Shown: piece by piece, positions 1 to 64,000 of the stretch
Layout of the letters: each line of letters begins with the position of its first letter
How positions within the stretch are numbered: position 1 is the stretch's first letter
NCBI RefSeq assembly: GCF_001424705.1
Contig: NZ_LMRA01000003.1
Span: 62,001 to 126,000, forward strand
DNA length: 64,000 nucleotides
DNA from: Methylobacterium sp. Leaf465
Lineage (GTDB): Bacteria; Pseudomonadota; Alphaproteobacteria; Rhizobiales; Beijerinckiaceae
Direction of reading: 5' to 3'
Notes under the pieces: model-generated
What the model was told of the DNA's origin: nothing
Database searches by the model: none
The model's input: only the letters and a program-made list of their open reading frames with translations
Made by a program: the position numbers and the translations under genes

Positions 1-2
1 GG

Positions 3-815
3 GGCGGCCCCGGCGAGGGCTACGACTGGCCGCAGAACGAGCACGGCATCCACATCGACCACAAGGGCTTCGTCTGGCTTGCCGGGAACGGCGACACGGA
101 CGGGCAGATCCTGAAATTCACCACCGAGGGCCGGTTCGTCCTGCAGATCGGCAAGCAGGGCCCGCAGACCAACAGCCTCGACACCTCGCGGCTCGGCAAG
201 CCGGCCGCGATGCAGGTCGATCCCGAGACCAACGAGCTCTACGTCGCCGACGGCTACTTCAACCATCGAATCATCGTATTCGATGCCGAGACCGGCGCGT
301 TCAAGCGGATGTGGGGCGCCTACGGCAAGCCGCCCACGGACGAGACCCTGCCGGCCTACGACCCGGTCGCGGCTCCGGCTCAGCAGTTCCGCAATCCCGT
401 CCACTGCGTGCAGATCGCCCGCGACGGCCTGGTCTACGTCTGCGACCGCACCAACGACCGGGTCCAGGTCTTCCGCCGCGACGGCACCTTCGTGAAGGAG
501 TTCTTCGTCGAGGCGAACACCCGCGCCAACGGCTCCGTCTGGGAGCTGGCGCTCTGGCCCGACGCCGAGCAGAGCTACCTCCTGAACGCGGACGGGGCCA
601 ACAACGAGGTCCGGACGCTCAGCCGCGCGACCGGCGAGGTGCTCGGCGCCTTCGGCCGCAACGGCCGGATGGCGGGCGACTTCCACTGGGTCCACAACCT
701 TGCGGTGGACAGCCACGGCAACGTCTTCACCACCGAGGTCGACACCGGCAAGCGCGCCCAGAAGTTCCTGTTCCGGGGTGACCTGATCCTGCGCAAGCGC
801 GCCGCCCTGCCCTGA
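3..815 (+). CDS. NHL-repeat beta-propeller protein, 5' end outside the window
   Basis: About 270 residues of a protein built from repeated blades of the NHL / peptidyl-hydroxyglycine-lyase-like type. Seen: recurring G-x-V-x-V-D/C and RI/V-x-V-F patterns (ELYVADGY..HRIIVFD, LVYVCDRTNDRVQVF, GNVFTTEVDTGKRAQKF), each marking one blade. The frame is open from the first bases and starts GGPGEGYDWPQNEHG, so the N-terminus and any signal peptide are missing. It ends in TGA at 813-815. NHL propellers are often secreted or periplasmic binding or lyase scaffolds; no catalytic role can be assigned from this fragment. The following intergenic stretch carries a dispersed repeat. Confidence 0.85.
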   Translation, partial: GGPGEGYDWPQNEHGIHIDHKGFVWLAGNGDTDGQILKFTTEGRFVLQIGKQGPQTNSLDTSRLGKPAAMQVDPETNELYVADGYFNHRIIVFDAETGAFKRMWGAYGKPPTDETLPAYDPVAAPAQQFRNPVHCVQIARDGLVYVCDRTNDRVQVFRRDGTFVKEFFVEANTRANGSVWELALWPDAEQSYLLNADGANNEVRTLSRATGEVLGAFGRNGRMAGDFHWVHNLAVDSHGNVFTTEVDTGKRAQKFLFRGDLILRKRAALP

Positions 816-835
816 CCCCTCGAACCCGATGCGTT

Positions 836-929
836 CGATCCCTCGGGGTGGCGGATTCCGGCTTCGCTCGAGCGTCGCGCGGGCTTGCCGATCCGGTCTC
901 CGCTCTGATCGAGCAAAGCCCGTATCCGC
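836..929. repeat. Dispersed 94-bp palindromic repeat, copy A
   Basis: Lies in the 297-bp gap between the NHL gene and leuC. It aligns along its full length with 31803-31896, with shared blocks GGCTTCGCTCGAGCG and GGCTTGCCGAT. The ends can fold back on each other (GGCTTCGCTCGA near the left, TCGAGC..AGCCCG near the right), more weakly here than in copy B. The rest of the gap shows no gene. Function unknown; this form is typical of mobile or structural intergenic repeats. Confidence 0.7.
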
Positions 930-1112
930 CCCTGGTTCCGCCGGACCCGGCCGCCACCGTCGCCCGAGGTCGTTCGGCCGGCGGGCTCCGGGTGCGGCGC
1001 CCGGCATCACCCGATGCCGCATCGGCATTGGCTTCGCGGCCCTGGATCGGGTTCAGTCCCGCACCGCGTTTCCCGTTTGAACCCAGTCCCGCCGGAGCCC
1101 GAGAGCCGATCG

Positions 1113-2561
1113 ATGCAGGCCCGCACCCTCTACGACAAGCTGGTGGACGCCCACACCGTGCGCCGTCTGGACGACGCCGAAGGCCCCGGGGCCAGCGTCC
1201 TGCTCTACGTCGACCGCACGGTGCTCAACGAGTACACCAGCCCGCAGGCCTTCAGCGGCCTGCGGGCCGCCGGGCGCCGGGTCTGGCGGCCGGACGCCGC
1301 CCTGGCGGTGGTCGATCACGTCAATCCCACGGCGGCGGAGCGCGTCGCCGCCATGCCCGATTCCGGCGGGGCGCGGCAGGTCGCGTATTTCGACGAGAAC
1401 TGCCGGGATTTCGGGATCGAGCTCCTCGACGTGCTGCACCCGCTCCAGGGCATCGAGCACGTGGTCGCCCCCGAGCAGGGCTTCGTCCTGCCGGGCATGA
1501 TCGTGGCGGCGGGCGACAGCCACACCACCACCTACGGGGCGTTGGGCGCCCTCGGCTTCGGCATCGGCACCTCGGACATCGAGCACTACCTCGCCACCCA
1601 GACCCTGGTGTACCGCCGGATGAAGACCCTGCGGGTCACGGTCTCGGGCACCCTGGCGCCGGGCGTCACCGCCAAGGACGTGGTCATGGCCCTGATCCGC
1701 CGCATCGGCGCCGACGGGGCGACGGGCTACGCCGTCGAGTTCGCCGGCCCCACCGTGGAGGCCCTGTCCGTCGAGGGCCGCATGACGATCTGCAACATGG
1801 CCGTCGAGTGCGGCGCCCGCGGCGTCGTCATGGCCCCCGACCGGACCGTGCTGGACTACCTGGCGGACAAGCCCCGCGCGCCGAAGGGCGTCCTCTGGGA
1901 GGCTGCCGCGGCCCATTGGCCGAGCTTGCGCAGCGACGACGGGGCCGTGTTCGACCGCGAGGTCGCCCTCGACGCCGCCGCGATCGAGCCGATGGTGACC
2001 TGGGGGACCAGCCCGGACCAGGCGGGCCCGGTCAACGGCCGCGTGCCCGATCCGGCGGCCGAGCCCGATCCGGCCCGTCGCCGGGACATGGTCCGGGCAC
2101 TGTCCTACATGGACCTCGTCCCGGGCACGCCCCTTGAGGCCATCCCGATCCAGCGCGCCTTCATCGGCTCCTGCACCAACGCCCGGCTCTCCGACCTGCG
2201 CGAGGCCGCCGCCCTCGTGCGCGGCCGGCGGGTCGCGCACGGCGTCCAGGCCATGGTGGTGCCCGGCTCCTCCAGCGTGCGCCGGGCGGCCGAGGCGGAG
2301 GGGCTCGACCGGGTCTTCCGCGATGCCGGCTTCGAGTGGCGCCAATCCGGCTGCTCGATGTGCCTGGCCATGAACGACGACGTGCTGGCGCCGGGCGAGC
2401 GCTGCGCCTCCAGCACCAACCGCAACTTCGAGGGCCGCCAGGGCGCGGGCGGGCGCACCCACCTGATGAGCCCCGCCATGGTGGCGGCCGCGGCCATTGC
2501 CGGCCACCTCACCGACAGCCGCCGCTTCGCGCCGGAAAACCGCCTCGCGCCGGAGACCTGA
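1113..2561 (+). CDS. leuC: 3-isopropylmalate dehydratase, large subunit
   Basis: Aconitase-fold subunit that, with LeuD, isomerises 2-isopropylmalate to 3-isopropylmalate in leucine synthesis (cytoplasm, 4Fe-4S enzyme). 482 residues, slightly longer than the usual ~470. Seen: substrate/cluster motifs [34 protein letters not shown], and the three cluster cysteines in FIGSCTN and GCSMC. ATG at 1113 (MQARTLYDK) is chosen because it begins the family's conserved N-terminus; the in-frame extension upstream is arginine-rich and unlike LeuC. leuD starts 2 bases after its stop, so the two are an operon. Some substitutions (NPTAAERV after VVDH) make it divergent enough that a related dehydratase role, for example on methylmalate-type substrates, cannot be excluded. 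Confidence 0.9.
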
Positions 2562-2563
2562 CC

Positions 2564-3172
2564 ATGCAGCCGTTCACGATCGTCGCGGGCCCGGCCGCCG
2601 GCCTGCCTGCGGCCAACATCGACACCGACGTCATCATGCCCAAGCAGTTCCTCAAGGGGATCGACCGCGCGGGCTTGGGGGCGGCCACCTTCCACGACCT
2701 GCGCTATGCCGGCCCCGGCCAGCCGCGCCCGGACTTCGTCCTCAACCGGCCCGCATGGCAGGGGGCCTGCATCCTGGTGGTCGGCCTGAATTTCGGCTGC
2801 GGCTCGTCGCGCGAGCACGCGGTCTGGGGCCTGCTCCAGGGCGGCATCCGCGCGGTCATCGGCACCAGCTTCGCCGGCATCTTCGCCGACAACGCCGCCA
2901 ATAACGGCCTGCTGCTGATCGAGCTGGCGCCCGGACCCGTCGCGGAACTGTCGGCCCGGGCCGCAGACCCCGCCCGGAACCATATGACGATCGACCTGCC
3001 CGCCCAGACCATCACCACCGCGGACGGCGCGGTGCAGGGCTTCGCCATCCCGGCCCGGCGCAAGGATCACCTCGTCCGGGGCCTCGACGCGATCGGGGCC
3101 ACCCTCGACCACGCGGAGGCGATCCGGGCGTTCCAGGCCCGGCACCTCGCGGCCCAGCCCTGGCTCGCCTGA
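2564..3172 (+). CDS. leuD: 3-isopropylmalate dehydratase, small subunit
   Basis: Swivelling-domain partner of LeuC; closes over the active site of the isopropylmalate isomerase. 202 residues, the usual length. Seen: NIDTDVIMPKQFLKGIDR near the N-terminus and NFGCGSSREHAVWGL, both family signatures. The start is 2 bases past the leuC stop, implying translational coupling. It runs convergently towards ilvE, whose stop lies 24 bases beyond, with little space for a terminator. Confidence 0.93.
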   Translation: MQPFTIVAGPAAGLPAANIDTDVIMPKQFLKGIDRAGLGAATFHDLRYAGPGQPRPDFVLNRPAWQGACILVVGLNFGCGSSREHAVWGLLQGGIRAVIGTSFAGIFADNAANNGLLLIELAPGPVAELSARAADPARNHMTIDLPAQTITTADGAVQGFAIPARRKDHLVRGLDAIGATLDHAEAIRAFQARHLAAQPWLA

Positions 3173-3196
3173 GCCGGGCTCGGGGCTGCCGGCGGC

Positions 3197-4294
3197 TCAG
3201 TACACCCGCGTGACCCACCCGTGGGGATCGGGGGCGTTGCCGCGCTGGATGTCCACGAGGGCCGAGCGCAGGCGCTTCGTCACCGGGCCGGCGACGTTGT
3301 CCGAGACCGAGAATTCCCCGTCCGCGCTGCGCACGGTCCCGACCGGGGTGATGACCGCGGCGGTGCCGCAGGCGAAGACCTCGCGCAGCCGTCCGCTGGC
3401 GGCGTCCGCCTTCCAGTCGTCGATGGAATAGGGCCGTTCGGCGACCGTGATGCCGTCGGCCTTCGCCAGGGTCAGGATCGAGTCGCGGGTGATGCCCGAC
3501 AGGATGGTGTCGCTCAGGGGCGGGGTGACCATCGAGCCGTCGTCGAAGACAAAGAAGATGTTCATGCCGCCGAGTTCCTCGACCCAGCGGCGCTCGACCG
3601 CGTCGAGGAACACCACCTGGGCGCAGCCATGCTCCACCGCTGCCGCCTGGGCGCGCAGGCTGGCCGCGTAATTGCCGCCGCACTTGGCCGCACCGGTGCC
3701 GCCGGGGGCGGCGCGGGTCTGGTCCCGCGAGACCCAGACCGTCACGGTCTCGGAGCCGCCCTTGAAGTAGGCGCCCACCGCCGAGGCGATGACGAGGTAG
3801 AGGTATTCCGAGGACGGCTTGACCCCGAGGAACACCTCGCTGGCGATCATGAAGGGGCGCAGGTACAGGCTGCCGCCCTCGCTCGACGGGATCCAGTCGC
3901 GGTCGGCGCTGACCAGTTGCTTGACGGACTCGACGAAGACGGCGTCGGGCAGCGGCGGCATCGCTAGGCGCTCGGCCGAACGGCGGAAGCGCAGGGCGTT
4001 GGCCTCCGGCCGGAACAGGGCGGCGCCGCCGTCGGCGGTGCGGTAGGCCTTCAGCCCCTCGAAGATCTCCTGGGCGTAGTGCAGCACCGCCGCCGCCGGA
4101 TCGAGGGCGATCGGCGCGCGCGCCTCGACGCGGGCATCGTGCCAGCCCCGCCCCTCGACGTAGCGGATCGTCACCATGTGGTCGGTGAACACCCGCCCGA
4201 AGCCGGGATCGACGAGGAGCTCGGCCCGGCGCTCCGGCGAGACGGGCGAGGCGTGCGGCTGCGTGGTGAAGGAGAGGTTGTCGGGGGCGCTCAT
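3197..4294 (-). CDS. ilvE: Branched-chain amino acid aminotransferase
   Basis: PLP-dependent fold-type IV transaminase that makes or degrades leucine, isoleucine and valine with glutamate/2-oxoglutarate. 365 residues, matching the BCAT2-like bacterial/eukaryotic subgroup rather than the ~309-residue E. coli type. Seen: MITIRYVEGRGWHDA-like N-terminal block, QEIFEGLKAYR, TGAAKCGGNYAAS containing the PLP lysine, and EELGGMNIFFV. The start codon at 4294 gives the expected N-terminal length. It faces leuCD convergently and is divergent from the MarR gene. Together the three genes form a branched-chain amino acid group. Confidence 0.93.
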   Translation of the reverse strand: MSAPDNLSFTTQPHASPVSPERRAELLVDPGFGRVFTDHMVTIRYVEGRGWHDARVEARAPIALDPAAAVLHYAQEIFEGLKAYRTADGGAALFRPEANALRFRRSAERLAMPPLPDAVFVESVKQLVSADRDWIPSSEGGSLYLRPFMIASEVFLGVKPSSEYLYLVIASAVGAYFKGGSETVTVWVSRDQTRAAPGGTGAAKCGGNYAASLRAQAAAVEHGCAQVVFLDAVERRWVEELGGMNIFFVFDDGSMVTPPLSDTILSGITRDSILTLAKADGITVAERPYSIDDWKADAASGRLREVFACGTAAVITPVGTVRSADGEFSVSDNVAGPVTKRLRSALVDIQRGNAPDPHGWVTRVY

Positions 4295-4407
4295 CGTCAG
4301 TCCTTACTTACGTCTCGTCGGATCAATCAAGGGCCGGTGCGGCGCGGGCCGCCGGGCGCATCCGGACGACGAGACGTGGGCTGGTGCCCTGATACGACGA
4401 TGTCCGC

Positions 4408-4437
4408 TTGCGATCAAACGGATTGCATCCTAATAAT
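4408..4437 (+). promoter_or_regulatory. Candidate promoter of the MarR gene
   Basis: The 200-bp divergent gap between ilvE and marR becomes A/T-rich here. TTGCGA (4408-4413) and AATAAT (4432-4437) resemble -35 and -10 boxes with an 18-bp spacer. Matches are 4/6 and 5/6 to the sigma-70-type consensus. The promoter for ilvE should lie in the same gap, but no box is convincing. Confidence 0.4.
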
Positions 4438-4494
4438 ACGCAAACGAAAAGAGAACCGGATCGTCCACCGGTCGGTGTCACAGGAGCCTCACGC

Positions 4495-4983
4495 GTGCCG
4501 CCCCGAAAACCGTCCGCGGATCCGGCGCCGGTCGATGTGCCGCCCGACCGCCGCCTGGACCAGCTCCGCCTCGCCTACACGCACACCCTGCTCCTGACGG
4601 GGCGGCACTGGCGCCGCGCCGCCAACGCCGTGATGGAGGCGCACGGCCTCTCGGACGCCACCGCCGTGCCGCTGATCATGATCGCCCGTCTCGACGGCGC
4701 TCCGCGTCAGAACGCCCTCGCGGAGGCCGTCGGCATCGAGGGCCCGTCGCTGGTCCGTCTCCTCGACCAGCTCTGCGAGGCCGGCCTCGCGCTCCGCCGC
4801 GAGGACCCCACCGACCGCAGGGCCAAGGTGCTCAGCCTGACGCCCGCCGGCATGGCCGTGGTCGCCCGCATGGAGGCCGATCTTGCCCGCCTGCGCGCCG
4901 CGGTCTTCGCCGAGGTCGGCACCGCCGATCTCGAGGCGAGCCTGCGCGTCTTCGCGGCTCTGCAGGCCTCCGCGCCCCGCTGA
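4495..4983 (+). CDS. MarR-family transcriptional regulator
   Basis: 162-residue winged-helix dimeric regulator. Seen: helical N-terminus (LAYTHTLLLTGRHWRRAAN), recognition region IEGPSLVRLLDQLCEAGLALRREDPTDRRAKVLSLTP, where the D-R wing motif DPTDRRAK is the MarR signature. GTG at 4495 is preferred because AGGAG (4482-4486) sits 8 bases upstream; an ATG at 4408 in frame would overlap the candidate promoter. The ligand is unknown. MarR proteins usually repress themselves and neighbours, so the hydrolase/dehydrogenase pair 100 bases downstream is a plausible target. Confidence 0.88.
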   Translation: MPPRKPSADPAPVDVPPDRRLDQLRLAYTHTLLLTGRHWRRAANAVMEAHGLSDATAVPLIMIARLDGAPRQNALAEAVGIEGPSLVRLLDQLCEAGLALRREDPTDRRAKVLSLTPAGMAVVARMEADLARLRAAVFAEVGTADLEASLRVFAALQASAPR

Positions 4984-5086
4984 AGGCCGCGCAACCGGCG
5001 TAGGCGTTCGTTCCGCGCCCGGGCTGCTGCCGAACGCCGCGTCCCCGATGACTTGAACGCGCGACGCCGCGCGCTCTTTCGGGCCT

Positions 5087-6493
5087 ATGTCGATCACATC
5101 ATCCGACCGCCCGGTCTTATATTGTCTTCATTATCTCGGCGGCAGTGCCGGGACTTTCGAGATGGTCGCGCAACACCTCGCGGATGCCGTGACCTGCGTC
5201 GCCCTCGACCTGCCGGGCTTCGGCGCGGACGGTGCCGACGCCGGCCGGGACGTCGCCGCGATGGCGGAGGGCGTGGCCGCCCGGATTCGCGCCGACGCGC
5301 CGGAACGGTGGATGCTGGCCGGCAACAGCATGGGCGCCAAGGTCGCCCTGGCGGTCGCCCGGCAGGCGGAGGACGGCGCGCCCGGCCTCGAAGGCCTGAC
5401 CGGCCTCGTGCTCATGGCGGGTTCGCCACCCTCCCCCGAGCCCATGGGCGAGGACAAGCGCGCCGCCATGATCGCCTGGATCGGCGCCGATTCCGAGACC
5501 CGGCAGCGGGAGGCCGAGGCCTTCGTCGCCGCGAACATCGCCCGGCCCCTCGACCCGGACCGGATGGCGCAGACGGTGGCGGATGTGCTGCGTGCCAGCC
5601 CCGATGCCTGGACGCTCTGGCTCACCGCGGGCAGCCGCGAGGACTGGTGCGCGCGCATCGGCGTGCTGCGCAGCCCGGCGATCCTCCTGGCGGGGGCGGA
5701 GGATGCCGATCTCGGCCCCGCCGCCCAGGCCGCGCTGACGGCGCCGCACCTCGCCCATCATCGTCTCGTGTCTCTCGCAGGGACCGGGCACCTCATCCCC
5801 CTGGAGCGCCCCGAGGCGGTGGCCGAAGCGGTGCGGAGCCTCGCGGCCGGAGCGGTCTCGAACGAAGCCGAGGCGCCCGCGATCCCGGATTCCTACGCGG
5901 CCCTGATCCGGTCCGACCGGGTGAATGCCCGCCTGCGCGCGGCCCTGCTGCAGCGCGCCGAGCCCGACGATCCGGCCTATCAGCCCCGGGCCCTCGATCC
6001 GGTCGGCCTCGCCATCCTGCGGGCCGCCTGCGCCCGGGTGCTTCCGCTGGACGGCGCCGGGACCATCGATTTTGCCGCCCGCATCGACGCGCGGCTGGCG
6101 AGCGGGGCGGGGGATGGCTGGCGCTTCGCCCGGCTTCCGCCCGACCCGGAAGCCTACCGGCGCGCCCTTCGCACCCTGGACGCTGCCGCCCGCGCCGCCC
6201 ACGACGCGCCCTTCGTCGCCCTCGGGGCCGAGGCGCAGGACGCGATGCTCGGAAGCCTGGAATCCGGTGCGGTCTCCGGTGATCTCGATGCGGAGCAGAT
6301 GGGCTTCTGGTTCGAGGACCTGCGCGCGGACGTGGCCCGCACCTATCTCGCCCACCCCGTCGCCCTCGCCCGCATGAACTTCGGCGGCATCGGCGCCGGC
6401 GGCGATACCGCCCCCCTGCCCGGCTTCCACGCGGTCGGCATCGGCCAGCGCGAGGCCTGGGAACCGAACGCCCCCCTGGAGACCGCCCGATGA
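5087..6493 (+). CDS. Alpha/beta hydrolase fused to a gluconate 2-dehydrogenase subunit 3-like domain
   Basis: 468 residues in two parts. Residues 1-260 are an alpha/beta hydrolase: nucleophile elbow GNSMG with Ser81, late acid region AEDADLG and catalytic His in [12 protein letters not shown]. Residues ~270-468 resemble the small (subunit 3) protein of membrane gluconate dehydrogenases, ending [20 protein letters not shown]. Subunit 3 normally is a separate Tat-exported protein; here no signal peptide is seen. The stop overlaps the GMC dehydrogenase start (ATGA), so both are made together. The order suggests that the dehydrogenase forms a lactone or ester-like product and the hydrolase opens it; this is inference. 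The fusion is unusual, and the C-terminal family call is from recalled similarity. Confidence 0.75.
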
Positions 6494-8040
6494 ACCTCGA
6501 TGCGATGCGTCGCTTTGCTACCTCCGAGACCGTCGACGCGGTGGTGATCGGCACCGGCGCCGGCGGCGCGCCCCTGCTGGCGCGCCTCGCTCAGGCCGGC
6601 CTCTCCTGCGTCGCCCTGGAAGCCGGACCCAACTTCGATCCGAAGGGATTCGCCTTCGACGAGACCCTGGCCGACGAGATCTACTGGACCGAGGAGCGGA
6701 TCAGCGGCGGCTCGACGCCCGAGGCCTTCGGCGGCAACAACAGCGGCACCGGTGTCGGCGGTTCCACCTTGCACTGGGGCGCCTTCACGCCCCGGGCCGA
6801 TGCCCGCGACCTGCGCCTCCACACCGAGACCGGCGAGGGCGTCGACTGGCCCCTCGACTACGCCGAGCTGCTGCCCTTCTACGCGCGCGTCGAGGCCTTC
6901 ATCGGCGTGTCCGGCCCGGCCTCGTATCCCTGGGACGACGCACGCACCTACCCGCTCGGCCCCGTCGCCCGCAACGCCCCGGCCCAGGCCATGGCCAGCG
7001 CCTGCGCGGCGCTCGGCGTGCGCTACGCCGATGCGCCGGCGGCCGTGGTCTCGCGCGCCTTCGCGCAGGAGCACGGCCCGACCCGGCCCGGCTGCATCAA
7101 TTGCGGCTACTGCCATCAGGGCTGCCGCACCGGCGCCAAGACCAGCATGGACGTCACCTATCTGCCGCTCGCCGTCCATCACGGCGCCGAGATCCGAGCC
7201 GAGGCCCGGGTCCACGGCATCGAGCGCGCGAAGGACGGCCGGGTGACGGCGGTGATCTATCGCCAGGGCGGCGTCGACCATCGTCAGCCCTGCCGCACCG
7301 TCTTCCTCTGCGCCGGCTCGGTGGAATCCGCGCGTCTCCTGCTGCATCTCGACCTTGCCAACGGCAGCGGCCAGGTCGGGCGCAACTACATGGGCCACGT
7401 CGCCACTCAGGTCTGGGGCACCTTCGAGCCCGAGATGCGCATGAACAAGGGCTACCCGTCCTCGCTCATCACCGAGGACATGATCCGCCCGGCCGATGCG
7501 GACTTCGCCGGCGGCTACCTCGTCCAGAGCCTCGGTGTGGTGCCCCTCACCTTCGCCAATTCCCTGGCGCGGGGCCGCAAGCTCTGGGGGCGGGCGCTGG
7601 CCGACCAACTGGCCCGCTACAACCACATGGCCGGGATCGGCATCAACGGCGAGACCCTGCCCTGCGACGCCAACGTCCTGACGCTGTCCGACGAGGTTGA
7701 CGCTCTGGGCATGCGCAAGGCCGCGATCAGCTTCGGCTACAGCCGGAACGAGGAGCGCCTCAACGCTCACGCGACCCGCTTCCTGAATCAGGTCTGGGAG
7801 GCGGCCGGGGCCACGGATCTCTGGACCCTGGAGCGCGTCGCCCACACCATCGGCACCTGTCGCATGGGCCGCGACGGCGACACGGCGGTGGTCGACCCCG
7901 TCGGCCGCAGCTTCGAGGTCCCGAACCTCTGGATCTGCGACGGCTCGACTTTCCCGAGTTCGCTCGCCGCCAACCCGGCGCTGACGATCATGGCACTGAG
8001 CCTGCGCAGCGCCGAGGCCTTCCTCAAGGCCGGACGCTGA
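6490..8040 (+). CDS. GMC-family FAD dehydrogenase with a four-cysteine cluster
   Basis: 516-residue glucose-methanol-choline oxidoreductase of the gluconate/sugar/alcohol dehydrogenase branch. Seen: FAD-binding GTGAGG (residues 21-26) followed by [12 protein letters not shown]; active-site region [12 protein letters not shown]-terminal FAD motif [23 protein letters not shown]. Residues 202-212 read [12 protein letters not shown], a C-x2-C-x2-C-x3-C arrangement at the place where some FAD-dependent dehydrogenases bind an iron-sulfur cluster. The gene overlaps the upstream fusion by 4 bases; that protein supplies the subunit-3-like partner. No cytochrome subunit follows. The substrate is not predictable. 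Confidence 0.87.
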
Positions 8041-8053
8041 GAGTCGACTCGGC

Positions 8054-8332
8054 TCAGGCCACCGCTTGAGCCACAATGTCCGGGTAGCGGCCGATCACCC
8101 TGACATAGGCGATGGCGAAATCCGGTGCGGTCGCACGTGCCTGTTCCCAGTCGCGTAGGGTGCCGACCGGAACCCGAAATCGGCTGGCGAACTCGGACTG
8201 CGACAGACCGAGGCCGGTCCGCGTTCGACGGATGAGCCGCGCGCGCTGGCCTCGGTCCAAGGCCTCGGACGTCGCGTCGAAATCCTGATCGTCCGTTGGA
8301 TCAGTCGGAAGCGCGATAGGCTCGTTCTTCAC
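8054..8332 (-). CDS. XRE-type helix-turn-helix protein, probable antitoxin
   Basis: 92 residues. Residues ~35-75 form a Cro/C1-type HTH (RTGLGLSQSEFASRFRVPVGTLRDWEQAR). The N-terminus is acidic (DPTDDQDFDATSEALD), as expected for a flexible toxin-binding or dimer arm. It overlaps the upstream BrnT-like gene by 32 bases, the usual toxin-first arrangement of BrnT systems. Classical BrnA antitoxins are ribbon-helix-helix proteins; an HTH partner is a known but less common variant. It probably represses the operon through the palindrome upstream of the toxin gene. Confidence 0.8.
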   Translation of the reverse strand: MKNEPIALPTDPTDDQDFDATSEALDRGQRARLIRRTRTGLGLSQSEFASRFRVPVGTLRDWEQARATAPDFAIAYVRVIGRYPDIVAQAVA

Positions 8333-8576
8333 CCGTGTTGCTCCTTCTAACCGAAATGAAGCGGGGCTGACCGGACCGGCGGACGAAAACGCCCGTAAAG
8401 AGCTTATCGCCGACGATCCCGATCACTTTGAATCGTTCCTCTCCATCGATCTCACGGATGGAGGGAACGATCACATGATCGTCGTCCGCGAAAATCCGAT
8501 CCCCGAGTGCGAGCGAGACCCGGTGTTTCTCCAGGTTGGCTGCGTTCTTGACAGGGTCATACCGCTCCCGCGTCAT
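8301..8576 (-). CDS. brnT: BrnT-family type II toxin
   Basis: 91 residues from ATG at 8576. BrnT is a small RelE-fold ribonuclease. Seen: N-terminal YDPVKNAANLEKHRVSLALG (family pattern W/Y-D-P-x-K-x-x-x-N-x-x-K-H-x-V-x-F/L), central EERFKVIG and C-terminal FISVRRSNTGEERAY with conserved R-R. The start MTRERYDP fits the family; a longer in-frame extension to 8639 would run through the promoter/operator and is rejected. The -10 box ends only 8 bases before this ATG, so the mRNA may be nearly leaderless. Confidence 0.83.
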   Translation of the reverse strand: MTRERYDPVKNAANLEKHRVSLALGDRIFADDDHVIVPSIREIDGEERFKVIGIVGDKLFTGVFVRRSGQPRFISVRRSNTGEERAYRASD

Positions 8577-8584
8577 CAGCCGTG

Positions 8585-8614
8585 AACATACGGAATTTCC
8601 GTACGGTCTGTAAA
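8585..8614 (-). promoter_or_regulatory. Promoter with embedded operator palindrome of the toxin-antitoxin operon
   Basis: On the minus strand TTTACA (8614-8609) and TATGTT (8590-8585) are separated by 18 bases. Within and next to the -10 box lies TACGGAA-T-TTCCGTA (8589-8603, written on the plus strand), a perfect 7-bp inverted repeat around one base. A repressor bound here would block RNA polymerase, the standard autoregulation of type II systems. Confidence 0.6.
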
Positions 8615-8645
8615 GTCTCTCAGCGGTATTCGCCTGCACAGCCCC

Positions 8646-9524
8646 TCAATACATCGGCGTCCCGCCCGTGACCGGCACCAGCGCACCGGTCATGTAGCTG
8701 CCCTCCCGCGAAGCGAGGAGCACGTAGGCAGGGGCGAGTTCGGCCGGCTGGCCGGCGCGGCCCAGGGGCGTGTCGGCGCCGAGGGAGGCGATCTGCTCGG
8801 GGCTCTTCACGATGGGTTGGATCGGGGTCCAGACCGGGCCCGGGGCGACGCAGTTCACCCGGATGCCTTTCGGCGCCAGCAGGTTGGACAGGCCGATGGT
8901 CAGACTCGCGATGGCGCCCTTGGTGGCGGCGTAGACCAGCATGGTCTTGTCGGCGATCTTGGCCTGCTGGCTTGTGGAGTTCACGATGGCAGAGCTCGGC
9001 TTCATGTGCGGCACGGCGGCCTGGGCGAGGTAGAGCATCGCGAACACGTTGGCGCGGAACGAACCCTCGAGATCCTCCGGCGTCACGTCGTCGAGGTCCT
9101 CGTTGACCACCTGCGCGGCGGCGTTGTTCACGAGGATGTCGAGCCCGCCGAGTTCGGACACGGTGCGGGCGACGAGGTCGCGGCAATAGGTCGGGTCGCG
9201 CAGGTCGCCGGGCAGGAGCAGGACGCGCCGGCCCGCCTTGCGCACCCATTCGGCGGTGTCCTCGGCATCGGACTGCTCGACCGGCAGGTACGCGATCGCC
9301 ACGTGGGCGCCCTCGCGGGCATACGCGATGGCCACGGCCCGGCCGATCCCGGAATCGCCGCCGGTCACCAGGGCGACGCGGTCGGTGAGGAGCCCCTTGC
9401 CGACGTAGCTCGTCTCGCCGTGGTCGGGGGCCGGACGCATCCGCGAGGTCAGGCCCGGCCGTTCCTGTTGCTGGTCGCCGGGAAAGGGCGGCCGCGGGCC
9501 GGCGTCGCGGGGATCGATGGTCAT
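8646..9524 (-). CDS. SDR-family oxidoreductase (YghA/GS39-like)
   Basis: 292-residue classical short-chain dehydrogenase with the N-terminal extension (DPRDAGPRPPFPGDQQQERPG) typical of the YghA / general stress protein 39 subgroup. Seen: NAD(P) motif TGGDSGIGRAVA at ~55-66, NNAA, catalytic Ser in IVNSTS, YAATKGA (Y-x3-K), and C-terminal VTGGTPMY. Such enzymes are often stress-induced aldehyde/alcohol or sugar dehydrogenases; the substrate is unknown. It lies downstream of the terminator of the small gene at 9594-9812, so it needs its own promoter in the ~30-bp gap or read-through. Confidence 0.9.
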   Translation of the reverse strand: MTIDPRDAGPRPPFPGDQQQERPGLTSRMRPAPDHGETSYVGKGLLTDRVALVTGGDSGIGRAVAIAYAREGAHVAIAYLPVEQSDAEDTAEWVRKAGRRVLLLPGDLRDPTYCRDLVARTVSELGGLDILVNNAAAQVVNEDLDDVTPEDLEGSFRANVFAMLYLAQAAVPHMKPSSAIVNSTSQQAKIADKTMLVYAATKGAIASLTIGLSNLLAPKGIRVNCVAPGPVWTPIQPIVKSPEQIASLGADTPLGRAGQPAELAPAYVLLASREGSYMTGALVPVTGGTPMY

Positions 9525-9557
9525 CGGCGTCTGAGGCCTTCCGGGGCTGTCTTCAAC

Positions 9558-9586
9558 AAAAAGGGGCCCACCGGGCGGCGGGCCCC
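9558..9586 (-). terminator. Intrinsic terminator of the small gene at 9594-9812
   Basis: On the minus strand GGGGCCC, a 10-base loop, GGGCCCC and then TTTTT form a classic Rho-independent terminator, 7 bases after the stop codon. Among the terminator-like structures noted here it has the clearest uninterrupted U-tract. Confidence 0.85.
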
Positions 9587-9593
9587 GGGACGA

Positions 9594-9812
9594 TCAGGCG
9601 TCCGCGTCGTCGGCCTCGAGAATGGTCTCGAGGTCGCCCGTGAGGGCATCGAGCTGGTCGGGCGTCGCGCGGATCTTGAAGGTGGTTCCGTCCTCGGCCT
9701 CGACCGCGATCTCCACGTGATCGTCGACGCGTGCGGCCATGGCCTGCTTCAGGATGTAGGTCGTCACGTCCGGATTGGTCGTGTCCGTGGTCTTGTTCGT
9801 GGTCTTGGCCAT
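9594..9812 (-). CDS. Small acidic hypothetical protein
   Basis: 72 residues, starting MAKTTNKTTDTTNPDVTTY. ATG at 9812 is chosen because CAGGAGACGGCAGC places AGGAG 8 bases upstream; a longer frame to 9899 lacks such a site. The sequence is a beta-rich core (VEIAVEAEDGTTFKIRATPDQLDALTGDLETIL) with an acidic tail. It has no signal or membrane segment and no recognised family. Flanked by its own terminator, it is probably monocistronic. The compact, well-placed signals argue that it is real. Confidence 0.75.
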   Translation of the reverse strand: MAKTTNKTTDTTNPDVTTYILKQAMAARVDDHVEIAVEAEDGTTFKIRATPDQLDALTGDLETILEADDADA

Positions 9813-9899
9813 GCTGCCGTCTCCTGATGGGCTCCCCGGCAACGCGGCAGGGCCCTGGTCGGATCTGCGACCAAAGCTCCCGCCGGGCGCCGCAGTCAT

Positions 9900-11705
9900 C
9901 TACAGGCTCAGGCCCGACAGGGTGGCGGCGGCCTGGATCAGGGCCAGATGGGTCAGCCCCTGCGGCAGGTTGCCGAGATAGATGCCGCTGACCGGGTCGG
10001 CCATCTCCGAATAGGTGCCGGAATTCCGGTCGAGGGCCTTCACCAGGGCCTCGAACGCGGCTTGCGCTTCCGCCGTCTCCCCGAGCAGGGCCCTGGCCTC
10101 CACGAGCCAGAAGGTGCAGGCGAGGAAGCAGCCCTCCTCCGCCTCGGCGCCGGTGTAGCGGTAGTGATAGGGGCCGCGTCCGAGCTCCCGGTCGATGGCC
10201 CGGCAGGTGGCCGCGAGGCGCTCGGGGTTGCCGAAGCGGAAGCGAACGGCCAGCGTCAGGGAGGCATCGAGCTTCTCCGTGCCGGGATACATGACGTAGG
10301 ATTGCTTGGCCTCCGACCAGCAGTTCCGGTCGATCCAGTCCGCGACGCGGTCGCGGGCCCGGGCCCAGCGCTCGCGGCAGGTGCCCGGTAGGTGGCCGCC
10401 ATCGGCGAGTTCCACCGCCCGGGCCAGCGCCTGCCAGCAGCTGATCTTGGAGCCGGTGTAGTGCTCGGCCTCCGGCAACTCCCAGATGCCCGCATCCTTG
10501 AGCTTCCAGGATTCGGCGCATTGGTCGGCGAGCTGGGCGAGCAGCGTCCCGGTGCGCAGGTCAAGCATGTTGCCGTCGGCCACGAAGCGCTCGGCGGTCT
10601 CGAAGATGTCGCCGTAGATGCCGTGCTGGTGCTGGCCCGTGGCGGCGTTGCCGGTGCGCACGGGGCGCGAGCCGCGATAGCCCGGCAGATCGATGTCGCG
10701 CTCGCCGGGCACGCAGCCGCCGTCGAGGGTGTAGAGCACCTGCGCCCCGTGCTCGCCGATGTGGCGCATCAGCCAGGACAGGGCCGCGTTGGCCTCGGCC
10801 TGGGCACCCAGGCGCAGGAAGGCCTTGATGACGTAGCCGGCATCGCGGATCCAGGCGTAGCGGTAATCGTAGTTCTTGGAGCCGCCGATGCCCTCGGGCA
10901 GGGAACTCGTGGCCGCCGCCGCGATGGCGCCGGTGGGCGAGTAGAGCAGCAGCTTCAGCGCGAGGGCGCTGCGCTCGACCTGCTCGGCATAGCGGCCCCG
11001 ATAGGCGAGACGCTCGGTCCAGTCCCGCCATTCCTGGCACGAGACGTCGATGCGCCCGTCGATCTCGTCGATCGGCGCCACCACCAGGGGCTGGTTCTCG
11101 GCGGCCACGATGGCGACGACCTCGCGCTGACCCGCCCGCACCTCGACGGAGCCCGAGATGACGTGGTCGTTCTCCGTCTCGATCCGGATGCCGTCGCTGG
11201 TGCGGAACAGGCCCATCATGCCGGCCACGTGGAAGGCGGTGCCGTTGCTGTTGCCCGAGAGATAGGGGGCGGCCGTGTCGCCCCGCGTGCCTAAGACCAA
11301 GGCCACCCGGAAGCGCACGTGCCCCTCCAGACCCTCGATCCGGCGCGCGAGTTCCGCCCAGGGCAGGCGCCCGGCGGGGCCGCTGTTCAGGCTCTCGGTG
11401 AGGCGCGCGCGTCCGGTCTTCGTGGTGAAGACGGTCTCGTGGACGTTGCTGCCATCGCGGTAGCCGATCTCGGCGGTGAAGGGCTCCTCCGGCGTGATCG
11501 CGAAGTAGCCGCCCTCCTCCGGGCTGAGCATGCGGTCGAACAGCGGCGGCGAGTCGAGATTGGGACAGCACCACCAGTCGATGGAGCCGTCGGCCCCCGA
11601 GAGTGCCACCGAGCGGCCCTCGCCGATCGCCGCGTAGCCCTCGATCGGGAGAAATCCGTCGGTGCGGCCGACGGCACCGCCCTCGCGGGGGAAAGGCTTC
11701 AGCAC
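9900..11705 (-). CDS. GH15-family glucoamylase/trehalase-like enzyme
   Basis: About 601 residues. GH15 enzymes cleave alpha-glucosidic bonds of starch-like oligomers or trehalose with inversion. Seen in order: N-terminal beta-sandwich start FLPIEGYAAIGEGRSVALSGADGSIDWWCCPNLDSP, (alpha/alpha)6-barrel motif NYDYRYAWIRDAGY, GYRGSRPVRTGNAATGQHQHGIYGD, and EEGCFLACTFWLVEARALLG near the end, where catalytic acids of this family lie. The start is uncertain: GTG at 11705 with GAGG upstream gives the family length; the frame is open to 11984 but that extension looks non-native and runs through TetR-type operators. No signal peptide, so probably cytoplasmic (glycogen/trehalose turnover). Confidence 0.85.
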   Translation of the reverse strand: MLKPFPREGGAVGRTDGFLPIEGYAAIGEGRSVALSGADGSIDWWCCPNLDSPPLFDRMLSPEEGGYFAITPEEPFTAEIGYRDGSNVHETVFTTKTGRARLTESLNSGPAGRLPWAELARRIEGLEGHVRFRVALVLGTRGDTAAPYLSGNSNGTAFHVAGMMGLFRTSDGIRIETENDHVISGSVEVRAGQREVVAIVAAENQPLVVAPIDEIDGRIDVSCQEWRDWTERLAYRGRYAEQVERSALALKLLLYSPTGAIAAAATSSLPEGIGGSKNYDYRYAWIRDAGYVIKAFLRLGAQAEANAALSWLMRHIGEHGAQVLYTLDGGCVPGERDIDLPGYRGSRPVRTGNAATGQHQHGIYGDIFETAERFVADGNMLDLRTGTLLAQLADQCAESWKLKDAGIWELPEAEHYTGSKISCWQALARAVELADGGHLPGTCRERWARARDRVADWIDRNCWSEAKQSYVMYPGTEKLDASLTLAVRFRFGNPERLAATCRAIDRELGRGPYHYRYTGAEAEEGCFLACTFWLVEARALLGETAEAQAAFEALVKALDRNSGTYSEMADPVSGIYLGNLPQGLTHLALIQAAATLSGLSL

Positions 11706-11949
11706 GGTGCGGGCGACCTCGGGTGGTGAGCGGACGATACCGGCCGGGGCCGGGCGTGGCGCCACGGGCCGTCCGCGCACGTCGCGCGTGTCCGAACCGA
11801 GCCGACCGGGATCCTCCGCGGGGGTCTGCTCGAACCCGCGCGGCGGGCGGCCGTTCCGGTCCCGGCTTGCTTCATGTTGACACGGCGGCCCGCGGGGCAG
11901 GGCGCTCGTGGCCGTGAGACCCCATCGCCGTGCCCTTCCACACGGACAG

Positions 11950-11983
11950 AATGAACGCTCATTGACCAGTGAATGAACATTCA
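11950..11983. promoter_or_regulatory. Two phased TetR-type operator palindromes
   Basis: AATGAACGCTCATT (11950-11963) and TGAATGAACATTCA (11970-11983) are inverted repeats sharing the half-site GAATGAAC. Their centres are 20 bp apart, two helical turns, so two dimers could bind on one face. They stand 31 bases before the first gene of the operon that encodes the TetR protein. Both the sequence and the placement fit an autorepressed efflux operon. The 308-bp gap (11706-12013) also must hold the GH15 promoter. Confidence 0.7.
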
Positions 11984-12013
11984 ATACGACGATTGTGTCG
12001 GTTGGAGGATGCG

Positions 12014-12247
12014 ATGCAGCGGACGCACGAGGATTTCCCGTTCGAGGCGCTGGTGCGGAAGGCGCGGGCGCTCCTCGCGCCCGAGCACCTGCTGCTCGGG
12101 GCCGTGCTGGTGCTCGGCTGGGCCGCGCTCATCGCCTGGACCGGCAACGGCCCGGTCGGCTGGCAGGCCCGCCTCTGTGCCGATGCGGACGCCTCGGTCG
12201 CCGCCTGCCGGGTGGTCGCGCCGTCGGCGGACGGACGGGTCTCCTGA
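12014..12247 (+). CDS. Small single-pass membrane protein
   Basis: 77 residues (MQRTHEDFPFEALVRK...). One hydrophobic helix at ~24-40 (LLLGAVLVLGWAALIAWTG) follows a positively charged stretch. The rest carries two cysteines (LCADADASVAACRVV), suggesting a small exported disulfide loop. GGAGG at 12004-12008 lies 5 bases before ATG. The TetR gene starts 2 bases after its stop, so it leads the efflux operon. No family recognised; it might assist the pump or be a minor membrane protein. Confidence 0.65.
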   Translation: MQRTHEDFPFEALVRKARALLAPEHLLLGAVLVLGWAALIAWTGNGPVGWQARLCADADASVAACRVVAPSADGRVS

Positions 12248-12249
12248 CC

Positions 12250-12879
12250 ATGGCCTCGCCGGTCGGCACCCTCATCGACGCCCGCGCCAGCCAGGCCGCG
12301 CGCCGGGAACAGATCCTCGACGCCGCCTGCGCCTGTTTCGTGCGCAACGGGTTCCACCGCACCACGATGCAGGACCTCGCCCGCGAGGCCGGCATGACGG
12401 CGGGCAACTTCTACCACTACTTCCGCTCCAAGGAGGCGCTGGTCCTGGGCCTCGTGGAGCGGGAACGGATCAGCGGCGCCCAGCTGGTGACGCGCCTCCA
12501 GCAGGAGGGCGACCGGCGCGGCGCGTTGTTCGGCGTGCTCGGCCAGTATTTCGGCGCCCTGACCCGGGAGGCGGCGGTGCTGCGCCTGGAGATCTGGTCC
12601 GAGGGCACCCGCAACCCGGCCATCGCGGCGCTCACGGCGGAGACCGAGGCGGAGGCCCGGGCCTGGTTCGAGGAGACCTTCGCCGACCTCGCCACCGCGC
12701 CGGATTGCGATCCGGTGGCCCTCTACGCCCTGCTGGCGCCCCAGTTGAAGGGGATCGTCCTGAGCCGGGCCATCCTCCCCGATTTCGACACGGGGCTCGC
12801 CGTGGCGCAGCTCCAGGCCCTGATCGAGGCCGGGCTCGCCGGCCGCGCCCCCCTCCCCGCCGTGGAGCCCCGCCCATGA
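12250..12879 (+). CDS. TetR/AcrR-family repressor of the efflux operon
   Basis: 209 residues. N-terminal HTH domain at ~15-60: REQILDAACACFVRNGFHRTTMQDLAREAGMTAGNFYHYFRSKEALV, a textbook TetR signature. The C-terminal ligand domain is unspecific in sequence. ATG at 12250 follows the small membrane gene by 2 bases and the stop overlaps the adaptor start (ATGA), so regulator and pump are co-transcribed. It should bind the two palindromes at 11950-11983 and be released by a pump substrate. Confidence 0.92.
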   Translation: MASPVGTLIDARASQAARREQILDAACACFVRNGFHRTTMQDLAREAGMTAGNFYHYFRSKEALVLGLVERERISGAQLVTRLQQEGDRRGALFGVLGQYFGALTREAAVLRLEIWSEGTRNPAIAALTAETEAEARAWFEETFADLATAPDCDPVALYALLAPQLKGIVLSRAILPDFDTGLAVAQLQALIEAGLAGRAPLPAVEPRP

Positions 12880-14141
12880 CCGCCGCCCGCCTCGGCCTCG
12901 CCCTGCTCGCCCTGGCGCTGCCGGCCTCCGCAGCTCTCGCCGGCCCGGCCCAGCCGCCGGCAGGCTCCACCCAGCCGCCGGCCGGCGCGGCCCAGCCGGT
13001 CAAGGCCGGCCTCGTGCCGACGATCAGCGTGGTCGAAGCCAGGCGGCGCGAGATCTTCGAGTCGGTGGTCGTCACCGGCACCCTGGTCCCGCGCGACGAG
13101 ATCCTGGTGACGCCCGAGATCGAGGGCTACCGGGTCACCGAGGTGCTGGTGGAGGAAGGTGCCCGGGTGGCCCGGGGGCAGGTGCTCGCCCGTCTCTCGC
13201 GCGACCTCATCGACCGTCAGCTCGCCCAGCAGGCGGCCCTGGTGGAGAAGGCCGAGGCCGCCGTGCCCCAGGCCCAGAGCAGCATCGAGCAGGCGGAGGC
13301 CGCCGAGACCGAGGCGCGCCTCGCCTTCGAGCGGGTGCAGCAGCTCCTGAAGACCGGCAACGCCACCGCGGCCGTGATGGAGGGCCGCACCGCCAGCCTG
13401 CGCCAGGCCGAGGGCAAGCTCGCCTTCGCCCGCAACGGCCTGCGCATCGCCCGGGCCGACCTCGCCCAGGCCCGGGCCGTGCTGGAGGAACTGAACCTGC
13501 GCCTGGCCCGCACGGAGATCCGCGCGCCGGAGGCCGGCATCGTCAGTCGCCGCACCGCCCGGGTGGGCTTGGCCGCCTCCGCCTCGGCCGAGCCCCTGTT
13601 CCGCCTGATCGCCCGGGGCGAGATCGAACTCGAGGGCGAGGTCATCGAGACCAAGCTGCCGCAGCTGCGCGAGAACGCCCCGGCCTGGATCGACCTCGGC
13701 GACGGTGTCCGCCTGTCGGGCAGCGTGCGGACCGTCTACCCGGAGGTCGACCGGGCGACCCGCCTCGGCAAGGTCCGCGTCCGCCTGGAGCCGGATCCGC
13801 GCCTGCGCATCGGCACCTTCGCGCGGGGCGCCGTCGAGCTCGCCCGGACCCGCGGCGTGACCGTGCCGCAGGCCTCCGTGCTCTACGGCGGGGGCAAGCG
13901 CAGCTCCGTCCTCGTGGTCGCCGACGACGTGGTCGAGGCCCGCGAGGTCCGCACCGGCCTGTCCGACGACGACGACATCGAGATCCGCGCCGGACTCGCC
14001 GACGGCGAGCGCGTGGTGGCCCGCGCCGGCAGCTTCCTGCGCGACGGCGACCGGGTCCGCCCGGTGGCGCTGGCCGTGCCGGAGCCGGCCGTGGCCGCCG
14101 CCCCCTCCCCGCGCGAGACCGCCGAGGCCGGGACGCCCTGA
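12876..14141 (+). CDS. RND efflux periplasmic adaptor (HlyD/AcrA type)
   Basis: 421 residues. Signal peptide at ~1-22 (LGLALLALALPASAALA), then proline/glutamine repeats (QPPAGSTQPPAGAAQP), lipoyl/barrel-sandwich halves (TGTLVPRDEILVTPEIEGYRVTEVLVEEGARVARGQVLARL and ...RAPEAGIVSRRTARVG), a long alpha-hairpin (~100-190, Ala/Glu/Gln-rich coiled coil) and a beta-barrel/membrane-proximal end. It links the inner-membrane pump to an outer-membrane channel. No outer-membrane factor is encoded here, so a shared TolC-like protein is presumed. It overlaps tetR by 4 bases and precedes the pump by 48. Confidence 0.92.
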   Translation: MTAARLGLALLALALPASAALAGPAQPPAGSTQPPAGAAQPVKAGLVPTISVVEARRREIFESVVVTGTLVPRDEILVTPEIEGYRVTEVLVEEGARVARGQVLARLSRDLIDRQLAQQAALVEKAEAAVPQAQSSIEQAEAAETEARLAFERVQQLLKTGNATAAVMEGRTASLRQAEGKLAFARNGLRIARADLAQARAVLEELNLRLARTEIRAPEAGIVSRRTARVGLAASASAEPLFRLIARGEIELEGEVIETKLPQLRENAPAWIDLGDGVRLSGSVRTVYPEVDRATRLGKVRVRLEPDPRLRIGTFARGAVELARTRGVTVPQASVLYGGGKRSSVLVVADDVVEAREVRTGLSDDDDIEIRAGLADGERVVARAGSFLRDGDRVRPVALAVPEPAVAAAPSPRETAEAGTP

Positions 14142-14189
14142 CCGGGCGCCGCCTCGTCTCCCGATCCGAACCCCCCATCGAGCCGACGC

Positions 14190-17100
14190 ATGCGCCTGAA
14201 CATCTCCGCCTGGGCGATCCGCCACCCGATCGCGCCGCTCGTGCTGTTCCTGGTGCTGATCGTGCTCGGTCTCGTCAGCTTCCGCAGCCTCGCGGTGACG
14301 CGGATGCCCAACGTCGACGTGCCGATCGTCTCGGTGACGATCACGCAGAGCGGGTCGGCCCCCGCCGAGCTGCAGACGCAGGTCACGAAGTGGGTCGAGG
14401 ATTCCATCGCCGGGGTGCGCGGGGTCAAGCACATCACCTCGGCCATCACCGAGGGCTCCTCCGTCACCACGGTGGAGTTCCGCCTGGAGGTGAACACCGA
14501 CCGGGCCGTCAACGACGTCAAGGACGCGGTCTCCAAGATCCGCATCAACCTGCCCCGCACCATCGACGAGCCGGTGATCCAGCGCGTCGAGATCACCGGC
14601 CTGCCGATCCTGATCTACGGCGTGACGTCGCCCGGCATGACGCCGGCCGAGCTGTCCTGGTTCGTGGAGGACAAGGTCGCCCGCTCGCTCCAGGGCGTGA
14701 AGGGCGTCGGCGGCGTCGAGCGCGTCGGCGGCGTCGCCCGCGAGATGCGCGTCACCCTGCTCCCCGACCGCCTGCTGGCGCTGGGCATCACGGCGGCCGA
14801 CGTGAACCGTCAGCTGCGCCTGACCTCCGCCGACATGGCGGGCGGTCGCGGCGAGGTCGGCGGGCGCGAGCAGTCGATCCGGACGCTGGCCGCCTCGCGC
14901 TCGCTGCGCGACCTCAAGGCCACCTCCATCGTGCTCTCCGGGGGCCGCAAGGTCCGCCTCGACGAACTGGCGACGCTGGAGGATGCCATCGAGGAGCCGC
15001 GCACCTTCGCGCGCTTCAACGGCGAGCCGGTGGTCGCCTTCGCGGTCTCGCGCGGCTCGGGCGCCAGCGACGCCGAGGTCGCGGCCGGTGTCGAGACGCG
15101 CATCGCCGCGTTCAAGACCGCCTATCCCGACATCCGGTTCGAGACCATCGACTCCTCGGTGGCGGCCACCATCGGCTCCTACGATTCGGCGATGCACACC
15201 CTGATCGAGGGGGCGGCGCTCGCCGTGCTGGTGGTGTTCCTGTTCCTGCGCGACTGGCGCGCGACGCTGATCGCCGCGATCGCCCTGCCGCTCTCGGTCT
15301 TCCCGACCTTCTGGGCGATGGACGCGATGGGCTTCACCCTGAACGGCATCAGCCTGCTCGCCATCACGCTGGTCACCGGCATCCTCGTCGACGACGCCAT
15401 CGTGGAGATCGAGAACATCGTCCGGCACATGCGGCTCGGCAAATCGCCCTACCGCGCCGCCATCGAGGGCGCCGACGAGATCGGGCTCGCGGTCATCGCC
15501 ATCACGGCGACCCTGATCGCGGTGTTCGCACCGGTCTCCTTCATGGGCGGCATCGCGGGCCGCTACTTCATGCAGTTCGGCCTCACCATCGCGGTCTCGG
15601 TGTTCATGTCGCTGCTGGTCGCGCGCCTGATCACCCCGATGCTGGCCGCCTACTTCCTGCGCGACCACGACCACGAGGAGGCGAAGGAGGGCCCGGTGAT
15701 GCGCGCCTATGGCCGCGTCGTCGGCTGGTCGGTGCGCCACCGCGTCGTCACGCTGATCGTCGGCCTCGCGCTGTTCGCCGGCTCGCTGGCCTCCACCGGC
15801 CTCCTGCCCTCGGGGTTCGTGCCGAAGCAGGACAATGCCCGCACGCTGTTCATGGTCGAGCTCGCGCCCGGCGCCCGCCTGCCCGACACCGTCGCGGTCT
15901 CGGACCGGGTGGTGGCCCGTATCCGGGCCCTGCCCGAGGTGGTCTCGGTCTTCGTCGACGGCGGCCGCCAGGCCGGCGGCAAGAAGGAGACCCGGCTCGC
16001 CACCCTGATCGTCAACCTGACGCCGAAGAATCAGCGCTCCGCCAAGCAGGCCGCCATCGAGACCGAGATCGCCGGCCTGCTCGCCCAGGAACCCGACATC
16101 CGCTCCTGGACCCTGCGCGACGGCGGCCAGCGCGACCTCGCTCTCGTGGTCGGCGGACCCGATGTCGACGTGGTCACCGAGGTCGCCGCCCGGCTCCAGC
16201 GCGACATGGCGGCGATCCCCCACCTGGTCTCGGTGATGTCGACGGCCCCCCTCAACCGCACGGAGGTCCGCATCCGGCCGAAGGCGGGGGCGGCGGCCGA
16301 TCTCGGCGTCTCCACCGACGCCATCGCCGAGACCGTCCGGGTGGGCACCATCGGCGACATCGGGCTGAACCTGGCGAAGTTCAACGCGCCCGACCGGCAG
16401 GTGCCGATCCGGGTGCAACTGCCGGAGAGCGCCCGCGGCGCGGTCTCGCGTCTCGAGAACCTCAAGGTGCCGGCCAAGAACGGCGCCGCCGTGCCGCTGG
16501 CGGCCGTCGCCGACATCGAGCTCGACCAGGGGCCCGGCGCCATCGAGCGCTACGACCGCGTGGTGCGCGTGGCCGTGGAGGCCAACATGGAGGGCTCCGA
16601 CGCCCTCGGCTCCCTCATCGCCCAGGCGCTGGAGACCCCCACGGCCAAGACCCTGCCGCCGGGCGTCACCATCCGGCAGACCGGCGACGCCGAGATCATG
16701 GGCGAGGTGTTCTCGGGCTTCCTCATGGCGATGGGGGCCGGGATCATGATGGTCTACGCGGTGCTCGTGCTGCTGTTCGGCTCGTTCCTGCAGCCGCTGA
16801 CCATCCTGTTCTCGCTGCCCCTCTCCATCGGCGGCGCGATCCTCGGTCTGCTGATCCTGAACATGCCGATCTCGATGCCGGTGGTGATCGGCATCCTGAT
16901 GCTGATGGGGCTGGTGACGAAGAACGCCATCATGCTGGTGGACTTCGCCGTGGAGGAGATGGCCCGCGGCGTCGACCGGGTCACCGCCATCGTGGATGCG
17001 GGCCGCAAGCGCGCCCGGCCCATCGTGATGACCACCATCGCCATGGCGGCCGGCATGGTGCCCTCCGCCATGGCGCTGGGCATCGGCGGCGAGTTCCGCG

Positions 17101-17273
17101 CGCCGATGGCGGTGGCGGTGATCTCGGGCCTGATCGTCTCGACCCTGCTCTCGCTGGTCTTCGTGCCGGCGGTGTTCCTGCTCATGGACAGCCTCGGCGC
17201 CGTCCTCGGCCGGCTCCTCGGCCGCTTCGTCGGCGCGACGGACGAGGCGCCCCTCCCCGTCCCCCACGCCTGA
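14190..17273 (+). CDS. RND efflux pump, inner-membrane transporter
   Basis: 1027 residues, the standard RND length, with 12 membrane helices: TM1 near 14-30 (PIAPLVLFLVLIVLGLVSF), two clusters TM2-6 (~335-535) and TM7-12 (~850-1010), and two large periplasmic loops. The proton-relay acidic pair is seen in TM4 (GILVDDAIVEIENIV), with LMGLVTKNAIMLVDFA in TM10. Proton-driven export of drugs, solvents or hydrophobic compounds is expected; motifs fit the HAE1-like group rather than metal pumps. Together with adaptor and TetR it makes a complete regulated inner-membrane efflux operon. Confidence 0.93.
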   Translation: MRLNISAWAIRHPIAPLVLFLVLIVLGLVSFRSLAVTRMPNVDVPIVSVTITQSGSAPAELQTQVTKWVEDSIAGVRGVKHITSAITEGSSVTTVEFRLEVNTDRAVNDVKDAVSKIRINLPRTIDEPVIQRVEITGLPILIYGVTSPGMTPAELSWFVEDKVARSLQGVKGVGGVERVGGVAREMRVTLLPDRLLALGITAADVNRQLRLTSADMAGGRGEVGGREQSIRTLAASRSLRDLKATSIVLSGGRKVRLDELATLEDAIEEPRTFARFNGEPVVAFAVSRGSGASDAEVAAGVETRIAAFKTAYPDIRFETIDSSVAATIGSYDSAMHTLIEGAALAVLVVFLFLRDWRATLIAAIALPLSVFPTFWAMDAMGFTLNGISLLAITLVTGILVDDAIVEIENIVRHMRLGKSPYRAAIEGADEIGLAVIAITATLIAVFAPVSFMGGIAGRYFMQFGLTIAVSVFMSLLVARLITPMLAAYFLRDHDHEEAKEGPVMRAYGRVVGWSVRHRVVTLIVGLALFAGSLASTGLLPSGFVPKQDNARTLFMVELAPGARLPDTVAVSDRVVARIRALPEVVSVFVDGGRQAGGKKETRLATLIVNLTPKNQRSAKQAAIETEIAGLLAQEPDIRSWTLRDGGQRDLALVVGGPDVDVVTEVAARLQRDMAAIPHLVSVMSTAPLNRTEVRIRPKAGAAADLGVSTDAIAETVRVGTIGDIGLNLAKFNAPDRQVPIRVQLPESARGAVSRLENLKVPAKNGAAVPLAAVADIELDQGPGAIERYDRVVRVAVEANMEGSDALGSLIAQALETPTAKTLPPGVTIRQTGDAEIMGEVFSGFLMAMGAGIMMVYAVLVLLFGSFLQPLTILFSLPLSIGGAILGLLILNMPISMPVVIGILMLMGLVTKNAIMLVDFAVEEMARGVDRVTAIVDAGRKRARPIVMTTIAMAAGMVPSAMALGIGGEFRAPMAVAVISGLIVSTLLSLVFVPAVFLLMDSLGAVLGRLLGRFVGATDEAPLPVPHA

Positions 17274-17278
17274 GGTCA

Positions 17279-17312
17279 CGCGGGGCGCCCCCGGGCAAGG
17301 GGCGCCCCCGCG
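17279..17312. terminator. Strong hairpin between convergent pump and MFS genes
   Basis: CGCGGGGCGCCCC and GGGGCGCCCCCGCG can pair around CGGGCAA with a single bulged base. It lies 6 bases after the pump stop and just before the MFS stop on the other strand. There is no U-tract, so it is a terminator-like or mRNA-end structure rather than a textbook intrinsic terminator. Confidence 0.6.
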
Positions 17313-17317
17313 ACGGA

Positions 17318-18640
17318 TCAGTCGATCCGGTCGCTGCGGCGCAGCTGGGCCGGCAGGGCGAACAGGCTGATGGCGGCGGCCGCGAGGCAGAGCCCGGCGA
17401 TCACCCAGATGGCCGGGGTGGTCGATCCGGTCAGGTCCTTGACCCAGCCCACCATGACCGGGCTGACGATGCCGCCGAACTGCCCGAGGGTGTTGATCAG
17501 GGCGATGCCGCCGGCGGCGCCGACCCCGGTGACGAGCTTCGGCGGCAGGGTCCAGAAGGTCGGGATCGAGGCGACGATCCCGGTGCCGACGAGGCAGAGG
17601 GCCAGCATCAGCGGCACGATCTGCCGGTCGAACAGGCCGGCGGCGAAGAAGCCCAGGGCCGCCGCGATGGCGAGGCCGGCCACGAATTTCGGTCGGTTCC
17701 CGGAGGCGTCGGACAGCCGCCCGATCACCACCATGCTGATCGCCCCGCAGATGTAGGGCAGCGCCGCCAGGAGCCCGACCAGGCCGGTGCTGGCACCGCT
17801 CGCCGTCCGGATCAGGTCCGGCCCCCAGAAGTTCAGGCCGTAGGAGCCGATCTGGAGCAGGAAGTAGATCAGCCCGACCTTGAGGAAGCCGGGGCTGCGG
17901 ATGGCGCCCAGGAGCGAGTGGTCGCCGATCCCGCGGTTGGCCTCGGCGATCTGGCTCGCCACCAGGCTCTTCTCGGAGTCGGTGAGCCAGCGGGCATCGG
18001 TGACGCGGTCGTCGAAGCGGCGTATCACCAGGGCGCCAAGGAGCAGGCAGGGCAGGCCGCCGGCAAGGAACAGCCACTGCCATCCGGCCAGTCCCGCGAC
18101 GCCGTTGAGCGAACTCAGGATCAGCCCCGAGACCGGGGCGCCGACGATGCCCGAGAAGGCCGAGGCCACGAACAGCATCGAGGTGATGCGCCCGCGGCGC
18201 GAGGCCGGAAACCACAGGGTCAGGTAGTAGAGGATGCCGGGGGCGAAGCCCGCCTCCATGGCGCCGATGAGGAAGCGCAGGGCGTAGAAGTGCCATTCCT
18301 GGGTGATGAACACCATGGCGGCGGTGGCGAGCCCCCAGGAGATCATGATCCGGGCGATCCAGCGCCGGGCGCCGACCCGGTACAGGATCAGGTTCGAGGG
18401 CACCTCGAAGATAACGTAGCCGACCACGAACAGGCTCGCGCCGAGGCCGTAGGCGGTGTTGCTGAAGCCGAGGTCGCTCTGAAGCTGGAACTTGGCGAAG
18501 CTGATGTTGATGCGGTCGAAGAAGGCGAACAAGTAGCAGACCATGATCAGCGGCATCAGCCGCCAGGCGATCTTCCGGTAGGTGGCGGCTTCGCGGGTCT
18601 CTGCGGGCGCGCCGAGGGCGGCCGGAGCGGCGAGGGTCAT
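17318..18640 (-). CDS. MFS transporter, anion:cation symporter (ACS) type
   Basis: 440 residues with 12 predicted membrane helices. N-terminal YRKIAWRLMPLIMVCYLFAFFDRINISFA is characteristic of the ACS family (phthalate, tartrate, hexuronate, allantoate transporters), where D-R in TM1 is conserved. GGGAGAG lies 5-6 bases before the ATG at 18640. It is downstream of, and codirectional with, the HMG-CoA-lyase and CoA-transferase genes (107-bp gap), which suggests that it imports the organic acid they activate and cleave. The substrate itself is inferred. Confidence 0.88.
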   Translation of the reverse strand: MTLAAPAALGAPAETREAATYRKIAWRLMPLIMVCYLFAFFDRINISFAKFQLQSDLGFSNTAYGLGASLFVVGYVIFEVPSNLILYRVGARRWIARIMISWGLATAAMVFITQEWHFYALRFLIGAMEAGFAPGILYYLTLWFPASRRGRITSMLFVASAFSGIVGAPVSGLILSSLNGVAGLAGWQWLFLAGGLPCLLLGALVIRRFDDRVTDARWLTDSEKSLVASQIAEANRGIGDHSLLGAIRSPGFLKVGLIYFLLQIGSYGLNFWGPDLIRTASGASTGLVGLLAALPYICGAISMVVIGRLSDASGNRPKFVAGLAIAAALGFFAAGLFDRQIVPLMLALCLVGTGIVASIPTFWTLPPKLVTGVGAAGGIALINTLGQFGGIVSPVMVGWVKDLTGSTTPAIWVIAGLCLAAAAISLFALPAQLRRSDRID

Positions 18641-18747
18641 GGTGTCTCTCCCTGGAGGCGTCTCGATGGCGCGCCGCCCTTATCCGGGCGGTCTTGCGGG
18701 TTCTGCCGATCTTGCGTGTTGGGCTTGTCTTGCGTCGAACCCCCGCC

Positions 18748-19716
18748 TCAGGCCGCGATCCCGGGCGGCGGCGGGTGGAGGTCGCCGGGGCGCCCGGCCT
18801 GGGCCACCTGCCCCGGGACGGGATGGCCGACGAGGGCCGGCAGCCCGCGCGACAGGGCGATCAGCCCGTCGAGGTCGAGGCCGGTGGGGATGCCCATCTC
18901 GTGGGCCATGCTCACGAGGTCTTCGGTGCAGATGTTGCCGGTGGCCCCCGGGGCGAAGGGGCAGCCGCCGAGGCCGCCGAGGGCCGCGTCGAAGCGCAGG
19001 GCGCCGGCCGCCCGCGCCGCCAGCACGTTGGCGAGGCCGAGGCCGCGGGTGTTGTGAAAGTGGAGCGTCAGCGCCTCGGCCGGGACGAGCCGGAGGGCGC
19101 GGGCCACGAGGTCGCCGATCTGGCGCGGGTTGGCCATGCCGGTGGTGTCGGCCAGCGTGATGCCGTCGATCCCGAGGGCGCGGTAGCGCGCGACGATGTC
19201 GAGGACCCGCTCCGCCGGCTGGCCGCCCTCGAAGGGGCAGCCGAAGGCGGTGGCCACCGTCGCGTTGAGGCGCACGCCGGTGCCGCGCGCCGCCGCGACG
19301 ATCCGCGCGAAGGCGTCGAGGGAGGCCTCGCGGGTCAGGCCCATATTGGCGCGGTTGTGGGTCTCGCTCGCCGACATGACGAGGTTGAGCTCGTCGGCGC
19401 GGGCCGCGAGCGCCCGCTCGGCGCCCTTCAGGTTCGGCACCAGGGCGACGTAGAGCGTGCCCGGGCGCCGGGTGATCCGGGCCAGCACCTCGGCGGCGTC
19501 GCGCAAGGCGGGAACCGCCTTGGGCGAGACGAACGAGGTCGCCTCGATCCGGCTGAAGCCCGCCGCCGAGAGGGCGTCGATCAGCGCGACCTTGTCGGCG
19601 GTCTCCACGAAGGCGGGCTCGATCTGCAGGCCGTCGCGGGGCGCGACCTCCTGGACGATCAGGGGCGTCTCGTCGCCCGGGCTTCCCGTCCCGCTGCGCC
19701 TCAAGCCGCCGCTCAC
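18748..19716 (-). CDS. Hydroxymethylglutaryl-CoA lyase
   Basis: 322 residues, HMGL/DRE-TIM fold. Cleaves 3-hydroxy-3-methylglutaryl-CoA to acetyl-CoA and acetoacetate; relatives cleave citramalyl-CoA. Seen: EVAPRDGLQIE (metal/substrate arginine and Asp), SETHNRANMGL, LTLHFHNTRGLGLAN (metal-binding H-x-H), and the HMGL signature GGLGGCPFAPGATGNICTED with its catalytic loop cysteine. The start is GTG at 19716, overlapping the CoA-transferase stop by 4 bases; tight coupling supports a shared pathway. Confidence 0.9.
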   Translation of the reverse strand: MSGGLRRSGTGSPGDETPLIVQEVAPRDGLQIEPAFVETADKVALIDALSAAGFSRIEATSFVSPKAVPALRDAAEVLARITRRPGTLYVALVPNLKGAERALAARADELNLVMSASETHNRANMGLTREASLDAFARIVAAARGTGVRLNATVATAFGCPFEGGQPAERVLDIVARYRALGIDGITLADTTGMANPRQIGDLVARALRLVPAEALTLHFHNTRGLGLANVLAARAAGALRFDAALGGLGGCPFAPGATGNICTEDLVSMAHEMGIPTGLDLDGLIALSRGLPALVGHPVPGQVAQAGRPGDLHPPPPGIAA

Positions 19717-20906
19717 GCCACCGCTCCCGTGGTCCGCAGGGCCGCGATCGCCGCGGCGTCGTAGCCGAGATCCGCCAGCACCGCGTCGGTGTGGGCGCCG
19801 AGGGCCGGACCGGACCAGCGCACCTCTCCGGGGGTCTCGGAGAGCTTGGGCACGATGCCGGGCATCTTCACCGCCGTGCCGCCGGGCAGCGCGGTCGGCA
19901 GGATCATGTCGCGGGCCTGGTAGTGCGGGTCGGCGACGATGTCGGCCACCGAGTAGATCCGGCCGGCGGGGACCTGCGCCGCCTCCAGGGCCTCCAGCGC
20001 ATCGGCGATGCTGCGCGCGCCCGACCAGTCCGCGATGGCCGCGTCGAGCCGCGCGGCCTGGGCCGAGCGGCCGTCGTTGCTGCGCAGGGCCGGGTCGTCG
20101 GCGAGGTCGGGCCGGCCGATCGCCCGCATCAGGCGCCGGAAGATCGGGTCGCTGTTGCCCGCGATGACGACGTAGCCGCCATCCTGGGTCGGGTAGGTGT
20201 TCGAGGGCGTGATGCCCGGCAGGGCGCCGCCCGTCCGGGTACGGACCTCGCCGAGGAGGTCGTATTCCGGGACGAGGCTCTCCATCACGTTGAAGACGCT
20301 CTCCACCAGCGAGACGTCGATGACCTGGCCCTTGCCGCCGGCGGTCTTGACGTGGAGGAGCGACATCAGCGCGCCGATGACCCCGTGCAGGGAGGCCAGG
20401 GTGTCGCCGATGCTGACGCCGACGCGGGCGGGCGGGCTGTCCGGATGGCCGGTGGTGAAGCGCAGGCCGCCCATCGCCTCGCCGATGGCGCCGAAGCCCG
20501 GCCGGTCGCGGTAGGGACCGGTCTGGCCGTAGCCGGAGATCCGGACCATGACGAGGTTGGGGTTGAGGGCGGAGAGGTCCGCCCAGCCCAGCCCGAGCTT
20601 CTCCAGCCCCCCGGGGCGGAAATTCTCGATGACCACGTCGGCGCTGGTGGCGAGCGCCCGCACCACCGCGGCGCCCTCCGGCGCCTTCAGGTCGACGGCG
20701 ATGGATTTCTTGTTGCGGGACTGGAGGTACCACCAGAGGGAGGTGCCCTCGTGCAGCTTGCGCCACTTGCGCAGGGGATCGCCCTCCCCCGGTGCCTCGA
20801 CCTTGATCACCTCGGCACCGAACTCCGCCATCAGGCGGGCGGCGAAGGGGGCGGCGATGAGCTGTCCGAGTTCGAGAACGCGGATTCCGGCGAGCGGTCC
20901 GGCCAT
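19713..20906 (-). CDS. Class III (CaiB/BaiF) CoA-transferase
   Basis: 397 residues, normal length. Moves CoA from a donor such as succinyl-CoA to an organic acid via an aspartyl-CoA intermediate. Seen: GIRVLELGQLIAAPFAARLMAEFGAEVIKVEAPGEGDPLR, NKKSIAVDLK, ENFRPGGLEKLGLG, and the catalytic-Asp region SIGDTLASLHG. GGAGG lies 8 bases before ATG. With HMG-CoA lyase downstream it could activate 3-hydroxy-3-methylglutarate or a similar branched dicarboxylate; the human homologue SUGCT uses glutarate and HMG. The substrate is inference. Confidence 0.88.
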   Translation of the reverse strand: MAGPLAGIRVLELGQLIAAPFAARLMAEFGAEVIKVEAPGEGDPLRKWRKLHEGTSLWWYLQSRNKKSIAVDLKAPEGAAVVRALATSADVVIENFRPGGLEKLGLGWADLSALNPNLVMVRISGYGQTGPYRDRPGFGAIGEAMGGLRFTTGHPDSPPARVGVSIGDTLASLHGVIGALMSLLHVKTAGGKGQVIDVSLVESVFNVMESLVPEYDLLGEVRTRTGGALPGITPSNTYPTQDGGYVVIAGNSDPIFRRLMRAIGRPDLADDPALRSNDGRSAQAARLDAAIADWSGARSIADALEALEAAQVPAGRIYSVADIVADPHYQARDMILPTALPGGTAVKMPGIVPKLSETPGEVRWSGPALGAHTDAVLADLGYDAAAIAALRTTGAVA

Positions 20907-21040
20907 GAACGGTTCCTCCGGTGGTCTGTCGGCGACGGTCTTCTCGGATCGTCTTCCTGCCCATCGATAGCCGCGCAGGGCCGGCGAAGGCCAACCGTCT
21001 TTCGGCGACGACCGTTCGCGTCCGGAGAACGCTTCGCGGC

Positions 21041-21955
21041 TCAGACCGCGTCGGCGGTGAGGCTCGCGACGAGGAGGCTCGCCGCCGGGGAGCGTTCGCC
21101 GGGGCGGGAGACGATGCGCAATTCGCGCTGGGCCCAGGGGTCGGTGAGGGGGATCGCGGCGAGGTCCATGGCGCTTCCCAGGAGGGCGAAGACCCCGAGG
21201 GGCACCACGCCGAGCCCCATATCGGCCTGGGCCATGCGCAGGACCGCGTCGAAGCCCGGCACGTGGACGCGCAGGCGCAAGGGGCGGCCGATGCTCTGCG
21301 CCTCGCCGCGCACGCTGGCATAGATCGAGCTCTCGGCGTGCAGCCCGACGAAGTCGTGGTCGAGGGTGTCCCGGAAGGCGAGTGCGGGCCGGTCCGCCAG
21401 GGGATGGTCGTGGCGCATGACCACGACGAGGCTGTCGCGGCGGTAGAGCACGCTGGTCAGGTCTCGGGCCGGGATACTGCCGGAGCAGATGCCGAGCTCG
21501 GCCAGGCCCGCCTCGACGCCGGCCACCACGCCGCCGCTCGGGCGCTCCTCCAGGCTGATCTTGATGGCCTCCTGGCGCGCCAGGAAGGCGCGCAGGTCCT
21601 CGGGCAGGAACTGCACGATAGCCGACAGGTTGGCGAACATCCGCACGATGCCCCGGACGCCCTTGGCGTGCTCGGCGAGCTCCACCACGATCTGCTCGAC
21701 GTCGTGCAGCATGCGCCGGGCGTGATGGAGCAGGGTCTCCCCGGCCGGGGTCATCACCATGCCCCGCGCCTGGCGCGTCATCAGCTGGACGCCGAGACTC
21801 TGCTCCAGCTCGACCAGGCGCTTGCTGACGGCGGAGGGGGCGATCGCCGCCCGCCGGGCCGCCTGGGTCAGGGTGCCGTCCTCGCACATCGCCACGAACA
21901 GGCGCAGCGTCGTCGGATCGAGGCGCCGCAGGAGCGTCGGGGCCAGCATGTCCAT
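21041..21955 (-). CDS. LysR-family regulator of the CoA-transferase/lyase operon
   Basis: 304 residues. HTH at ~15-75: LRLFVAMCEDGTLTQAARRAAIAPSAVSKRLVELEQSLGVQLMTR; then a periplasmic-binding-like co-inducer domain. Start at MDMLAP (21955), with a second ATG 6 bases on. Unlike many LysR regulators it points in the same direction as its presumed targets, 134 bases upstream of the CoA-transferase. That gap should contain the operator. Likely an activator responding to the acid or its CoA ester. Confidence 0.88.
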   Translation of the reverse strand: MDMLAPTLLRRLDPTTLRLFVAMCEDGTLTQAARRAAIAPSAVSKRLVELEQSLGVQLMTRQARGMVMTPAGETLLHHARRMLHDVEQIVVELAEHAKGVRGIVRMFANLSAIVQFLPEDLRAFLARQEAIKISLEERPSGGVVAGVEAGLAELGICSGSIPARDLTSVLYRRDSLVVVMRHDHPLADRPALAFRDTLDHDFVGLHAESSIYASVRGEAQSIGRPLRLRVHVPGFDAVLRMAQADMGLGVVPLGVFALLGSAMDLAAIPLTDPWAQRELRIVSRPGERSPAASLLVASLTADAV

Positions 21956-22089
21956 CCCTCTCACCGGCCCCGACCGGCGCGGACTGCACCCCGGGGCTCC
22001 GGCGAGACTACAGCGCCGGACGGCCCGACGGACCAGCCCGGCGGCGGCAGATCGGCGCGTCCGTCTCCGAAGGCCCGGAGAACCGGCCT

Positions 22090-22630
22090 CCGGGGCCGAT
22101 GGGTCGGCCTCGGGCCAGCGGACGGCGCCGGCGACGCCCCAGACGCCCGGGCCGTCGGCGACTACGGGGCCGCGCGAATCCCCCATGCAGACCTCAGCCC
22201 CGCCGCGGGCGACCGCGATGAGGAGGCCTGTCGTGGTGCGCAGCACCGGGTCGAGGCGGGTCGTCCTGAGGAAGCCGATGCCCCTGGCGCGACAGCCCCA
22301 CCCCGGTGAGGGTCAGCGCCTGGGGCACGGTGGGCCGGCCGAGCCGGAGCGGTTCGCGTCCGGGCACGGGCCGGGAGAGCCGCAGGACGGCGGTGTCGAG
22401 GGACAGGGCTGCAGGCGGGAAGACGCGGACGGCAGGTCGTCCGGGAGGGTGTCGCAGCGGGCGAGCGCCGCGACCCGGTCGGTCCGCGTGCTCGGGCGGG
22501 CCCCTTCGGACCGGACGACCGCCGAGGCGACGGAATCGTCCCGCACGCCATGGCCGGCGGTGCGGACGAGGTCCGGGGGGTGACCACGCCGGCGCAGCGG
22601 TTCGGGCCGATCGCGACCGCGTGGCGGCGG
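22090..22630 (-). pseudogene. Frameshifted trypsin-like serine protease
   Basis: No continuous gene fills 21956-23158, but trypsin-family motifs appear in order on the minus strand across different frames: NRCAGVVTP (~22600-22580), LVRTAGHGVRDD with the catalytic His (~22570-22535), LSLDTAVLRLSRP with the catalytic Asp (~22405-22370), LTLTGVGLSRQG (~22310), and EVCMGDSRGPVV with the catalytic Ser (~22190-22150). The first frame change falls at a run of six G (22575-22580, plus strand). The oxyanion-loop Gly after Ser is Arg and the His-adjacent Cys is Gly, so decay beyond frameshifts is visible. Boundaries are approximate; the N-terminal part is not traceable. Confidence 0.65.
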
Positions 22631-23083
22631 CCGACGCTCGCCCTGCCTTTTCGGGGTCTCCCGCTTCGGCTTCCCGCTCTGCCCCACGACCTCGACACGT
22701 CGCTGCCCCTGAACGACGGGCGCTGCCGGACCCCGACGGATCTCGGCCGCCACGACGCGGCCCCTCGCGCCGGCCGCAGTGCCGGAGGTTCCCGCGCCGC
22801 CGACGTTCCCGGTGCCACCCTCCGAACGCCCAAGGGGGCGGACAGAGGCCCCGGAGAGGTGAAGGCGCTGCCCGGGTGAGAATGAGCGCGCCATCGCGGG
22901 CCCTGCGATGGGTCTCTGCCGCGACACTCTTCCGAAGATCAGAGCTTCGGGTAATGCTTCGGATTCTCTACCCCTTCGCAAGCATCCTGCCCTGGATGAT
23001 CGCGATATCCGGCGTCAGACCCAGCATGATCCGTCAAAAGCGACTTATTCGATCCTGATGCTGATCGGAGACGATCATACTTT

Positions 23084-23114
23084 TTGACTATATATTTTCG
23101 AGGATCGCTATGAT
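23084..23114 (+). promoter_or_regulatory. Candidate promoter of the Crp/Fnr gene
   Basis: TTGACT (23084-23089) and TATGAT (23109-23114) are 5/6 matches to -35 and -10 boxes, with a 19-bp spacer, in a conspicuous A/T-rich pocket (23060-23130) within G/C-rich DNA. Position fits transcription of the regulator gene starting at 23159. Confidence 0.5.
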
Positions 23115-23158
23115 CTAATATCAAATGTTGATCTTCGGTGGCGACTTCAGAGGGGCAC

Positions 23159-23893
23159 GTGTTCGGATCTTTTATCCGCAAGTTCGAACCTCGTTTCAGT
23201 CTTTCGGATGCGGACCGGGACGCTCTCGAGCAGGCCAACGTTCACGGCCGCTTCGTCGGTCCCCGGACGGACATCGTCTCGGAGGGCGACGTTCCGGATC
23301 ACCTCCACATCATTCGCAGCGGACTGGCCTGCCGCTGCAAATTCCTGCCGGACGGGACCCGGGTCATCCTCGCCTTCCTCATTCCGGGGGATGTCTGCGA
23401 TCTCAACGTGCCGATCATCGGTGCGCTCGACCATTCCATCGCGACGCTCACCCTGTGCGAGGTGGCGCGGGTCCCGCACGACGTTCTGGGCCGGCTCACG
23501 GCCAGCTATCCGTCGCTGGATCACGTCCTTCGCTGCGCCGCGCTGGTCGATGAGGCGATCCTGCGCGAGTGGTTGCTCGTCGTGGGGCATCGCCCGGCCG
23601 ACAGGCGGCTCGCGCATGTCTTCTGCGAACTTCTGGTGCGCTTCCAATCCGTCGGGCTGGCGACCGGGAACGGGTACGAGCTTCCCCTCACGCAGGTCGA
23701 CCTGAGCGATGCGCTCGGATTGTCGCCCGTTCATGTGAACAGGACGCTCGGGAGCCTGAAGCGCCGGAGGCTGATCGCCCTCGACGGCAAGCGGGTGGCC
23801 ATCCCCGATGTCGAAGCGCTCAAGGACTTCGCGATGTTCGACCCGGCCTACCTGCACCTCGCGCCCGAGGCGAACGCACCGCGTGTGGCGTAG
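23159..23893 (+). CDS. Crp/Fnr-family transcriptional regulator
   Basis: 244 residues. Cyclic-nucleotide-binding-like beta-roll (~20-130: IVSEGDVPDHLHIIRSGLACRCKFLPDGTRVILAFLIPGDVCDL), dimer helix, then a C-terminal HTH_CRP domain (LPLTQVDLSDALGLSPVHVNRTLGSLKRRRLIALDGKRVAI). No N-terminal cysteine set for an Fnr Fe-S cluster is seen. GTG at 23159 is chosen: AGAGGGG lies just upstream and the product begins FGSFIRKFEPRF, the usual start in the many Rhizobiales paralogues. A GTG at 23138 is the alternative. Ligand and targets unknown. Confidence 0.85.
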   Translation: MFGSFIRKFEPRFSLSDADRDALEQANVHGRFVGPRTDIVSEGDVPDHLHIIRSGLACRCKFLPDGTRVILAFLIPGDVCDLNVPIIGALDHSIATLTLCEVARVPHDVLGRLTASYPSLDHVLRCAALVDEAILREWLLVVGHRPADRRLAHVFCELLVRFQSVGLATGNGYELPLTQVDLSDALGLSPVHVNRTLGSLKRRRLIALDGKRVAIPDVEALKDFAMFDPAYLHLAPEANAPRVA

Positions 23894-24156
23894 GCCGTCG
23901 GCCCGCGATGCCGCGGCCGTTCGGAGGCATGACGCCACCGCCGGCGCCTGTTTGGAGAGGTCCAGACACCAGCGGTAGCGGCTGTCATCATGGACAGCTT
24001 GCCGACCATGATCCGCGGTCTTTCGCTTGCATTGCGATGGATCAATGCCGCCCGGCGGCGTGCTGAACAGGATTCGCGTCCGGTGATCGCGCTCCTTTGA
24101 GGCCTTCCCGCACGTACGAGCCGTCGCGGCTCTTCGGGGCCTGTGCGGAGGGATCC

Positions 24157-24396
24157 ATGCCTCGGTACTTCTTCGACATCTACGACGGACACACCGAGCG
24201 CGACGATGTCGGCACGGAATTCGCGGGTCCGCGGGAAGCCGTCCTTCATGCCAAGCGCATCCTGCCCGAGATCGCGATCCACGAAGGTTGGGCGGACGGA
24301 CATTGCCAAGCCTTCACGGTGCTGGTGACGGACGACGAGGGCCATCCGGTGTATTCGGCCGCCCTGTGTTGCATCGGAACCTGGTTGCTTCGCTGA
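24157..24396 (+). CDS. DUF6894-like small protein
   Basis: 79 residues beginning MPRYFFDIYDGHTERDDVGTEF, the hallmark of the DUF6894 family, which is abundant in Methylobacterium and Bradyrhizobium and of unknown function. Followed by A-x-x-L-P-E-I-A region (AKRILPEIAIHEGWADG) and V-L-V-T-D-D-E-G-H-P-V-Y. GGAGGGATCC precedes the ATG. The 263-bp gap before it shows nothing else. Confidence 0.8.
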   Translation: MPRYFFDIYDGHTERDDVGTEFAGPREAVLHAKRILPEIAIHEGWADGHCQAFTVLVTDDEGHPVYSAALCCIGTWLLR

Positions 24397-24499
24397 TCGC
24401 CGGTCCGGGCCCCCCGTCACGCCGGGGAAGCCCCGGCTGCGTCCGGCGCCGGCCGGGGCCGGGTTGGCGAAACGCCGCGCCAGGGACAGGGCGCCCGGG

Positions 24500-25498
24500 T
24501 CAGGTGACGTAACGGTCGGTGGCGTAGAAGCCGGGGTTCGAGCGGACGAAGTCGATCATCCGGCAGAGGCCGTCATCGATCGACATTCGCGGCGCCCAGC
24601 CCATGGCGCGGCGCGCCAGACCGTTGTCGGAGATCAGCTTGAGCACTTCGCTCTGCTCCGGCCGCATCCGCTGCGCCTCGGTCACGATCGGCTTGTCGAC
24701 ACCCATCAGTTCGAGGATGCGGTGGGCGAACCAGCCGACCGAGTAGGTCTCGCCCGTGCCGAGATTGATCGTCATCCCCTCGATGTCCGGCTGCGAGCCG
24801 GCCGCGAGGAAGCCCGCCACCGTGTCGGAGACGTAGGTCATGTCGCGCTCCGGCGTCAGGGAGCCGAGACGGATCTCGTCCCGGGCGAAGGCCTGCGAGA
24901 TGATGGTCGGGATGAAGGCGCGGGCACTCTGGCGCGGCCCGTAGGTGTTGAAGGGCCGCAGGGTCACCACCGGCAGCTCGAACGAGCGGGCATAGCTCTC
25001 GGCGAGCTTGTCGGCGGCGATCTTGGAGGCGGAATAGGGAGACTGCCCCTGGAGCGGGTGGGTCTCGTCGATCGGCGTGCGCAGGGCCGTCCCGTAGACC
25101 TCCGAGGTGCTCGTATGGACGATCCGCCCGACGGCGCTGCGGCGCCCGGCCTGGAGCACGTTCAGGGTGCCCTCGATGTTGGCGCGGACGTAGCTGCGCG
25201 GCGCCTCGTAGGAATAGGGTATCGCGATCAGGGCGCCGAGGTGCAGCACGACGTCCAGGCCCTCGAGGGTCTGGTAGATGAAGTCGCTGTCCTCGATGTT
25301 GCCGAAGGCCACCGTCATCGCGGCCCGGACCTCGGGGTCGAGGAAGTCGAGGTTGCCGACCCGGGCGCTGGAATTGTAGCGCACGATCGCCGTGACCTCG
25401 GCGCCGGCCCGCACCAGGGCGTCCACGAGGTGGCTGCCGATGAATCCGCCGGCGCCGGTCACCGCGACCCGCTTGCCCTGCCATGCTGTTCCGTCCAT
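24500..25498 (-). CDS. NAD-dependent nucleotide-sugar epimerase/dehydratase
   Basis: 332-residue extended SDR. Seen: VTGAGGFIGSHLVDAL (NAD), VVHTSTSEVYG-type strand, catalytic YSASK, and RPFNTYGPRQSARAFIPTIISQAF. It resembles 4,6-dehydratases/4-epimerases of the LegB/WbpP group (AIVRYNSS after the second strand). It follows the PelA-type hydrolase by 128 bases on the same strand, at the end of the pel run. Pel is rich in GalNAc/GlcNAc, and some pel loci carry a UDP-GlcNAc 4-epimerase (PelX); that role is plausible here but unproven. ATG at 25498 has GGGAG 7 bases upstream. Confidence 0.85.
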   Translation of the reverse strand: MDGTAWQGKRVAVTGAGGFIGSHLVDALVRAGAEVTAIVRYNSSARVGNLDFLDPEVRAAMTVAFGNIEDSDFIYQTLEGLDVVLHLGALIAIPYSYEAPRSYVRANIEGTLNVLQAGRRSAVGRIVHTSTSEVYGTALRTPIDETHPLQGQSPYSASKIAADKLAESYARSFELPVVTLRPFNTYGPRQSARAFIPTIISQAFARDEIRLGSLTPERDMTYVSDTVAGFLAAGSQPDIEGMTINLGTGETYSVGWFAHRILELMGVDKPIVTEAQRMRPEQSEVLKLISDNGLARRAMGWAPRMSIDDGLCRMIDFVRSNPGFYATDRYVT

Positions 25499-25626
25499 CT
25501 CATGCTCCCCAACGGCTTTACCGAAACACAGTTTCAAGTAGTTCAGCGCACGGTCAGGATCTGCGCAATCGACACAAACGGATTAGGAAGCTTTCAGCGG
25601 GATTTCGGGCGTGGGCCGAAGGATGC

Positions 25627-26598
25627 TCAGCGCTCAGCACGGGCGTGCGGCTCGCGCAGGACCCGGTCGAGCAGGATCTGTCCGACGTAGGGGCGGTGCC
25701 CGAGGGCGCGTTCACGGGTGTAGATCTCGCGAATGGTCGCGCTGTCCTCGGCGTCCCAGTAATCCAGGCTGAGGATCGGCACCGGCGGCTCCGCCTCGGC
25801 GAGGGGGCGCAGGGCCTGCCGGTGCGGGTCGAGTTCGCGGGGCTCCGTCCAGCGGTAGCCGTTCGCTGGGGCGTCGTAGGTCGTCAGCAGGCTCTCGGCG
25901 ACGACCCCGTCGACCTGCCCGATGAGCTCGGGCAGCAGGGCGTAGCCGCGATTCATCAGCAGCATCCGGTCGGGATGGCGCCGGCGGATGGTTCGGACGA
26001 GGTCGATGGCGGCCGAGCGCATGCCGGCATAGCGCTCGGGGTCGGTCTGCTCGAGATGGGGCGGGGTGTCGAGGGTGTCGAAGAACAGCCCGGAGAACCC
26101 GCGTTCCAGCAGAGCCGGAATCGCGACGTCCAGGATCAGGGCACGCCAGGCGGGCCGGCGCACGTCGCACAGCACGGTGTCGGGCCAGTTCGGGTTCTCG
26201 CCGAGGAGGAGATCCGGGTCGTCGAGCTGCGCGAACAAGGGACTCGTGCGCTTGATCTCGCCGAGGCTGAGATAGCCGAGCACCTCGGTTCCGAGGTCCC
26301 GCATCGGCGTCAGGGGGCTCTTGAAGCCCGGATCGAGCACGACGAGGTCGAAGCCCTCGAATGCGGCCGGCTCCAGGTCTTCGCCGTAGAACAGCGTCCA
26401 GGCCAGATGGGGGTGGCGGAGCCGGTCGCGCGCGCGGGCCGGCCGGTCGAGGAGCAGGCCCGCGGCCCCGAGGCCGGCGAGCAGCCGCAGGACGCTTCGG
26501 CGCAAGATATTGGGGCGCAGGATGCTGGGATGCAGGATGCTTGGACGCAGGATGCTTGGGCGCCCGACGCTGCGGCGTCCATCGGCGGGATCACGCAT
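25627..26598 (-). CDS. PelA-type / GH114-like endo-polygalactosaminidase
   Basis: 323 residues with a TIM-barrel glycosidase of the GH114/GH166 group, the fold of the PelA hydrolase domain that cuts alpha-1,4-linked galactosamine polymers. Seen: HLAWTLFYGED, DLVVLDPGF, GYLSLGEI, GFSGLFFDTLDTPP, VAESLLTTYD and ILSLDYWDAED. Signal-like helix at ~28-42 (SVLRLLAGLGAAGLLLDRPARA) suggests export. The N-terminus before it is a tandem repeat (SILRP)n. Classical PelA (~950 residues) also has a deacetylase domain; none is present here. It overlaps pelG by 8 bases, so it belongs to the pel operon. Confidence 0.8.
   Translation of the reverse strand: MRDPADGRRSVGRPSILRPSILHPSILRPNILRRSVLRLLAGLGAAGLLLDRPARARDRLRHPHLAWTLFYGEDLEPAAFEGFDLVVLDPGFKSPLTPMRDLGTEVLGYLSLGEIKRTSPLFAQLDDPDLLLGENPNWPDTVLCDVRRPAWRALILDVAIPALLERGFSGLFFDTLDTPPHLEQTDPERYAGMRSAAIDLVRTIRRRHPDRMLLMNRGYALLPELIGQVDGVVAESLLTTYDAPANGYRWTEPRELDPHRQALRPLAEAEPPVPILSLDYWDAEDSATIREIYTRERALGHRPYVGQILLDRVLREPHARAER
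26500..26559. repeat. 15-bp tandem repeat inside the PelA-type hydrolase gene
   Basis: Four 15-bp units of the form (A/G)(C/T)GCAGGATGCTTGG, the outermost more diverged, in frame with the gene and encoding repeated S-I-L-R/H-P. It sits between the start codon and the signal helix, so copy-number change would lengthen the N-region without breaking the frame. Confidence 0.85.
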
Positions 26599-28036
26599 CG
26601 CTCGACCTTCTGAATCGGAAGTAGCGGCGAACCGGCCGGGCCCGTGCCTCGGCCGGGCGCAGGGACGTGTTGTTGGTGACGAAGGCATGGAAATGCAGCC
26701 AGGGCAGCTCGTGGGCGAGGAGCGTCACCGCGAGGAGGAACGTGAGGGCCGAGGCGAACAGGTTGCCGTATCCGAAGAACGGGAATCCGAGGGGCAGGAG
26801 GGCGGCGGTGAGCGTTCCGTTCAGGATGCAATACGTCGCCGAGACCGCGAGGGCGTGGCGGCGCAGGTCGAAGTAGAGCAGGAAGATGAAGCAGAAGGAG
26901 GCGCTGGTCTGGAACACCATTCCGACCAGGGCCGCCCGCAGGATGCCCATCTGGCTCGCCCGCAGTCCGAGGGGTTCGATCGCCACGTAGGAGACCAGGA
27001 TGGCGATGAGGGCGACGGCCGCGAGGGCGATGAACAACCCGGACAGCTTGGCCATGACGAAGCGCGACAGGCGTGCCTGCTTTCGCGCGAGGTCGCGACG
27101 GCTGACCCCGTGGGCGAGGCTGCCGTAGAAGGCGCGGCTCAGGCGGAAGAAGTTGGTCTCCACGTGGACGAAGAACACCGCCAGGATGGGGATCGACGCG
27201 AGCTGCGCCCAGAACATCGGCGTGTCGTAGTTCGGCATGGTCCGGAAGGCGCCGCCCACTGTGGTCACGCCGATGGGCGCGGCGACCCACATGATGAGCT
27301 TGTCGACCCAGAGGCCGAGGGCGCAGGTGAGCCCGATCAGCGGCAGGTCCCAGTGCGTGCGCAGGGACCGCGCCAGCGCGGCATCGGGCACGAGCGCCAC
27401 CCCGTATTCCTGCAGCAGGCGGCGGGCGAGGACGAGGTCGACGACCGTCAGCCCGATGTTGAAGGCCGTGAGGAGCCGGAGCGGCTCGCTGCTCGGGGCG
27501 ATCGCGATGAGCGCGACCATGACGGCCGCACCGGCGCCGAAGGCCACGGCGACGATGACGTGGCTCCGGATCGCGCCCATGAAGGGGATCAGGAGCCAGG
27601 CCGCGCCCATCAGCAGCAGGTTCTGCAGACCGGCCACCGTATCCGGGCCGGGCAGGTCCGCCGCGAACAGGTAGAGCGGGCCGGCGACGACGAGGGCCGC
27701 GGCGGCGAAGAGGGCCTGCGCGGCGACGAACGCGTAGGTGACGCTCGTGTCGCGCTTCAGCCAGACCTGGTCCGAGACGAAACGCGTGCAGACGAAGGCG
27801 ATCGGGCCGGTGAGAATCGCCGAGATCAGGGCGTTGTAGATGATGACCGAGCGGAAGAGCGGCAGTCCGGGACAGTCGTCGGTGGGACAGGCGGCGAGAT
27901 CGATGCCGCCGATCGCCAGGACCGTGAAGATCCACGGACCCGCCACCAGCAGGGCCGCGTAGACGTAGGCTCCGGCGGTGCTGGTGAGGGAGCGCCCCTG
28001 CGTCATGCGCTCGAGGGCGAAGCCTAGGCCGGCCAT
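26591..28036 (-). CDS. pelG: PelG, inner-membrane exopolysaccharide transporter
   Basis: 481 residues, about 12 hydrophobic helices, MOP/flippase-like. PelG works with PelD/E/F to move Pel polymer across the inner membrane. Seen: start MAGLGFALERMTQGRSLTSTAGAYVYAALLVAGPWIFTV, VETNFFRLSRAFYGSL, and QMGILRAALVGMVFQTSASFCFIFLLYFD, all typical of PelG. A charged C-terminal tail (PAEARARPVRRYFRFRRSSD) extends past the last helix. GGGAGGATTCC precedes ATG; the gene overlaps pelF by 13 bases and the hydrolase gene by 8. Confidence 0.9.
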   Translation of the reverse strand: MAGLGFALERMTQGRSLTSTAGAYVYAALLVAGPWIFTVLAIGGIDLAACPTDDCPGLPLFRSVIIYNALISAILTGPIAFVCTRFVSDQVWLKRDTSVTYAFVAAQALFAAAALVVAGPLYLFAADLPGPDTVAGLQNLLLMGAAWLLIPFMGAIRSHVIVAVAFGAGAAVMVALIAIAPSSEPLRLLTAFNIGLTVVDLVLARRLLQEYGVALVPDAALARSLRTHWDLPLIGLTCALGLWVDKLIMWVAAPIGVTTVGGAFRTMPNYDTPMFWAQLASIPILAVFFVHVETNFFRLSRAFYGSLAHGVSRRDLARKQARLSRFVMAKLSGLFIALAAVALIAILVSYVAIEPLGLRASQMGILRAALVGMVFQTSASFCFIFLLYFDLRRHALAVSATYCILNGTLTAALLPLGFPFFGYGNLFASALTFLLAVTLLAHELPWLHFHAFVTNNTSLRPAEARARPVRRYFRFRRSSDA

Positions 28037-29640
28037 GGAATCCTCCCGATCTCCGCCGCCGGACCGTCATCCCGCAGGGATTGAGAGCTTCGGGGGGCTG
28101 GTGGATCGAGCGAGGCCGGGTCGAGCGAGGCCGGGTCGAGCGAGGCCGGGTCGAGCGAGGCCGGGTCGAGCGAGGCATAAAGCGCCTCGTAGAGCCCGAC
28201 GACCCGGTCCTGATCGAACACCGTACGGATGCGCGCGCGCAGGCTCCGGCCCATGCGCGCCCGCAGGTCGCCGTCGCGCAGGAGGCGCGCGAGGGCATCG
28301 GCCGTCGCCTGCGGGTCGCAGGCGCGCACGACGAATCCGCCCGCCGTGTCGGAGTCGGGCCCGTCCGGTCCTTCGAGGATCTCGCGGCACGAGCCGACAT
28401 CGGTCGTCACCGCGGGCACGCCGGCGGCTCCCGCCTCCAGGATCGACAGGGGCTGGGCCTCGCTGATGCTGGTGAGGGCGATGACGTCGGTCTGTCCGAA
28501 ATAGGTCTTCACGTCCCGAACCCGGCCGAGGAACCGGACGGTGTTCTGCAGGCCGAGCTGGCGCACCAGGGCCCGGCACTCGGCCGCGTAGGCGGGATCC
28601 TCGTCCTCGGGCCCGATGATGATCGCGTCGACGTCGGGGACCTGACGGCGCAGCAGGCCGGCAGCCTCGATGAAGGTGCGGATGTCCTTGATCGGGACGA
28701 GGCGGCCGACCAGGAGGACGGTGGGGCGGCGCGGCTGCGGACCGGGCGGGATGTCGGCGAACTGGTCGAGGCGGATGCCGTTCGGGATCATGCGCAGCTT
28801 CGCCTCGGCTGCCCCGTCCTCGATCTGGTAGAGCTGGTTGGTCCGGAACTGCGTCGTGATGAGGTCGGCGACGTCATAGGTGATCCGCGCCATGGCGTTG
28901 AAGGCGTTCAGCCAGACCCGTCGCAGCTCGGGAGCCGTGCCGGTGACGTCGAACCCGCCCGCGCCGGACTCGTAGATCCAGTCGGCGACGGAGAGCTCGA
29001 TCCGGCGCTCGTTGGTGTAGATGCCGTGCTCGGTCACCACGAAGGGCCGCCCCGTCAGGGCCTTGGCCCGGGCCCCGAACAGTCCCGGATAGCCTGTCGA
29101 GATGGCGTGATAGATGCGGGCCGGCGGGATCGGCGCGGTGGCGATCGCGATGAGGCTGCGGGCTAGGAAGCGCCAGGTCCAGAAGAAATCGACGAGGGGC
29201 GCCCCGGGGAGCATCTCCTCGTAGATCCGTTCGAGCGCGGTCCAGGCCGGGCGCGAATCGAGCAGGGCCCGCTGCCGGAGATCGCACCGGTCGAGCTCCC
29301 GGACGCACCGGACCCAGGCCTGCGCGCCCCCATCGGTGAGGACGGCCTGCAGGTCCCGGATCAGCGGCGCGATCGCTTCCCGCCCCCGCAGGAGCGGCAG
29401 GCGTCCCGGCGGGCAGGCGTCGATGGGCACGTCGACGATGCGCTCGACGTTCGCCGGAAGGTCGAACTTCCGGGTCCGTTCCTGGTCCGAGGTCGTGAAG
29501 GCCACGAGGCTGAAGCGCTTGTCCGGAAAGCTGCGGATGAAGCTGTCGGTCCAGGAGGAGACGCCGCCGAGGAGGTAGGGGTACCCGCCCTCCACGAGCA
29601 GGCACACGTCCGATGGGCCGGAGGCGGTCTGCGTACTCAC
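28024..29640 (-). CDS. pelF: PelF, GT4 glycosyltransferase of Pel synthesis
   Basis: 538 residues; cytoplasmic polymerising GT4 enzyme using UDP-sugars. Seen: VCLLVEGGYPYLLGGVSSWTDSFIRSFPDKRF (PelF N-terminal signature), FVVTEHGIYTNERRIELS, RMIPNGIRLDQF, VLLVGRLVPIKDIRTFIEAA, and the E-x7-E retaining-GT motif SISEAQPLSILEAG. Starts with GTG at 29640, overlapping the pelE stop by 4 bases. The last ~45 residues are not part of the family fold: perfect SLDPA repeats encoded by a 15-bp tandem repeat, then a proline/serine-rich end. Confidence 0.92.
   Translation of the reverse strand: MSTQTASGPSDVCLLVEGGYPYLLGGVSSWTDSFIRSFPDKRFSLVAFTTSDQERTRKFDLPANVERIVDVPIDACPPGRLPLLRGREAIAPLIRDLQAVLTDGGAQAWVRCVRELDRCDLRQRALLDSRPAWTALERIYEEMLPGAPLVDFFWTWRFLARSLIAIATAPIPPARIYHAISTGYPGLFGARAKALTGRPFVVTEHGIYTNERRIELSVADWIYESGAGGFDVTGTAPELRRVWLNAFNAMARITYDVADLITTQFRTNQLYQIEDGAAEAKLRMIPNGIRLDQFADIPPGPQPRRPTVLLVGRLVPIKDIRTFIEAAGLLRRQVPDVDAIIIGPEDEDPAYAAECRALVRQLGLQNTVRFLGRVRDVKTYFGQTDVIALTSISEAQPLSILEAGAAGVPAVTTDVGSCREILEGPDGPDSDTAGGFVVRACDPQATADALARLLRDGDLRARMGRSLRARIRTVFDQDRVVGLYEALYASLDPASLDPASLDPASLDPASLDPPAPRSSQSLRDDGPAAEIGRIPWPA
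28106..28176. repeat. 15-bp tandem repeat in the 3' end of pelF
   Basis: TCGAGCGAGGCCGGG repeated four times without a mismatch, plus 11 bases of a fifth. It is in frame and encodes SLDPA units. Perfect identity suggests recent expansion and probable copy-number variability between strains. Confidence 0.93.
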
Positions 29641-30560
29641 GGCAGGGCCTCCCGCGGGAGGGGCGGGGTCGGAGCGCCGCTCTCGGCCTCGATGGCGGCC
29701 AGCAGCGCCCGGGCGGCCATGCTCTCCGGTTCGGCCGCCAGGGCCTGGCTCGCGGCGACGCGGGCGGCCGCCATCTCCGTGCGGGCCTGCAGGGCCTCCG
29801 TCAGGCCCGACTCGGCGTAGGCGCGGCGCGCCGCCGCGAGGGCGAGCCAGGGGCCGGCCGCGCCCGGGGCCTGGGCGACGGCCACCTCCAGGGCGATGAG
29901 GTCCCGGGTGAAGCGGGTCTGGAGCTTGGCGAGGACCGTCGAGGCCAGCACGCGCACGGAGGCGTCGGTATCCTGGAGCGCGGCGCGGATCACATGGGTG
30001 AGGCACGGATCGAAGCGCCGCCCCACGATCGCCAGCGCCTCGAACTTGGCTTCCTTCGCGCCGCCATCGAGGATGTCCGCCAGGGGCACCACACTGCTGG
30101 CCTTGCCGACCCGGAGACGCCCATCGCGCAGGTCGCTGCTGAGCCGGCCGCAATCCGTTCGCGGGTCGAGATGACCCTCCGTCTCGAGCCAGGTTCCGAA
30201 AGCCTCGGCCGGTCGCGGAGGCGCCGCGCCGCGATCGAGGAGGGCGAGGCCGATCGCCAGGAGGGTGCCGAAGGGACCGCCGATGAAGGTCCAGAGGGTG
30301 AGGTGCGCCAGCCGCGCCGCCTCGCCCGGTGCCTGAGCGTCCTGCAGGGTGCGCAGGCCGAGGATCAGGCACAGGCCGACATGCCCCGCGAGGACGACGA
30401 CGGGACCCACGAGGGCATGGAGCAGCGCCGCGGCGAGGGCGAGCTCCCCGAGCGCCGTGGCGAGGGCGACCACGGTCGGGGAACGGGGGACGCGAAGGTG
30501 CGCGTCCCAGGCGGTCCGGGGCCGCGCGGCGGCGAGCGGATCCGGGACGTCGATCAGCAT
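29637..30560 (-). CDS. pelE: PelE-like membrane/TPR protein
   Basis: 307 residues (P. aeruginosa PelE is ~330). Two or three hydrophobic helices at ~30-110 (VVALATALGELALAAALLHALVG, VVVLAGHVGLCLILGL, LWTFIGGPFGTLLAIGLALL), then a cytoplasmic helical-repeat domain (FEALAIVGRRFDPCLTHVIRAALQDTDASVRVLASTVLAKLQTRF..., AGPWLALAAARRAYAESGL). PelE bridges PelD and PelF in the synthase complex. Order and overlaps (7 bases with pelD, 4 with pelF) support the call more than sequence alone. Confidence 0.82.
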   Translation of the reverse strand: MLIDVPDPLAAARPRTAWDAHLRVPRSPTVVALATALGELALAAALLHALVGPVVVLAGHVGLCLILGLRTLQDAQAPGEAARLAHLTLWTFIGGPFGTLLAIGLALLDRGAAPPRPAEAFGTWLETEGHLDPRTDCGRLSSDLRDGRLRVGKASSVVPLADILDGGAKEAKFEALAIVGRRFDPCLTHVIRAALQDTDASVRVLASTVLAKLQTRFTRDLIALEVAVAQAPGAAGPWLALAAARRAYAESGLTEALQARTEMAAARVAASQALAAEPESMAARALLAAIEAESGAPTPPLPREALP

Positions 30561-31543
30561 CGCTCCGCCCCGGCCACCAGGCTCCCCATGGCCAGCGCCA
30601 GGTCCAGCGCGCGCGGCGCGGCTTCGGCGAGGGTCTGGTTGGGCAGCAGGCCCTCGATCAGGAGCAGGCCGCGCGGGCCCGGGGCGCCGTGGGCCGGAAG
30701 GGCGACGGCGAGGACCGCGCCGTCCGGCAGTCTCCGGGCATCCGCGGCGCGATCCCGGCGCCAGAGCCGGTCCGGCGCCTGCGCGACGGCTTCGGCCAGC
30801 ATGCCATCGATGGCCGGTGCGGTGGCCCGGTCGCGCGCTCCGCCCTCCGCGACCGTGGCCAGGGGGGCGAGGCCCCGGGGCGTGGCCGCGTAGACCGTGA
30901 GTCGGGAGGCTCCCACGAGCCGGCGGCCCAGCTCCGCCAGGCTCGTCGCCAGGCGGAGGCCATCCTCGGCGTCCAGGCAGGCGAAGGCCTTGCTCACGCT
31001 GCCGAGGGTGCGGGTCTCGGCGGCGAATCGGAGTTCGAGGCGACCGATCTCCGCCATGGCGGCGGAGAGGCCCCGGCCGAGGCTGTCGGCCTCGTCGAGG
31101 GCGTCGTCCCGCTGCTGGCGCAACTCGGCCGCGTGGAAGATGTGGAGGCTGCGCAACCCGCCGAGGACCAGGGCGCAGGCCAGCCACGCCGTCGGCTCGG
31201 CGACGACCTGGCGTGAGTAGGCGTAGTAATCCTGGGTCGCGAGCTGCGAGGGCAGTGCCGAGCTGTACAGCGCCAGGGTCGCCACCAGGGTGGCGAAGAC
31301 GCCGCCCGCGAGGCCGTACTGCGCCGAGATCAGGATGACCGGGATCCAGAACGGCCGGGGTGTCATCCAGGCATAGCGGCTGCCGTCGAAGACCAGGTGG
31401 TCGATCAGGACCAGGAGCAGGACGAGCCCGATGGCCTCCGGGACGTAGCGCCGCCATCCCAGCAACGGGCTGGACCGATCCTGATCCGATGCGCCCCGCT
31501 CACCCGCCGCCGCAGTCGTCACCGCATGGCCCCCCACAGGCAT
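30554..31543 (-). CDS. pelD: PelD-like protein lacking the c-di-GMP-binding GGDEF domain
   Basis: 329 residues. Four membrane helices at ~30-135 (EAIGLVLLLVLIDHLVF, PFWIPVILISAQYGLAGGVFATLVATLALY, AWLACALVLGG), a coiled linker (LRQQRDDALDEADSLGRGL) and a GAF domain (~160-325: LGSVSKAFACLDAEDGLRLATSLAELGRRLVGASRLTVYAA...PRGLLLIEGLLPNQTLAEAAPRALDLALAMGSLV). It ends directly after the GAF fold. P. aeruginosa PelD (455 residues) continues with a degenerate GGDEF domain whose RxxD I-site binds c-di-GMP; that module is absent. An R-A-A-D string at ~255 lies inside the GAF region and is probably chance. First gene of the operon; the promoter should lie in 31544-31894. Confidence 0.83.
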   Translation of the reverse strand: MPVGGHAVTTAAAGERGASDQDRSSPLLGWRRYVPEAIGLVLLLVLIDHLVFDGSRYAWMTPRPFWIPVILISAQYGLAGGVFATLVATLALYSSALPSQLATQDYYAYSRQVVAEPTAWLACALVLGGLRSLHIFHAAELRQQRDDALDEADSLGRGLSAAMAEIGRLELRFAAETRTLGSVSKAFACLDAEDGLRLATSLAELGRRLVGASRLTVYAATPRGLAPLATVAEGGARDRATAPAIDGMLAEAVAQAPDRLWRRDRAADARRLPDGAVLAVALPAHGAPGPRGLLLIEGLLPNQTLAEAAPRALDLALAMGSLVAGAERC

Positions 31544-31802
31544 CCGCGGCAGGCCATCGAAGTCGATCGCCGGCGCACCGCAAGATCCTGAAACATCTTG
31601 AAAAGAGCAGGAATTCAGCTGGGAAGAAATATCGCCGGACCTAGCGATCTTGGATTAGCGCAGGACCAATGCTGTCATCCATCCGTGTTACCCGTCCGGC
31701 CGCCCGTCTTCCGCCCGGCCGAGGGGGCGCGCCCGGTCGGCCGGGCGCGGCTCGGATCGGACCCGGGCGGCGGACGAAGCCCCGTGTCGGACCACATCCG
31801 TC

Positions 31803-31896
31803 CGATCCCTTGGGGATGGCGGATGCGGGCTTCGCTCGAGCGCCGCGCCGGCTTGCCGATACGGACACCGCTTCGCGATCGAGCGGAGCCCGCATC
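31803..31896. repeat. Dispersed 94-bp palindromic repeat, copy B
   Basis: Matches copy A at 836-929 throughout. Here the ends are nearly perfect inverted repeats: GATGCGGGCTTCGCTCGA (31822-31839) against TCGAGCGGAGCCCGCATC (31879-31896), 17 of 18 pairs. It fills part of the 351-bp gap between luxR and pelD and abuts the luxR stop, so as RNA it could act as a transcription-end hairpin. Confidence 0.75.
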
Positions 31897-32674
31897 AGGC
31901 GTTGTGCGTCACCGTCAGGGTCTGCGCGGCCTTCGCCTGATCCGCGGAGGGCCGGGCGTGGAACCAGGCGCCGCCGAGATGGGGAGCCCAGGACACCACG
32001 CCCTTGGTGTTCACCAGATAGGCGAGTTCGGTCCGGTTCTTGGCCTGGAGCTTCTTCATGATGTTGCGCACATGCACCTTCACCGTGTTGGTGCACATGT
32101 TGAGCTCATAGGCGATCACCTTGTTCGGCTTGCCGATCTGCAGGACGCCGAGCACGGCCGCCTCGCGCTCCGTCAGCCGGACCGACCCGCGTCCGCGCGC
32201 CTCCGCGGCCGGAGGCGCGGGGGGCGTGCAGACGATCCCGGACGGGACGAAGCAGCCGCCGGCCAGCACCAGGGCGATGGCGCTCTGGGCCACCTTCACG
32301 GAACTCGTCATCGGGATGAATCCGCTGAGCCCCCGTCGCATCGCCTCGGTGACCTGATGGTAATCCTCGAGTTCCGACAGAAGGACGATCGGAACGCCGG
32401 GACTGACGCTGACGAGGGTATCCAGCTCGCTCTCCATCTGGGCGATGCTGCGATGGGTCGCCGCGATCACGATGACGGAGGCCGGGGGCCGTTCCGTCGC
32501 GGCCTTCTGCCAAAGTCCGACGCTGCAGAAGCCCAGGACCTGGGGGGCGTCGGCACTTTTCTGGATCTGGGAGATCAAGCTCTCCCGGAACAGGACCCGG
32601 GGGTCGATGATGACGACCGTGGATTGTTCAGCCCTCGCAACGGAAATGCCCGATTCGATTGCGACGAGTGACAT
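31895..32674 (-). CDS. LuxR/NarL-type regulator with a degenerate receiver
   Basis: 259 residues. N-terminal CheY-like domain (~16-140) without phosphorylation chemistry: the acidic pair reads IIDPR instead of DD, the phospho-acceptor strand end is VIVIAATHRS with Ala for Asp, and the K-loop reads FIPMTSS. C-terminal LuxR HTH (~175-235): LTEREAAVLGVLQIGKPNKVIAYELNMCTNTVKVHVRNIMKKLQAKNRTELA. ATG at 32674 has GGAGGG 8 bases upstream. It stands between the pel operon and the divergent export genes, so it is the obvious candidate regulator. CsgD/VpsT biofilm regulators share this architecture and some sense c-di-GMP. Confidence 0.87.
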   Translation of the reverse strand: MSLVAIESGISVARAEQSTVVIIDPRVLFRESLISQIQKSADAPQVLGFCSVGLWQKAATERPPASVIVIAATHRSIAQMESELDTLVSVSPGVPIVLLSELEDYHQVTEAMRRGLSGFIPMTSSVKVAQSAIALVLAGGCFVPSGIVCTPPAPPAAEARGRGSVRLTEREAAVLGVLQIGKPNKVIAYELNMCTNTVKVHVRNIMKKLQAKNRTELAYLVNTKGVVSWAPHLGGAWFHARPSADQAKAAQTLTVTHNA

Positions 32675-33319
32675 AGTCAGCCCTCCCATGCGGTCTTCGG
32701 CATGCGCCGACTCCAGCACCACTCGTGAGATCCGAGATGTGTGCCGCGACGATTTGATTAGCTACATTGGGATTGTGCGGATTACAAGCAATTACTTAAC
32801 GATCGTTTCAGTATTAATCTTTGATAGAATATCGGTAGTTTTTCGACTTCCGGAATAGCGAATTACCGGTCTCCTTCGGGATCGATCGCGGAAATCCGGC
32901 TCCGAATGCTCTGCTGAAACCTTATGGGCGCTGGCCTCGGCGCGCGCAGGCTCCCCACGCGCGGCTGGGAGCTGTCCTCCGTGCGCCACAGGGGGAGCGG
33001 ACGGTACGGTTCCCAAGCGGCAACGCTCACGGTCTCCTACGTCTGTTGACCGAGGATCGCCTGCGTCCGTCGAGCAGATCCCGATGAAAAAGGAGGTCAT
33101 CCTTTAGCGAAAAAGAATTAGTTTCACCGGTTTTGGACGCATTCGCGGTATCATCCAGCTTGAAAACCTTAGTTTTGAATTCTTGTGTTTTGTTTTTTAC
33201 TTGCTCTCATGGCTCGCATCGGAGCTTGGGTGCGGACAACGCGTCATGTTGGCCAGTCACGGCACATCGTCGATCGGTCGTCCTCGTGAACCCGGACGCG
33301 CGGGTGCGGCGGGGCGGCC
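32675..33319. promoter_or_regulatory. 645-bp A/T-rich divergent regulatory region
   Basis: No gene is seen. Two strongly A/T-rich pockets (32745-32870 and 33085-33220, the latter with T-runs such as GTTTTGTTTTTTAC) stand out from the G/C-rich background and should contain promoters for luxR (leftward) and for the TPR/export operon (rightward). No -35/-10 pair is clear enough to name. Its length suggests multiple regulator sites. Confidence 0.5.
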
Positions 33320-34780
33320 ATGAGGATCGGCTGGCGCTTCCTCGGTCTCTGGGCCTTTGCCGCCGCCGCGACCGCCTACGCCCTCTCGCCCGGCTCCGAG
33401 GAGCAGCTCGCGATGCTGGCGCGGGACGGGCGAACCAGCGAGGCTGCGAGCGAGTTGGCGCGGCTCCTCGCCCTGGGACGCCGGGATCCGGCCTTCCTCG
33501 CGGCGGCCGCGCGCGCCCTCGAGTCCACCGGCAACCGGGGGCTCGCGGAGGATCTCCTCGAGCGGTACCTAGTGGAGCGGCCCGGGGACGTGCAGGTCCT
33601 GGAATGGCTCGCCAATCTCTACCGGGCGTCCGACGACCGTCCGGCCGCCACCCGTACCCTGGTGACCCTGGTGGCCCTGGCCCCGACCCGGCCGCGCCTG
33701 TGGGCGCTCCTCGACCTCTACCGGGCCCAGGAGCGCCTCGACGAGGAGCGCGAATTCCTGAAGGGCATCGTCGACGAGACGCTGCTGCGGCCCGTGGACG
33801 TCGAGCGCCTGGGCATTCTCCTGTCCTGGGCCGGGGAGCGCGCGGCGGCGTTGGACGCCCTGCGCCGGGCCGACGCGCTGATGCCGGCCACGCAGGAGAT
33901 CGGTCGGATCGTCCTGTTCGACCTCCTTCTCGCCGAAGGCCTGCGGGAGGAGGCCGCCGAGCGCGCCGGCCATTGGGTCGCCGATTGGCGCGACAAGCCC
34001 TGGCTCGGCGTGCACGTGGTGCGCCGGATGGCGGCGCGGGGGGACCCGGCTTCCGCCGTCGCCCTCGGCGCGCAGGTGATCGCCCTCAGCCCGGCGACGC
34101 GCTTCTACCTGGCGCGGGTGGTGGCTGAGGACGGGAGCCGGCGCATCGCCACCCTGCTCCTCGAAGACTGGGCGCAGGGCGGTCCACAGCCTTCCTCCGA
34201 CGCGGTGGCCGGCTACGTGGCGGCCGCCTATGCGGTGGGAGACGTCGCGGCGCTCTGGCGCAAGGCCTCGCGGATCCTCGCCGAACCCGGCTGGTACGAG
34301 GCGCAGATCGCGATCGTGGAAGCCCTGGCCCTGCGCTACGGCCTCGATGCGATCGCGCCGCTGCGTCCCCGCCTGCCCTGGGCCGCCCTGCAGCGCCAGC
34401 CCCTGTTCGCCGCGCGGCTGGCGCTGCACGAGGGCAACCCGTTCCTGGCCCGCCGCGTCCTCGAATCCGTCGATCCGGAGACCCTGACCGCTCCGGCCCG
34501 GATCGAGTGGGTGGCGCTCGTCAGCCTGATCTCCGGCGACGCGGCGGCCCTGGCGGCCCTGGGCGATCTCCTGCGCCGGGACCGGCTCCCGACCGACCTG
34601 CTCCCGGTCCAGCTGCGGCTGGCCGAGCGCCTCGGCCATGGCGGAGAGCAGCGCCTCGGCCTCGACGCCCTGCGTCGAAGCGCCCTCGCCCCGGCGACCA
34701 TCGCGCGGCAGGCGCAGGCCCAGCAGGCGCAGGTTCAATCCACAGCGAAGGCCGGGCTCGACGCCCGGAGTGTGCAGTGA
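33320..34780 (+). CDS. TPR-repeat protein of the exopolysaccharide export operon
   Basis: 486 residues. Signal or anchor helix at 5-22 (WRFLGLWAFAAAATAYALS), then helical repeats through ~430 (LARLLALGRRDPAFLAAAARALESTGNRGLAEDLLERYLVERPGDVQVLEWLANLYRASDDRPAATRTLVTLVALAPTRPRLWALLDLY...), and a Gln/Ala-rich tail. The repeats resemble the periplasmic TPR half of PelB/AlgK-type scaffolds, but no outer-membrane beta-barrel follows. It precedes the Wza-like gene by 80 bases. A scaffold that guides polymer or recruits modifying enzymes is likely by analogy. Confidence 0.78.
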   Translation: MRIGWRFLGLWAFAAAATAYALSPGSEEQLAMLARDGRTSEAASELARLLALGRRDPAFLAAAARALESTGNRGLAEDLLERYLVERPGDVQVLEWLANLYRASDDRPAATRTLVTLVALAPTRPRLWALLDLYRAQERLDEEREFLKGIVDETLLRPVDVERLGILLSWAGERAAALDALRRADALMPATQEIGRIVLFDLLLAEGLREEAAERAGHWVADWRDKPWLGVHVVRRMAARGDPASAVALGAQVIALSPATRFYLARVVAEDGSRRIATLLLEDWAQGGPQPSSDAVAGYVAAAYAVGDVAALWRKASRILAEPGWYEAQIAIVEALALRYGLDAIAPLRPRLPWAALQRQPLFAARLALHEGNPFLARRVLESVDPETLTAPARIEWVALVSLISGDAAALAALGDLLRRDRLPTDLLPVQLRLAERLGHGGEQRLGLDALRRSALAPATIARQAQAQQAQVQSTAKAGLDARSVQ

Positions 34781-34812
34781 GCGGCGCCCCGACGACACCC
34801 CGATCACCGGGG

Positions 34813-34844
34813 CGAATCCCACGAACACGCCGAATCCCACGAAC
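34813..34844 (+). repeat. Short direct repeat before the Wza-like gene
   Basis: CGAATCCCACGAAC occurs twice with an 18-bp period, directly ahead of the AAGGAG ribosome-binding site of the next gene. Probably a small duplication in the leader; no function evident. Confidence 0.6.
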
Positions 34845-34860
34845 TCAAGGAGCCGAGGTC

Positions 34861-36162
34861 ATGTCGAGATGCCGAGCCGTCGCCTTCGCGGTGCTCACCC
34901 TTCTGGCCGGTCGGGCGGCCCTGGCCGAGGGCGGGCCGGTCCTCCGCGCCGGGGACCGGCTCAAGATCACCTTCTATGAGACCATGGAGATCCCCAATCC
35001 GGCGCCCGGCGACAAGGGCCAGTCCGCGGGCGCCGCCGCGGTGATCCAGACCTTCTACCAGCGGGTGGACCTCTCGGGCGAATACGCCGTCGAACAGGGT
35101 GGCGCCCTCTCGCTGCCGTTCTTCGGCTTCGTCCCGGCGGCCGGAAAGCCCCTGGAGACGCTCAAGACCGACCTGATGGGCGTCTTCGAGACCGCCTTCG
35201 GCCGGCACGGCGGGGTCACGGTCGGCCTCGTGCAGCGTGCGCCCGTCTTCGTCGTGGGGTCCGTCCGCGCGCCGGGTGCCTACCCGTACGCGGGCGGCAT
35301 GATCGTGCTGCAGGCGGTGGCCCTCGCGGGGGGGCGCGACAAGGATCCCGCCACCCTCTCGGGGGTGGTGGAGACCCTGCGGGAACGGGAGCGGGAGGAC
35401 GGTGCCCGCACCCGGCTGAAGCGCGCGCTGGCGCGCAAGGCCGCGCTGACCACGGGACGGATGGGCACGGAGGCGCAGGAGCGGCTTCGGACCCTGGCGG
35501 GACCCGAGGAGGCGACGGCTCTCCTGGGCGCCGAAGCGAAGGTGCTGCGCCTGGAGGCGAGCCTCCAGACCAGCGACGAGGGATCGCGCAAGGCCGCGGC
35601 GGACGCCTCCGGCACCGAAGTCGACCTCCTGCGCAAGCGCCTGGAGACCTATGGGGCCCAGATCGCGGCCCGCGGCGACCGGTTGCGCACCATGGAGGCG
35701 CTGTTCTCCCGGCAGGTGGTCGAGAGCGAGCGCGTCGCCGACGTCCGCCGCGACTTCATCGACATGGAGGGACGCCGGCGCGACTACGAAGTCGGGATCC
35801 TGCAGGCGGAGCAGCGCCAGAGGATGGCCCGCGAGGCCCTGGACCAGGGCAATGCCCGGCACCGCCTCGCCGCCGAGCGCGAGATCGCCCTGATCGATGC
35901 CGAGATCGCCTCCGCCGAACGCGCCCTGTCGACGGCCTCCGTCGTGGGCGCGACGATGAGTGCGGGCTGGGCACGCGATCCGGTCCTCGCCTATCGCATC
36001 GTGCGCAGCGGGGCCGGCGGCGCACAGGTCCTCTCCGTCACGGAGACCGACACCCTCGAGCCCGGCGACGTGCTCAAGGTCGTGATCGATCCGCGCGGAG
36101 ACGAGCATCCCCGGAACGCCACGGCCGAGGCGACCCCATCCCGGGCCGACGCGGCACCCTAG
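34861..36162 (+). CDS. Wza-like polysaccharide export protein with coiled-coil insert
   Basis: 433 residues. Signal peptide (AFAVLTLLAGRAALA) without a lipobox cysteine. Polysaccharide-export (PES) domain at ~22-105 (LRAGDRLKITFYE, YAVEQGGALSLPFFGFVPAAGKPLETL), SLBB-type segment (VFVVGSVRAPGAYPYAGGMIVLQAVALAGG), then a long charged coiled coil (~150-355) and a closing TLEPGDVLKVVI strand. Wza/KpsD/GumB proteins export capsule or EPS in Wzy- or ABC-dependent systems, not in Pel, which uses PelB/PelC. AAGGAG is 9 bases upstream of ATG. Confidence 0.83.
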   Translation: MSRCRAVAFAVLTLLAGRAALAEGGPVLRAGDRLKITFYETMEIPNPAPGDKGQSAGAAAVIQTFYQRVDLSGEYAVEQGGALSLPFFGFVPAAGKPLETLKTDLMGVFETAFGRHGGVTVGLVQRAPVFVVGSVRAPGAYPYAGGMIVLQAVALAGGRDKDPATLSGVVETLREREREDGARTRLKRALARKAALTTGRMGTEAQERLRTLAGPEEATALLGAEAKVLRLEASLQTSDEGSRKAAADASGTEVDLLRKRLETYGAQIAARGDRLRTMEALFSRQVVESERVADVRRDFIDMEGRRRDYEVGILQAEQRQRMAREALDQGNARHRLAAEREIALIDAEIASAERALSTASVVGATMSAGWARDPVLAYRIVRSGAGGAQVLSVTETDTLEPGDVLKVVIDPRGDEHPRNATAEATPSRADAAP

Positions 36163-36880
36163 CCGTCGGATCGAACGCCGGACGGTCGGCCCTGGCCGGC
36201 GGCGGATCGCGGATGGGTCGCCGGGCTGGTCGCCCGCGGCCGGCCGTGGGGCGGGAGCGCCGCCGCGCATGCGGCGGACCGGCGGGCCAGCATCCGCACC
36301 GCGCCGAGCCGCCGGCGGAAGGTCTCGGGCCCGGCCTGCGCGATTCGCCGCTCGTCGCGGCCGTCGAGGGTGCGGCAGGCGTCCGAGAGCGCCGTGAAGC
36401 CGAGCGTCCCCGCCGATGAGACGCAGCTTCGGGCTTCGAAGCGCAGGCCGTTGCGAGCCTCCTCGGTCTCGGCCTCGTACAGGAAGCGCGTGTCCAGTTC
36501 CTCCGCGAAGGCCAGGAGGAGGCCGGTGGTGCGCGGCGCGCCGATAGGGCGACGATCTCGTCTTACGACCATCTCGGTTTTCGATGCGGCGATCGACGAG
36601 GCCGGATTCCGCGGCCGCCTGGTCGGCGGGCGGCATCGCCCCCGACCCCGAGCACGGCCATTTGTCGACCATCCGGTCGAGGGCGGCCCGGTGGAACGGC
36701 TTGCCGATAGGGTCGTCCATCCCGGCCTCCCGGAACATCCGGATCTGCTCGGGCAGGACGTTGGCCGTCATGGCGATGATCGGCGCCGCCAGGCGTTCGG
36801 CTTCGTTGGATACGATCGGCGACCTGCGCGTGCGCTCGCCTGGAGCGGAGCCGTGACCGGGCAGGCCACGCATCAACCTC
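36163..36880 (-). pseudogene. Remnant of a hybrid histidine kinase (receiver end plus Hpt)
   Basis: On the minus strand, ~36813-36660 encodes the second half of a receiver (APIIAMTANVLPEQIRMFREAGMDDPIGKPF, with the conserved T-A and K-P), preceded by degraded TRLMRGLPGHG. The Hpt domain follows in another frame (36572-36159): FEARSCVSSAGTLGFTALSDACRTL. In functional Hpt domains this reads A-H-S-L-K-S-S-A-G; the phospho-His is Arg here. Kinase core and receiver start are absent, so it is a dead 3' fragment. Its place beside the EPS genes hints at a lost sensory input. Confidence 0.75.
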
Positions 36881-37154
36881 GTCGACGAATGTCGGTCCAT
36901 GCGACTTTGCGGGAGGGGCGTCCCGGCGGCACGTGGGAGCCCGGAGCGATGTCCGGGCTTCACGCTTTGGAGGGGCTCCCCCCAACTGCTCTACACCGTA
37001 GCGAAATCGGGTTAGTGCGCGCGTCCCTTGGATGCGGCCGCTAAGCCCACCATGGCGGTTGCTATGAAGTCTTAAAAATCCGTTAATCCTTCCTGCGAGG
37101 ACAATATTCGTCAGCCACAAATTCAATTTCAATCGGAAAATTTAGGAGGGCGCA

Positions 37155-37994
37155 ATGCTTGAGGTCGTTCCGGACCGGGCAGATCATCATCTGAGATCTT
37201 CGGAATCCGCGCATGCGTTGCATCTCTACGACGCGGCATCCGAGCGCCTGGCGCCGCAGATCACCTCGACGCCGGCGATCAAGCAGGCGGTGGTGATGGC
37301 TGGCGGCAAGGGGACGCGGCTCCATCCCTACTCGGCGCTGTTCCCCAAGCCCCTGATGCCGCTCAACGACATGCCGGTCCTGGAGCTGCTGCTGCGCCAG
37401 ATGAAATGCGCGGGCATCACCGACGTGATCCTGGCGGTGAACCACCTCAGTCACCTGCTGGAGGCGTTCTTCCGGGACGGCGAGCGTCTGGGCCTCAACA
37501 TCCGCTACCGGCTGGAGGACCAGCCCCTCGGCACCGCCGGCGCCCTCGGCGCCATGCTGGACGACCTCGACGAGGCCTTCTTCGTCACCAACGGCGACCT
37601 TCTCACGACCCTCAACCTCAAGAACATGATGGCGGCCCATCGGGAGGCCGGGGCCGACATCTCGATCGGCGTGTTCGAGCGCGAGGTGAAGATCGATTTC
37701 GGCCTGATCGAGATCGACGAGCGCAGCCGCATGACGGCCTATCGCGAGAAGCCGAAGAGCACGCACTTCGTCAGCATGGGCGTCTACGCCCTGTCGCGGG
37801 AGGCGGTGCGCCAGCACCTCGTGCCCAACACCTTCCTCGACATGCCCAACCTCATCGCCCAGGTGAAGGCGGCCGGCGGCGACGTGGCCTGCTTCCACGA
37901 GGATTGCGTCTGGCTCGACATCGGGCGTCCCGACGACTTCGCCCTCGCCCAGCAGATGTTCGTCTCGGATCGCAGCCTGTTCCTGGCCTCGTGA
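37155..37994 (+). CDS. Sugar-1-phosphate nucleotidyltransferase
   Basis: 279 residues. After a ~40-residue N-terminal extension comes the NTP-transferase signature AVVMAGGKGTRLHPYSALFPKPLMPLNDMPVLELLLRQM, then NGDLLTTLNL (metal Asp), SMGVYALSREAV and WLDIGRPDDFALAQ. It makes an NDP-sugar (RmlA/GlmU-N/mannose-1-P guanylyltransferase-like; base and sugar not predictable). AGGAGGGCGCA precedes ATG. The next epimerase gene starts 4 bases after its stop, so the two form a sugar-nucleotide unit. Confidence 0.88.
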   Translation: MLEVVPDRADHHLRSSESAHALHLYDAASERLAPQITSTPAIKQAVVMAGGKGTRLHPYSALFPKPLMPLNDMPVLELLLRQMKCAGITDVILAVNHLSHLLEAFFRDGERLGLNIRYRLEDQPLGTAGALGAMLDDLDEAFFVTNGDLLTTLNLKNMMAAHREAGADISIGVFEREVKIDFGLIEIDERSRMTAYREKPKSTHFVSMGVYALSREAVRQHLVPNTFLDMPNLIAQVKAAGGDVACFHEDCVWLDIGRPDDFALAQQMFVSDRSLFLAS

Positions 37995-37998
37995 CCCG

Positions 37999-38928
37999 AT
38001 GTCGTCGCACCAGCCGGGTGGCGGCATCCTGATCAGCGGCGCGGGGGGCTTCATCGGCCGGGCCCTCGCCACGCATCTCGACGGGCGCGGACTGCCCGTC
38101 GCGACGGTCGGCACCCGGCGGGATGTCCGGGCCGAGCACTGGACCGTGGCGCCCGGGCACTGGAGCGTCGCGACCTGGGGGAAGGCCCTCGACCATTTCC
38201 GGCCCGCCACGGTGTTCCACCTCGCCGGCGCGACGCAGGGGACGCCCGAGGGGTTGCAGGCGGTCAATCTCGGCCTGGCCCAGGCGCTCTTCGCCGCCCT
38301 GCGCCGCACCGGGCTGCGCCCGACCGTCATCCTGGCGGGAAGCGCCGCCGAATACGGCGAGGCCGTGGTCGACGGGGTTCCGGTGCGGGAAGACGCGCCC
38401 TGCGCACCGCTCACGGCCTACGGCCGGAGCAAGCTCGCCCAGACCCGGGCCGCCCTCACCTTCGCGGCCGAGACCGGAATCCGCGTGCTCGTGGCGCGGA
38501 TCTTCAACCCGATCGGGCGGGGATTGCCCGGCCATCTCGCGCTGGGCGACTTTGCCCGCCAGATCGACGCGTTCGGTGCCGGCGGCGGAACCCTCGTCAC
38601 CGGCGACATCGAGGTCTGCCGTGACATGCTCCTCGTCGAGGATGTCGCCTGGGCCCTCGCCGAGCTCGCCGCCAATCCGGCGGCCTCCGGGGTGGTCAAC
38701 CTGTGCACCGGCGTCCCCACCCGCATCGGCGACCTCCTGGAGGGCATGATCCTGGCCTCCGGCAAGCCGATCACGATCGCCCATGACCCGGCCCGGCTGC
38801 GCCGCGGCGAGCGCCGGGTCATCGTCGGCTCGCCCGACGCCCTGGCCGCCCTCGGCGCGAAGCCGCCGCGGCGCGACCTGCGCCAAGCCGCCGGTACGAT
38901 GCTGACGGCGCCCCTGCGCGCCGCCTGA
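37999..38928 (+). CDS. NAD-dependent nucleotide-sugar epimerase/reductase
   Basis: 309-residue extended SDR. Seen: ILISGAGGFIGRALATHL, VFHLAGATQGTPEGLQAVN, LAGSAAEYGE, catalytic YGRSK and NLCTGVPTRIGDLLEGMI near the end. Closest by pattern to GDP-4-keto-6-deoxy-mannose reductase (Rmd)-like and related 4-reductases. It should act on the product of the adjacent nucleotidyltransferase; with glmS 34 bases downstream it supports precursor supply for the exopolysaccharide region. Confidence 0.85.
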   Translation: MSSHQPGGGILISGAGGFIGRALATHLDGRGLPVATVGTRRDVRAEHWTVAPGHWSVATWGKALDHFRPATVFHLAGATQGTPEGLQAVNLGLAQALFAALRRTGLRPTVILAGSAAEYGEAVVDGVPVREDAPCAPLTAYGRSKLAQTRAALTFAAETGIRVLVARIFNPIGRGLPGHLALGDFARQIDAFGAGGGTLVTGDIEVCRDMLLVEDVAWALAELAANPAASGVVNLCTGVPTRIGDLLEGMILASGKPITIAHDPARLRRGERRVIVGSPDALAALGAKPPRRDLRQAAGTMLTAPLRAA

Positions 38929-38962
38929 GCCTGCCGTCCTTCCAGCCTTCAGGAGTCCACCC

Positions 38963-40789
38963 ATGTGCGGAATCGTCGGAATCGTCGGCCGCGAGGCGGT
39001 TGCGGGGCCCGTGGTCGAGGCGCTGCGGCGCCTGGAGTACCGGGGTTATGATTCCGCCGGAATGGCCACCCTGGAGGCGGGCCGGCTGGAGCGGCGCCGG
39101 GCCGAGGGTAAGCTCGTCAACCTCCAGCTCAAGCTGATCCAGTCGCCGCTCACCGGCCCCATCGGGATCGGCCACACCCGGTGGGCGACCCACGGGCGGC
39201 CCAACGAGACCAACGCCCATCCGCATGCCACCGCGCGCCTGGCGGTGGTCCATAACGGCATCATCGAGAACTTCCGCACGCTCAAGCGGCGGCTGGAGGC
39301 CGACGGCGTCGCCTTCGAGACCGAAACCGACACCGAGGTCGTGGCCCAGCTGGTGAGCTGGCACATGGAGCGCGGCCTGGACCCGGTGGAGGCGGTGGCC
39401 ACCACCCTGCCCCAGCTGCGCGGCGCCTTCGCCCTCGCCTTCCTCTTCGCCGGCGAGACCGACCTGCTGATCGGGGCCCGCCACGGCGCTCCCCTTGCTG
39501 TGGGGTTCGGCGCGGGCGAGACCTATCTCGGGTCGGACGCCCTGGCGCTGGCCCCGCTGACCGATTCGATCACCTACCTGGAGGACGGCGACTGGGCCGT
39601 GCTGACGCGCCAGGGGGCCGAGATCCGGGATGCCGCGGGGGCGCCGGCCACCCGGGCGCGCCAGACCATCGTGACGCAGAACTACCTGGTCGACCGCGGC
39701 AACCACCGCCACTTCATGGCCAAGGAGATCCACGAGCAGCCCGAGGTGGTGGGCCGGACCCTGGCCCATTACATCGACCTCGCGGCGAGCCGCGTCCGGC
39801 TTCCCGTGACGCTGCCCTTCGACTTCGCCGACCTGACGCGCCTGTCCATCACCGCCTGCGGCACGGCCTACTATGCCGGCCTCGTGGCCAAGTACTGGTT
39901 CGAGAGCCTGGCGCGCCTGCCGGTCGAGATCGACGTCGCCTCCGAGTTCCGCTACCGCGAGGCCCCGCTGAGCCGGGGCGAGGCCGCCCTGGTGATCTCG
40001 CAATCGGGCGAGACCGCCGACACCCTCGCCTCCCTGCGCTACGCCCGCGCCCAGGGTCAGCACATCCTGGCGGTCCTCAACGTGCCGACCTCCACCATGG
40101 CGCGGGAATCCGATGTGGTGCTGCCGACCTTCGCCGGACCCGAGATCGGGGTCGCCTCCACCAAGGCCTTCACCTGCCAGCTGACGACGCTCCTGTGCCT
40201 CGCCATCGCGGCGGGCCGGGCCCGCGGGCATCTCGACGCCGACGCGGAGCGCCGGCTCGTCGACGCGCTGATCGCCATGCCCGGCCTCCTGGCGCAGGCC
40301 CTGCGCCAGGAATCCGAGATCCAGGGCCTGGCCCAGGAGATCGCGAAGGCCCGCGACGTGCTCTATCTCGGCCGCGGCACCGCCTATCCGCTCGCCCTCG
40401 AAGGGGCCCTGAAACTGAAGGAGATCTCCTACATCCACGCCGAGGGCTACGCGGCGGGCGAGCTCAAGCACGGCCCGATCGCCCTGATCGACGAGGCGAT
40501 GCCGGTCATCGTGATCGCGCCCCACGACGCGGTGTTCGAGAAGACGGTGTCGAACATGCAGGAGGTCGCCGCGCGCGGGGGACGGATCGTCCTCATCGGC
40601 GATGCCACCGGGGCGGCCGCGCACGGCCTGGATACCCTGGCGACGGTGATGATGCCGGAGGTCGAACCGGTGGTGGCTCCGATCCTCTACCCCGTCCCGA
40701 TCCAGCTCCTGGCCTACCACGCGGCCGTGACCATGGGGAAGGACGTCGACCAGCCCCGCAACCTCGCCAAGTCCGTTACCGTGGAGTGA
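38963..40789 (+). CDS. glmS: Glutamine:fructose-6-phosphate aminotransferase
   Basis: 608 residues, standard GlmS. Makes glucosamine-6-phosphate, the entry to UDP-GlcNAc for wall, LPS and amino-sugar exopolysaccharides. Seen: mature N-terminal Cys (MCGIVGIVG), GHTRWATHG, HNGIIEN, two SIS domains (TACGTAYYAGLVAKYWFE, ISQSGETADTLASLRYA, LGRGTAYPLALEGALKLKEISYIHAEGYAAGELKHGP) and C-terminal AKSVTVE. Located after sugar-nucleotide genes; whether this is the only copy in the genome cannot be seen here. Confidence 0.97.
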   Translation: MCGIVGIVGREAVAGPVVEALRRLEYRGYDSAGMATLEAGRLERRRAEGKLVNLQLKLIQSPLTGPIGIGHTRWATHGRPNETNAHPHATARLAVVHNGIIENFRTLKRRLEADGVAFETETDTEVVAQLVSWHMERGLDPVEAVATTLPQLRGAFALAFLFAGETDLLIGARHGAPLAVGFGAGETYLGSDALALAPLTDSITYLEDGDWAVLTRQGAEIRDAAGAPATRARQTIVTQNYLVDRGNHRHFMAKEIHEQPEVVGRTLAHYIDLAASRVRLPVTLPFDFADLTRLSITACGTAYYAGLVAKYWFESLARLPVEIDVASEFRYREAPLSRGEAALVISQSGETADTLASLRYARAQGQHILAVLNVPTSTMARESDVVLPTFAGPEIGVASTKAFTCQLTTLLCLAIAAGRARGHLDADAERRLVDALIAMPGLLAQALRQESEIQGLAQEIAKARDVLYLGRGTAYPLALEGALKLKEISYIHAEGYAAGELKHGPIALIDEAMPVIVIAPHDAVFEKTVSNMQEVAARGGRIVLIGDATGAAAHGLDTLATVMMPEVEPVVAPILYPVPIQLLAYHAAVTMGKDVDQPRNLAKSVTVE

Positions 40790-40934
40790 CCGTCACGGGG
40801 TCGGCCCCCAGGGGAACGGCCCGTCCCGGGGCTTGCGCCGTTCTGGCATACCAGACCCGCGCCCGGCGAAGTGGTGCCGGCCGGAGGACCCGTTAGGAAG
40901 GACGGACGCTTTCCTCCCAGAGGCGAACACCTCC

Positions 40935-40966
40935 ACCCGCCCGGCTCCGGCCGCGGCGGGTTTCTT
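40935..40966 (+). terminator. Probable terminator downstream of glmS
   Basis: ACCCGCC and GGCGGGT (7 bp) flank CGGCTCCGGCCGC and are followed by TTCTTG. About 145 bases after the glmS stop, in the convergent gap with the small secreted gene. Confidence 0.55.
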
Positions 40967-40975
40967 GTGCGGGCG

Positions 40976-41233
40976 TCAGGATTTCGGAACCGGTTTGTCG
41001 ACCTTGGAGTGGCGCGGCTTGACCCTGGCGTAACGGGTCGCGAGGGACCGTGAGCCCGCGGGCTGCAGGCGCATGTCGCCGTAATAGTCGTTTCCGCTCG
41101 GGCCGAACGATCCGCCGGTCACCACGCCGGGGGTGTCGGGCGCACCCATCAGGCGATCGAGCGGTCCGGCCGCCACGGCCGCGGCGTGGAGCGAGACGCA
41201 GAGGAGCAGGCCGGCGGCCGAGATGTAGCGCAT
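40976..41233 (-). CDS. Small secreted hypothetical protein
   Basis: 85 residues. Signal peptide MRYISAAGLLLCVSLHAAAVAAG, then a short basic mature part with GGSFGPSGNDYYGDMRLQP and a lysine/arginine-rich C-terminus (YARVKPRHSKVDKPVPKS). No known family. Exported to the periplasm or beyond; small basic proteins of this type may bind polysaccharide or nucleic acid, but that is speculation. Confidence 0.65.
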   Translation of the reverse strand: MRYISAAGLLLCVSLHAAAVAAGPLDRLMGAPDTPGVVTGGSFGPSGNDYYGDMRLQPAGSRSLATRYARVKPRHSKVDKPVPKS

Positions 41234-41268
41234 GACCGGACCCTAATCCGCCTCCCCTGCACGGAGCC

Positions 41269-41905
41269 TTAACGAAGCCCTGGCGGGAAGCCGTAGAGCC
41301 GGTGCGGATCGTCGACGAAGTACTTCCGCCGCCGCTCCGGGTCCGGAACCCAGTCCGCCATCAGGTCGAGCAGGTCGCCGATGGCGGGCATCGGGCCCCA
41401 GGTCGCCACGTGCGGCCGGTTCGAGCCCCAGTAGGGAGCGATCCGGCGCGGCCTCGTTCAGGGCCCGCGCGAACGGGACCGTGTCGGCGTAGGGCGGCCC
41501 CGCCGTGGAGGTGCGGGACGCGCCCTGGAACTTCAGCCAGGCGCCGTCGCGCACGAGGTCGACGAGGGTGCGGAAGCCCGGATCCGCGCGGCCCGCGGAG
41601 GTGGGGACATGGCCCATGGGATCGCCCATGTGATCGATGACCACCGGCACCGGCAGGTCGCGCGCGTCGAGGAGGACCTGCAGGTGCCAGCCCATCTCGC
41701 GGGCGAGCTGCTCGTAGGCCTCGACGTCGGCGAGACCGACGCCGCCGCCGACGAGGACGTTGAGGCAAAGCGCCGTCACGCCGGCCTCCTGGAGCGCGGC
41801 GAGCGCCCGGTGGGGCAGGCCGAGGGGAATCAAGTCTTGTCCGACCTCCTGTCGATCCGCGCAGGCCTTCTCGATGACGCCCGGCCCGGAGAAGCCCGGC
41901 CGGCT
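41269..41905 (-). pseudogene. Frameshifted, N-terminally truncated amidohydrolase
   Basis: TIM-barrel amidohydrolase of the 2-pyrone-4,6-dicarboxylate-hydrolase-like group. First frame: LPHRALAALQEAGVTALCLNVLVGGGVG, GWHLQVLLDARDLPVPVVIDHMGDP, GAWLKFQGASR, up to LNEAAPDR. The end continues in another frame from ~41445: WGSNRPHVATWGPMPAIGDLLDLMADWVPD...YFVDDPHRLYGF, stopping at 41269. The usual first ~90 residues with the metal motif are missing. Both truncation and frameshift indicate a dead gene. Confidence 0.8.
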
Positions 41906-41958
41906 CCTCCGGGCCCACCCGCGTTCAGGGCCGCCGCCGCGGCTGGAGGTTCAGGGCT

Positions 41959-42207
41959 TCAGTTCTGTTGCGGCGGCTGCTGAGCCCCGCTCGGCTGCTT
42001 GTCTTTCTTGTTCGCCTTGCTGTGCCCGACGGCGCAGCCGGCGGCGGCGCCCATCTTTCCATGCCCGGCCATGTGTCCGGCGACGCCGCCGACGACCGCC
42101 CCCTTGATGCAGCCCTTGGCCTCCGCCTGGCCCGCGAGGGCGATGAGACCCAGGGCGAGGCCGGCCGTCCAGGCGAGACTGGTCTTCACGGATGACGCCT
42201 TGTTCAT
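41959..42207 (-). CDS. Small secreted glycine-zipper-like protein
   Basis: 82 residues. Signal peptide at ~1-30 (TSLAWTAGLALGLIALAGQAEA), then GCIKGAVVGGVAGHMAGHGKMGAAAGCAVGH, a small-residue zipper with two Cys, and a polar Lys/Gln tail. GGAGGAATC precedes ATG. Such glycine-zipper proteins associate with the outer membrane or envelope. Widespread in Rhizobiales but uncharacterised. Confidence 0.75.
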   Translation of the reverse strand: MNKASSVKTSLAWTAGLALGLIALAGQAEAKGCIKGAVVGGVAGHMAGHGKMGAAAGCAVGHSKANKKDKQPSGAQQPPQQN

Positions 42208-42365
42208 GGATGATTCCTCCGATTGCCGTGAGCGTCCAACCGGATGCGGGATCGGCGTGTTCCAGCGGGGAACGGAGACGGGACGGATCGGCGACGGCGC
42301 GAAAGGCTGTGGTCCGGGCCGGCCGCGCCCATTGCCGGCAACCGTTCGTCCGCCACATGAGGCGT

Positions 42366-42578
42366 ATGGCCAGCGATCTTGAGCACGAACGGCATCGCCG
42401 TCCCGATGAGATTTCCCTGCCGACCCTGAACGAGGCCACCCGGCTCCGTCTCGGCCGTCAGCTGCAAGCCCTCTACGAGCCCGTCATCGACGAGCCCCTC
42501 GACCCGCGGCTCGCCGAGCTGATGGTCCAGCTCGACGCGGACCGGGACGCCTCCATCGGCCCCGGTCGATCCGCCTGA
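42366..42578 (+). CDS. nepR: NepR-type anti-sigma factor
   Basis: 70 residues. Core LNEATRLRLGRQLQALYEPVIDEPLDPRLAELMVQLD matches the NepR pattern (I/L-G-R-Q-L-x-x-L-Y-x-x-V/I-x-x-E-P-x-x-x-R-x-x-x-L-x-x-x-L-D). NepR holds the alphaproteobacterial general-stress sigma factor EcfG until phospho-PhyR removes it. No phyR, ecfG or PhyK-type kinase lies nearby, so it is an orphan paralogue. Start uncertain: ATG 42366 (MASDLEHE) or 42357; neither has a strong ribosome site. Confidence 0.75.
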   Translation: MASDLEHERHRRPDEISLPTLNEATRLRLGRQLQALYEPVIDEPLDPRLAELMVQLDADRDASIGPGRSA

Positions 42579-42735
42579 CCCGTCGACCGCATCCGGCACG
42601 GTCCCGACGTCCGGCCGTCACATACAACTTCTATGACCCGATCCGAGCTTCCCGATCCCGTCCGGTCCGGGCCCGGGATTCCCGGGGGCCGGAGCCTCTG
42701 GACCGGGAGCGGCACCGGGCACCGGAGACGACACC

Positions 42736-44166
42736 ATGGCGAAGACGCTGAGATCCTGGACGACGGCCCTGTGCCTCCTGTCGCCCCTCCTAGCGCCCCT
42801 CCCGGCCGCGGCGCAGTCGGCGCAGACCCTCGCCGCCCTGAAGGGGCTCGCGCCCGTCAGCGCCCTGGGCGCTAGCGAGACGGGACGGGCCGCCCTCGAT
42901 GCCAACCTGACGGTCACGGGCGCGATTCAGGCCGGGACCGGCGCGGTGCCCTTCCTGTTGCCGCTCCGCGATCAGCGTCAGCTCGCCCTGCGCGATTCCT
43001 TCATCACCGACGGAAACGCGACGGAACTCGCCGACGGGCTCGGCAGCAGGCTCGGCGGCGTCTACCAGGCCAAGGCCCGCTACGCCGCCGACGAGACCTT
43101 CACCAACGTGGCGCCGTCCGTCGCCGACCTCCTCGGCTACACCAACCACGTCGCCAAGTCCGACTCGAATGCGGGCAAGTACTTCTTCGCGAACGCCACC
43201 ACCAACGGCAAGGCGCCGGTCTCGGAGGCCGCCGCCGTCCTCCTGACGGAGCGCGGCGGCACGACGGACGTGTTCGGCAAGGCCTATGGCCGACCCGCCG
43301 GGACGCCGGGGAGCGATGCCCACGGCGATGCCCGTCCGTTCCAGACCCTGCCGAGCCTGTTCGCCTATCGCGGCACCGACTACTTCGGCCGGCCGTCCCA
43401 CAGCCTGGACTGGCTGCGCGGCCCGCGCATGAACCTGCTCGACAGCCCTTCGTATCCGAGCGGGCACACCACCTACGGCTACACCGAATCCGTCGTGCTC
43501 GCGATCCTGGTGCCGGAGCGCTACCAGCAGATGATCACCCGCGCCGCCGAGTACGGCACCAACCGCATCGTCGTCGGGGCGCATTACGCCATGGATGTGC
43601 TGGGCGGACGGGCGGTCGCCCTGCACGCGGTCGCCCATCTCCTGGCCAACGATCCCGCCTATGTGGGCCAGATGCGTCGCAACCCGGCGGTGGTCGCCGA
43701 GATGGGCCGCGAGACCCACGCGGCCGTGACGATCCCCGATTATCGGGCGGCCGTCGAAGCCGCCCGCACGGACCTGACCGCCTTCCTGAAAGACGCCTGC
43801 GGCGGCACCGTCGCAGCCTGCGCGAGCGCCGATACCGGACGCTTCCGCGATGCCGCCGCCAACGCGGCCCTCTACGACGCGACCCAGACCTACGGCCTGC
43901 CCGTCGTGCATCCGCAGCGGGTGGGCACGACGGACGATGTCGGCCGGCTCGCGCCGGAGGCCGGACACCTGCTCACGGCCGCCTTCCCAGTACTCAGCCT
44001 CGCGGAGGCCAACGCGATCCTGACGGAGACCCAGGGACCGGGCGGCGGGTTCCTGGACGACGGATCGGCCTTCGGCATCTATGCGCGTCTCGATCTCTAC
44101 GCCGCCGCCGGCAAGGCGGCCGCCCTGGCCGCCGCCAAGCAGGCCCCGTCTCCGGCCCCCCGGTGA
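42736..44166 (+). CDS. Secreted PAP2-family acid phosphatase
   Basis: 476 residues. Signal peptide at ~1-27 (ALCLLSPLLAPLPAAAQS). PAP2/vanadium-haloperoxidase phosphatase motifs: PSYPSGHTTYGY (domain 2, catalytic His) and GTNRIVVGAHYAMDVLGGR (domain 3, R and nucleophilic H); upstream K-A-x-x-x-x-P near the class A acid phosphatase region is weak. Longer than class A phosphatases (~250 residues), with an extra C-terminal half including CGGTVAACAS. Likely a periplasmic phosphomonoesterase for phosphate scavenging. Own promoter presumed in the 157-bp gap. Confidence 0.85.
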   Translation: MAKTLRSWTTALCLLSPLLAPLPAAAQSAQTLAALKGLAPVSALGASETGRAALDANLTVTGAIQAGTGAVPFLLPLRDQRQLALRDSFITDGNATELADGLGSRLGGVYQAKARYAADETFTNVAPSVADLLGYTNHVAKSDSNAGKYFFANATTNGKAPVSEAAAVLLTERGGTTDVFGKAYGRPAGTPGSDAHGDARPFQTLPSLFAYRGTDYFGRPSHSLDWLRGPRMNLLDSPSYPSGHTTYGYTESVVLAILVPERYQQMITRAAEYGTNRIVVGAHYAMDVLGGRAVALHAVAHLLANDPAYVGQMRRNPAVVAEMGRETHAAVTIPDYRAAVEAARTDLTAFLKDACGGTVAACASADTGRFRDAAANAALYDATQTYGLPVVHPQRVGTTDDVGRLAPEAGHLLTAAFPVLSLAEANAILTETQGPGGGFLDDGSAFGIYARLDLYAAAGKAAALAAAKQAPSPAPR

Positions 44167-44212
44167 GACCGGCGGACGGGGCTCGCCGGGGGACCGGCGA
44201 CGGCCCCGGGCC

Positions 44213-45097
44213 TCAAGGGTCGGCCGCGGCGACCAGCCAGGCACAGAACGCGCGGACCGAGGGGTCGTCCGCGCGGGCCTCCGGCACGTAGGTGAAGTAG
44301 CTTCGGGCCGGCAGGGAGGGGCCGGCGAAGGGGCAGGTCAGCCGGCCGGCTGCGACGTCGTCGGCGATCAGCCGCTCGGGCCCCATCGCCACGCCGAGGC
44401 CGTCGAGGGCGGCCTGGAGCGTGAGGTAGAAATGCTCCAGCGTCACCGAGGCCCGCGGCTCTAGGCCTGGCACCCCGGCGGCCTCCAGCCATTGCGGCCA
44501 GACCTGGGGCAGCGTCGCCGCGTGCAGCAGCGTGTGACCCCGGAGCTGTCCCGCCTCCGTGAGCGGCAGGCGCCGCAGCAGGGTGGGACTGCAGACGGGG
44601 ATGCGGCGCTCGGTGAGGAAGGGGCGCCCGATATGGCCCGTCCGCCGGTCGGGCCCACCTCGGATGGCGACGTCGAAGGGCTCGGCCAGGTTGGCCAGGG
44701 GCACGTTCGAGGTGGTCAGGCGCACCTCCACGGCGGGATTGGCGCGCTGGAACCCGGAGAGCCGCGGGATCAGCCAGCGCAGGGTGAAGGTCGCCAGCGC
44801 GTTCACGCGGAGCAGGCGTGGCCGTCCGCGCTCCACCTGTCGCGTCGTCGCGAGGGCGATGCGGTCCAGGGCGGCGCCGATCTCGGCGAGGTAGCTCGCG
44901 CCCGCCTCCGTCAGGACCACGCGGCGGTTGTGCCGCTCGAAGAGGGGCTGGCCGAGCCAGGCTTCGAGCGCCTGGACGTGCCGGCTCACCGCCCCGTGGG
45001 TGACGCGCAACTCCTCGGCGGCCCGGGTGAAGCTGGCATGGCGCCCGGCGGCCTCGAAGGCCTTCAGCGCGTTCAGGGGCGGCAGGCGACGCAGCAC
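44213..45097 (-). CDS. LysR-family regulator (GcvA-like)
   Basis: 294 residues. N-terminal LPPLNALKAFEAAGRHASFTRAAEELRVTHGAVSRHVQALEAWLGQPLFER is the GcvA/AmpR-type HTH; co-inducer domain follows (VRLTTSNVPLANLAEPFDVAIRGGPD). Divergent from the MFS gene with a 94-bp shared gap, the standard arrangement for a LysR regulator and its target, so it probably controls that exporter/importer and itself. Confidence 0.9.
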   Translation of the reverse strand: MLRRLPPLNALKAFEAAGRHASFTRAAEELRVTHGAVSRHVQALEAWLGQPLFERHNRRVVLTEAGASYLAEIGAALDRIALATTRQVERGRPRLLRVNALATFTLRWLIPRLSGFQRANPAVEVRLTTSNVPLANLAEPFDVAIRGGPDRRTGHIGRPFLTERRIPVCSPTLLRRLPLTEAGQLRGHTLLHAATLPQVWPQWLEAAGVPGLEPRASVTLEHFYLTLQAALDGLGVAMGPERLIADDVAAGRLTCPFAGPSLPARSYFTYVPEARADDPSVRAFCAWLVAAADP

Positions 45098-45191
45098 GGG
45101 TCAGGTTTCCTCACGCGAGTGTCAGCATAAGGCGTTTGTCAGCCGCGGACGAGCGGGTGATCCTGCGTCGGCAAACCAGGATCAGTCCCGC

Positions 45192-46439
45192 ATGTCGTCC
45201 GCACAGGACCTGAGCGCTCCGTTTCGAACGTCCGTCGTCGGCGCCCCGCCCTGCCCGGGGGCGCGGCGGACGCTGGCGGCCGTCGGCCTCAACCACGCCC
45301 TGCACGACGGCTACACGGACCTGATCTACGTGCTCCTGCCGGTCTGGCAGGCGGAGTTCGCCCTCGGCTACGCCGCCCTCGCCCTGCTGCGCAGCCTGTA
45401 CAACGGTGCCCTCGCCGCCCTGCAGATGCCGTCGGCCCAGCTTGCGGCCCGGTTCGGCGCGCGGCGGGTGCTGGTGCTCGGGACCCTGCTGAGCGCCGGC
45501 GGCTATGCCCTGGCCGGCCTCTCGGGGAGCCTGGCCGGCCTCTGCCTGGCCCTGACCCTCGGGGGCATCGGCAGCAGCACCCAGCATCCCCTGGCCTCCG
45601 CGGTGATCGCCCGCGCCTACGGCCGCTCGGCCCGCGGCCCGCTCGGCACCTACAACTTCACGGGCGACCTCGGAAAGGCCAGCGTGCCGCCCCTGCTCGG
45701 CCTGCTGCTGTCGCTGATGGACTGGCGCTCGGCGCTCTGGCTCATCGCCGCCCTGGGCCTCGCGGTGGCGCTCGGCCTCCTGCGCCTGCTGCCGCGTGAT
45801 CCCGCGTCACGGGACGGGGGGGCGGCCGGATCGCCGCGGGCCGCTGCGCCCGGCGGGACCGGAGGCGCCGGCTTCGGGCTGCTCGTGGCCATCGGCACCC
45901 TCGACAACGCCGCGCGTCCGGCCTTCCTCCTCTACCTCCCCTTCCTGCTTCAGGAGAAGGGCGCCGGCCTGACCCTGGTGGGCTTCGCCCTCTCGGCGGT
46001 GTTCATCGGAGGCGCCCTCGGCAAGGCCGTCTGCGGGCGGTTCGGCGAGCGCTTCGGCGTGACCCGGACCGTCATCCTGACCGAGACGGGCACGGCGCTG
46101 GCGATCCTGGCCGTGACCGTGCTCCCGCTCTGGCCGGTCCTGGCACTCCTGCCGGTCCTCGGCATCATGCTGAACGGGACCTCTTCCGTGCTCTACGGCA
46201 CGGTGCCGGAGCTGGCGCCGGGGGGGCAGGTCGAGAGGGCCTTCGCGGTCTTCTACACCTGGACCCTGGGCGGCAGCGCCCTGGCGGCCCCCCTGCTCTA
46301 CGGGCCGCTGGGCGATGCGGCCGGGCCCCGCGTCGCGATGCTCGCCGCCGCCGCGACGGCGCTGGCCGTCGTACCGCTCATGGTCGTCCTGTCGCCCCGC
46401 CTCGCCGCCGGCGCCTCCCCGGCCGCGGAGCCGCGCTGA
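45192..46439 (+). CDS. MFS transporter (fosmidomycin-resistance-like)
   Basis: 415 residues, 12 hydrophobic helices. Early motif NHALHDGYTDLIYVLLPVWQAEFAL resembles the FSR (fosmidomycin resistance) group, with central TYNFTGDLGKASVPPLLGLLLS. Likely a drug or metabolite exporter. ATG at 45192 lies 94 bases from the divergent LysR start. It ends convergently to allA (48-base gap). Confidence 0.85.
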   Translation: MSSAQDLSAPFRTSVVGAPPCPGARRTLAAVGLNHALHDGYTDLIYVLLPVWQAEFALGYAALALLRSLYNGALAALQMPSAQLAARFGARRVLVLGTLLSAGGYALAGLSGSLAGLCLALTLGGIGSSTQHPLASAVIARAYGRSARGPLGTYNFTGDLGKASVPPLLGLLLSLMDWRSALWLIAALGLAVALGLLRLLPRDPASRDGGAAGSPRAAAPGGTGGAGFGLLVAIGTLDNAARPAFLLYLPFLLQEKGAGLTLVGFALSAVFIGGALGKAVCGRFGERFGVTRTVILTETGTALAILAVTVLPLWPVLALLPVLGIMLNGTSSVLYGTVPELAPGGQVERAFAVFYTWTLGGSALAAPLLYGPLGDAAGPRVAMLAAAATALAVVPLMVVLSPRLAAGASPAAEPR

Positions 46440-46486
46440 CGGGCGGGCGCGGTCCCGCCTTGTCCGGTCCGGGGGCTCGAGACCGC

Positions 46487-46993
46487 TCAGGGCGCCGGGG
46501 GCGCCTGGATCGTCCAGGGTTGGTCGAACACGTATTCCTCCAGGTTCGTGCCCAGCCCGCCGCGGTCGACCACGAGAAAGTCCTGGGGGGCGCCGACGGG
46601 GGTGAGCACCCCGTGCCACGTCCCGATGGCGTAGCAGACGCCCTGCCCCGGCGCCGTGACGAAGGCCCGCGGCCGGCCGGGGCGGCCGCCCTCGTCGGGG
46701 CAGACCACCACGAGGAACGGCGCCCCATTCAGGGGCAGGAAGGCCTGTGCGCCCAGCGGATGGCGCTCCACGAGGCTGACGGCGAGGGGCAGGCCGTAGG
46801 GGTCGGCCTCGACGTAGCCGATCACCACGTGCCCGTCCGCGCCCGCCACATGCACCTGTGCGAGGTCGTGGAAGCGGCGGGCCTTGCCGGCATTCATCGG
46901 ACGCGGCGCGACGGCGTCCTTGTCGATGACCGTGCCGAACGGGGCGAAGGCCTCCGCCGTCAGCGGCGCGGCGACGATGCGACGGTCGCTCAT
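46487..46993 (-). CDS. allA: Ureidoglycolate lyase
   Basis: 168 residues, normal AllA length. Cleaves ureidoglycolate to glyoxylate and urea in purine/allantoin degradation. Seen: LTAEAFAPFGTVID, VERHPLGAQAFLPLNG (substrate His and Q-x-F), YAIGTWHGVLTPVG and DFLVVDRGG. Its ATG overlaps the stop of the preceding remnant (ATGA), showing the former operon order. The urea product links it to the urt genes 9 kb away. Confidence 0.92.
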   Translation of the reverse strand: MSDRRIVAAPLTAEAFAPFGTVIDKDAVAPRPMNAGKARRFHDLAQVHVAGADGHVVIGYVEADPYGLPLAVSLVERHPLGAQAFLPLNGAPFLVVVCPDEGGRPGRPRAFVTAPGQGVCYAIGTWHGVLTPVGAPQDFLVVDRGGLGTNLEEYVFDQPWTIQAPPAP

Positions 46994-47226
46994 GGGTTTC
47001 CCCGGAGGGGTGCGAGGGATGGATGCCGGTCGACGTCCTTGTGGAGGCGGGACTGGGCGAAGGTCTCGGAGAAGCCCGAGAGGGGGCGGGCCAGCATCCA
47101 GGCCTGGGTGTGCTCCCAGAAGGGCAGGACGGAGGTGACGATGTCGCTCATCACGCCCCGGGGGATGACGGCGTAGGCCTCGGTGAATTGTCGGGCGAGG
47201 CGGTCATCCAGAGGGCTCCGTGCCGG
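46990..47226 (-). pseudogene. (S)-ureidoglycine aminohydrolase with the cupin core deleted
   Basis: The frame keeps the family's N-terminal block FTEAYAVIPRGVMSDIVTSVLPFWEHTQAWMLARPLSGFSETFAQ and then jumps directly to SRLHKDVDRHP, which resembles the C-terminal end (Y-K-D-V-N-R-H/N-P) of the ~260-270-residue enzyme. The bicupin middle is gone, yet the frame stays open and still overlaps allA by 4 bases. The frame is open up to 47379 but that part is unlike the family. The family call is from recalled similarity. Confidence 0.7.
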
Positions 47227-47794
47227 GCAGGTGTGACGAACTTCGCCGGAGCGCGTCAAGACGCCGGGACGCGGACCACGGGCCGTGGCGGTTCGACGGT
47301 CCCGTTTCCCAGGGGATGGGAAGCCCTGCCGAGCGCGCCGCGACGGCGTCGGGCCGGGAGCCCCCTGGCGTCCGGTCACCGGACCGCTGCAGCAAGACGT
47401 TGCGGCACGACTTGCCTATTAGTCCATCAGTTTGCCTATTGCCCCAGCAATTCAAATTTTAATATTGCTTAAACTGCCAATAGGATGTCGATATTCGGGT
47501 CCAAGAAATAACTCAGCTGATTTGTTCATTGTCTCGTCGTCCGGCCTTGCGCCGCGAAACGCCGAGAAGGGTCCAGATAGAAAAATCGATGCATCCGGCG
47601 AGAGGGCAGCCAAAGGCTCACCCCTTCGTCTCCGGTGTTGCTGGGCTTCTGAGCTTGGCGGGGGGCTCTGTGCATGCCCCTTCCTCTCAATGCCCGAACA
47701 TACGGTCCCGCGTTCAAGGCCGTGTGGATCGCTTGAAAAGTCTGTGTCGGAACACGGCGCCGGTCCTTCGGTGCCGGAGCGGGGAGCGGTACCC
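47227..47794. other. 568-bp intergenic region with an A/T-rich pocket
   Basis: No convincing gene. The stretch 47405-47530 is markedly A/T-rich (AATTCAAATTTTAATATTGC) and probably holds promoters for the rightward isochorismatase-fold gene and perhaps the leftward ureidoglycine remnant/allA. The remaining 260 bases before the next start are moderately G/C-rich and unexplained. Confidence 0.4.
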
Positions 47795-48475
47795 ATGCGA
47801 AGCTACGTCGACGGCGAAATGCGGGATCTCGGAGCGGCCTTCGCTCCGTATTTCGATCCGAAATCCACGGCGATCGTGTCGATCGACCTGCACCGCGGCC
47901 ATCTCGACGACGATCCCGCCTGCCCCTGTCCGGCACCGCGCGCCCGCGCCATCGTGCCGGCGGTCGATGCGTTTCACGACTCCGCGCGGGCGGCCGGCAT
48001 CCGGATCATCCACGTCCGGAGCAAGCTGCGTCGGGGCGGAGTCGACGACGTCAACGGCCTCAAGGCGGCCTGGCGCCTCGTCTTCCCCCTGCATGTGGGC
48101 GAAATCCCGAACGCCGACGAGCATGCGATCGAGGGGACGCGCTGGAACGCGTTCGTCACCCAGGTGACGGACGACGACCTGATCGTCGAAACCAAGAAGA
48201 GGCTCTCGGCCTTCTACCCGACAGACCTCGATTTTCTTCTGCGGAACCTCGGCATCCGCACGGTTGTCTTCGACGGCTGCCTGACCGACTGCTGCGTTCT
48301 CAACTCCGCCTTCGATGCGTCGAACCTCGGCTACCACGTCGTGGTGGCCGCCGACCTCGTGGCCGGCACCAGTGCGGCGCTGGAGGACGCGGCCTTGCGC
48401 ATCGTCGCGACGCATCTCGGCCTCGTCACGGAGGCCGCCGAGATCCTGGCGGCCTGGCGCGTCCGGGCGGCGTGA
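47795..48475 (+). CDS. Isochorismatase-fold cysteine hydrolase
   Basis: 226 residues. Catalytic triad visible: Asp31 (IVSIDLHRGHL), Lys134 (IVETKKRLSAFYPTDLDFLLRNLGI) and Cys167 (GCLTDCCVLNSAFDA). Cytosolic relatives hydrolyse amide or ureide bonds (ureidoacrylate, biuret, N-carbamoylsarcosine, nicotinamide). In this nitrogen-acquisition neighbourhood a ureide/carbamoyl substrate is the best guess. ATG at 47795 with GGGGAG upstream is preferred over the long open extension. The 2OG-type oxygenase gene follows after 86 bases. Confidence 0.87.
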   Translation: MRSYVDGEMRDLGAAFAPYFDPKSTAIVSIDLHRGHLDDDPACPCPAPRARAIVPAVDAFHDSARAAGIRIIHVRSKLRRGGVDDVNGLKAAWRLVFPLHVGEIPNADEHAIEGTRWNAFVTQVTDDDLIVETKKRLSAFYPTDLDFLLRNLGIRTVVFDGCLTDCCVLNSAFDASNLGYHVVVAADLVAGTSAALEDAALRIVATHLGLVTEAAEILAAWRVRAA

Positions 48476-48561
48476 GGACGCGGCCGGTGACGCCGGGGCC
48501 CGGCTTGGCACGGTCGTTGCCATGGCATGTCGGACCAGGTGGTCAAACTTTGGATGCCGCC

Positions 48562-49575
48562 ATGCCTCTGCTTCAGGTTCCCGTCATCGATCTCAGCCCC
48601 TACCGCTCGGGTACGCCGGAGGGCAAAGCCGCCGTCGCCGCCCAGGTCGACCAGGCTTGCCGCGACATCGGCTTCCTCGTCGTCTCCGGCCACGGCATTT
48701 CGGAAGCGCTGATCGCGCGCACCCACGCGGTGTCGCGCCAGTTCTTCGACCGGCCGCATGCGGAGAAGCTCGCTGTCGACCGGCCCGCCCCGGATCAGGT
48801 CCGGGGTTACAGCGCCGTGGGCGGGGAAGGCCTGTCCTTCAGCCTGGACGAGCCGACACCGCCGGACATCAAGGAGTCGCTGTCCATCGGCCCCGTCGAC
48901 GTGCCGGCGGGCGACCCCTACTACACCAGCGAAGCGGCCGGTCCGCATTTCGCGCCGAACGTCTGGCCCGCCGAGCCTGCCGATCTGAAGGAGGTCTGGA
49001 GCGCGTATTTCCGCGCCGTCGACACGCTCGCCCGTGACCTGATGCGCATCTTCGCGCTGGGACTGAAGCTCGACGAGACCCACTTCGACCCGACCATCGA
49101 CAAGAACATCTCGATGATGCGCGCGCTGCGCTACCCGGCTCAGACCAGCGCGCCGCTGCCCGGTCAGCTCCGCGCCGGTGCCCATTCCGACTATGGCAGC
49201 ATGACGATCCTGCGCAAGGAACTCGGTGACAAGAGCCTGCAGGTCAAGAACAAGCTCGGCGCGTGGGTCGACGTGCCGGTCATTCCCGGCACCTTCATCG
49301 TCAACATCGGCGACCTGATGCAGCAATGGACCAACGATACCTGGTCCTCGACGGTGCACCGGGTGGTCAATCCCGCGTTCGGATCGGAGGACAACGTCGA
49401 CCGCCTGTCGATCGTGTTCTTCCACCAGCCGAATTACGACGCCGACGTCGCCTGCCTGCCCACCTGCCAGGACGCCGAGCATCCGGCGAAGTATGCCCCG
49501 GTGTCCTCCGGGGATCACCTGCGCGCGAAGTTCGTCAAGCAGACGACCTTCGGCAAGGTCGACAAGGCGGCCTGA
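48562..49575 (+). CDS. Isopenicillin N synthase-family 2-oxoglutarate/Fe(II)-type oxygenase
   Basis: 337 residues. Seen: N-terminal VPVIDLSPY, GFLVVSGHGI, and the full iron facial triad and cosubstrate set: His208 and Asp210 (GAHSDYGSMT), His266 (STVHRVVNP), R281-x-S283 (DRLSIVFFHQP). Cytosolic oxygenase that hydroxylates or oxidises small molecules; fungal xanthine hydroxylase is a distant functional analogue. Placed between a ureide-type hydrolase and a nucleoside/purine-type transporter, so an imported purine or related heterocycle is a reasonable but unproven substrate. Confidence 0.88.
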   Translation: MPLLQVPVIDLSPYRSGTPEGKAAVAAQVDQACRDIGFLVVSGHGISEALIARTHAVSRQFFDRPHAEKLAVDRPAPDQVRGYSAVGGEGLSFSLDEPTPPDIKESLSIGPVDVPAGDPYYTSEAAGPHFAPNVWPAEPADLKEVWSAYFRAVDTLARDLMRIFALGLKLDETHFDPTIDKNISMMRALRYPAQTSAPLPGQLRAGAHSDYGSMTILRKELGDKSLQVKNKLGAWVDVPVIPGTFIVNIGDLMQQWTNDTWSSTVHRVVNPAFGSEDNVDRLSIVFFHQPNYDADVACLPTCQDAEHPAKYAPVSSGDHLRAKFVKQTTFGKVDKAA

Positions 49576-49749
49576 CGTGCTGCCCGACCGCGACGGGGAC
49601 CACCCCGTCCCGCGCGACCCCGAAGGCGACGCCTTCCGGATCGACACCGTGCCGTGACCACACCCGCGCGCGCCACGCAGACGGCGGCGCGCGCAAGACC
49701 TTCCCTGTGCCCGCCGATTGCGGCCGCTCATCCCGGAGAACTCGACGCC

Positions 49750-50835
49750 ATGATCCGACCGTTCCTGAAATCGCTGCTGGCCGTAGGCCTCGCGGCCCTC
49801 CCCACCCTGCCGGCCGTGGCCGCGCCCTTCAAGCTGAAGGACGAACCCAAGGTCGCCATGGTGATCTTCGGGCAGAAGAACGACGGCGGCTGGTCGCAGG
49901 CCGCCGATGAGGCCCGCGTGAAGATGGAAGCGGCGCTGGACATGAAGATCCCGGCGGTGGACGGGGTGAAGGAGAACGCCACGGCGATCCGGCCCGTGGT
50001 CGAGCTCTTCATCAAGCGCGGCTACAACATCATCATCGGCACCGCCTTCGGCTATTCCGACACCTTCAAGGAACTGTCCGAGAAGTATCCCGACGTCGCC
50101 TTCCTCAACCTGTCGGGCACCACCAACGGGCCGAACCTCGAATCGGTCTACGGGCGCACCTACGAGAGCCAGTATCTCTGCGGCATGGCCGCGGGCGCCG
50201 TGTCCAAGACCGGCAAGCTCGGGTTCGTGGCGGCCAATCCCTTCGGCGTCGTGAACTGGACGATCAACGCCTACGAGCTCGGCGCCCGGAAGATGAACCC
50301 CAACGCCACGCTCAACGTGGTCTATACCGGCATCTGGAACGATCCGGTGAAGGAGCGCGCCGCGGCCGAGGCCCTGGTCGATCAGGGCGCCGACGTGCTC
50401 GGCCAGCACGTGGACACGCCCGCGACCCAGATCGTCGCGCAGGAGCGCGGGATCTACGGCACCGGCCACCACCGCGACATGCGGGAATTCGCCCCCAAGG
50501 CGACGGTCTGCTCCTCGGTCTGGACCTGGGACAAGGCCCTGGTGCCCGAGATTCGGAAAATCATGGCCGGCACCTGGGTGCCGGCGCCCAACGGGGCCTT
50601 CATGAGCATGGCCAAGGGGGGCACCGACATCGCCTGCTGCGGCGCGGCCGTGCCTCCGGCGGCGGTCAAGGAGATCCTGGCCGAGCGCAAGGCGATCATC
50701 GAGGGCAAGCAGATCTATGCCGGCCCCCTCGACGATCGCGACGGCAAGCTGCGGGTGCCGGCTGGACAGGTCCTGAGCGATGCCGACCTCTGGAAGATGG
50801 ACTGGTTCGTTAAGGGCGTGACCACCCAGAAATGA
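49750..50835 (+). CDS. BMP-family ABC transporter substrate-binding protein
   Basis: 361 residues. Sec signal (FLKSLLAVGLAALPTLPAVAA), no lipobox. BMP/PnrA-type fold: KVAMVIFGQKNDGGWSQAADEAR, YNIIIGTAFGYSDTFKELSEKYPDVAFLNLSGT, TYESQYLCGMAAGAVSKTGKLGFVAANPFGVVNWTINAYELGAR. This family binds nucleosides, purines or autoinducer-like ligands. The stop overlaps the ATPase start (ATGA). In the 174-bp gap before it only a 26-codon open frame (49577) is seen, of doubtful reality. Confidence 0.92.
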   Translation: MIRPFLKSLLAVGLAALPTLPAVAAPFKLKDEPKVAMVIFGQKNDGGWSQAADEARVKMEAALDMKIPAVDGVKENATAIRPVVELFIKRGYNIIIGTAFGYSDTFKELSEKYPDVAFLNLSGTTNGPNLESVYGRTYESQYLCGMAAGAVSKTGKLGFVAANPFGVVNWTINAYELGARKMNPNATLNVVYTGIWNDPVKERAAAEALVDQGADVLGQHVDTPATQIVAQERGIYGTGHHRDMREFAPKATVCSSVWTWDKALVPEIRKIMAGTWVPAPNGAFMSMAKGGTDIACCGAAVPPAAVKEILAERKAIIEGKQIYAGPLDDRDGKLRVPAGQVLSDADLWKMDWFVKGVTTQK

Positions 50836-52412
50836 CCGCGCTTCGGCCGGGTCTCGCACCCGGCCGCCCGTCCGCGACCGGCGGACCGATCAACCCCATG
50901 GACGGTGCAGCGATGGGCATGGCCCTCGAACTCCTCGGCGTCTCGAAGACCTTCGACGGTTTCCAGGCGCTCGCCAAGGCCGACTTCGCGGTGGAATCCG
51001 GCGAGGTTCACGCCCTGCTGGGCGAGAACGGCGCCGGCAAATCCACCCTGATGAACGTGGCGGCGGGGCTCTACCGGCCCGACCAGGGCCGCATCCGCGT
51101 GCGGGGCCGCGAGGTCGCGTTGACCGGCCCCGTTGAGGCCCGGCGGCTCGGGATTGGCATGGTCCACCAGCACTACAAGCTCGTCAAAGCCTTCACCGCC
51201 GTGGAGAACATCCTGCTGGCGCAGGGGGCCGCCCGCTACGGTGCCGGTCTCGCCGAGGTCGAGGCGGCGATCCGCGCGCAGAGCGAGGCGGTGGGCTTCG
51301 CCGTCGATCTCCGGCGGCCGGTCGGCAGCCTGTCGGTGGCCGAGCAGCAGCGCGTGGAGATCCTGAAGGTGCTGGTGGCCGGCGCCGGCATCCTCATCCT
51401 CGACGAGCCCACCGCCGTGCTCACCGACCGCGAGGCGGAGGCGCTGCTCACGACCATGCGGGCCCTGGCGCGCAAGGGCGCGGCCGTCGTCCTCGTCACC
51501 CACAAGCTCGGCGAGGTGCAGCGCCATGCCGACCGCGTCACCGTGATGCGCGGCGGCGGCATCGTGGCGAGTGCCGATCCGGCGAGCCTCTCGGCGGCCG
51601 AGCTCACCACCCTGGTGGTCGGCGCCACGGCGAACCCGGTGCACTGCCCCGCCACCCGGATCGAAGGCCCGGTGCTCGCGGTCGAGGGTCTCGCGGGCAC
51701 CCGGTCCGACGGGCTGCAGACCCTGTACGGCCTGAACCTCACGATCCGCGCGGGGGAGATCTACGGCCTCGCCGGCATCGGCGGGAACGGTCAGACCGAG
51801 CTCGCCGAGATCCTCATGGGGGTCCGGCGCGCCGGGACCGGGCGCATCGCGCTCGCGGGCGACGACGTCACCGGCGCCGGTCCCAAGCTGCGCCGGGCGC
51901 GGGGACTGGCCGCGATCCCGGCGGACCGGCAGGTCTACGGTTTGGCCGGCGACCTCTCGGTCGCCGAGAACTATGCGGTGGGCGGCCTGGCCTCCGGGCG
52001 CTTCGGCGGCTGGCTGCGGGTCGATCGCGCCGCGATCCGGGCCGCGACCGAGGCCGCCATCGCGGCCTTCGACATCCGGGGCGCCCGCAGCCCCCGCCAG
52101 AAGGCCGGCCTGCTTTCGGGCGGCAATGCGCAGAAGCTCGTCATCGCCCGCGAATTCGCCGGCCGGCCCCGCGTCGTCCTCGCCCACTCTCCGGCGCGCG
52201 GCCTCGACGTGCGGGCGACGGCCGACATCCACCGGCGCCTGCGCGAGGCCCGCGACGCGGGCGCGGGCGTGCTCCTGATCAGCGAGGATCTCGACGAGGT
52301 GATGCTGATGTCGGACCGGATCGGCGTGATAAGCCGGGGCCGGATCGTTCGCGAGTTCGACGCGCCCGCCGACCGGCAGGCCATCGGCGCCGCCATGGTG
52401 CACCATGCCTGA
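50832..52412 (+). CDS. ABC transporter ATPase, tandem-domain nucleoside/sugar type
   Basis: 526 residues, two fused ATPase domains. First: Walker A GENGAGKST, Q-loop HQHYKLVKAFTAVENI, signature LSVAEQQRVEIL, Walker B ILILDEPT. Second: degenerate Walker A GIGGNGQTE, signature LSGGNAQKLVIARE, Walker B VVLAHSPARGLDV. The asymmetry is normal for this family (RbsA/NupA type). ATG at 50832 overlaps the binding-protein stop; alternative starts at 50898 or 50913 would remove an unusual 22-27 residue leader. Confidence 0.92.
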   Translation: MTALRPGLAPGRPSATGGPINPMDGAAMGMALELLGVSKTFDGFQALAKADFAVESGEVHALLGENGAGKSTLMNVAAGLYRPDQGRIRVRGREVALTGPVEARRLGIGMVHQHYKLVKAFTAVENILLAQGAARYGAGLAEVEAAIRAQSEAVGFAVDLRRPVGSLSVAEQQRVEILKVLVAGAGILILDEPTAVLTDREAEALLTTMRALARKGAAVVLVTHKLGEVQRHADRVTVMRGGGIVASADPASLSAAELTTLVVGATANPVHCPATRIEGPVLAVEGLAGTRSDGLQTLYGLNLTIRAGEIYGLAGIGGNGQTELAEILMGVRRAGTGRIALAGDDVTGAGPKLRRARGLAAIPADRQVYGLAGDLSVAENYAVGGLASGRFGGWLRVDRAAIRAATEAAIAAFDIRGARSPRQKAGLLSGGNAQKLVIAREFAGRPRVVLAHSPARGLDVRATADIHRRLREARDAGAGVLLISEDLDEVMLMSDRIGVISRGRIVREFDAPADRQAIGAAMVHHA

Positions 52413-53544
52413 GGCTCGTTCCATGCCCCTCCTGTCCACCGCCCCCCAGCGGCCGGGCCCCAGGCTGCCCGGGCGCGGCCGCATCACGGTCGAGATCCGG
52501 CAGCACGTCCCTCGCTGGTATCAGGGCGTGGTCCTGGCCTGCGGCCTCGTCGTCGGGATGGGGCTCGCGACCGCCATCCTGGTCGCCTCCGGCGTCGGCC
52601 TCTCGGATCTCCTCCAGGAATTCGTGATCGTGATGGTGACCAGCCGGGGCAGCCTGACGGCGGTGCTGGTCCAGGCGGGCCCCCTCGCCATCGTCGGGCT
52701 CGCGGCGGCCGTCGCCTTTCGCGTCCGGTTCTGGAACATCGGCATCGAGGGGCAGATGATCCTGGGCGCCATCGCGGCCACCGCGATCGCGATCCACGAC
52801 GTCGGGCCGGCCCCCGTGCGGCTCGGCCTCATGATGCTGGCGGCGGCCCTGGCCGGGATGGCCTGGGTCCTGATCCCGGCCGTGCTGAAGATCCGCATCG
52901 GACTGAACGAGGTCATCTCGACGCTGCTGCTGAACTACGTCGCGTTCAACGGGCTGCTGCAGCTGCTCTACGGACCCTGGCAGGACCCGGTGAGCAGCTT
53001 CCCCAATTCCAAGCAGTACGACCTCGCCGAGCGGCTGGGCAGTCTCGGCTGGGGGGACCTGACCTGGGCCCTGCCGCTGGCGGGCCTCCTCACCCTCCTG
53101 TGCTGGTGGCTCCTGAACGTCAGCCGCTTCGGGTTCCTCTCCCGGGTGGCCGAAGCCAATCCGCGCCTCGGCGAAGGCCAGGGCCTGCCGATGACGCGGG
53201 TGATGCTGGCCGCCGCCCTGCTCTCGGGGGCGCTGGCGGGCTTGGCCGGCTTCAGCATCTGCGCGGGCGTCGAGTACCGGCTGACCCAGTCGTTCTTCAA
53301 CGGCTACGGCTTCTCCGGCATCCTCATCGCGTTCCTGGCCCGCAACAATCCCCTCGCCACCTTCGTGACCGCGGTGCTGGTCGGCGTGCTCTACGTGGCC
53401 GGGCAGAGCCTGCAGGTGTTCTACGGCATCCCCAGCGCGATGGTGCAGCTCATCCAGGCGGTGATCGTGATCGGCGTCGCCGCCTCCGACTTCTTTTTGC
53501 GGCACCGCGTGCGGTGGGTGCCGGGAAGGCGCCCCGATGTTTGA
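52405..53544 (+). CDS. ABC transporter permease (nucleoside type), subunit 1
   Basis: 379 residues with ~9-10 hydrophobic helices. BPD_transp_2 family: FRVRFWNIGIEGQMILGAIAATAIAI, LKIRIGLNEVISTLLLNYVAF, GYGFSGILIAFLARNNPLATFVTAVLVGVLYVAGQSLQ, typical of NupB/YufP. Overlaps the ATPase gene by 8 bases and the next permease by 8. Confidence 0.92.
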   Translation: MPEARSMPLLSTAPQRPGPRLPGRGRITVEIRQHVPRWYQGVVLACGLVVGMGLATAILVASGVGLSDLLQEFVIVMVTSRGSLTAVLVQAGPLAIVGLAAAVAFRVRFWNIGIEGQMILGAIAATAIAIHDVGPAPVRLGLMMLAAALAGMAWVLIPAVLKIRIGLNEVISTLLLNYVAFNGLLQLLYGPWQDPVSSFPNSKQYDLAERLGSLGWGDLTWALPLAGLLTLLCWWLLNVSRFGFLSRVAEANPRLGEGQGLPMTRVMLAAALLSGALAGLAGFSICAGVEYRLTQSFFNGYGFSGILIAFLARNNPLATFVTAVLVGVLYVAGQSLQVFYGIPSAMVQLIQAVIVIGVAASDFFLRHRVRWVPGRRPDV

Positions 53545-54472
53545 TTTCCTCGTCAACTGGCTGGCCAACGTACCGACCTTCGCGTTGCCCTACGCGCTGG
53601 CCGCGCTCGGGCTCATCATCACCGAGAAGGCGGGCGTGCTCTCCCTGGGCGCGGAGGGCTTCCTGCTCATCGGCGCCATGAGCGGCATCGGCGTTCTGCT
53701 CGGGGTCGGGGACTACCCCCTCCTCGCGCTCACCGTGGCCGCGCTCGCGGCGGCGGCGCTCTCGCTGGTCTACGCGCTCCTCGTGGTGACGCTGCGGGTC
53801 AACCAGGTCATCGGCGGCCTCGCCCTGGTCTTCCTGGCGCAGGGCATGACGGGGGTGATCGCGACGCGCGCGGGCTGGACCAGCCGGCCCGTGGACGGCC
53901 TGCACACCGTTCCCCTGGGATCGCTCGCCGACATCCCGGTGCTGGGGCCGATCCTGTTCCAGCACGATCCCCTGGTCTTCGCCACGGTGCCCCTCGTCGC
54001 CCTCGTCGCCTACGTCCTCGACCGCACGATGTTCGGGCTGCGGCTGCGGGCCGTCGGCGACGGCCCCGACGCGGCCGATGCCGCCGGCATCCGCGTCGCC
54101 CTGACCCGATACGGGGCCATCGCCCTCGGCTCGGCACTGGTCGGCCTCGCGGGCGGCTATCTCTCGGTGGGCGTCGCCAAGATCTGGGTCGAGGGCATGA
54201 GCGGCGGGCGCGGCTGGATCGCCGTCGCCCTCGTCATCTTCGCCCGCTGGCAGCCCTGGCGGGCGCTCGGGGGCGCCCTCCTGTTCGGGGGCATCGAGGC
54301 GCTGATCCCCCGCATCGCCGCCATCGGTGTCGCCCTGCCGCAATATCTCGTCCTGATGACGCCCTACCTCGCCACCCTCGCGGTGATGATCTGGATCTGC
54401 CTGCGCCAGGACGGCCGCAGCCTGGAGCCGCGGGCCCTCGGCGTCGCCCACCTGCGCGAGGAGCGCCGCTGA
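53537..54472 (+). CDS. ABC transporter permease (nucleoside type), subunit 2
   Basis: 311 residues, ~9 helices. NupC/YufQ-like: LPYALAALGLIITEKAGVLSLGAEGFLLIGAMSG, RVNQVIGGLALVFLAQGMT, GMSGGRGWIAVALVIFARWQPWRALGGALLFGGIEAL. Completes the BMP-ABC operon of four overlapping genes. Membrane heterodimer with the preceding permease. Confidence 0.92.
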   Translation: MFDFLVNWLANVPTFALPYALAALGLIITEKAGVLSLGAEGFLLIGAMSGIGVLLGVGDYPLLALTVAALAAAALSLVYALLVVTLRVNQVIGGLALVFLAQGMTGVIATRAGWTSRPVDGLHTVPLGSLADIPVLGPILFQHDPLVFATVPLVALVAYVLDRTMFGLRLRAVGDGPDAADAAGIRVALTRYGAIALGSALVGLAGGYLSVGVAKIWVEGMSGGRGWIAVALVIFARWQPWRALGGALLFGGIEALIPRIAAIGVALPQYLVLMTPYLATLAVMIWICLRQDGRSLEPRALGVAHLREERR

Positions 54473-55016
54473 GAGGGCTCGCCGATTCCGACCCGGCCGG
54501 CCTTCCGGGACCGAGCTCGGCGCGCGGCGATCACGGGGTGGCGGCCCCGGGGCGCCGGACAGCCCGATCCGGGACGGTGACGGGTCGACACGGGCCGGTC
54601 GTGCGCCGCCTCAGATCGCCACGCCATCGCCGCCGTGCCGCGGCTGATGGGCTGCCGTGATCGTCGTCATCAGCCGGATCAGGGTCTCCCCCTCGTGGCC
54701 CGCGAGCGGTTCGAGGGGCGCGTCGTGGGCCTGGCACGCGGCCTCTTCCATGGGCGAGGAGGCCAACACGATCATCCGGGCGGCTATGGAGGGCGGCCTG
54801 CGGGTCGATGTCGGGCATGGAAGCCCCTTCTCCCACCGGGTCTTCGCCGCCCGCCGCCTGTTCTGCCCCCGCCACCGGGCCTGGTTCACCCTGCCGGGCG
54901 GTGCCGTCTCGCCGGGATGGCCCGTGCGGGATCTGCCCACCGATCCCGTCCGCCACGATCGCCGTCCGCATCGGCGCGGCCCGGTAGAGCCGGCCCCGTT
55001 TCCCGTCGTTCGGGTG
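54473..55016. other. 544-bp stretch without a supportable gene
   Basis: Several open frames cross this G/C-rich stretch on both strands, but none has family motifs, a ribosome site and sensible composition together. A rightward frame from 54751 (MGEEANTIIRAAMEGG...) is the least implausible. It is probably decayed or non-coding spacer next to the orphan transposase-like gene. Confidence 0.4.
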
Positions 55017-55388
55017 TCAGGTCGCGGTCCTGAGGCCGGCATAGCGTCCGACCGAGGCGTGGCCGCCCCGGAAGCCGGTCGACGGAACGGCCGATCCGGC
55101 CATCGGGGTCCCGCGTGGCGGGGGGCCATGGTCCCGCCCGGTCGACGCCGATGCGCGGAGCGCCTGCCGCAGCGCGGTGATCTCGCTCCGCAGGCGCGCG
55201 TTCTCGCGCTCGACGTCCCCGAGGCGGGTGACGCCGGCCGGCGACAGGCCGCCGAAGCGTCGGCGCCAGCGGTAGAACGTGCCGACGGAGACGTGCGCGG
55301 CCGTGCAGATGGCCGCGATGGCGGTGCCATTCGCGGCCTCCCGCAGGAGGAACGCGATCTCTTGATCGGTATGTCGGGATCGACGCAT
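55017..55388 (-). CDS. Orphan IS3-type OrfA (HTH_Tnp_1) protein
   Basis: 123 residues: MRRSRHTDQEIAFLLREAANGTAIAAICTAAHVSVGTFYRWRRRFGGLSPAGVTRLGDVERENARLRSEITALRQAL is the IS3-family OrfA pattern (HTH followed by a Leu/Glu-rich zipper). No OrfB with a DDE integrase core follows, and no terminal inverted repeats were noticed, so it is a remnant or a recruited DNA-binding protein. The C-terminal ~40 residues are low-complexity. An upstream ATG (55394) is possible. Confidence 0.65.
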   Translation of the reverse strand: MRRSRHTDQEIAFLLREAANGTAIAAICTAAHVSVGTFYRWRRRFGGLSPAGVTRLGDVERENARLRSEITALRQALRASASTGRDHGPPPRGTPMAGSAVPSTGFRGGHASVGRYAGLRTAT

Positions 55389-55638
55389 GCGCATCAGCCA
55401 ATCGAGTCGGTATCCGAGGAGGCGGTCCAGCAAGAAACGCACCGTTGGCCGAGGGGCGCGGACAGACGTGCCGCGCGGTGCGGCGTGCGAATTTTGACGT
55501 TTGATCTGCAGCGGCGCACGCGTCGTGGGCGGAACGCCGTGGTTTTACGCAAGCCGCAGCCGCTCTGCAGCCTATTTGGCCTTCCTCCCCGGGCGCTCAA
55601 CTCGGACAATCCGCCGGTCACGGAACGAGGCGAGAGCG

Positions 55639-56865
55639 ATGGTCGGATTCACGAGACGCGGCTTCCTGGGAACGGCGGCGACCCTGTCCGCCCCGGCCCT
55701 CATCCGCCCGGCCTGGGCCGCCGACACGGTCAAGCTCGGGTGCCTGTTCTCGTCCTCGGGCACCATGGCGAACATCGAGGGCCGCCTGAACTACGTGGTG
55801 CGGATGGCCGCCGACGGCCTCAACGCGAAGGGCGGCGTCAACGGGCGTCGCATCGAGGTGGTGACCTCGGACCCCGCCTCCGACTGGCCGCTCTATGCGC
55901 AGATCGGCCGACAGATGCTGCAGCAGGAGAAGGTCGCCGCCCTGTTCGGCTGCTGGACCTCGGTCTCCCGCAAATCCGTGCTGCCGGTGGTCGAGCAGAA
56001 TGACGGGCTGCTGTTCTATCCGCTCCACTTCGAGGGCGACGAGAACTCGAAGAACGTCGTCTACGTGAACTCGCCCCCGGCGAGCTCGGTGCTGCCGGCG
56101 GTCGATTACCTCATGGGTGCGGAGGGCGTCGGGGCCAAGCGGTTCTTCATGGTCGGCTCGGACTACGTCTGGCCGCGGACCATCAACAAGCAGCTCAAGG
56201 CCTACTGGACCTCCAAGGGCGTGCCCGAGACCGCGTGGCGCGAGGAATACGTGCCCCTGGGCTTCTCCAACTTCCAGACCCTGGTGAACCAGATCCGCAG
56301 CTTCGCCGCCCAGCCCGGCGGCCAGCCCATCGTGGTCCTCACCGTGGTCGGCTCCTCGATTCCCGACTTCCTGCGCGAATTCGCCAATCAGGGCATCCGC
56401 GCCACCGACGTGCCGATCCTCGGCCTCGACATGGTGGAGGCGGACCTCGAGGGCCTCGACACCGCGCCCCTCGTCGGCCACCTCAACTGCTGGGCCTATC
56501 TCCAGGCCGCCAAGGCCGAGGCGAACACGACGTTCCTGTCCGAGTGGGCGGCCTACGTGAAGGCCAAGGGCGTGCCCTTCAGCGCCGACACGGTCATCGA
56601 CCCCATGGTCTCGGCCTATGACAGCGTCCAGCTCTGGGCGCTCGCCGCCGCCAAGGCCGGCAGCTTCGACGTCCCGGAGGTGCGCAAGGCCTTCCCCGGC
56701 CTCCGCTTCGCCGACCCCTCCGGCTACACCCTGACCATGGGCGGCGAGAACAACTACGTCGCCCGGGGCGTCTTCATCGGCTCGGTCAACGAGAAGCAGG
56801 GCTTCGACATCCTCTGGCAATCGCCCGATGCCCCCAAGCCTGTGCCGTTCAGCCCGTATGGCTGA
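55639..56865 (+). CDS. urtA: Urea-type ABC transporter substrate-binding protein
   Basis: 408 residues. Twin-arginine-like signal TRRGFLGTAATLSAPALIRPAWAA. Periplasmic Leu/Ile/Val-type fold of the urea/short-chain amide (UrtA/FmdD) group: VKLGCLFSSSGTMANIEGRL, ALFGCWTSVSRKSVLPVVEQNDGLLFYPLHFEG, GSDYVWPRTINKQLKAYW, HLNCWAYLQ. Heads a six-gene operon ending in formamidase, so the ligand may be urea or an amide. The 250-bp gap upstream should contain the promoter (nitrogen-regulated expected). Confidence 0.93.
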   Translation: MVGFTRRGFLGTAATLSAPALIRPAWAADTVKLGCLFSSSGTMANIEGRLNYVVRMAADGLNAKGGVNGRRIEVVTSDPASDWPLYAQIGRQMLQQEKVAALFGCWTSVSRKSVLPVVEQNDGLLFYPLHFEGDENSKNVVYVNSPPASSVLPAVDYLMGAEGVGAKRFFMVGSDYVWPRTINKQLKAYWTSKGVPETAWREEYVPLGFSNFQTLVNQIRSFAAQPGGQPIVVLTVVGSSIPDFLREFANQGIRATDVPILGLDMVEADLEGLDTAPLVGHLNCWAYLQAAKAEANTTFLSEWAAYVKAKGVPFSADTVIDPMVSAYDSVQLWALAAAKAGSFDVPEVRKAFPGLRFADPSGYTLTMGGENNYVARGVFIGSVNEKQGFDILWQSPDAPKPVPFSPYG

Positions 56866-58498
56866 GGGTCCGGGACGGTTCGGCCTGGTCGCCCTCCTGC
56901 TGTGGGCCGCGAGCCTGGTGGCGTCGCCGGCCCTCGCGGCCGGAGCGCCCCTCGATCGGGGCGCCTTCACCACCGCCCTCTGCGGCGACGGCGCGGTACA
57001 GGGCACGGCGGTGGAGGGGATCCTGCACGCCTCGGCGGAGGCGGAGTCCGGCGACGTCGCCTGGGCCGGCACGGTCCTGCGCGCCCTCCTCGAGCGGCGT
57101 CTGACCTGCCTGGGCGGGTCCGCCCTGCTCCTCGACCGGGCCGGTGCCGCCGACGGCCGCGACGCGGCCACCGGGGCGGTGCGCCCGGTCGCGGGCGGCC
57201 GCGCGCCGGTGCTCGGCCTGCGCCAGCGCGCCCTCGCGGAGACCGCCTCCGGAGCGGCGTCGCTGCTGACCGGGTCGGGCGTCGCGGCACGCCGGGCCGG
57301 CCTCGCCACCCTGGAGCGCCGGATCACCAGCGTGCCGGAAGCCCTCCTCCTGCGCGCGGCCTCCGCCGAGACGGATCCCGGCCTCAAGGTAAGCCTCGCG
57401 GCGCTCGCGCAATCCGCCGCCCTGTCCTCCGCCGATCCGGCGCGCCGCCTCGGGGCGATCCGGGCCGTCTCGGAATCGCCCTCGGGCGCCGCCTTCTCCC
57501 GCCTGTCCGCCCTCAAGGCCGATCCCGCCTACGGCAGCGATCCCGCCTTTCGCGGCACCCTCGACGCCGCCCTGGCCCGCGTCGCGCGGGCGGTGTCGAT
57601 CGGGGACGGTCTGGCGGTGCTCTACAACGGCCTGAGCTTCGCCAGCATCCTGTTCATGGCGGCGGCGGGCCTGGCGATCATCTTCGGGCTGATGGGCGTC
57701 ATCAACCTCGCCCAGGGCGAGTTCATCATGATCGGCGCCTACGCGACCTACGGCGTGCAGGAAGCCTTCCGGCGGCTCGCACCGCCCGCCTGGCTCGACG
57801 CCTACCTCCTCGCCGCGATTCCGGTCGCGTTCCTGGCCGCGGCGGGGGTCGGCATCGCCATCGAGGCCCTGATCCTGCGCCACCTCTACCGGCGCCCGCT
57901 GATGAGCCTGCTCGCCACCTGGGCGGTGAGTCTGCTCCTCATCAACGGGGTCCGGGTCGCGGTGGGATCGCAGAACCTGCAATTCGCGATGCCGCCCTAC
58001 GTCAGCGGCGGCGTGCCCCTCTATGCCGACTTCGTGGTCACCTGGAACCGCCTGTTCGCCATCGCCTTCGCGGCCGTCACCCTGGTGCTGACCCTCGTCA
58101 TCCTGAAGCGGACGCCGCTCGGGCTGGACATCCGCGCGGTGACGCAGAACCGCGACATGGCCGCCTGCCTCGGCATCCGCACCCGGCGGGTCGACCGGCT
58201 CGCCTTCGGCTTCGGCTCGGGGCTCGCCGGCCTCGCCGGCGTGGCCCTCTGCCCGATCTACAGCGTGAATCCCGGGATGGGCGCCACCTTCATCGTCGAC
58301 AGCTTCATGGTGGTGGTGCTCGGCGGCGTCGGCACCGTGGTGGGCACCCTGGTCGCGGCGCTGGGCATCGGGGGCGCCAACGTCCTCATCGAGCCGCTCT
58401 ACGGGGCCGTGGCCGCCAAGGTCATCGTGCTCGCCGGCATCATCCTGTTCCTGCAGCGCCGCCCCGAGGGCCTGTTCGCCGTGCGGCGTCGGCGATGA
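56858..58498 (+). CDS. urtB: Urea-type ABC transporter permease UrtB
   Basis: 546 residues. Signal (LVALLLWAASLVASPALAAG), a ~230-residue periplasmic helical domain (...LERRITSVPEALLLRAASAETDPGLKVSLAALAQSAALSS...), then a LivH-type permease from ~255 (AVLYNGLSFASILFMAAAGLAIIFGLMGVINLAQGEFIMIGAYATYG). The long N-terminal domain is normal for UrtB. ATG at 56858 overlaps the urtA stop by 8 bases. Confidence 0.93.
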   Translation: MAEGPGRFGLVALLLWAASLVASPALAAGAPLDRGAFTTALCGDGAVQGTAVEGILHASAEAESGDVAWAGTVLRALLERRLTCLGGSALLLDRAGAADGRDAATGAVRPVAGGRAPVLGLRQRALAETASGAASLLTGSGVAARRAGLATLERRITSVPEALLLRAASAETDPGLKVSLAALAQSAALSSADPARRLGAIRAVSESPSGAAFSRLSALKADPAYGSDPAFRGTLDAALARVARAVSIGDGLAVLYNGLSFASILFMAAAGLAIIFGLMGVINLAQGEFIMIGAYATYGVQEAFRRLAPPAWLDAYLLAAIPVAFLAAAGVGIAIEALILRHLYRRPLMSLLATWAVSLLLINGVRVAVGSQNLQFAMPPYVSGGVPLYADFVVTWNRLFAIAFAAVTLVLTLVILKRTPLGLDIRAVTQNRDMAACLGIRTRRVDRLAFGFGSGLAGLAGVALCPIYSVNPGMGATFIVDSFMVVVLGGVGTVVGTLVAALGIGGANVLIEPLYGAVAAKVIVLAGIILFLQRRPEGLFAVRRRR

Positions 58499-59610
58499 GC
58501 GGCGCCCTCGACCTGTCGCCCGGCGTGCCGGCGGCCCGACGGCCCGGCCCGAGCCTCGGGGGCGACCCGCTGCTCGCGGGCCTCGTCGGCCTCGTCCTGG
58601 CGACGGCCCTCGCCCTCGTGCTGCTCCAGCCCGCCCCCTACCTCGTCAACCTGGTCGGGCAACTGGCGGCCTTCGCGATCCTCGCCGTCTCCCTCGACCT
58701 CGTCTGGGGCTATCTCGGCATCCTCAGCCTCGGGCACGGACTGTTTTTCGCCATCGGCGGCTACGTCTGCGCGATGCACCTCCTGGCCCATGCCTACGCG
58801 GTCACGGGCACCCCACCGGACCTGATGCAGTTCATGGGCTGGAAGAGCCTGCCGGTCTACTGGACCGGGCTGACCAGCGCGCCCTACGCCCTCGCCCTGG
58901 CGCTGGGATTGACGGCGGCCGTCGCCTTCGTGTTCGGTCTCGCCTCGTTCCGCTCGCGGGTGAACGGCGTCTACTTCTCGATCATCAGCCAGGCCCTGGT
59001 CTACGTCGCCATGCTGCTGATGTTTCGCAACGATACCGGTCTGGGCGGCAACAACGGCATGACGGGGTTCTCGCGGCTGTTCGGCTGGCCCATGGGCGCG
59101 CCCGGGGTCGTCACCGGTCTCGCCGTCGCGACGCTCCTGTGCCTCGCGGCCGTGCTCGTCGGGGCGCGGGTCCTGGTGGCGAGCCCGCTGGGGCGCCGCA
59201 TGCTGGCCTGCCGGGACGACGAGGCGCGGCTGCGCACCCTCGGCTACGGCACCACGCGCCTCAAGCTCGGGATCTGGTGCCTCTCGGCCGTCATCGCGGC
59301 GCTGGCCGGCCTCCTCTACGTGCCCCAGGTCGGCATCATCAATCCACGGGTGCTCAGCCCCGACCTCTCCATCGAGATCGCGGTCTGGGTCGCCATCGGC
59401 GGGCTGGGCCGGCTCGGGGGCGCCGTGATCGGCGCGGTGGCGGTCAACGCCCTCAAGTTCTGGCTCAGCGCGGCGATGCCGGAGGCCTGGCCCTTCATCC
59501 TCTCCGGCCTCGTCCTCGTGGTGGTCCTCGGGTTGCCCAACGGCCTCCTCGACCTCGCCGCGCTCCGGCTGAAGCCGACCTGGCTCCGGCGCGCGGGATC
59601 GCGGCCGTGA
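58495..59610 (+). CDS. urtC: Urea-type ABC transporter permease UrtC
   Basis: 371 residues, LivM-type permease with ~10 helices: LAVSLDLVWGYLGILSLGHGLFFAIGGY, FRSRVNGVYFSIISQALVYVAMLLMFRNDTGLGGNNGMTGF, IEIAVWVAIGGLGRLGGAVIGAVAVN. Overlaps urtB by 4 bases (ATGA) and urtD by 4 (GTGA). Confidence 0.94.
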   Translation: MSGALDLSPGVPAARRPGPSLGGDPLLAGLVGLVLATALALVLLQPAPYLVNLVGQLAAFAILAVSLDLVWGYLGILSLGHGLFFAIGGYVCAMHLLAHAYAVTGTPPDLMQFMGWKSLPVYWTGLTSAPYALALALGLTAAVAFVFGLASFRSRVNGVYFSIISQALVYVAMLLMFRNDTGLGGNNGMTGFSRLFGWPMGAPGVVTGLAVATLLCLAAVLVGARVLVASPLGRRMLACRDDEARLRTLGYGTTRLKLGIWCLSAVIAALAGLLYVPQVGIINPRVLSPDLSIEIAVWVAIGGLGRLGGAVIGAVAVNALKFWLSAAMPEAWPFILSGLVLVVVLGLPNGLLDLAALRLKPTWLRRAGSRP

Positions 59611-60317
59611 GCGCCCTCGTGATCGACGGCCTCACGGTCGTGTTCGGCGCCTTCCGGGCCCTGGACGGCCTCTCCCTCGCCGTCGATCCGGGCGAGGTCC
59701 GCGCGGTGATCGGCCCCAACGGGGCGGGCAAGACCACGCTGCTCGATGCGATCACGGGGATCACCCGCCCGCGTTCCGGGCGCATCCGCCTCGATGACGG
59801 GCGCGACCTGACCCGAGCGTCGGAGGCCGAGATCGCCCGGGCGGGGGTGCGCCGCAAGTTCCAGAAGCCCAGCGTCTTCCCGGCCCTGACGGTGCGCGAG
59901 AACCTCGCCCTCGGCTGCGGCCCCGATTGCCCGGCGCGGGAGCGGCCGGCCCGCCTCGCCCGGGCCCTGGCGGAGACCGGCCTCGAAGCGCGCGCCGCCG
60001 TGCCGGCCGGCGCCCTCGCCCACGGCGAGAAGCAATGGCTCGAGATCGGCATGGTGCTGGCCTCCGAACCCCGGGTCCTCCTCCTCGACGAGCCGGTGGC
60101 GGGGCTGTCCGACGACGAGACCGCGCGCACCGCCGACCTCATCGGCGCCCTGCGCCGGCCCGACCGGGCCATCCTGGTGATCGAGCACGACATGGCCTTC
60201 GTCGAGGCGGTGGCCGACCGGGTCACGGTGCTGCACGAGGGCCGGACCCTGTTCGAGGGGGCCATGGCGGGGGCCCGCGCCGATGCCCGCGTAATCGAGG
60301 TGTTCCTCGGCCGATGA
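59607..60317 (+). CDS. urtD: Urea-type ABC transporter ATPase UrtD
   Basis: 236 residues, GTG start in a 4-base overlap. Walker A GPNGAGKTT, Walker B VLLLDEPVAGLSD, and the UrtD-specific signature LAHGEKQWLEIGMVL in place of LSGGQ. Energises uptake with UrtE. Confidence 0.94.
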   Translation: MSALVIDGLTVVFGAFRALDGLSLAVDPGEVRAVIGPNGAGKTTLLDAITGITRPRSGRIRLDDGRDLTRASEAEIARAGVRRKFQKPSVFPALTVRENLALGCGPDCPARERPARLARALAETGLEARAAVPAGALAHGEKQWLEIGMVLASEPRVLLLDEPVAGLSDDETARTADLIGALRRPDRAILVIEHDMAFVEAVADRVTVLHEGRTLFEGAMAGARADARVIEVFLGR

Positions 60318-61042
60318 CGCCAGCCCTCAACCCATCCCCCGCTCCTCCGGCCGGCCTGACGGTGTCGGGGCTCGACCAGCATTACGGCAGCGCCCAGGTG
60401 CTCCGGACCGTCGGATTCCATGTCGCGCCCGGCACCTGCCTTGCCGTGCTCGGCCGCAACGGGGCCGGCAAGACCACCCTGCTGCGCTGCCTCGCCGGCC
60501 TGATCCCGGCGACGCGGGGGACGGTCGCCCTCGATGGCGTGGACCTCACGCGGTGGTCCCCCGACCGGCGGGCGCGCTCCGGCCTCGCCCTCGTGCCGCA
60601 GGGCCGGGAGATCTTCGCCGACCTCAGCGTCGCGGAGAACCTCCGGGTCGCCGCCCGGGCGCACGGCCTGGATCGGAGCGGCGCCGTCGACGAGGCCGTC
60701 GCGCTGTTCCCGGCCCTGCGCGAGCTCTGGCACCGCCCGGGCGGCAACCTCTCCGGCGGCCAGCAGCAGCAGCTCGCCATGGCCCGGGCCCTGGCGACGC
60801 GGCCGCGCATCCTGCTCCTCGACGAACCGACCGAGGGCATCCAGCCCTCGATCGTCGCCGCCATCGAGGCCGTGATCGCGGGGCTCCAGGGCCGCATCAC
60901 CGTCGTCCTGGTGGAGCAGTACCTCGCCTTCGCGATCCGCCTCGCCGACGCCTTCGTGGTTCTCTCCCGCGGCGCCGTGGTGGAGCAGGGCCTGCGCCAG
61001 GACCTGAACCACGACGCCGTTTCCCGGCACATCGCCGTCTGA
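60314..61042 (+). CDS. urtE: Urea-type ABC transporter ATPase UrtE
   Basis: 242 residues. Walker A GRNGAGKTT, signature LSGGQQQQLAMARAL, Walker B ILLLDEPTEGIQPSIV, LVEQYLAFA (H-loop region with Gln, as usual for LivF/UrtE). Overlaps urtD by 4 bases (ATGA); fmdA follows after 23 bases. Confidence 0.94.
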   Translation: MTPALNPSPAPPAGLTVSGLDQHYGSAQVLRTVGFHVAPGTCLAVLGRNGAGKTTLLRCLAGLIPATRGTVALDGVDLTRWSPDRRARSGLALVPQGREIFADLSVAENLRVAARAHGLDRSGAVDEAVALFPALRELWHRPGGNLSGGQQQQLAMARALATRPRILLLDEPTEGIQPSIVAAIEAVIAGLQGRITVVLVEQYLAFAIRLADAFVVLSRGAVVEQGLRQDLNHDAVSRHIAV

Positions 61043-61065
61043 CCCCCCCCGACCCAGGAGCCCGC

Positions 61066-62022
61066 ATGTCGATGCATCACGAGATTCCCGCGACCCCCGA
61101 GAGCATGGTGCTGGGCTACTTCGACGCCACCCTGCCCCCCGTGCTGGAGGTGGCCTCCGGCGATACCGTGACGCTGCACTCGTTCCCGGCCGGCGGACGG
61201 GAATCGCTCCATCCCGATCCCGCCCGCGTGCCCGCGGATTACCGGCTCGCCCTCGACACCCTGGCGCAGGGCCCCGGCCCCCACTTCGTCACCGGACCCG
61301 TCCACGTGCGCGGTGCCGAGCCCGGCGACGTGCTCCAGGTCGACATCCTGGACCTGAAGGTCCGCATGGACTGGGGCTTCGTGGCGATCCTGCCGCTCCT
61401 CGGCACCCTGCCGGACGAGTTCACGGACTACGAGACCATCCACCCCGACATCGACCTCGCCCGCGGCGTCGCCGTGCTGCCCTGGGGCACGGAACTCCCC
61501 CTCGATCCGTTCTTCGGCATCATGGGCACGGCGCCCCCCGCCGCCTGGGGGCGGGTCGGAACCCCGGTCCCGCGCGGGTTCGGCGGGAACATGGACAACA
61601 AGGAGCTCCGGGTCGGCACCACCCTGTACCTGCCGGTCTATAACCCGGGCGCCGGCTTCTACGCGGGCGACGGACACGGCGTGCAGGGCGACGGCGAGGT
61701 CTGCATCACGGCCCTGGAGACCGGCCTCACCGGCACGGTCCGCCTCACCGTGCGCAAGGATCTCGGCTACGCGTGGCCCTTCGCCGAGACGCCCACGGAC
61801 CTGATGTCGATCGGCCTGCACGAGAGCCTGGACGAGGCGATGCGCCAGGCCGTGCGCGAGATGGTGCGCCACGTCTGCGACCGCACGGACCTGACCCGCA
61901 ACCAGGCCTACATGCTCTGCTCGCTGGCCGGGAACCTGCGCATCACCCAGACGGTGGACGGCAACAAGGGCGTGCACATGCTGATGCCGAAGCGCGCTCT
62001 GAAGCCGAAGCGCGCGCTCTGA
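61066..62022 (+). CDS. fmdA: Acetamidase/formamidase
   Basis: 318 residues, FmdA_AmdA family; hydrolyses formamide/acetamide or related short amides to ammonia plus acid. Seen: GDTVTLHSFPAGGRESLHPD, GPHFVTGPVHVRGAEPGDVLQVDIL, MGTAPPA, NMDNKELRVGTTLYLPVYNPGAGFYAGDGHGVQGDGEVCITALE, KDLGYAWPF. CAGGAG precedes ATG. As last gene of the urt run it indicates that the transporter may serve amides as well as urea. The C-terminus ends with a short duplicated KPKRAL motif. Confidence 0.93.
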   Translation: MSMHHEIPATPESMVLGYFDATLPPVLEVASGDTVTLHSFPAGGRESLHPDPARVPADYRLALDTLAQGPGPHFVTGPVHVRGAEPGDVLQVDILDLKVRMDWGFVAILPLLGTLPDEFTDYETIHPDIDLARGVAVLPWGTELPLDPFFGIMGTAPPAAWGRVGTPVPRGFGGNMDNKELRVGTTLYLPVYNPGAGFYAGDGHGVQGDGEVCITALETGLTGTVRLTVRKDLGYAWPFAETPTDLMSIGLHESLDEAMRQAVREMVRHVCDRTDLTRNQAYMLCSLAGNLRITQTVDGNKGVHMLMPKRALKPKRAL

Positions 62023-62109
62023 CGTCGAAGCGCGCGTCCCGAAGGCGGCCCTGCCTCGGCCGCCAGACACCGGAGGCGCGGGCTGGAATGGGACCGTCCG
62101 GTTGGGGCC

Positions 62110-63306
62110 TCAACGCACCGGACGGTCGTACGCCGAGAGATCGGGCGCCTTCGGAGGACGCGCGAACAGCGTTCCCGAAGCCCGACGAACCCAGCGCGTG
62201 CTGGCCACGCGCAGGGCGCCATGGAGCAGCCGGATCCCGAGCCGGCTCTGCGGGTTCGCCAGCCGGGGCGCGATCTTCGGAACGCCCTGGCCCGCCTCGA
62301 CCATCGGACGCATGGCCCGCTCGTAGGCGGCCAAGCCGGCCCGGACATCGGAGGTCCGCGACAGCTCCTGGGCGAGGACGAAGGCGCCGGTGATGGCCAG
62401 GGTGGTGCCGATGCCGGCGAGCGGCGTGGCGCACCAAGCGGCGTCCCCCGTCAGGGCGATGCGGCCCTTCGACCAACGCGGCATTCGCACTTGCCGCAGG
62501 ACATCGAAGTAGAAGTCCTCGGTGGTGTCCAGGCCCGCCAGGACGCGCCGGGCCTGCCAGCCGGCATCGGCGAACCGCTCATGCAGGAAGGCCTTTTGTC
62601 GGCCGACATCCCAGGTCTGCTCGCCCGCGGGCGGCTGCTGGAGGGACAGCATCGCCCGCGTGGTGCCTTTCCGGTCGGGGCGCAGCGACACGCTCCGGCC
62701 CCCGGGCGCATTGTACCAGCGCCACAACCGATCATCGTCGGCGACCCGCGGAACGGTGAAGTAGGCGATGGTCAGATCCATCCAGCGCGGGTCGTTCTCC
62801 CCGGGGAAGACGAGTTCGCGCGTCGCCGAGCCCACGCCCTCCGCGACCACGACGGCGTCGTACCGCTCCGTGAGGCCGCTGGCGAACGTCACGGTCGCGG
62901 CGTCGCCGTCCTCGTGGAGGCCCGTGATGCTGTCGCCGAAACGGACGCTTACGGTGTCCCGCGCCGCGTCGAACAGGAGACGCGCCAGGTCCCCGCGGAG
63001 GATCTCCATCTCGGCCGTCGGCCCGTCGCCGCCGAGGTCGTCGGTCATGAACGTCGCGACGATCCGGCCGTCGCCGTCGACCCAAGCCGTCCCCGTTTCT
63101 CCCGTGCCCTGTTCGAGGGCGGTCTCGTCCAGTCCCATCCGGCGCAACACCGCGCGGCCGACGCCACGCACGTCGATGTTCTGACCCCCGTCCCGGAACG
63201 CGGGCGCGCGCTCCACCACCGTGACCTCGTTTCCCAGACGCGCGAGCCACCAGGCGAGGGCTGAACCGGCAACGCTGGCGCCGGTGACCAGGATACGATG
63301 GGCCAT
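62110..63306 (-). CDS. FAD-dependent monooxygenase (PHBH-fold)
   Basis: 398 residues. Seen: FAD motif ILVTGASVAGSALAWWLARLGNEVTVVERAP, the second motif region DAVVVAEGVGSATRELVFP, and the GD motif KGRIALTGDAAWCATPLAGIGTTLAITGAFVLAQEL. Group A flavoprotein hydroxylase, similar to TetX/aromatic-ring hydroxylases; likely oxidises an aromatic or antibiotic-like compound. GGAAGGATCC precedes ATG at 63306. Monocistronic; unknown substrate. Confidence 0.9.
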   Translation of the reverse strand: MAHRILVTGASVAGSALAWWLARLGNEVTVVERAPAFRDGGQNIDVRGVGRAVLRRMGLDETALEQGTGETGTAWVDGDGRIVATFMTDDLGGDGPTAEMEILRGDLARLLFDAARDTVSVRFGDSITGLHEDGDAATVTFASGLTERYDAVVVAEGVGSATRELVFPGENDPRWMDLTIAYFTVPRVADDDRLWRWYNAPGGRSVSLRPDRKGTTRAMLSLQQPPAGEQTWDVGRQKAFLHERFADAGWQARRVLAGLDTTEDFYFDVLRQVRMPRWSKGRIALTGDAAWCATPLAGIGTTLAITGAFVLAQELSRTSDVRAGLAAYERAMRPMVEAGQGVPKIAPRLANPQSRLGIRLLHGALRVASTRWVRRASGTLFARPPKAPDLSAYDRPVR

Positions 63307-63590
63307 GGATCCTTCCGGGCGCGGAAAACGGCCGCGACCTCCGCCTATATGCGTCGCCGTCTGGCAGCGGACCAGGGCACGTCCAGCCCATCCGGTCATC
63401 GAGCGGACCGGCGGGTCCCGACCCCGCCGTGGGTGGCCAAACCGGGGCGTCTCGAACGCGGTCGTTCGGCGATGGGCGTCGTCTGGGTCGGAGCGCCTCC
63501 CGGTTTCGTATCGGGCCTTGCGTCGCGTGCCTCAATGGCCGGTGCGGTGGGATACGCGGCCGGGAACCGGGTGGCGGTCGAGCGAAGCGC

Positions 63591-63638
63591 GGCATGGAAC
63601 CCCGGGGGCATGGAACCCCGGGGGCATGGAAACCCGGG
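63591..63638. repeat. 16-bp tandem repeat in an intergenic region
   Basis: GGCATGGAACCCCGGG occurs three times head-to-tail (the third with one substitution) and a partial fourth follows. It lies in the 413-bp gap between the monooxygenase start and the peptidase stop; nothing else is recognised there. Non-coding on present evidence. Confidence 0.85.
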
Positions 63639-63719
63639 GGCATGGCGGTGCGGGAAGAAACCGGTGCCGGCGCGGAACGCGACCTCAACGGCCGCCGCGC
63701 CCTCCGCTCCGCCCGCCGG

Positions 63720-64000
63720 TCAGCGGACCGTCGGATCGGCGGCGAGGCGCGCCCGGATGGCATCCGTGAGCCCGCCCTCGAACAGCAGGGCCGAGCCGTA
63801 ATGGTACTCGATGTCGAAGGCCCGGCGCGAGTTCATGGACAGGGAGGCGCTGTGCAGGGCGAGGAGGCGGCCCTCGGCGTCGAACAGGCCCGAACCGGAG
63901 CCGCCATAGCCGTTGTTGCAATCGTGCCGGACGCGCCGGATCGCGTCCTCGCTCGGCGGGTCGATCCGGTGGATCGTGCAGGGCTCGAGGCTGCTCTGGC
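63720..64000 (-). CDS. Trypsin-like serine peptidase, C-terminal end (truncated by window)
   Basis: About 93 residues visible before the window edge: CTIHRIDPPSEDAIRR, then DCNNGYGGSGSGLFDAEGRLLALHSA, where GGSGSG corresponds to the catalytic-serine loop (usual G-x-S-G-S/G-P), and YHYGSALLFEGGLTDAIRARL. It resembles bacterial glutamyl-endopeptidase/trypsin-like secreted peptidases. The N-terminal part with His and Asp lies outside. It is not the same gene type as the broken protease at 22.1-22.6 kb. Confidence 0.75.
   Translation of the reverse strand, partial: QSSLEPCTIHRIDPPSEDAIRRVRHDCNNGYGGSGSGLFDAEGRLLALHSASLSMNSRRAFDIEYHYGSALLFEGGLTDAIRARLAADPTVR

Follow-up and report, generated by a model that had tools for sequence, protein, structure and literature searches.

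The PelD homologue of Methylobacterium sp. Leaf465, encoded in the 64,000-nucleotide stretch of DNA that we analysed (the window), lacks the c-di-GMP receptor domain of classical PelD. The short form is distributed across a clade and is under selection, the neighbouring PelF and PelG are intact, and the export and modification genes of the cluster have been remodelled. We consider it likely that the protein is a real, selected PelD composed of a transmembrane part, a coiled coil, and a GAF domain, that its GGDEF domain and I-site were lost in an old remodelling of the Hyphomicrobiales cluster, and that it acts as a scaffold with PelE and PelG without c-di-GMP gating. The four genes at the core of the locus, with gene starts assigned mechanically, are as follows.

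30554..31543, minus strand: pelD homologue, 329 codons from an ATG start; transmembrane part at about residues 30-136, coiled coil at about 137-177, GAF-like domain at about 178-329, no GGDEF domain
29637..30560, minus strand: pelE homologue, 307 aa; matches PelE-like proteins of other pel loci in BLAST, and no Pfam family
28024..29640, minus strand: pelF, GT4 glycosyltransferase, 538 aa; NCBIfam PelF equivalog NF038011 at 409.9 bits against a cut-off of 100; DUF3492 and GT1
26591..28036, minus strand: pelG, predicted transporter of the synthase, 481 aa; Pfam PelG at 298.9 bits; sole PelG of the genome

pelD adjoins pelE, pelF, and pelG, and two proteins of a classical pel operon, the PelF glycosyltransferase and PelG, were both recognised, the former above the NCBIfam cut-off and the latter by Pfam. 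No second PelD or PelG was found elsewhere in the genome (5.06 Mb). The start of pelE (30560) precedes the end of pelD by 7 bases, the reverse-strand overlap being GCGATGCTGATCGAC. Because pelE begins before the pelD stop, a GGDEF domain hidden by a frameshift is impossible, and its concealment downstream of pelD was ruled out by this overlap together with a stop-masked six-frame scan. The nearest named relative found was Methylobacterium sp. Leaf125 (L032), the PelD of which is 96% identical; it was also the sole match when contigs were scanned with the PelD protein alone as the query. Compared with the Leaf125 gene, pelD showed a dN/dS of 0.16, the transmembrane part changing most slowly (0.09) and the GAF part giving 0.21. 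This purifying selection indicates that the short form is maintained. A decaying or artefactual gene, arising from a recent truncation of pelD or a wrong assembly or frame in a non-functional cluster, is therefore hardly credible: in addition to this selection and the pelE overlap, the same architecture recurs in 12 loci of several families, and PelF and PelG are intact. Such decay would nevertheless accord with the rarity of the cluster, PelG being present in 5 of the 298 genomes of the family and, of the listed members of the genus, in Leaf465 only, and with a hydrolase homologue in Leaf125 that looks frameshifted.

The Pfam model PelD_GGDEF (PF16963) was silent in the Leaf465 genome and positive on L100, L101, and L103. 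Its silence proves nothing because intact alphaproteobacterial PelDs are also missed by it; hence, we built our own C-terminal HMM. The window PelD was aligned with PelDs adjoining PelG in other genomes, and separate HMMs were made for the shared N-terminal part and the C-terminal (GGDEF) part, the latter being trained on ten intact alphaproteobacterial PelDs. The C-terminal HMM matched all intact alphaproteobacterial PelDs tested with 70-168 bits, namely the ten training sequences, five further loci, and L113, via which the PelD of L044 was confirmed as intact. Profile-profile comparison with the GGDEF region of gammaproteobacterial-type PelD (E 1.8e-5) identified the modelled region as a GGDEF relative, and RxxD was found at the corresponding place in nine of the ten C-termini; the PelD of L047 (L047:13435-15012) keeps the GGDEF part and lacks the motif. 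No match to this HMM was obtained in the window ORFs, in the stop-masked six-frame scan of the window, or in L032, L038-L040, L042, L053, and L093-L098. Weaker matches in whole genomes were ordinary GGDEF proteins, and those in the Leaf465 genome (at most 26.8 bits) all lay in the reading frames of ordinary GGDEF proteins. Aligned with classical PelD, the window PelD terminates at the end of the classical GAF domain, and it contains no degenerate GGDEF domain with an RxxD I-site. These results confirmed the absence of the c-di-GMP receptor domain, from which we infer that the window PelD does not bind c-di-GMP.

The remaining membrane part is homologous to the N-terminus of PelD, as indicated by BLAST matches to classical PelDs and by the N-terminal HMM, which gave 347.8 bits for the window PelD with its own sequence in the training set. 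E36, P64, G77, and G128 were invariant across 22 PelD sequences. The identity between short and classical PelDs was 34% in the transmembrane part and 13% in the GAF part; this difference would follow if the function common to both forms resided in the membrane part, and it fits a retained scaffold role. The Pfam GAF_3 match at residues 199-323 was weak (E 0.0066, below the cut-off). In profile alignments, the C-terminal part of the window PelD aligned in register with the classical GAF domain (E 0.0016, with a probability of only 16%), and no alignment with the GGDEF part was obtained (E 0.33 and 0.53). An AlphaFold model built from two near-identical sequences had a mean pLDDT of 48, with low confidence in the membrane part and ten-residue means of 45-76 in the C-terminal half. 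Residues 165-329 of this low-confidence model matched solved GAF folds with Z up to 12.7; none of the best 50 fold matches was a PelD entry of the PDB, which carries no weight for a model of this confidence, and a PDB sequence search with the window PelD returned no PelD relative. From the weak GAF_3 match, the in-register profile, and the fold matches of the low-confidence model, we assigned a cytoplasmic GAF domain.

The preliminary description, made from the letters of the DNA, had given the protein four helices and a GAF domain, without the receptor domain and not as a truncation artefact. The missing domain and the exclusion of an artefact were both borne out, the latter by the pelE overlap, the dN/dS, and the relatives with the same architecture. 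The GAF assignment agrees with the fold matches above, and the helices are supported by the alignment and by the secondary structure of the model, the membrane part of which has low confidence. As outcomes that would refute it, the description had named a GGDEF-like fold within residues 150-329, where residues 165-329 aligned with GAF domains instead, and c-di-GMP binding by the GAF domain, for example through an R-A-A-D string, which was not borne out at the level of sequence. R-A-A-D (residues 265-268) was rejected as an I-site: it lies in a GAF loop of the model, does not align with the I-site, is common only to the window and Leaf125, and is missing in the family relatives L039, L040, and L042.

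The GAF-like domain itself might have been turned into a switch, either for another ligand or for c-di-GMP at a new site, and its retained fold under purifying selection would suit such a role, though its divergence outpaces that of the membrane part. We regard this as very unlikely, given its 13% identity to classical GAF domains, the absence of any recognised conserved ligand motif, and the restriction of R-A-A-D to the window and L032. Moreover, the GAF part has been lost in L095, suggesting that it is dispensable there; the PelD homologue of this locus (L095:8576-9373) is a membrane part without GAF and GGDEF domains, encoded after pelG. Against our preferred reading of an ungated scaffold, the divergence of the GAF-like domain and the low confidence of the structure model have to be counted, and a c-di-GMP site may still be present in PelD or in another cluster protein.

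The distribution of the short form was investigated in genome samples that were subsets. PelG was found in 21 of 385 class genomes and in 7 of 347 order genomes above the cut-off, including Leaf465. In Hyphomicrobiales, a PelD homologue was found for all 11 genomes with PelG and for Leaf125, and the GGDEF part was present in none of these 12 proteins (the window, L032, L038-L040, L042, and L093-L098), which belong to several families. Wherever a PelD was visible in the remaining loci of alphaproteobacterial type, it was intact, except in L053 (G128). The PelD of L053 (L053:5482-6474) lacks GGDEF in a locus that is classical in other respects and keeps the PelB barrel, and this loss is apparently independent of that in Hyphomicrobiales. 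In quick trees of concatenated PelF and PelG, in which L048 and L052 were not counted, the short-PelD loci of the order formed two clades of 5 and 6 rows, each with 100% SH-aLRT, and L053 stood separately. The two clades were not joined in these trees, and the short PelDs may have had one origin or several.

The classical alphaproteobacterial pel operons (L043-L050 and L054-L057) share with the window PelE, PelF, PelG, and a homologous PelD membrane part. Their PelDs measure about 455-467 aa (510 in L047) with GGDEF, against 329 aa here, and the PelB barrel, a deacetylase homologue, and PelC were each found in several of them; the window instead encodes a Wza-like export protein and a hydrolase-only PelA. 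The remaining genes of the cluster are as follows.

25627..26688, minus strand: GH114-type glycoside hydrolase, the hydrolase part of PelA only; Pfam GH114 at 61.3 bits; true start perhaps 26598
24500..25537, minus strand: SDR protein closest to the NAD-dependent 4,6-dehydratase LegB (396.6 bits, below the cut-off of 475); 70-73% identical in L040, L041, and L098
31895..32722, minus strand: LuxR/NarL-type regulator upstream of pelD; conserved in L032, not found in other clusters
33320..34780, plus strand: TPR protein, 486 aa, distantly PelB-TPR-like
34861..36162, plus strand: Wza-like polysaccharide export protein with Poly_export and SLBB, in the place expected for the PelB barrel and PelC
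37155..37994, plus strand: sugar-1-phosphate nucleotidyltransferase; Pfam NTP_transferase at 126 bits; 64-66% identical in L039, L040, L042, and L098
37999..38928, plus strand: second SDR protein, epimerase/reductase type; 46-52% identical in L039, L040, L042, and L098
38963..40789, plus strand: glmS, glutamine-fructose-6-phosphate transaminase; a glmS gene also lies close to the L040 cluster

The genes from pelD through pelE, pelF, pelG, and the GH114 hydrolase to the LegB-like SDR lie on the same strand. No PelB barrel was detected in any of the 11 short-PelD genomes of the order (TPR-region matches below 31 bits); the Leaf465 genome gave only TPR-region matches below 24 bits, against 756.9 bits in the control G051. 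PelC gave no HMM match in the window or in the other short-PelD loci, using a model that also misses several classical loci. A relative of the PelA deacetylase was not found in the Leaf465 genome, G1299, or G1326, the controls G051 and G1266 scoring 792 and 1221 bits; in G476 and G561 it is present and misses the stretch that bears the ASHTxxHPF motif in relatives, with the same gap in G535. At locus level, the deacetylase relatives at L040:1052-3016 and L039:955-2898 have lost the ASHTxxHPF stretch and show an altered DGDGW motif, and they are an apparent intermediate of deacetylase loss. Genes for a Wza-like protein are present in the window, L032, L038, L039, L040, L041, and L097, and none was found in the retrieved stretches of L093-L096 and L098. 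The protein resembles Wza/EpsE-type export proteins in having Poly_export and SLBB; however, these are paired with Wzx/Wzy or the XrtA system and not with a PelDEFG-type synthase.

Clusters of the window's subtype have the nucleotidyltransferase, the LegB-like dehydratase, and the second SDR in common, and close relatives of the first two were absent from the other loci examined. The cluster may therefore supply a sugar nucleotide of its own, perhaps that of a 6-deoxy-N-acetylhexosamine. The missing deacetylase and the added sugar-nucleotide genes call for caution in assuming a partially deacetylated alpha-1,4-GalNAc polymer, and the product may not be Pel. Tentatively, the cluster could represent a hybrid Hyphomicrobiales exopolysaccharide system, in which a c-di-GMP-free PelDEFG-type synthase is combined with Wza-like export and a cluster-encoded 6-deoxy-N-acetylhexosamine in place of GalNAc.

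Several local differences were observed between the two Methylobacterium loci. Tandem repeats of 15 bases occur towards the 3' end of pelF, at 28106-28176, where 4.7 perfect copies encode a repeated S-L-D-P-A, and close to the GH114 start, at 26486-26563; the pelF of Leaf125 is without the extra copies, indicating that the array length varies in frame. The GH114 homologue of Leaf125 (L032:14820-15900) appears to shift frame partway, by mutation or sequencing error, and the window copy is open. In Leaf125, a 1173-aa hybrid histidine kinase (L032:2012-5533) adjoins the cluster. Its counterpart in the window is no more than a short similar stretch at about 36159-36572 (81% over 117 residues) and thus looks like the remnant of such a gene.

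The Leaf465 genome contains 29 GGDEF matches and 11 PilZ matches, and the 11 further short-PelD genomes searched contain 2 to 38 GGDEF matches each. c-di-GMP signalling thus exists in the genome, and the short PelD is not due to absent c-di-GMP. With the signal available, the switch could have been kept and moved to PelE, the TPR protein, the Wza-like protein, a PilZ protein from outside the cluster, or the LuxR-type regulator, the gene of which lies directly upstream of pelD. We consider such a transfer unlikely. The cluster proteins tested gave no match to PilZ, GGDEF, EAL, or any other family known to bind c-di-GMP, none of the 11 PilZ matches lies on the contig carrying the cluster, and the PelD-type GGDEF model found only the weak matches described above. 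In addition, the LuxR/NarL-type protein lacks the c-di-GMP motif of VpsT, W[FLM][TS]R, and its gene was found only in the clusters of the window and L032.

PelD of P. aeruginosa shares with that of the window a membrane part of four helices, a coiled coil, a GAF domain, and the pelD-pelE-pelF-pelG gene order. Its degenerate GGDEF domain with the RxxD I-site (R367 and D370) and R402 (Whitney 2012, as reviewed in PMC8461298) is lacking in the window PelD; around the gene, pelA and pelB are absent or have been replaced, and pelC was not detected. The same review, citing Whitfield 2020b, describes a membrane complex of PelD, PelE, and PelG that recruits PelF, and gives PelDEFG assembly as unaffected by c-di-GMP binding. 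Streptococcal PelD, like the window PelD, has TM and GAF parts without GGDEF, in bacteria without diguanylate cyclases (PMC7112168, PMC12345266), and in S. intermedius this GGDEF-less PelD is still required for Pel production (PMC12345266). However, a degenerate SDR domain is usually found at the N-terminus of streptococcal PelD, one that is missing in the window PelD and in S. thermophilus JIM8232, and the hosts are Gram-positive bacteria without c-di-GMP enzymes, whereas the Leaf465 genome encodes 29 GGDEF proteins. No report of a GGDEF-less PelD in Proteobacteria was found in the open-licence literature; the streptococcal case being already published, the new part is the occurrence of such a PelD in c-di-GMP-rich Gram-negatives. 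The initial interpretation thus stands only in part. The short PelD is not confined to one genome, since all 12 PelD homologues of the order lack GGDEF, with a separate loss in L053, and the streptococcal examples preceded it (PMC7112168, PMC12345266). Nor can Pel synthesis be taken for granted in a cluster that has no PelB barrel or PelA deacetylase, in which PelC was not detected, and which has sugar-nucleotide genes of its own.

Under the preferred reading, PelD would serve as a membrane scaffold that holds PelF together with PelE and PelG. The post-translational c-di-GMP gate on PelD would be gone, and synthesis would not be gated by c-di-GMP binding there; control may have moved to transcription, for example, through the upstream LuxR-type gene in the Methylobacterium loci, or to another GAF input. 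A PelDEFG set without the receptor domain in bacteria that use c-di-GMP would mean that the scaffold and switch roles of PelD have been separated by evolution. The cluster also shows that the core of the Pel synthase is able to combine with more than one set of export and sugar-supply genes. Since these partners vary, a match to pelF or pelG should not be read as Pel under c-di-GMP control. The loss of GGDEF in PelD and the replaced export and sugar-supply genes suggest that the polymer is probably made and controlled unlike classical Pel.
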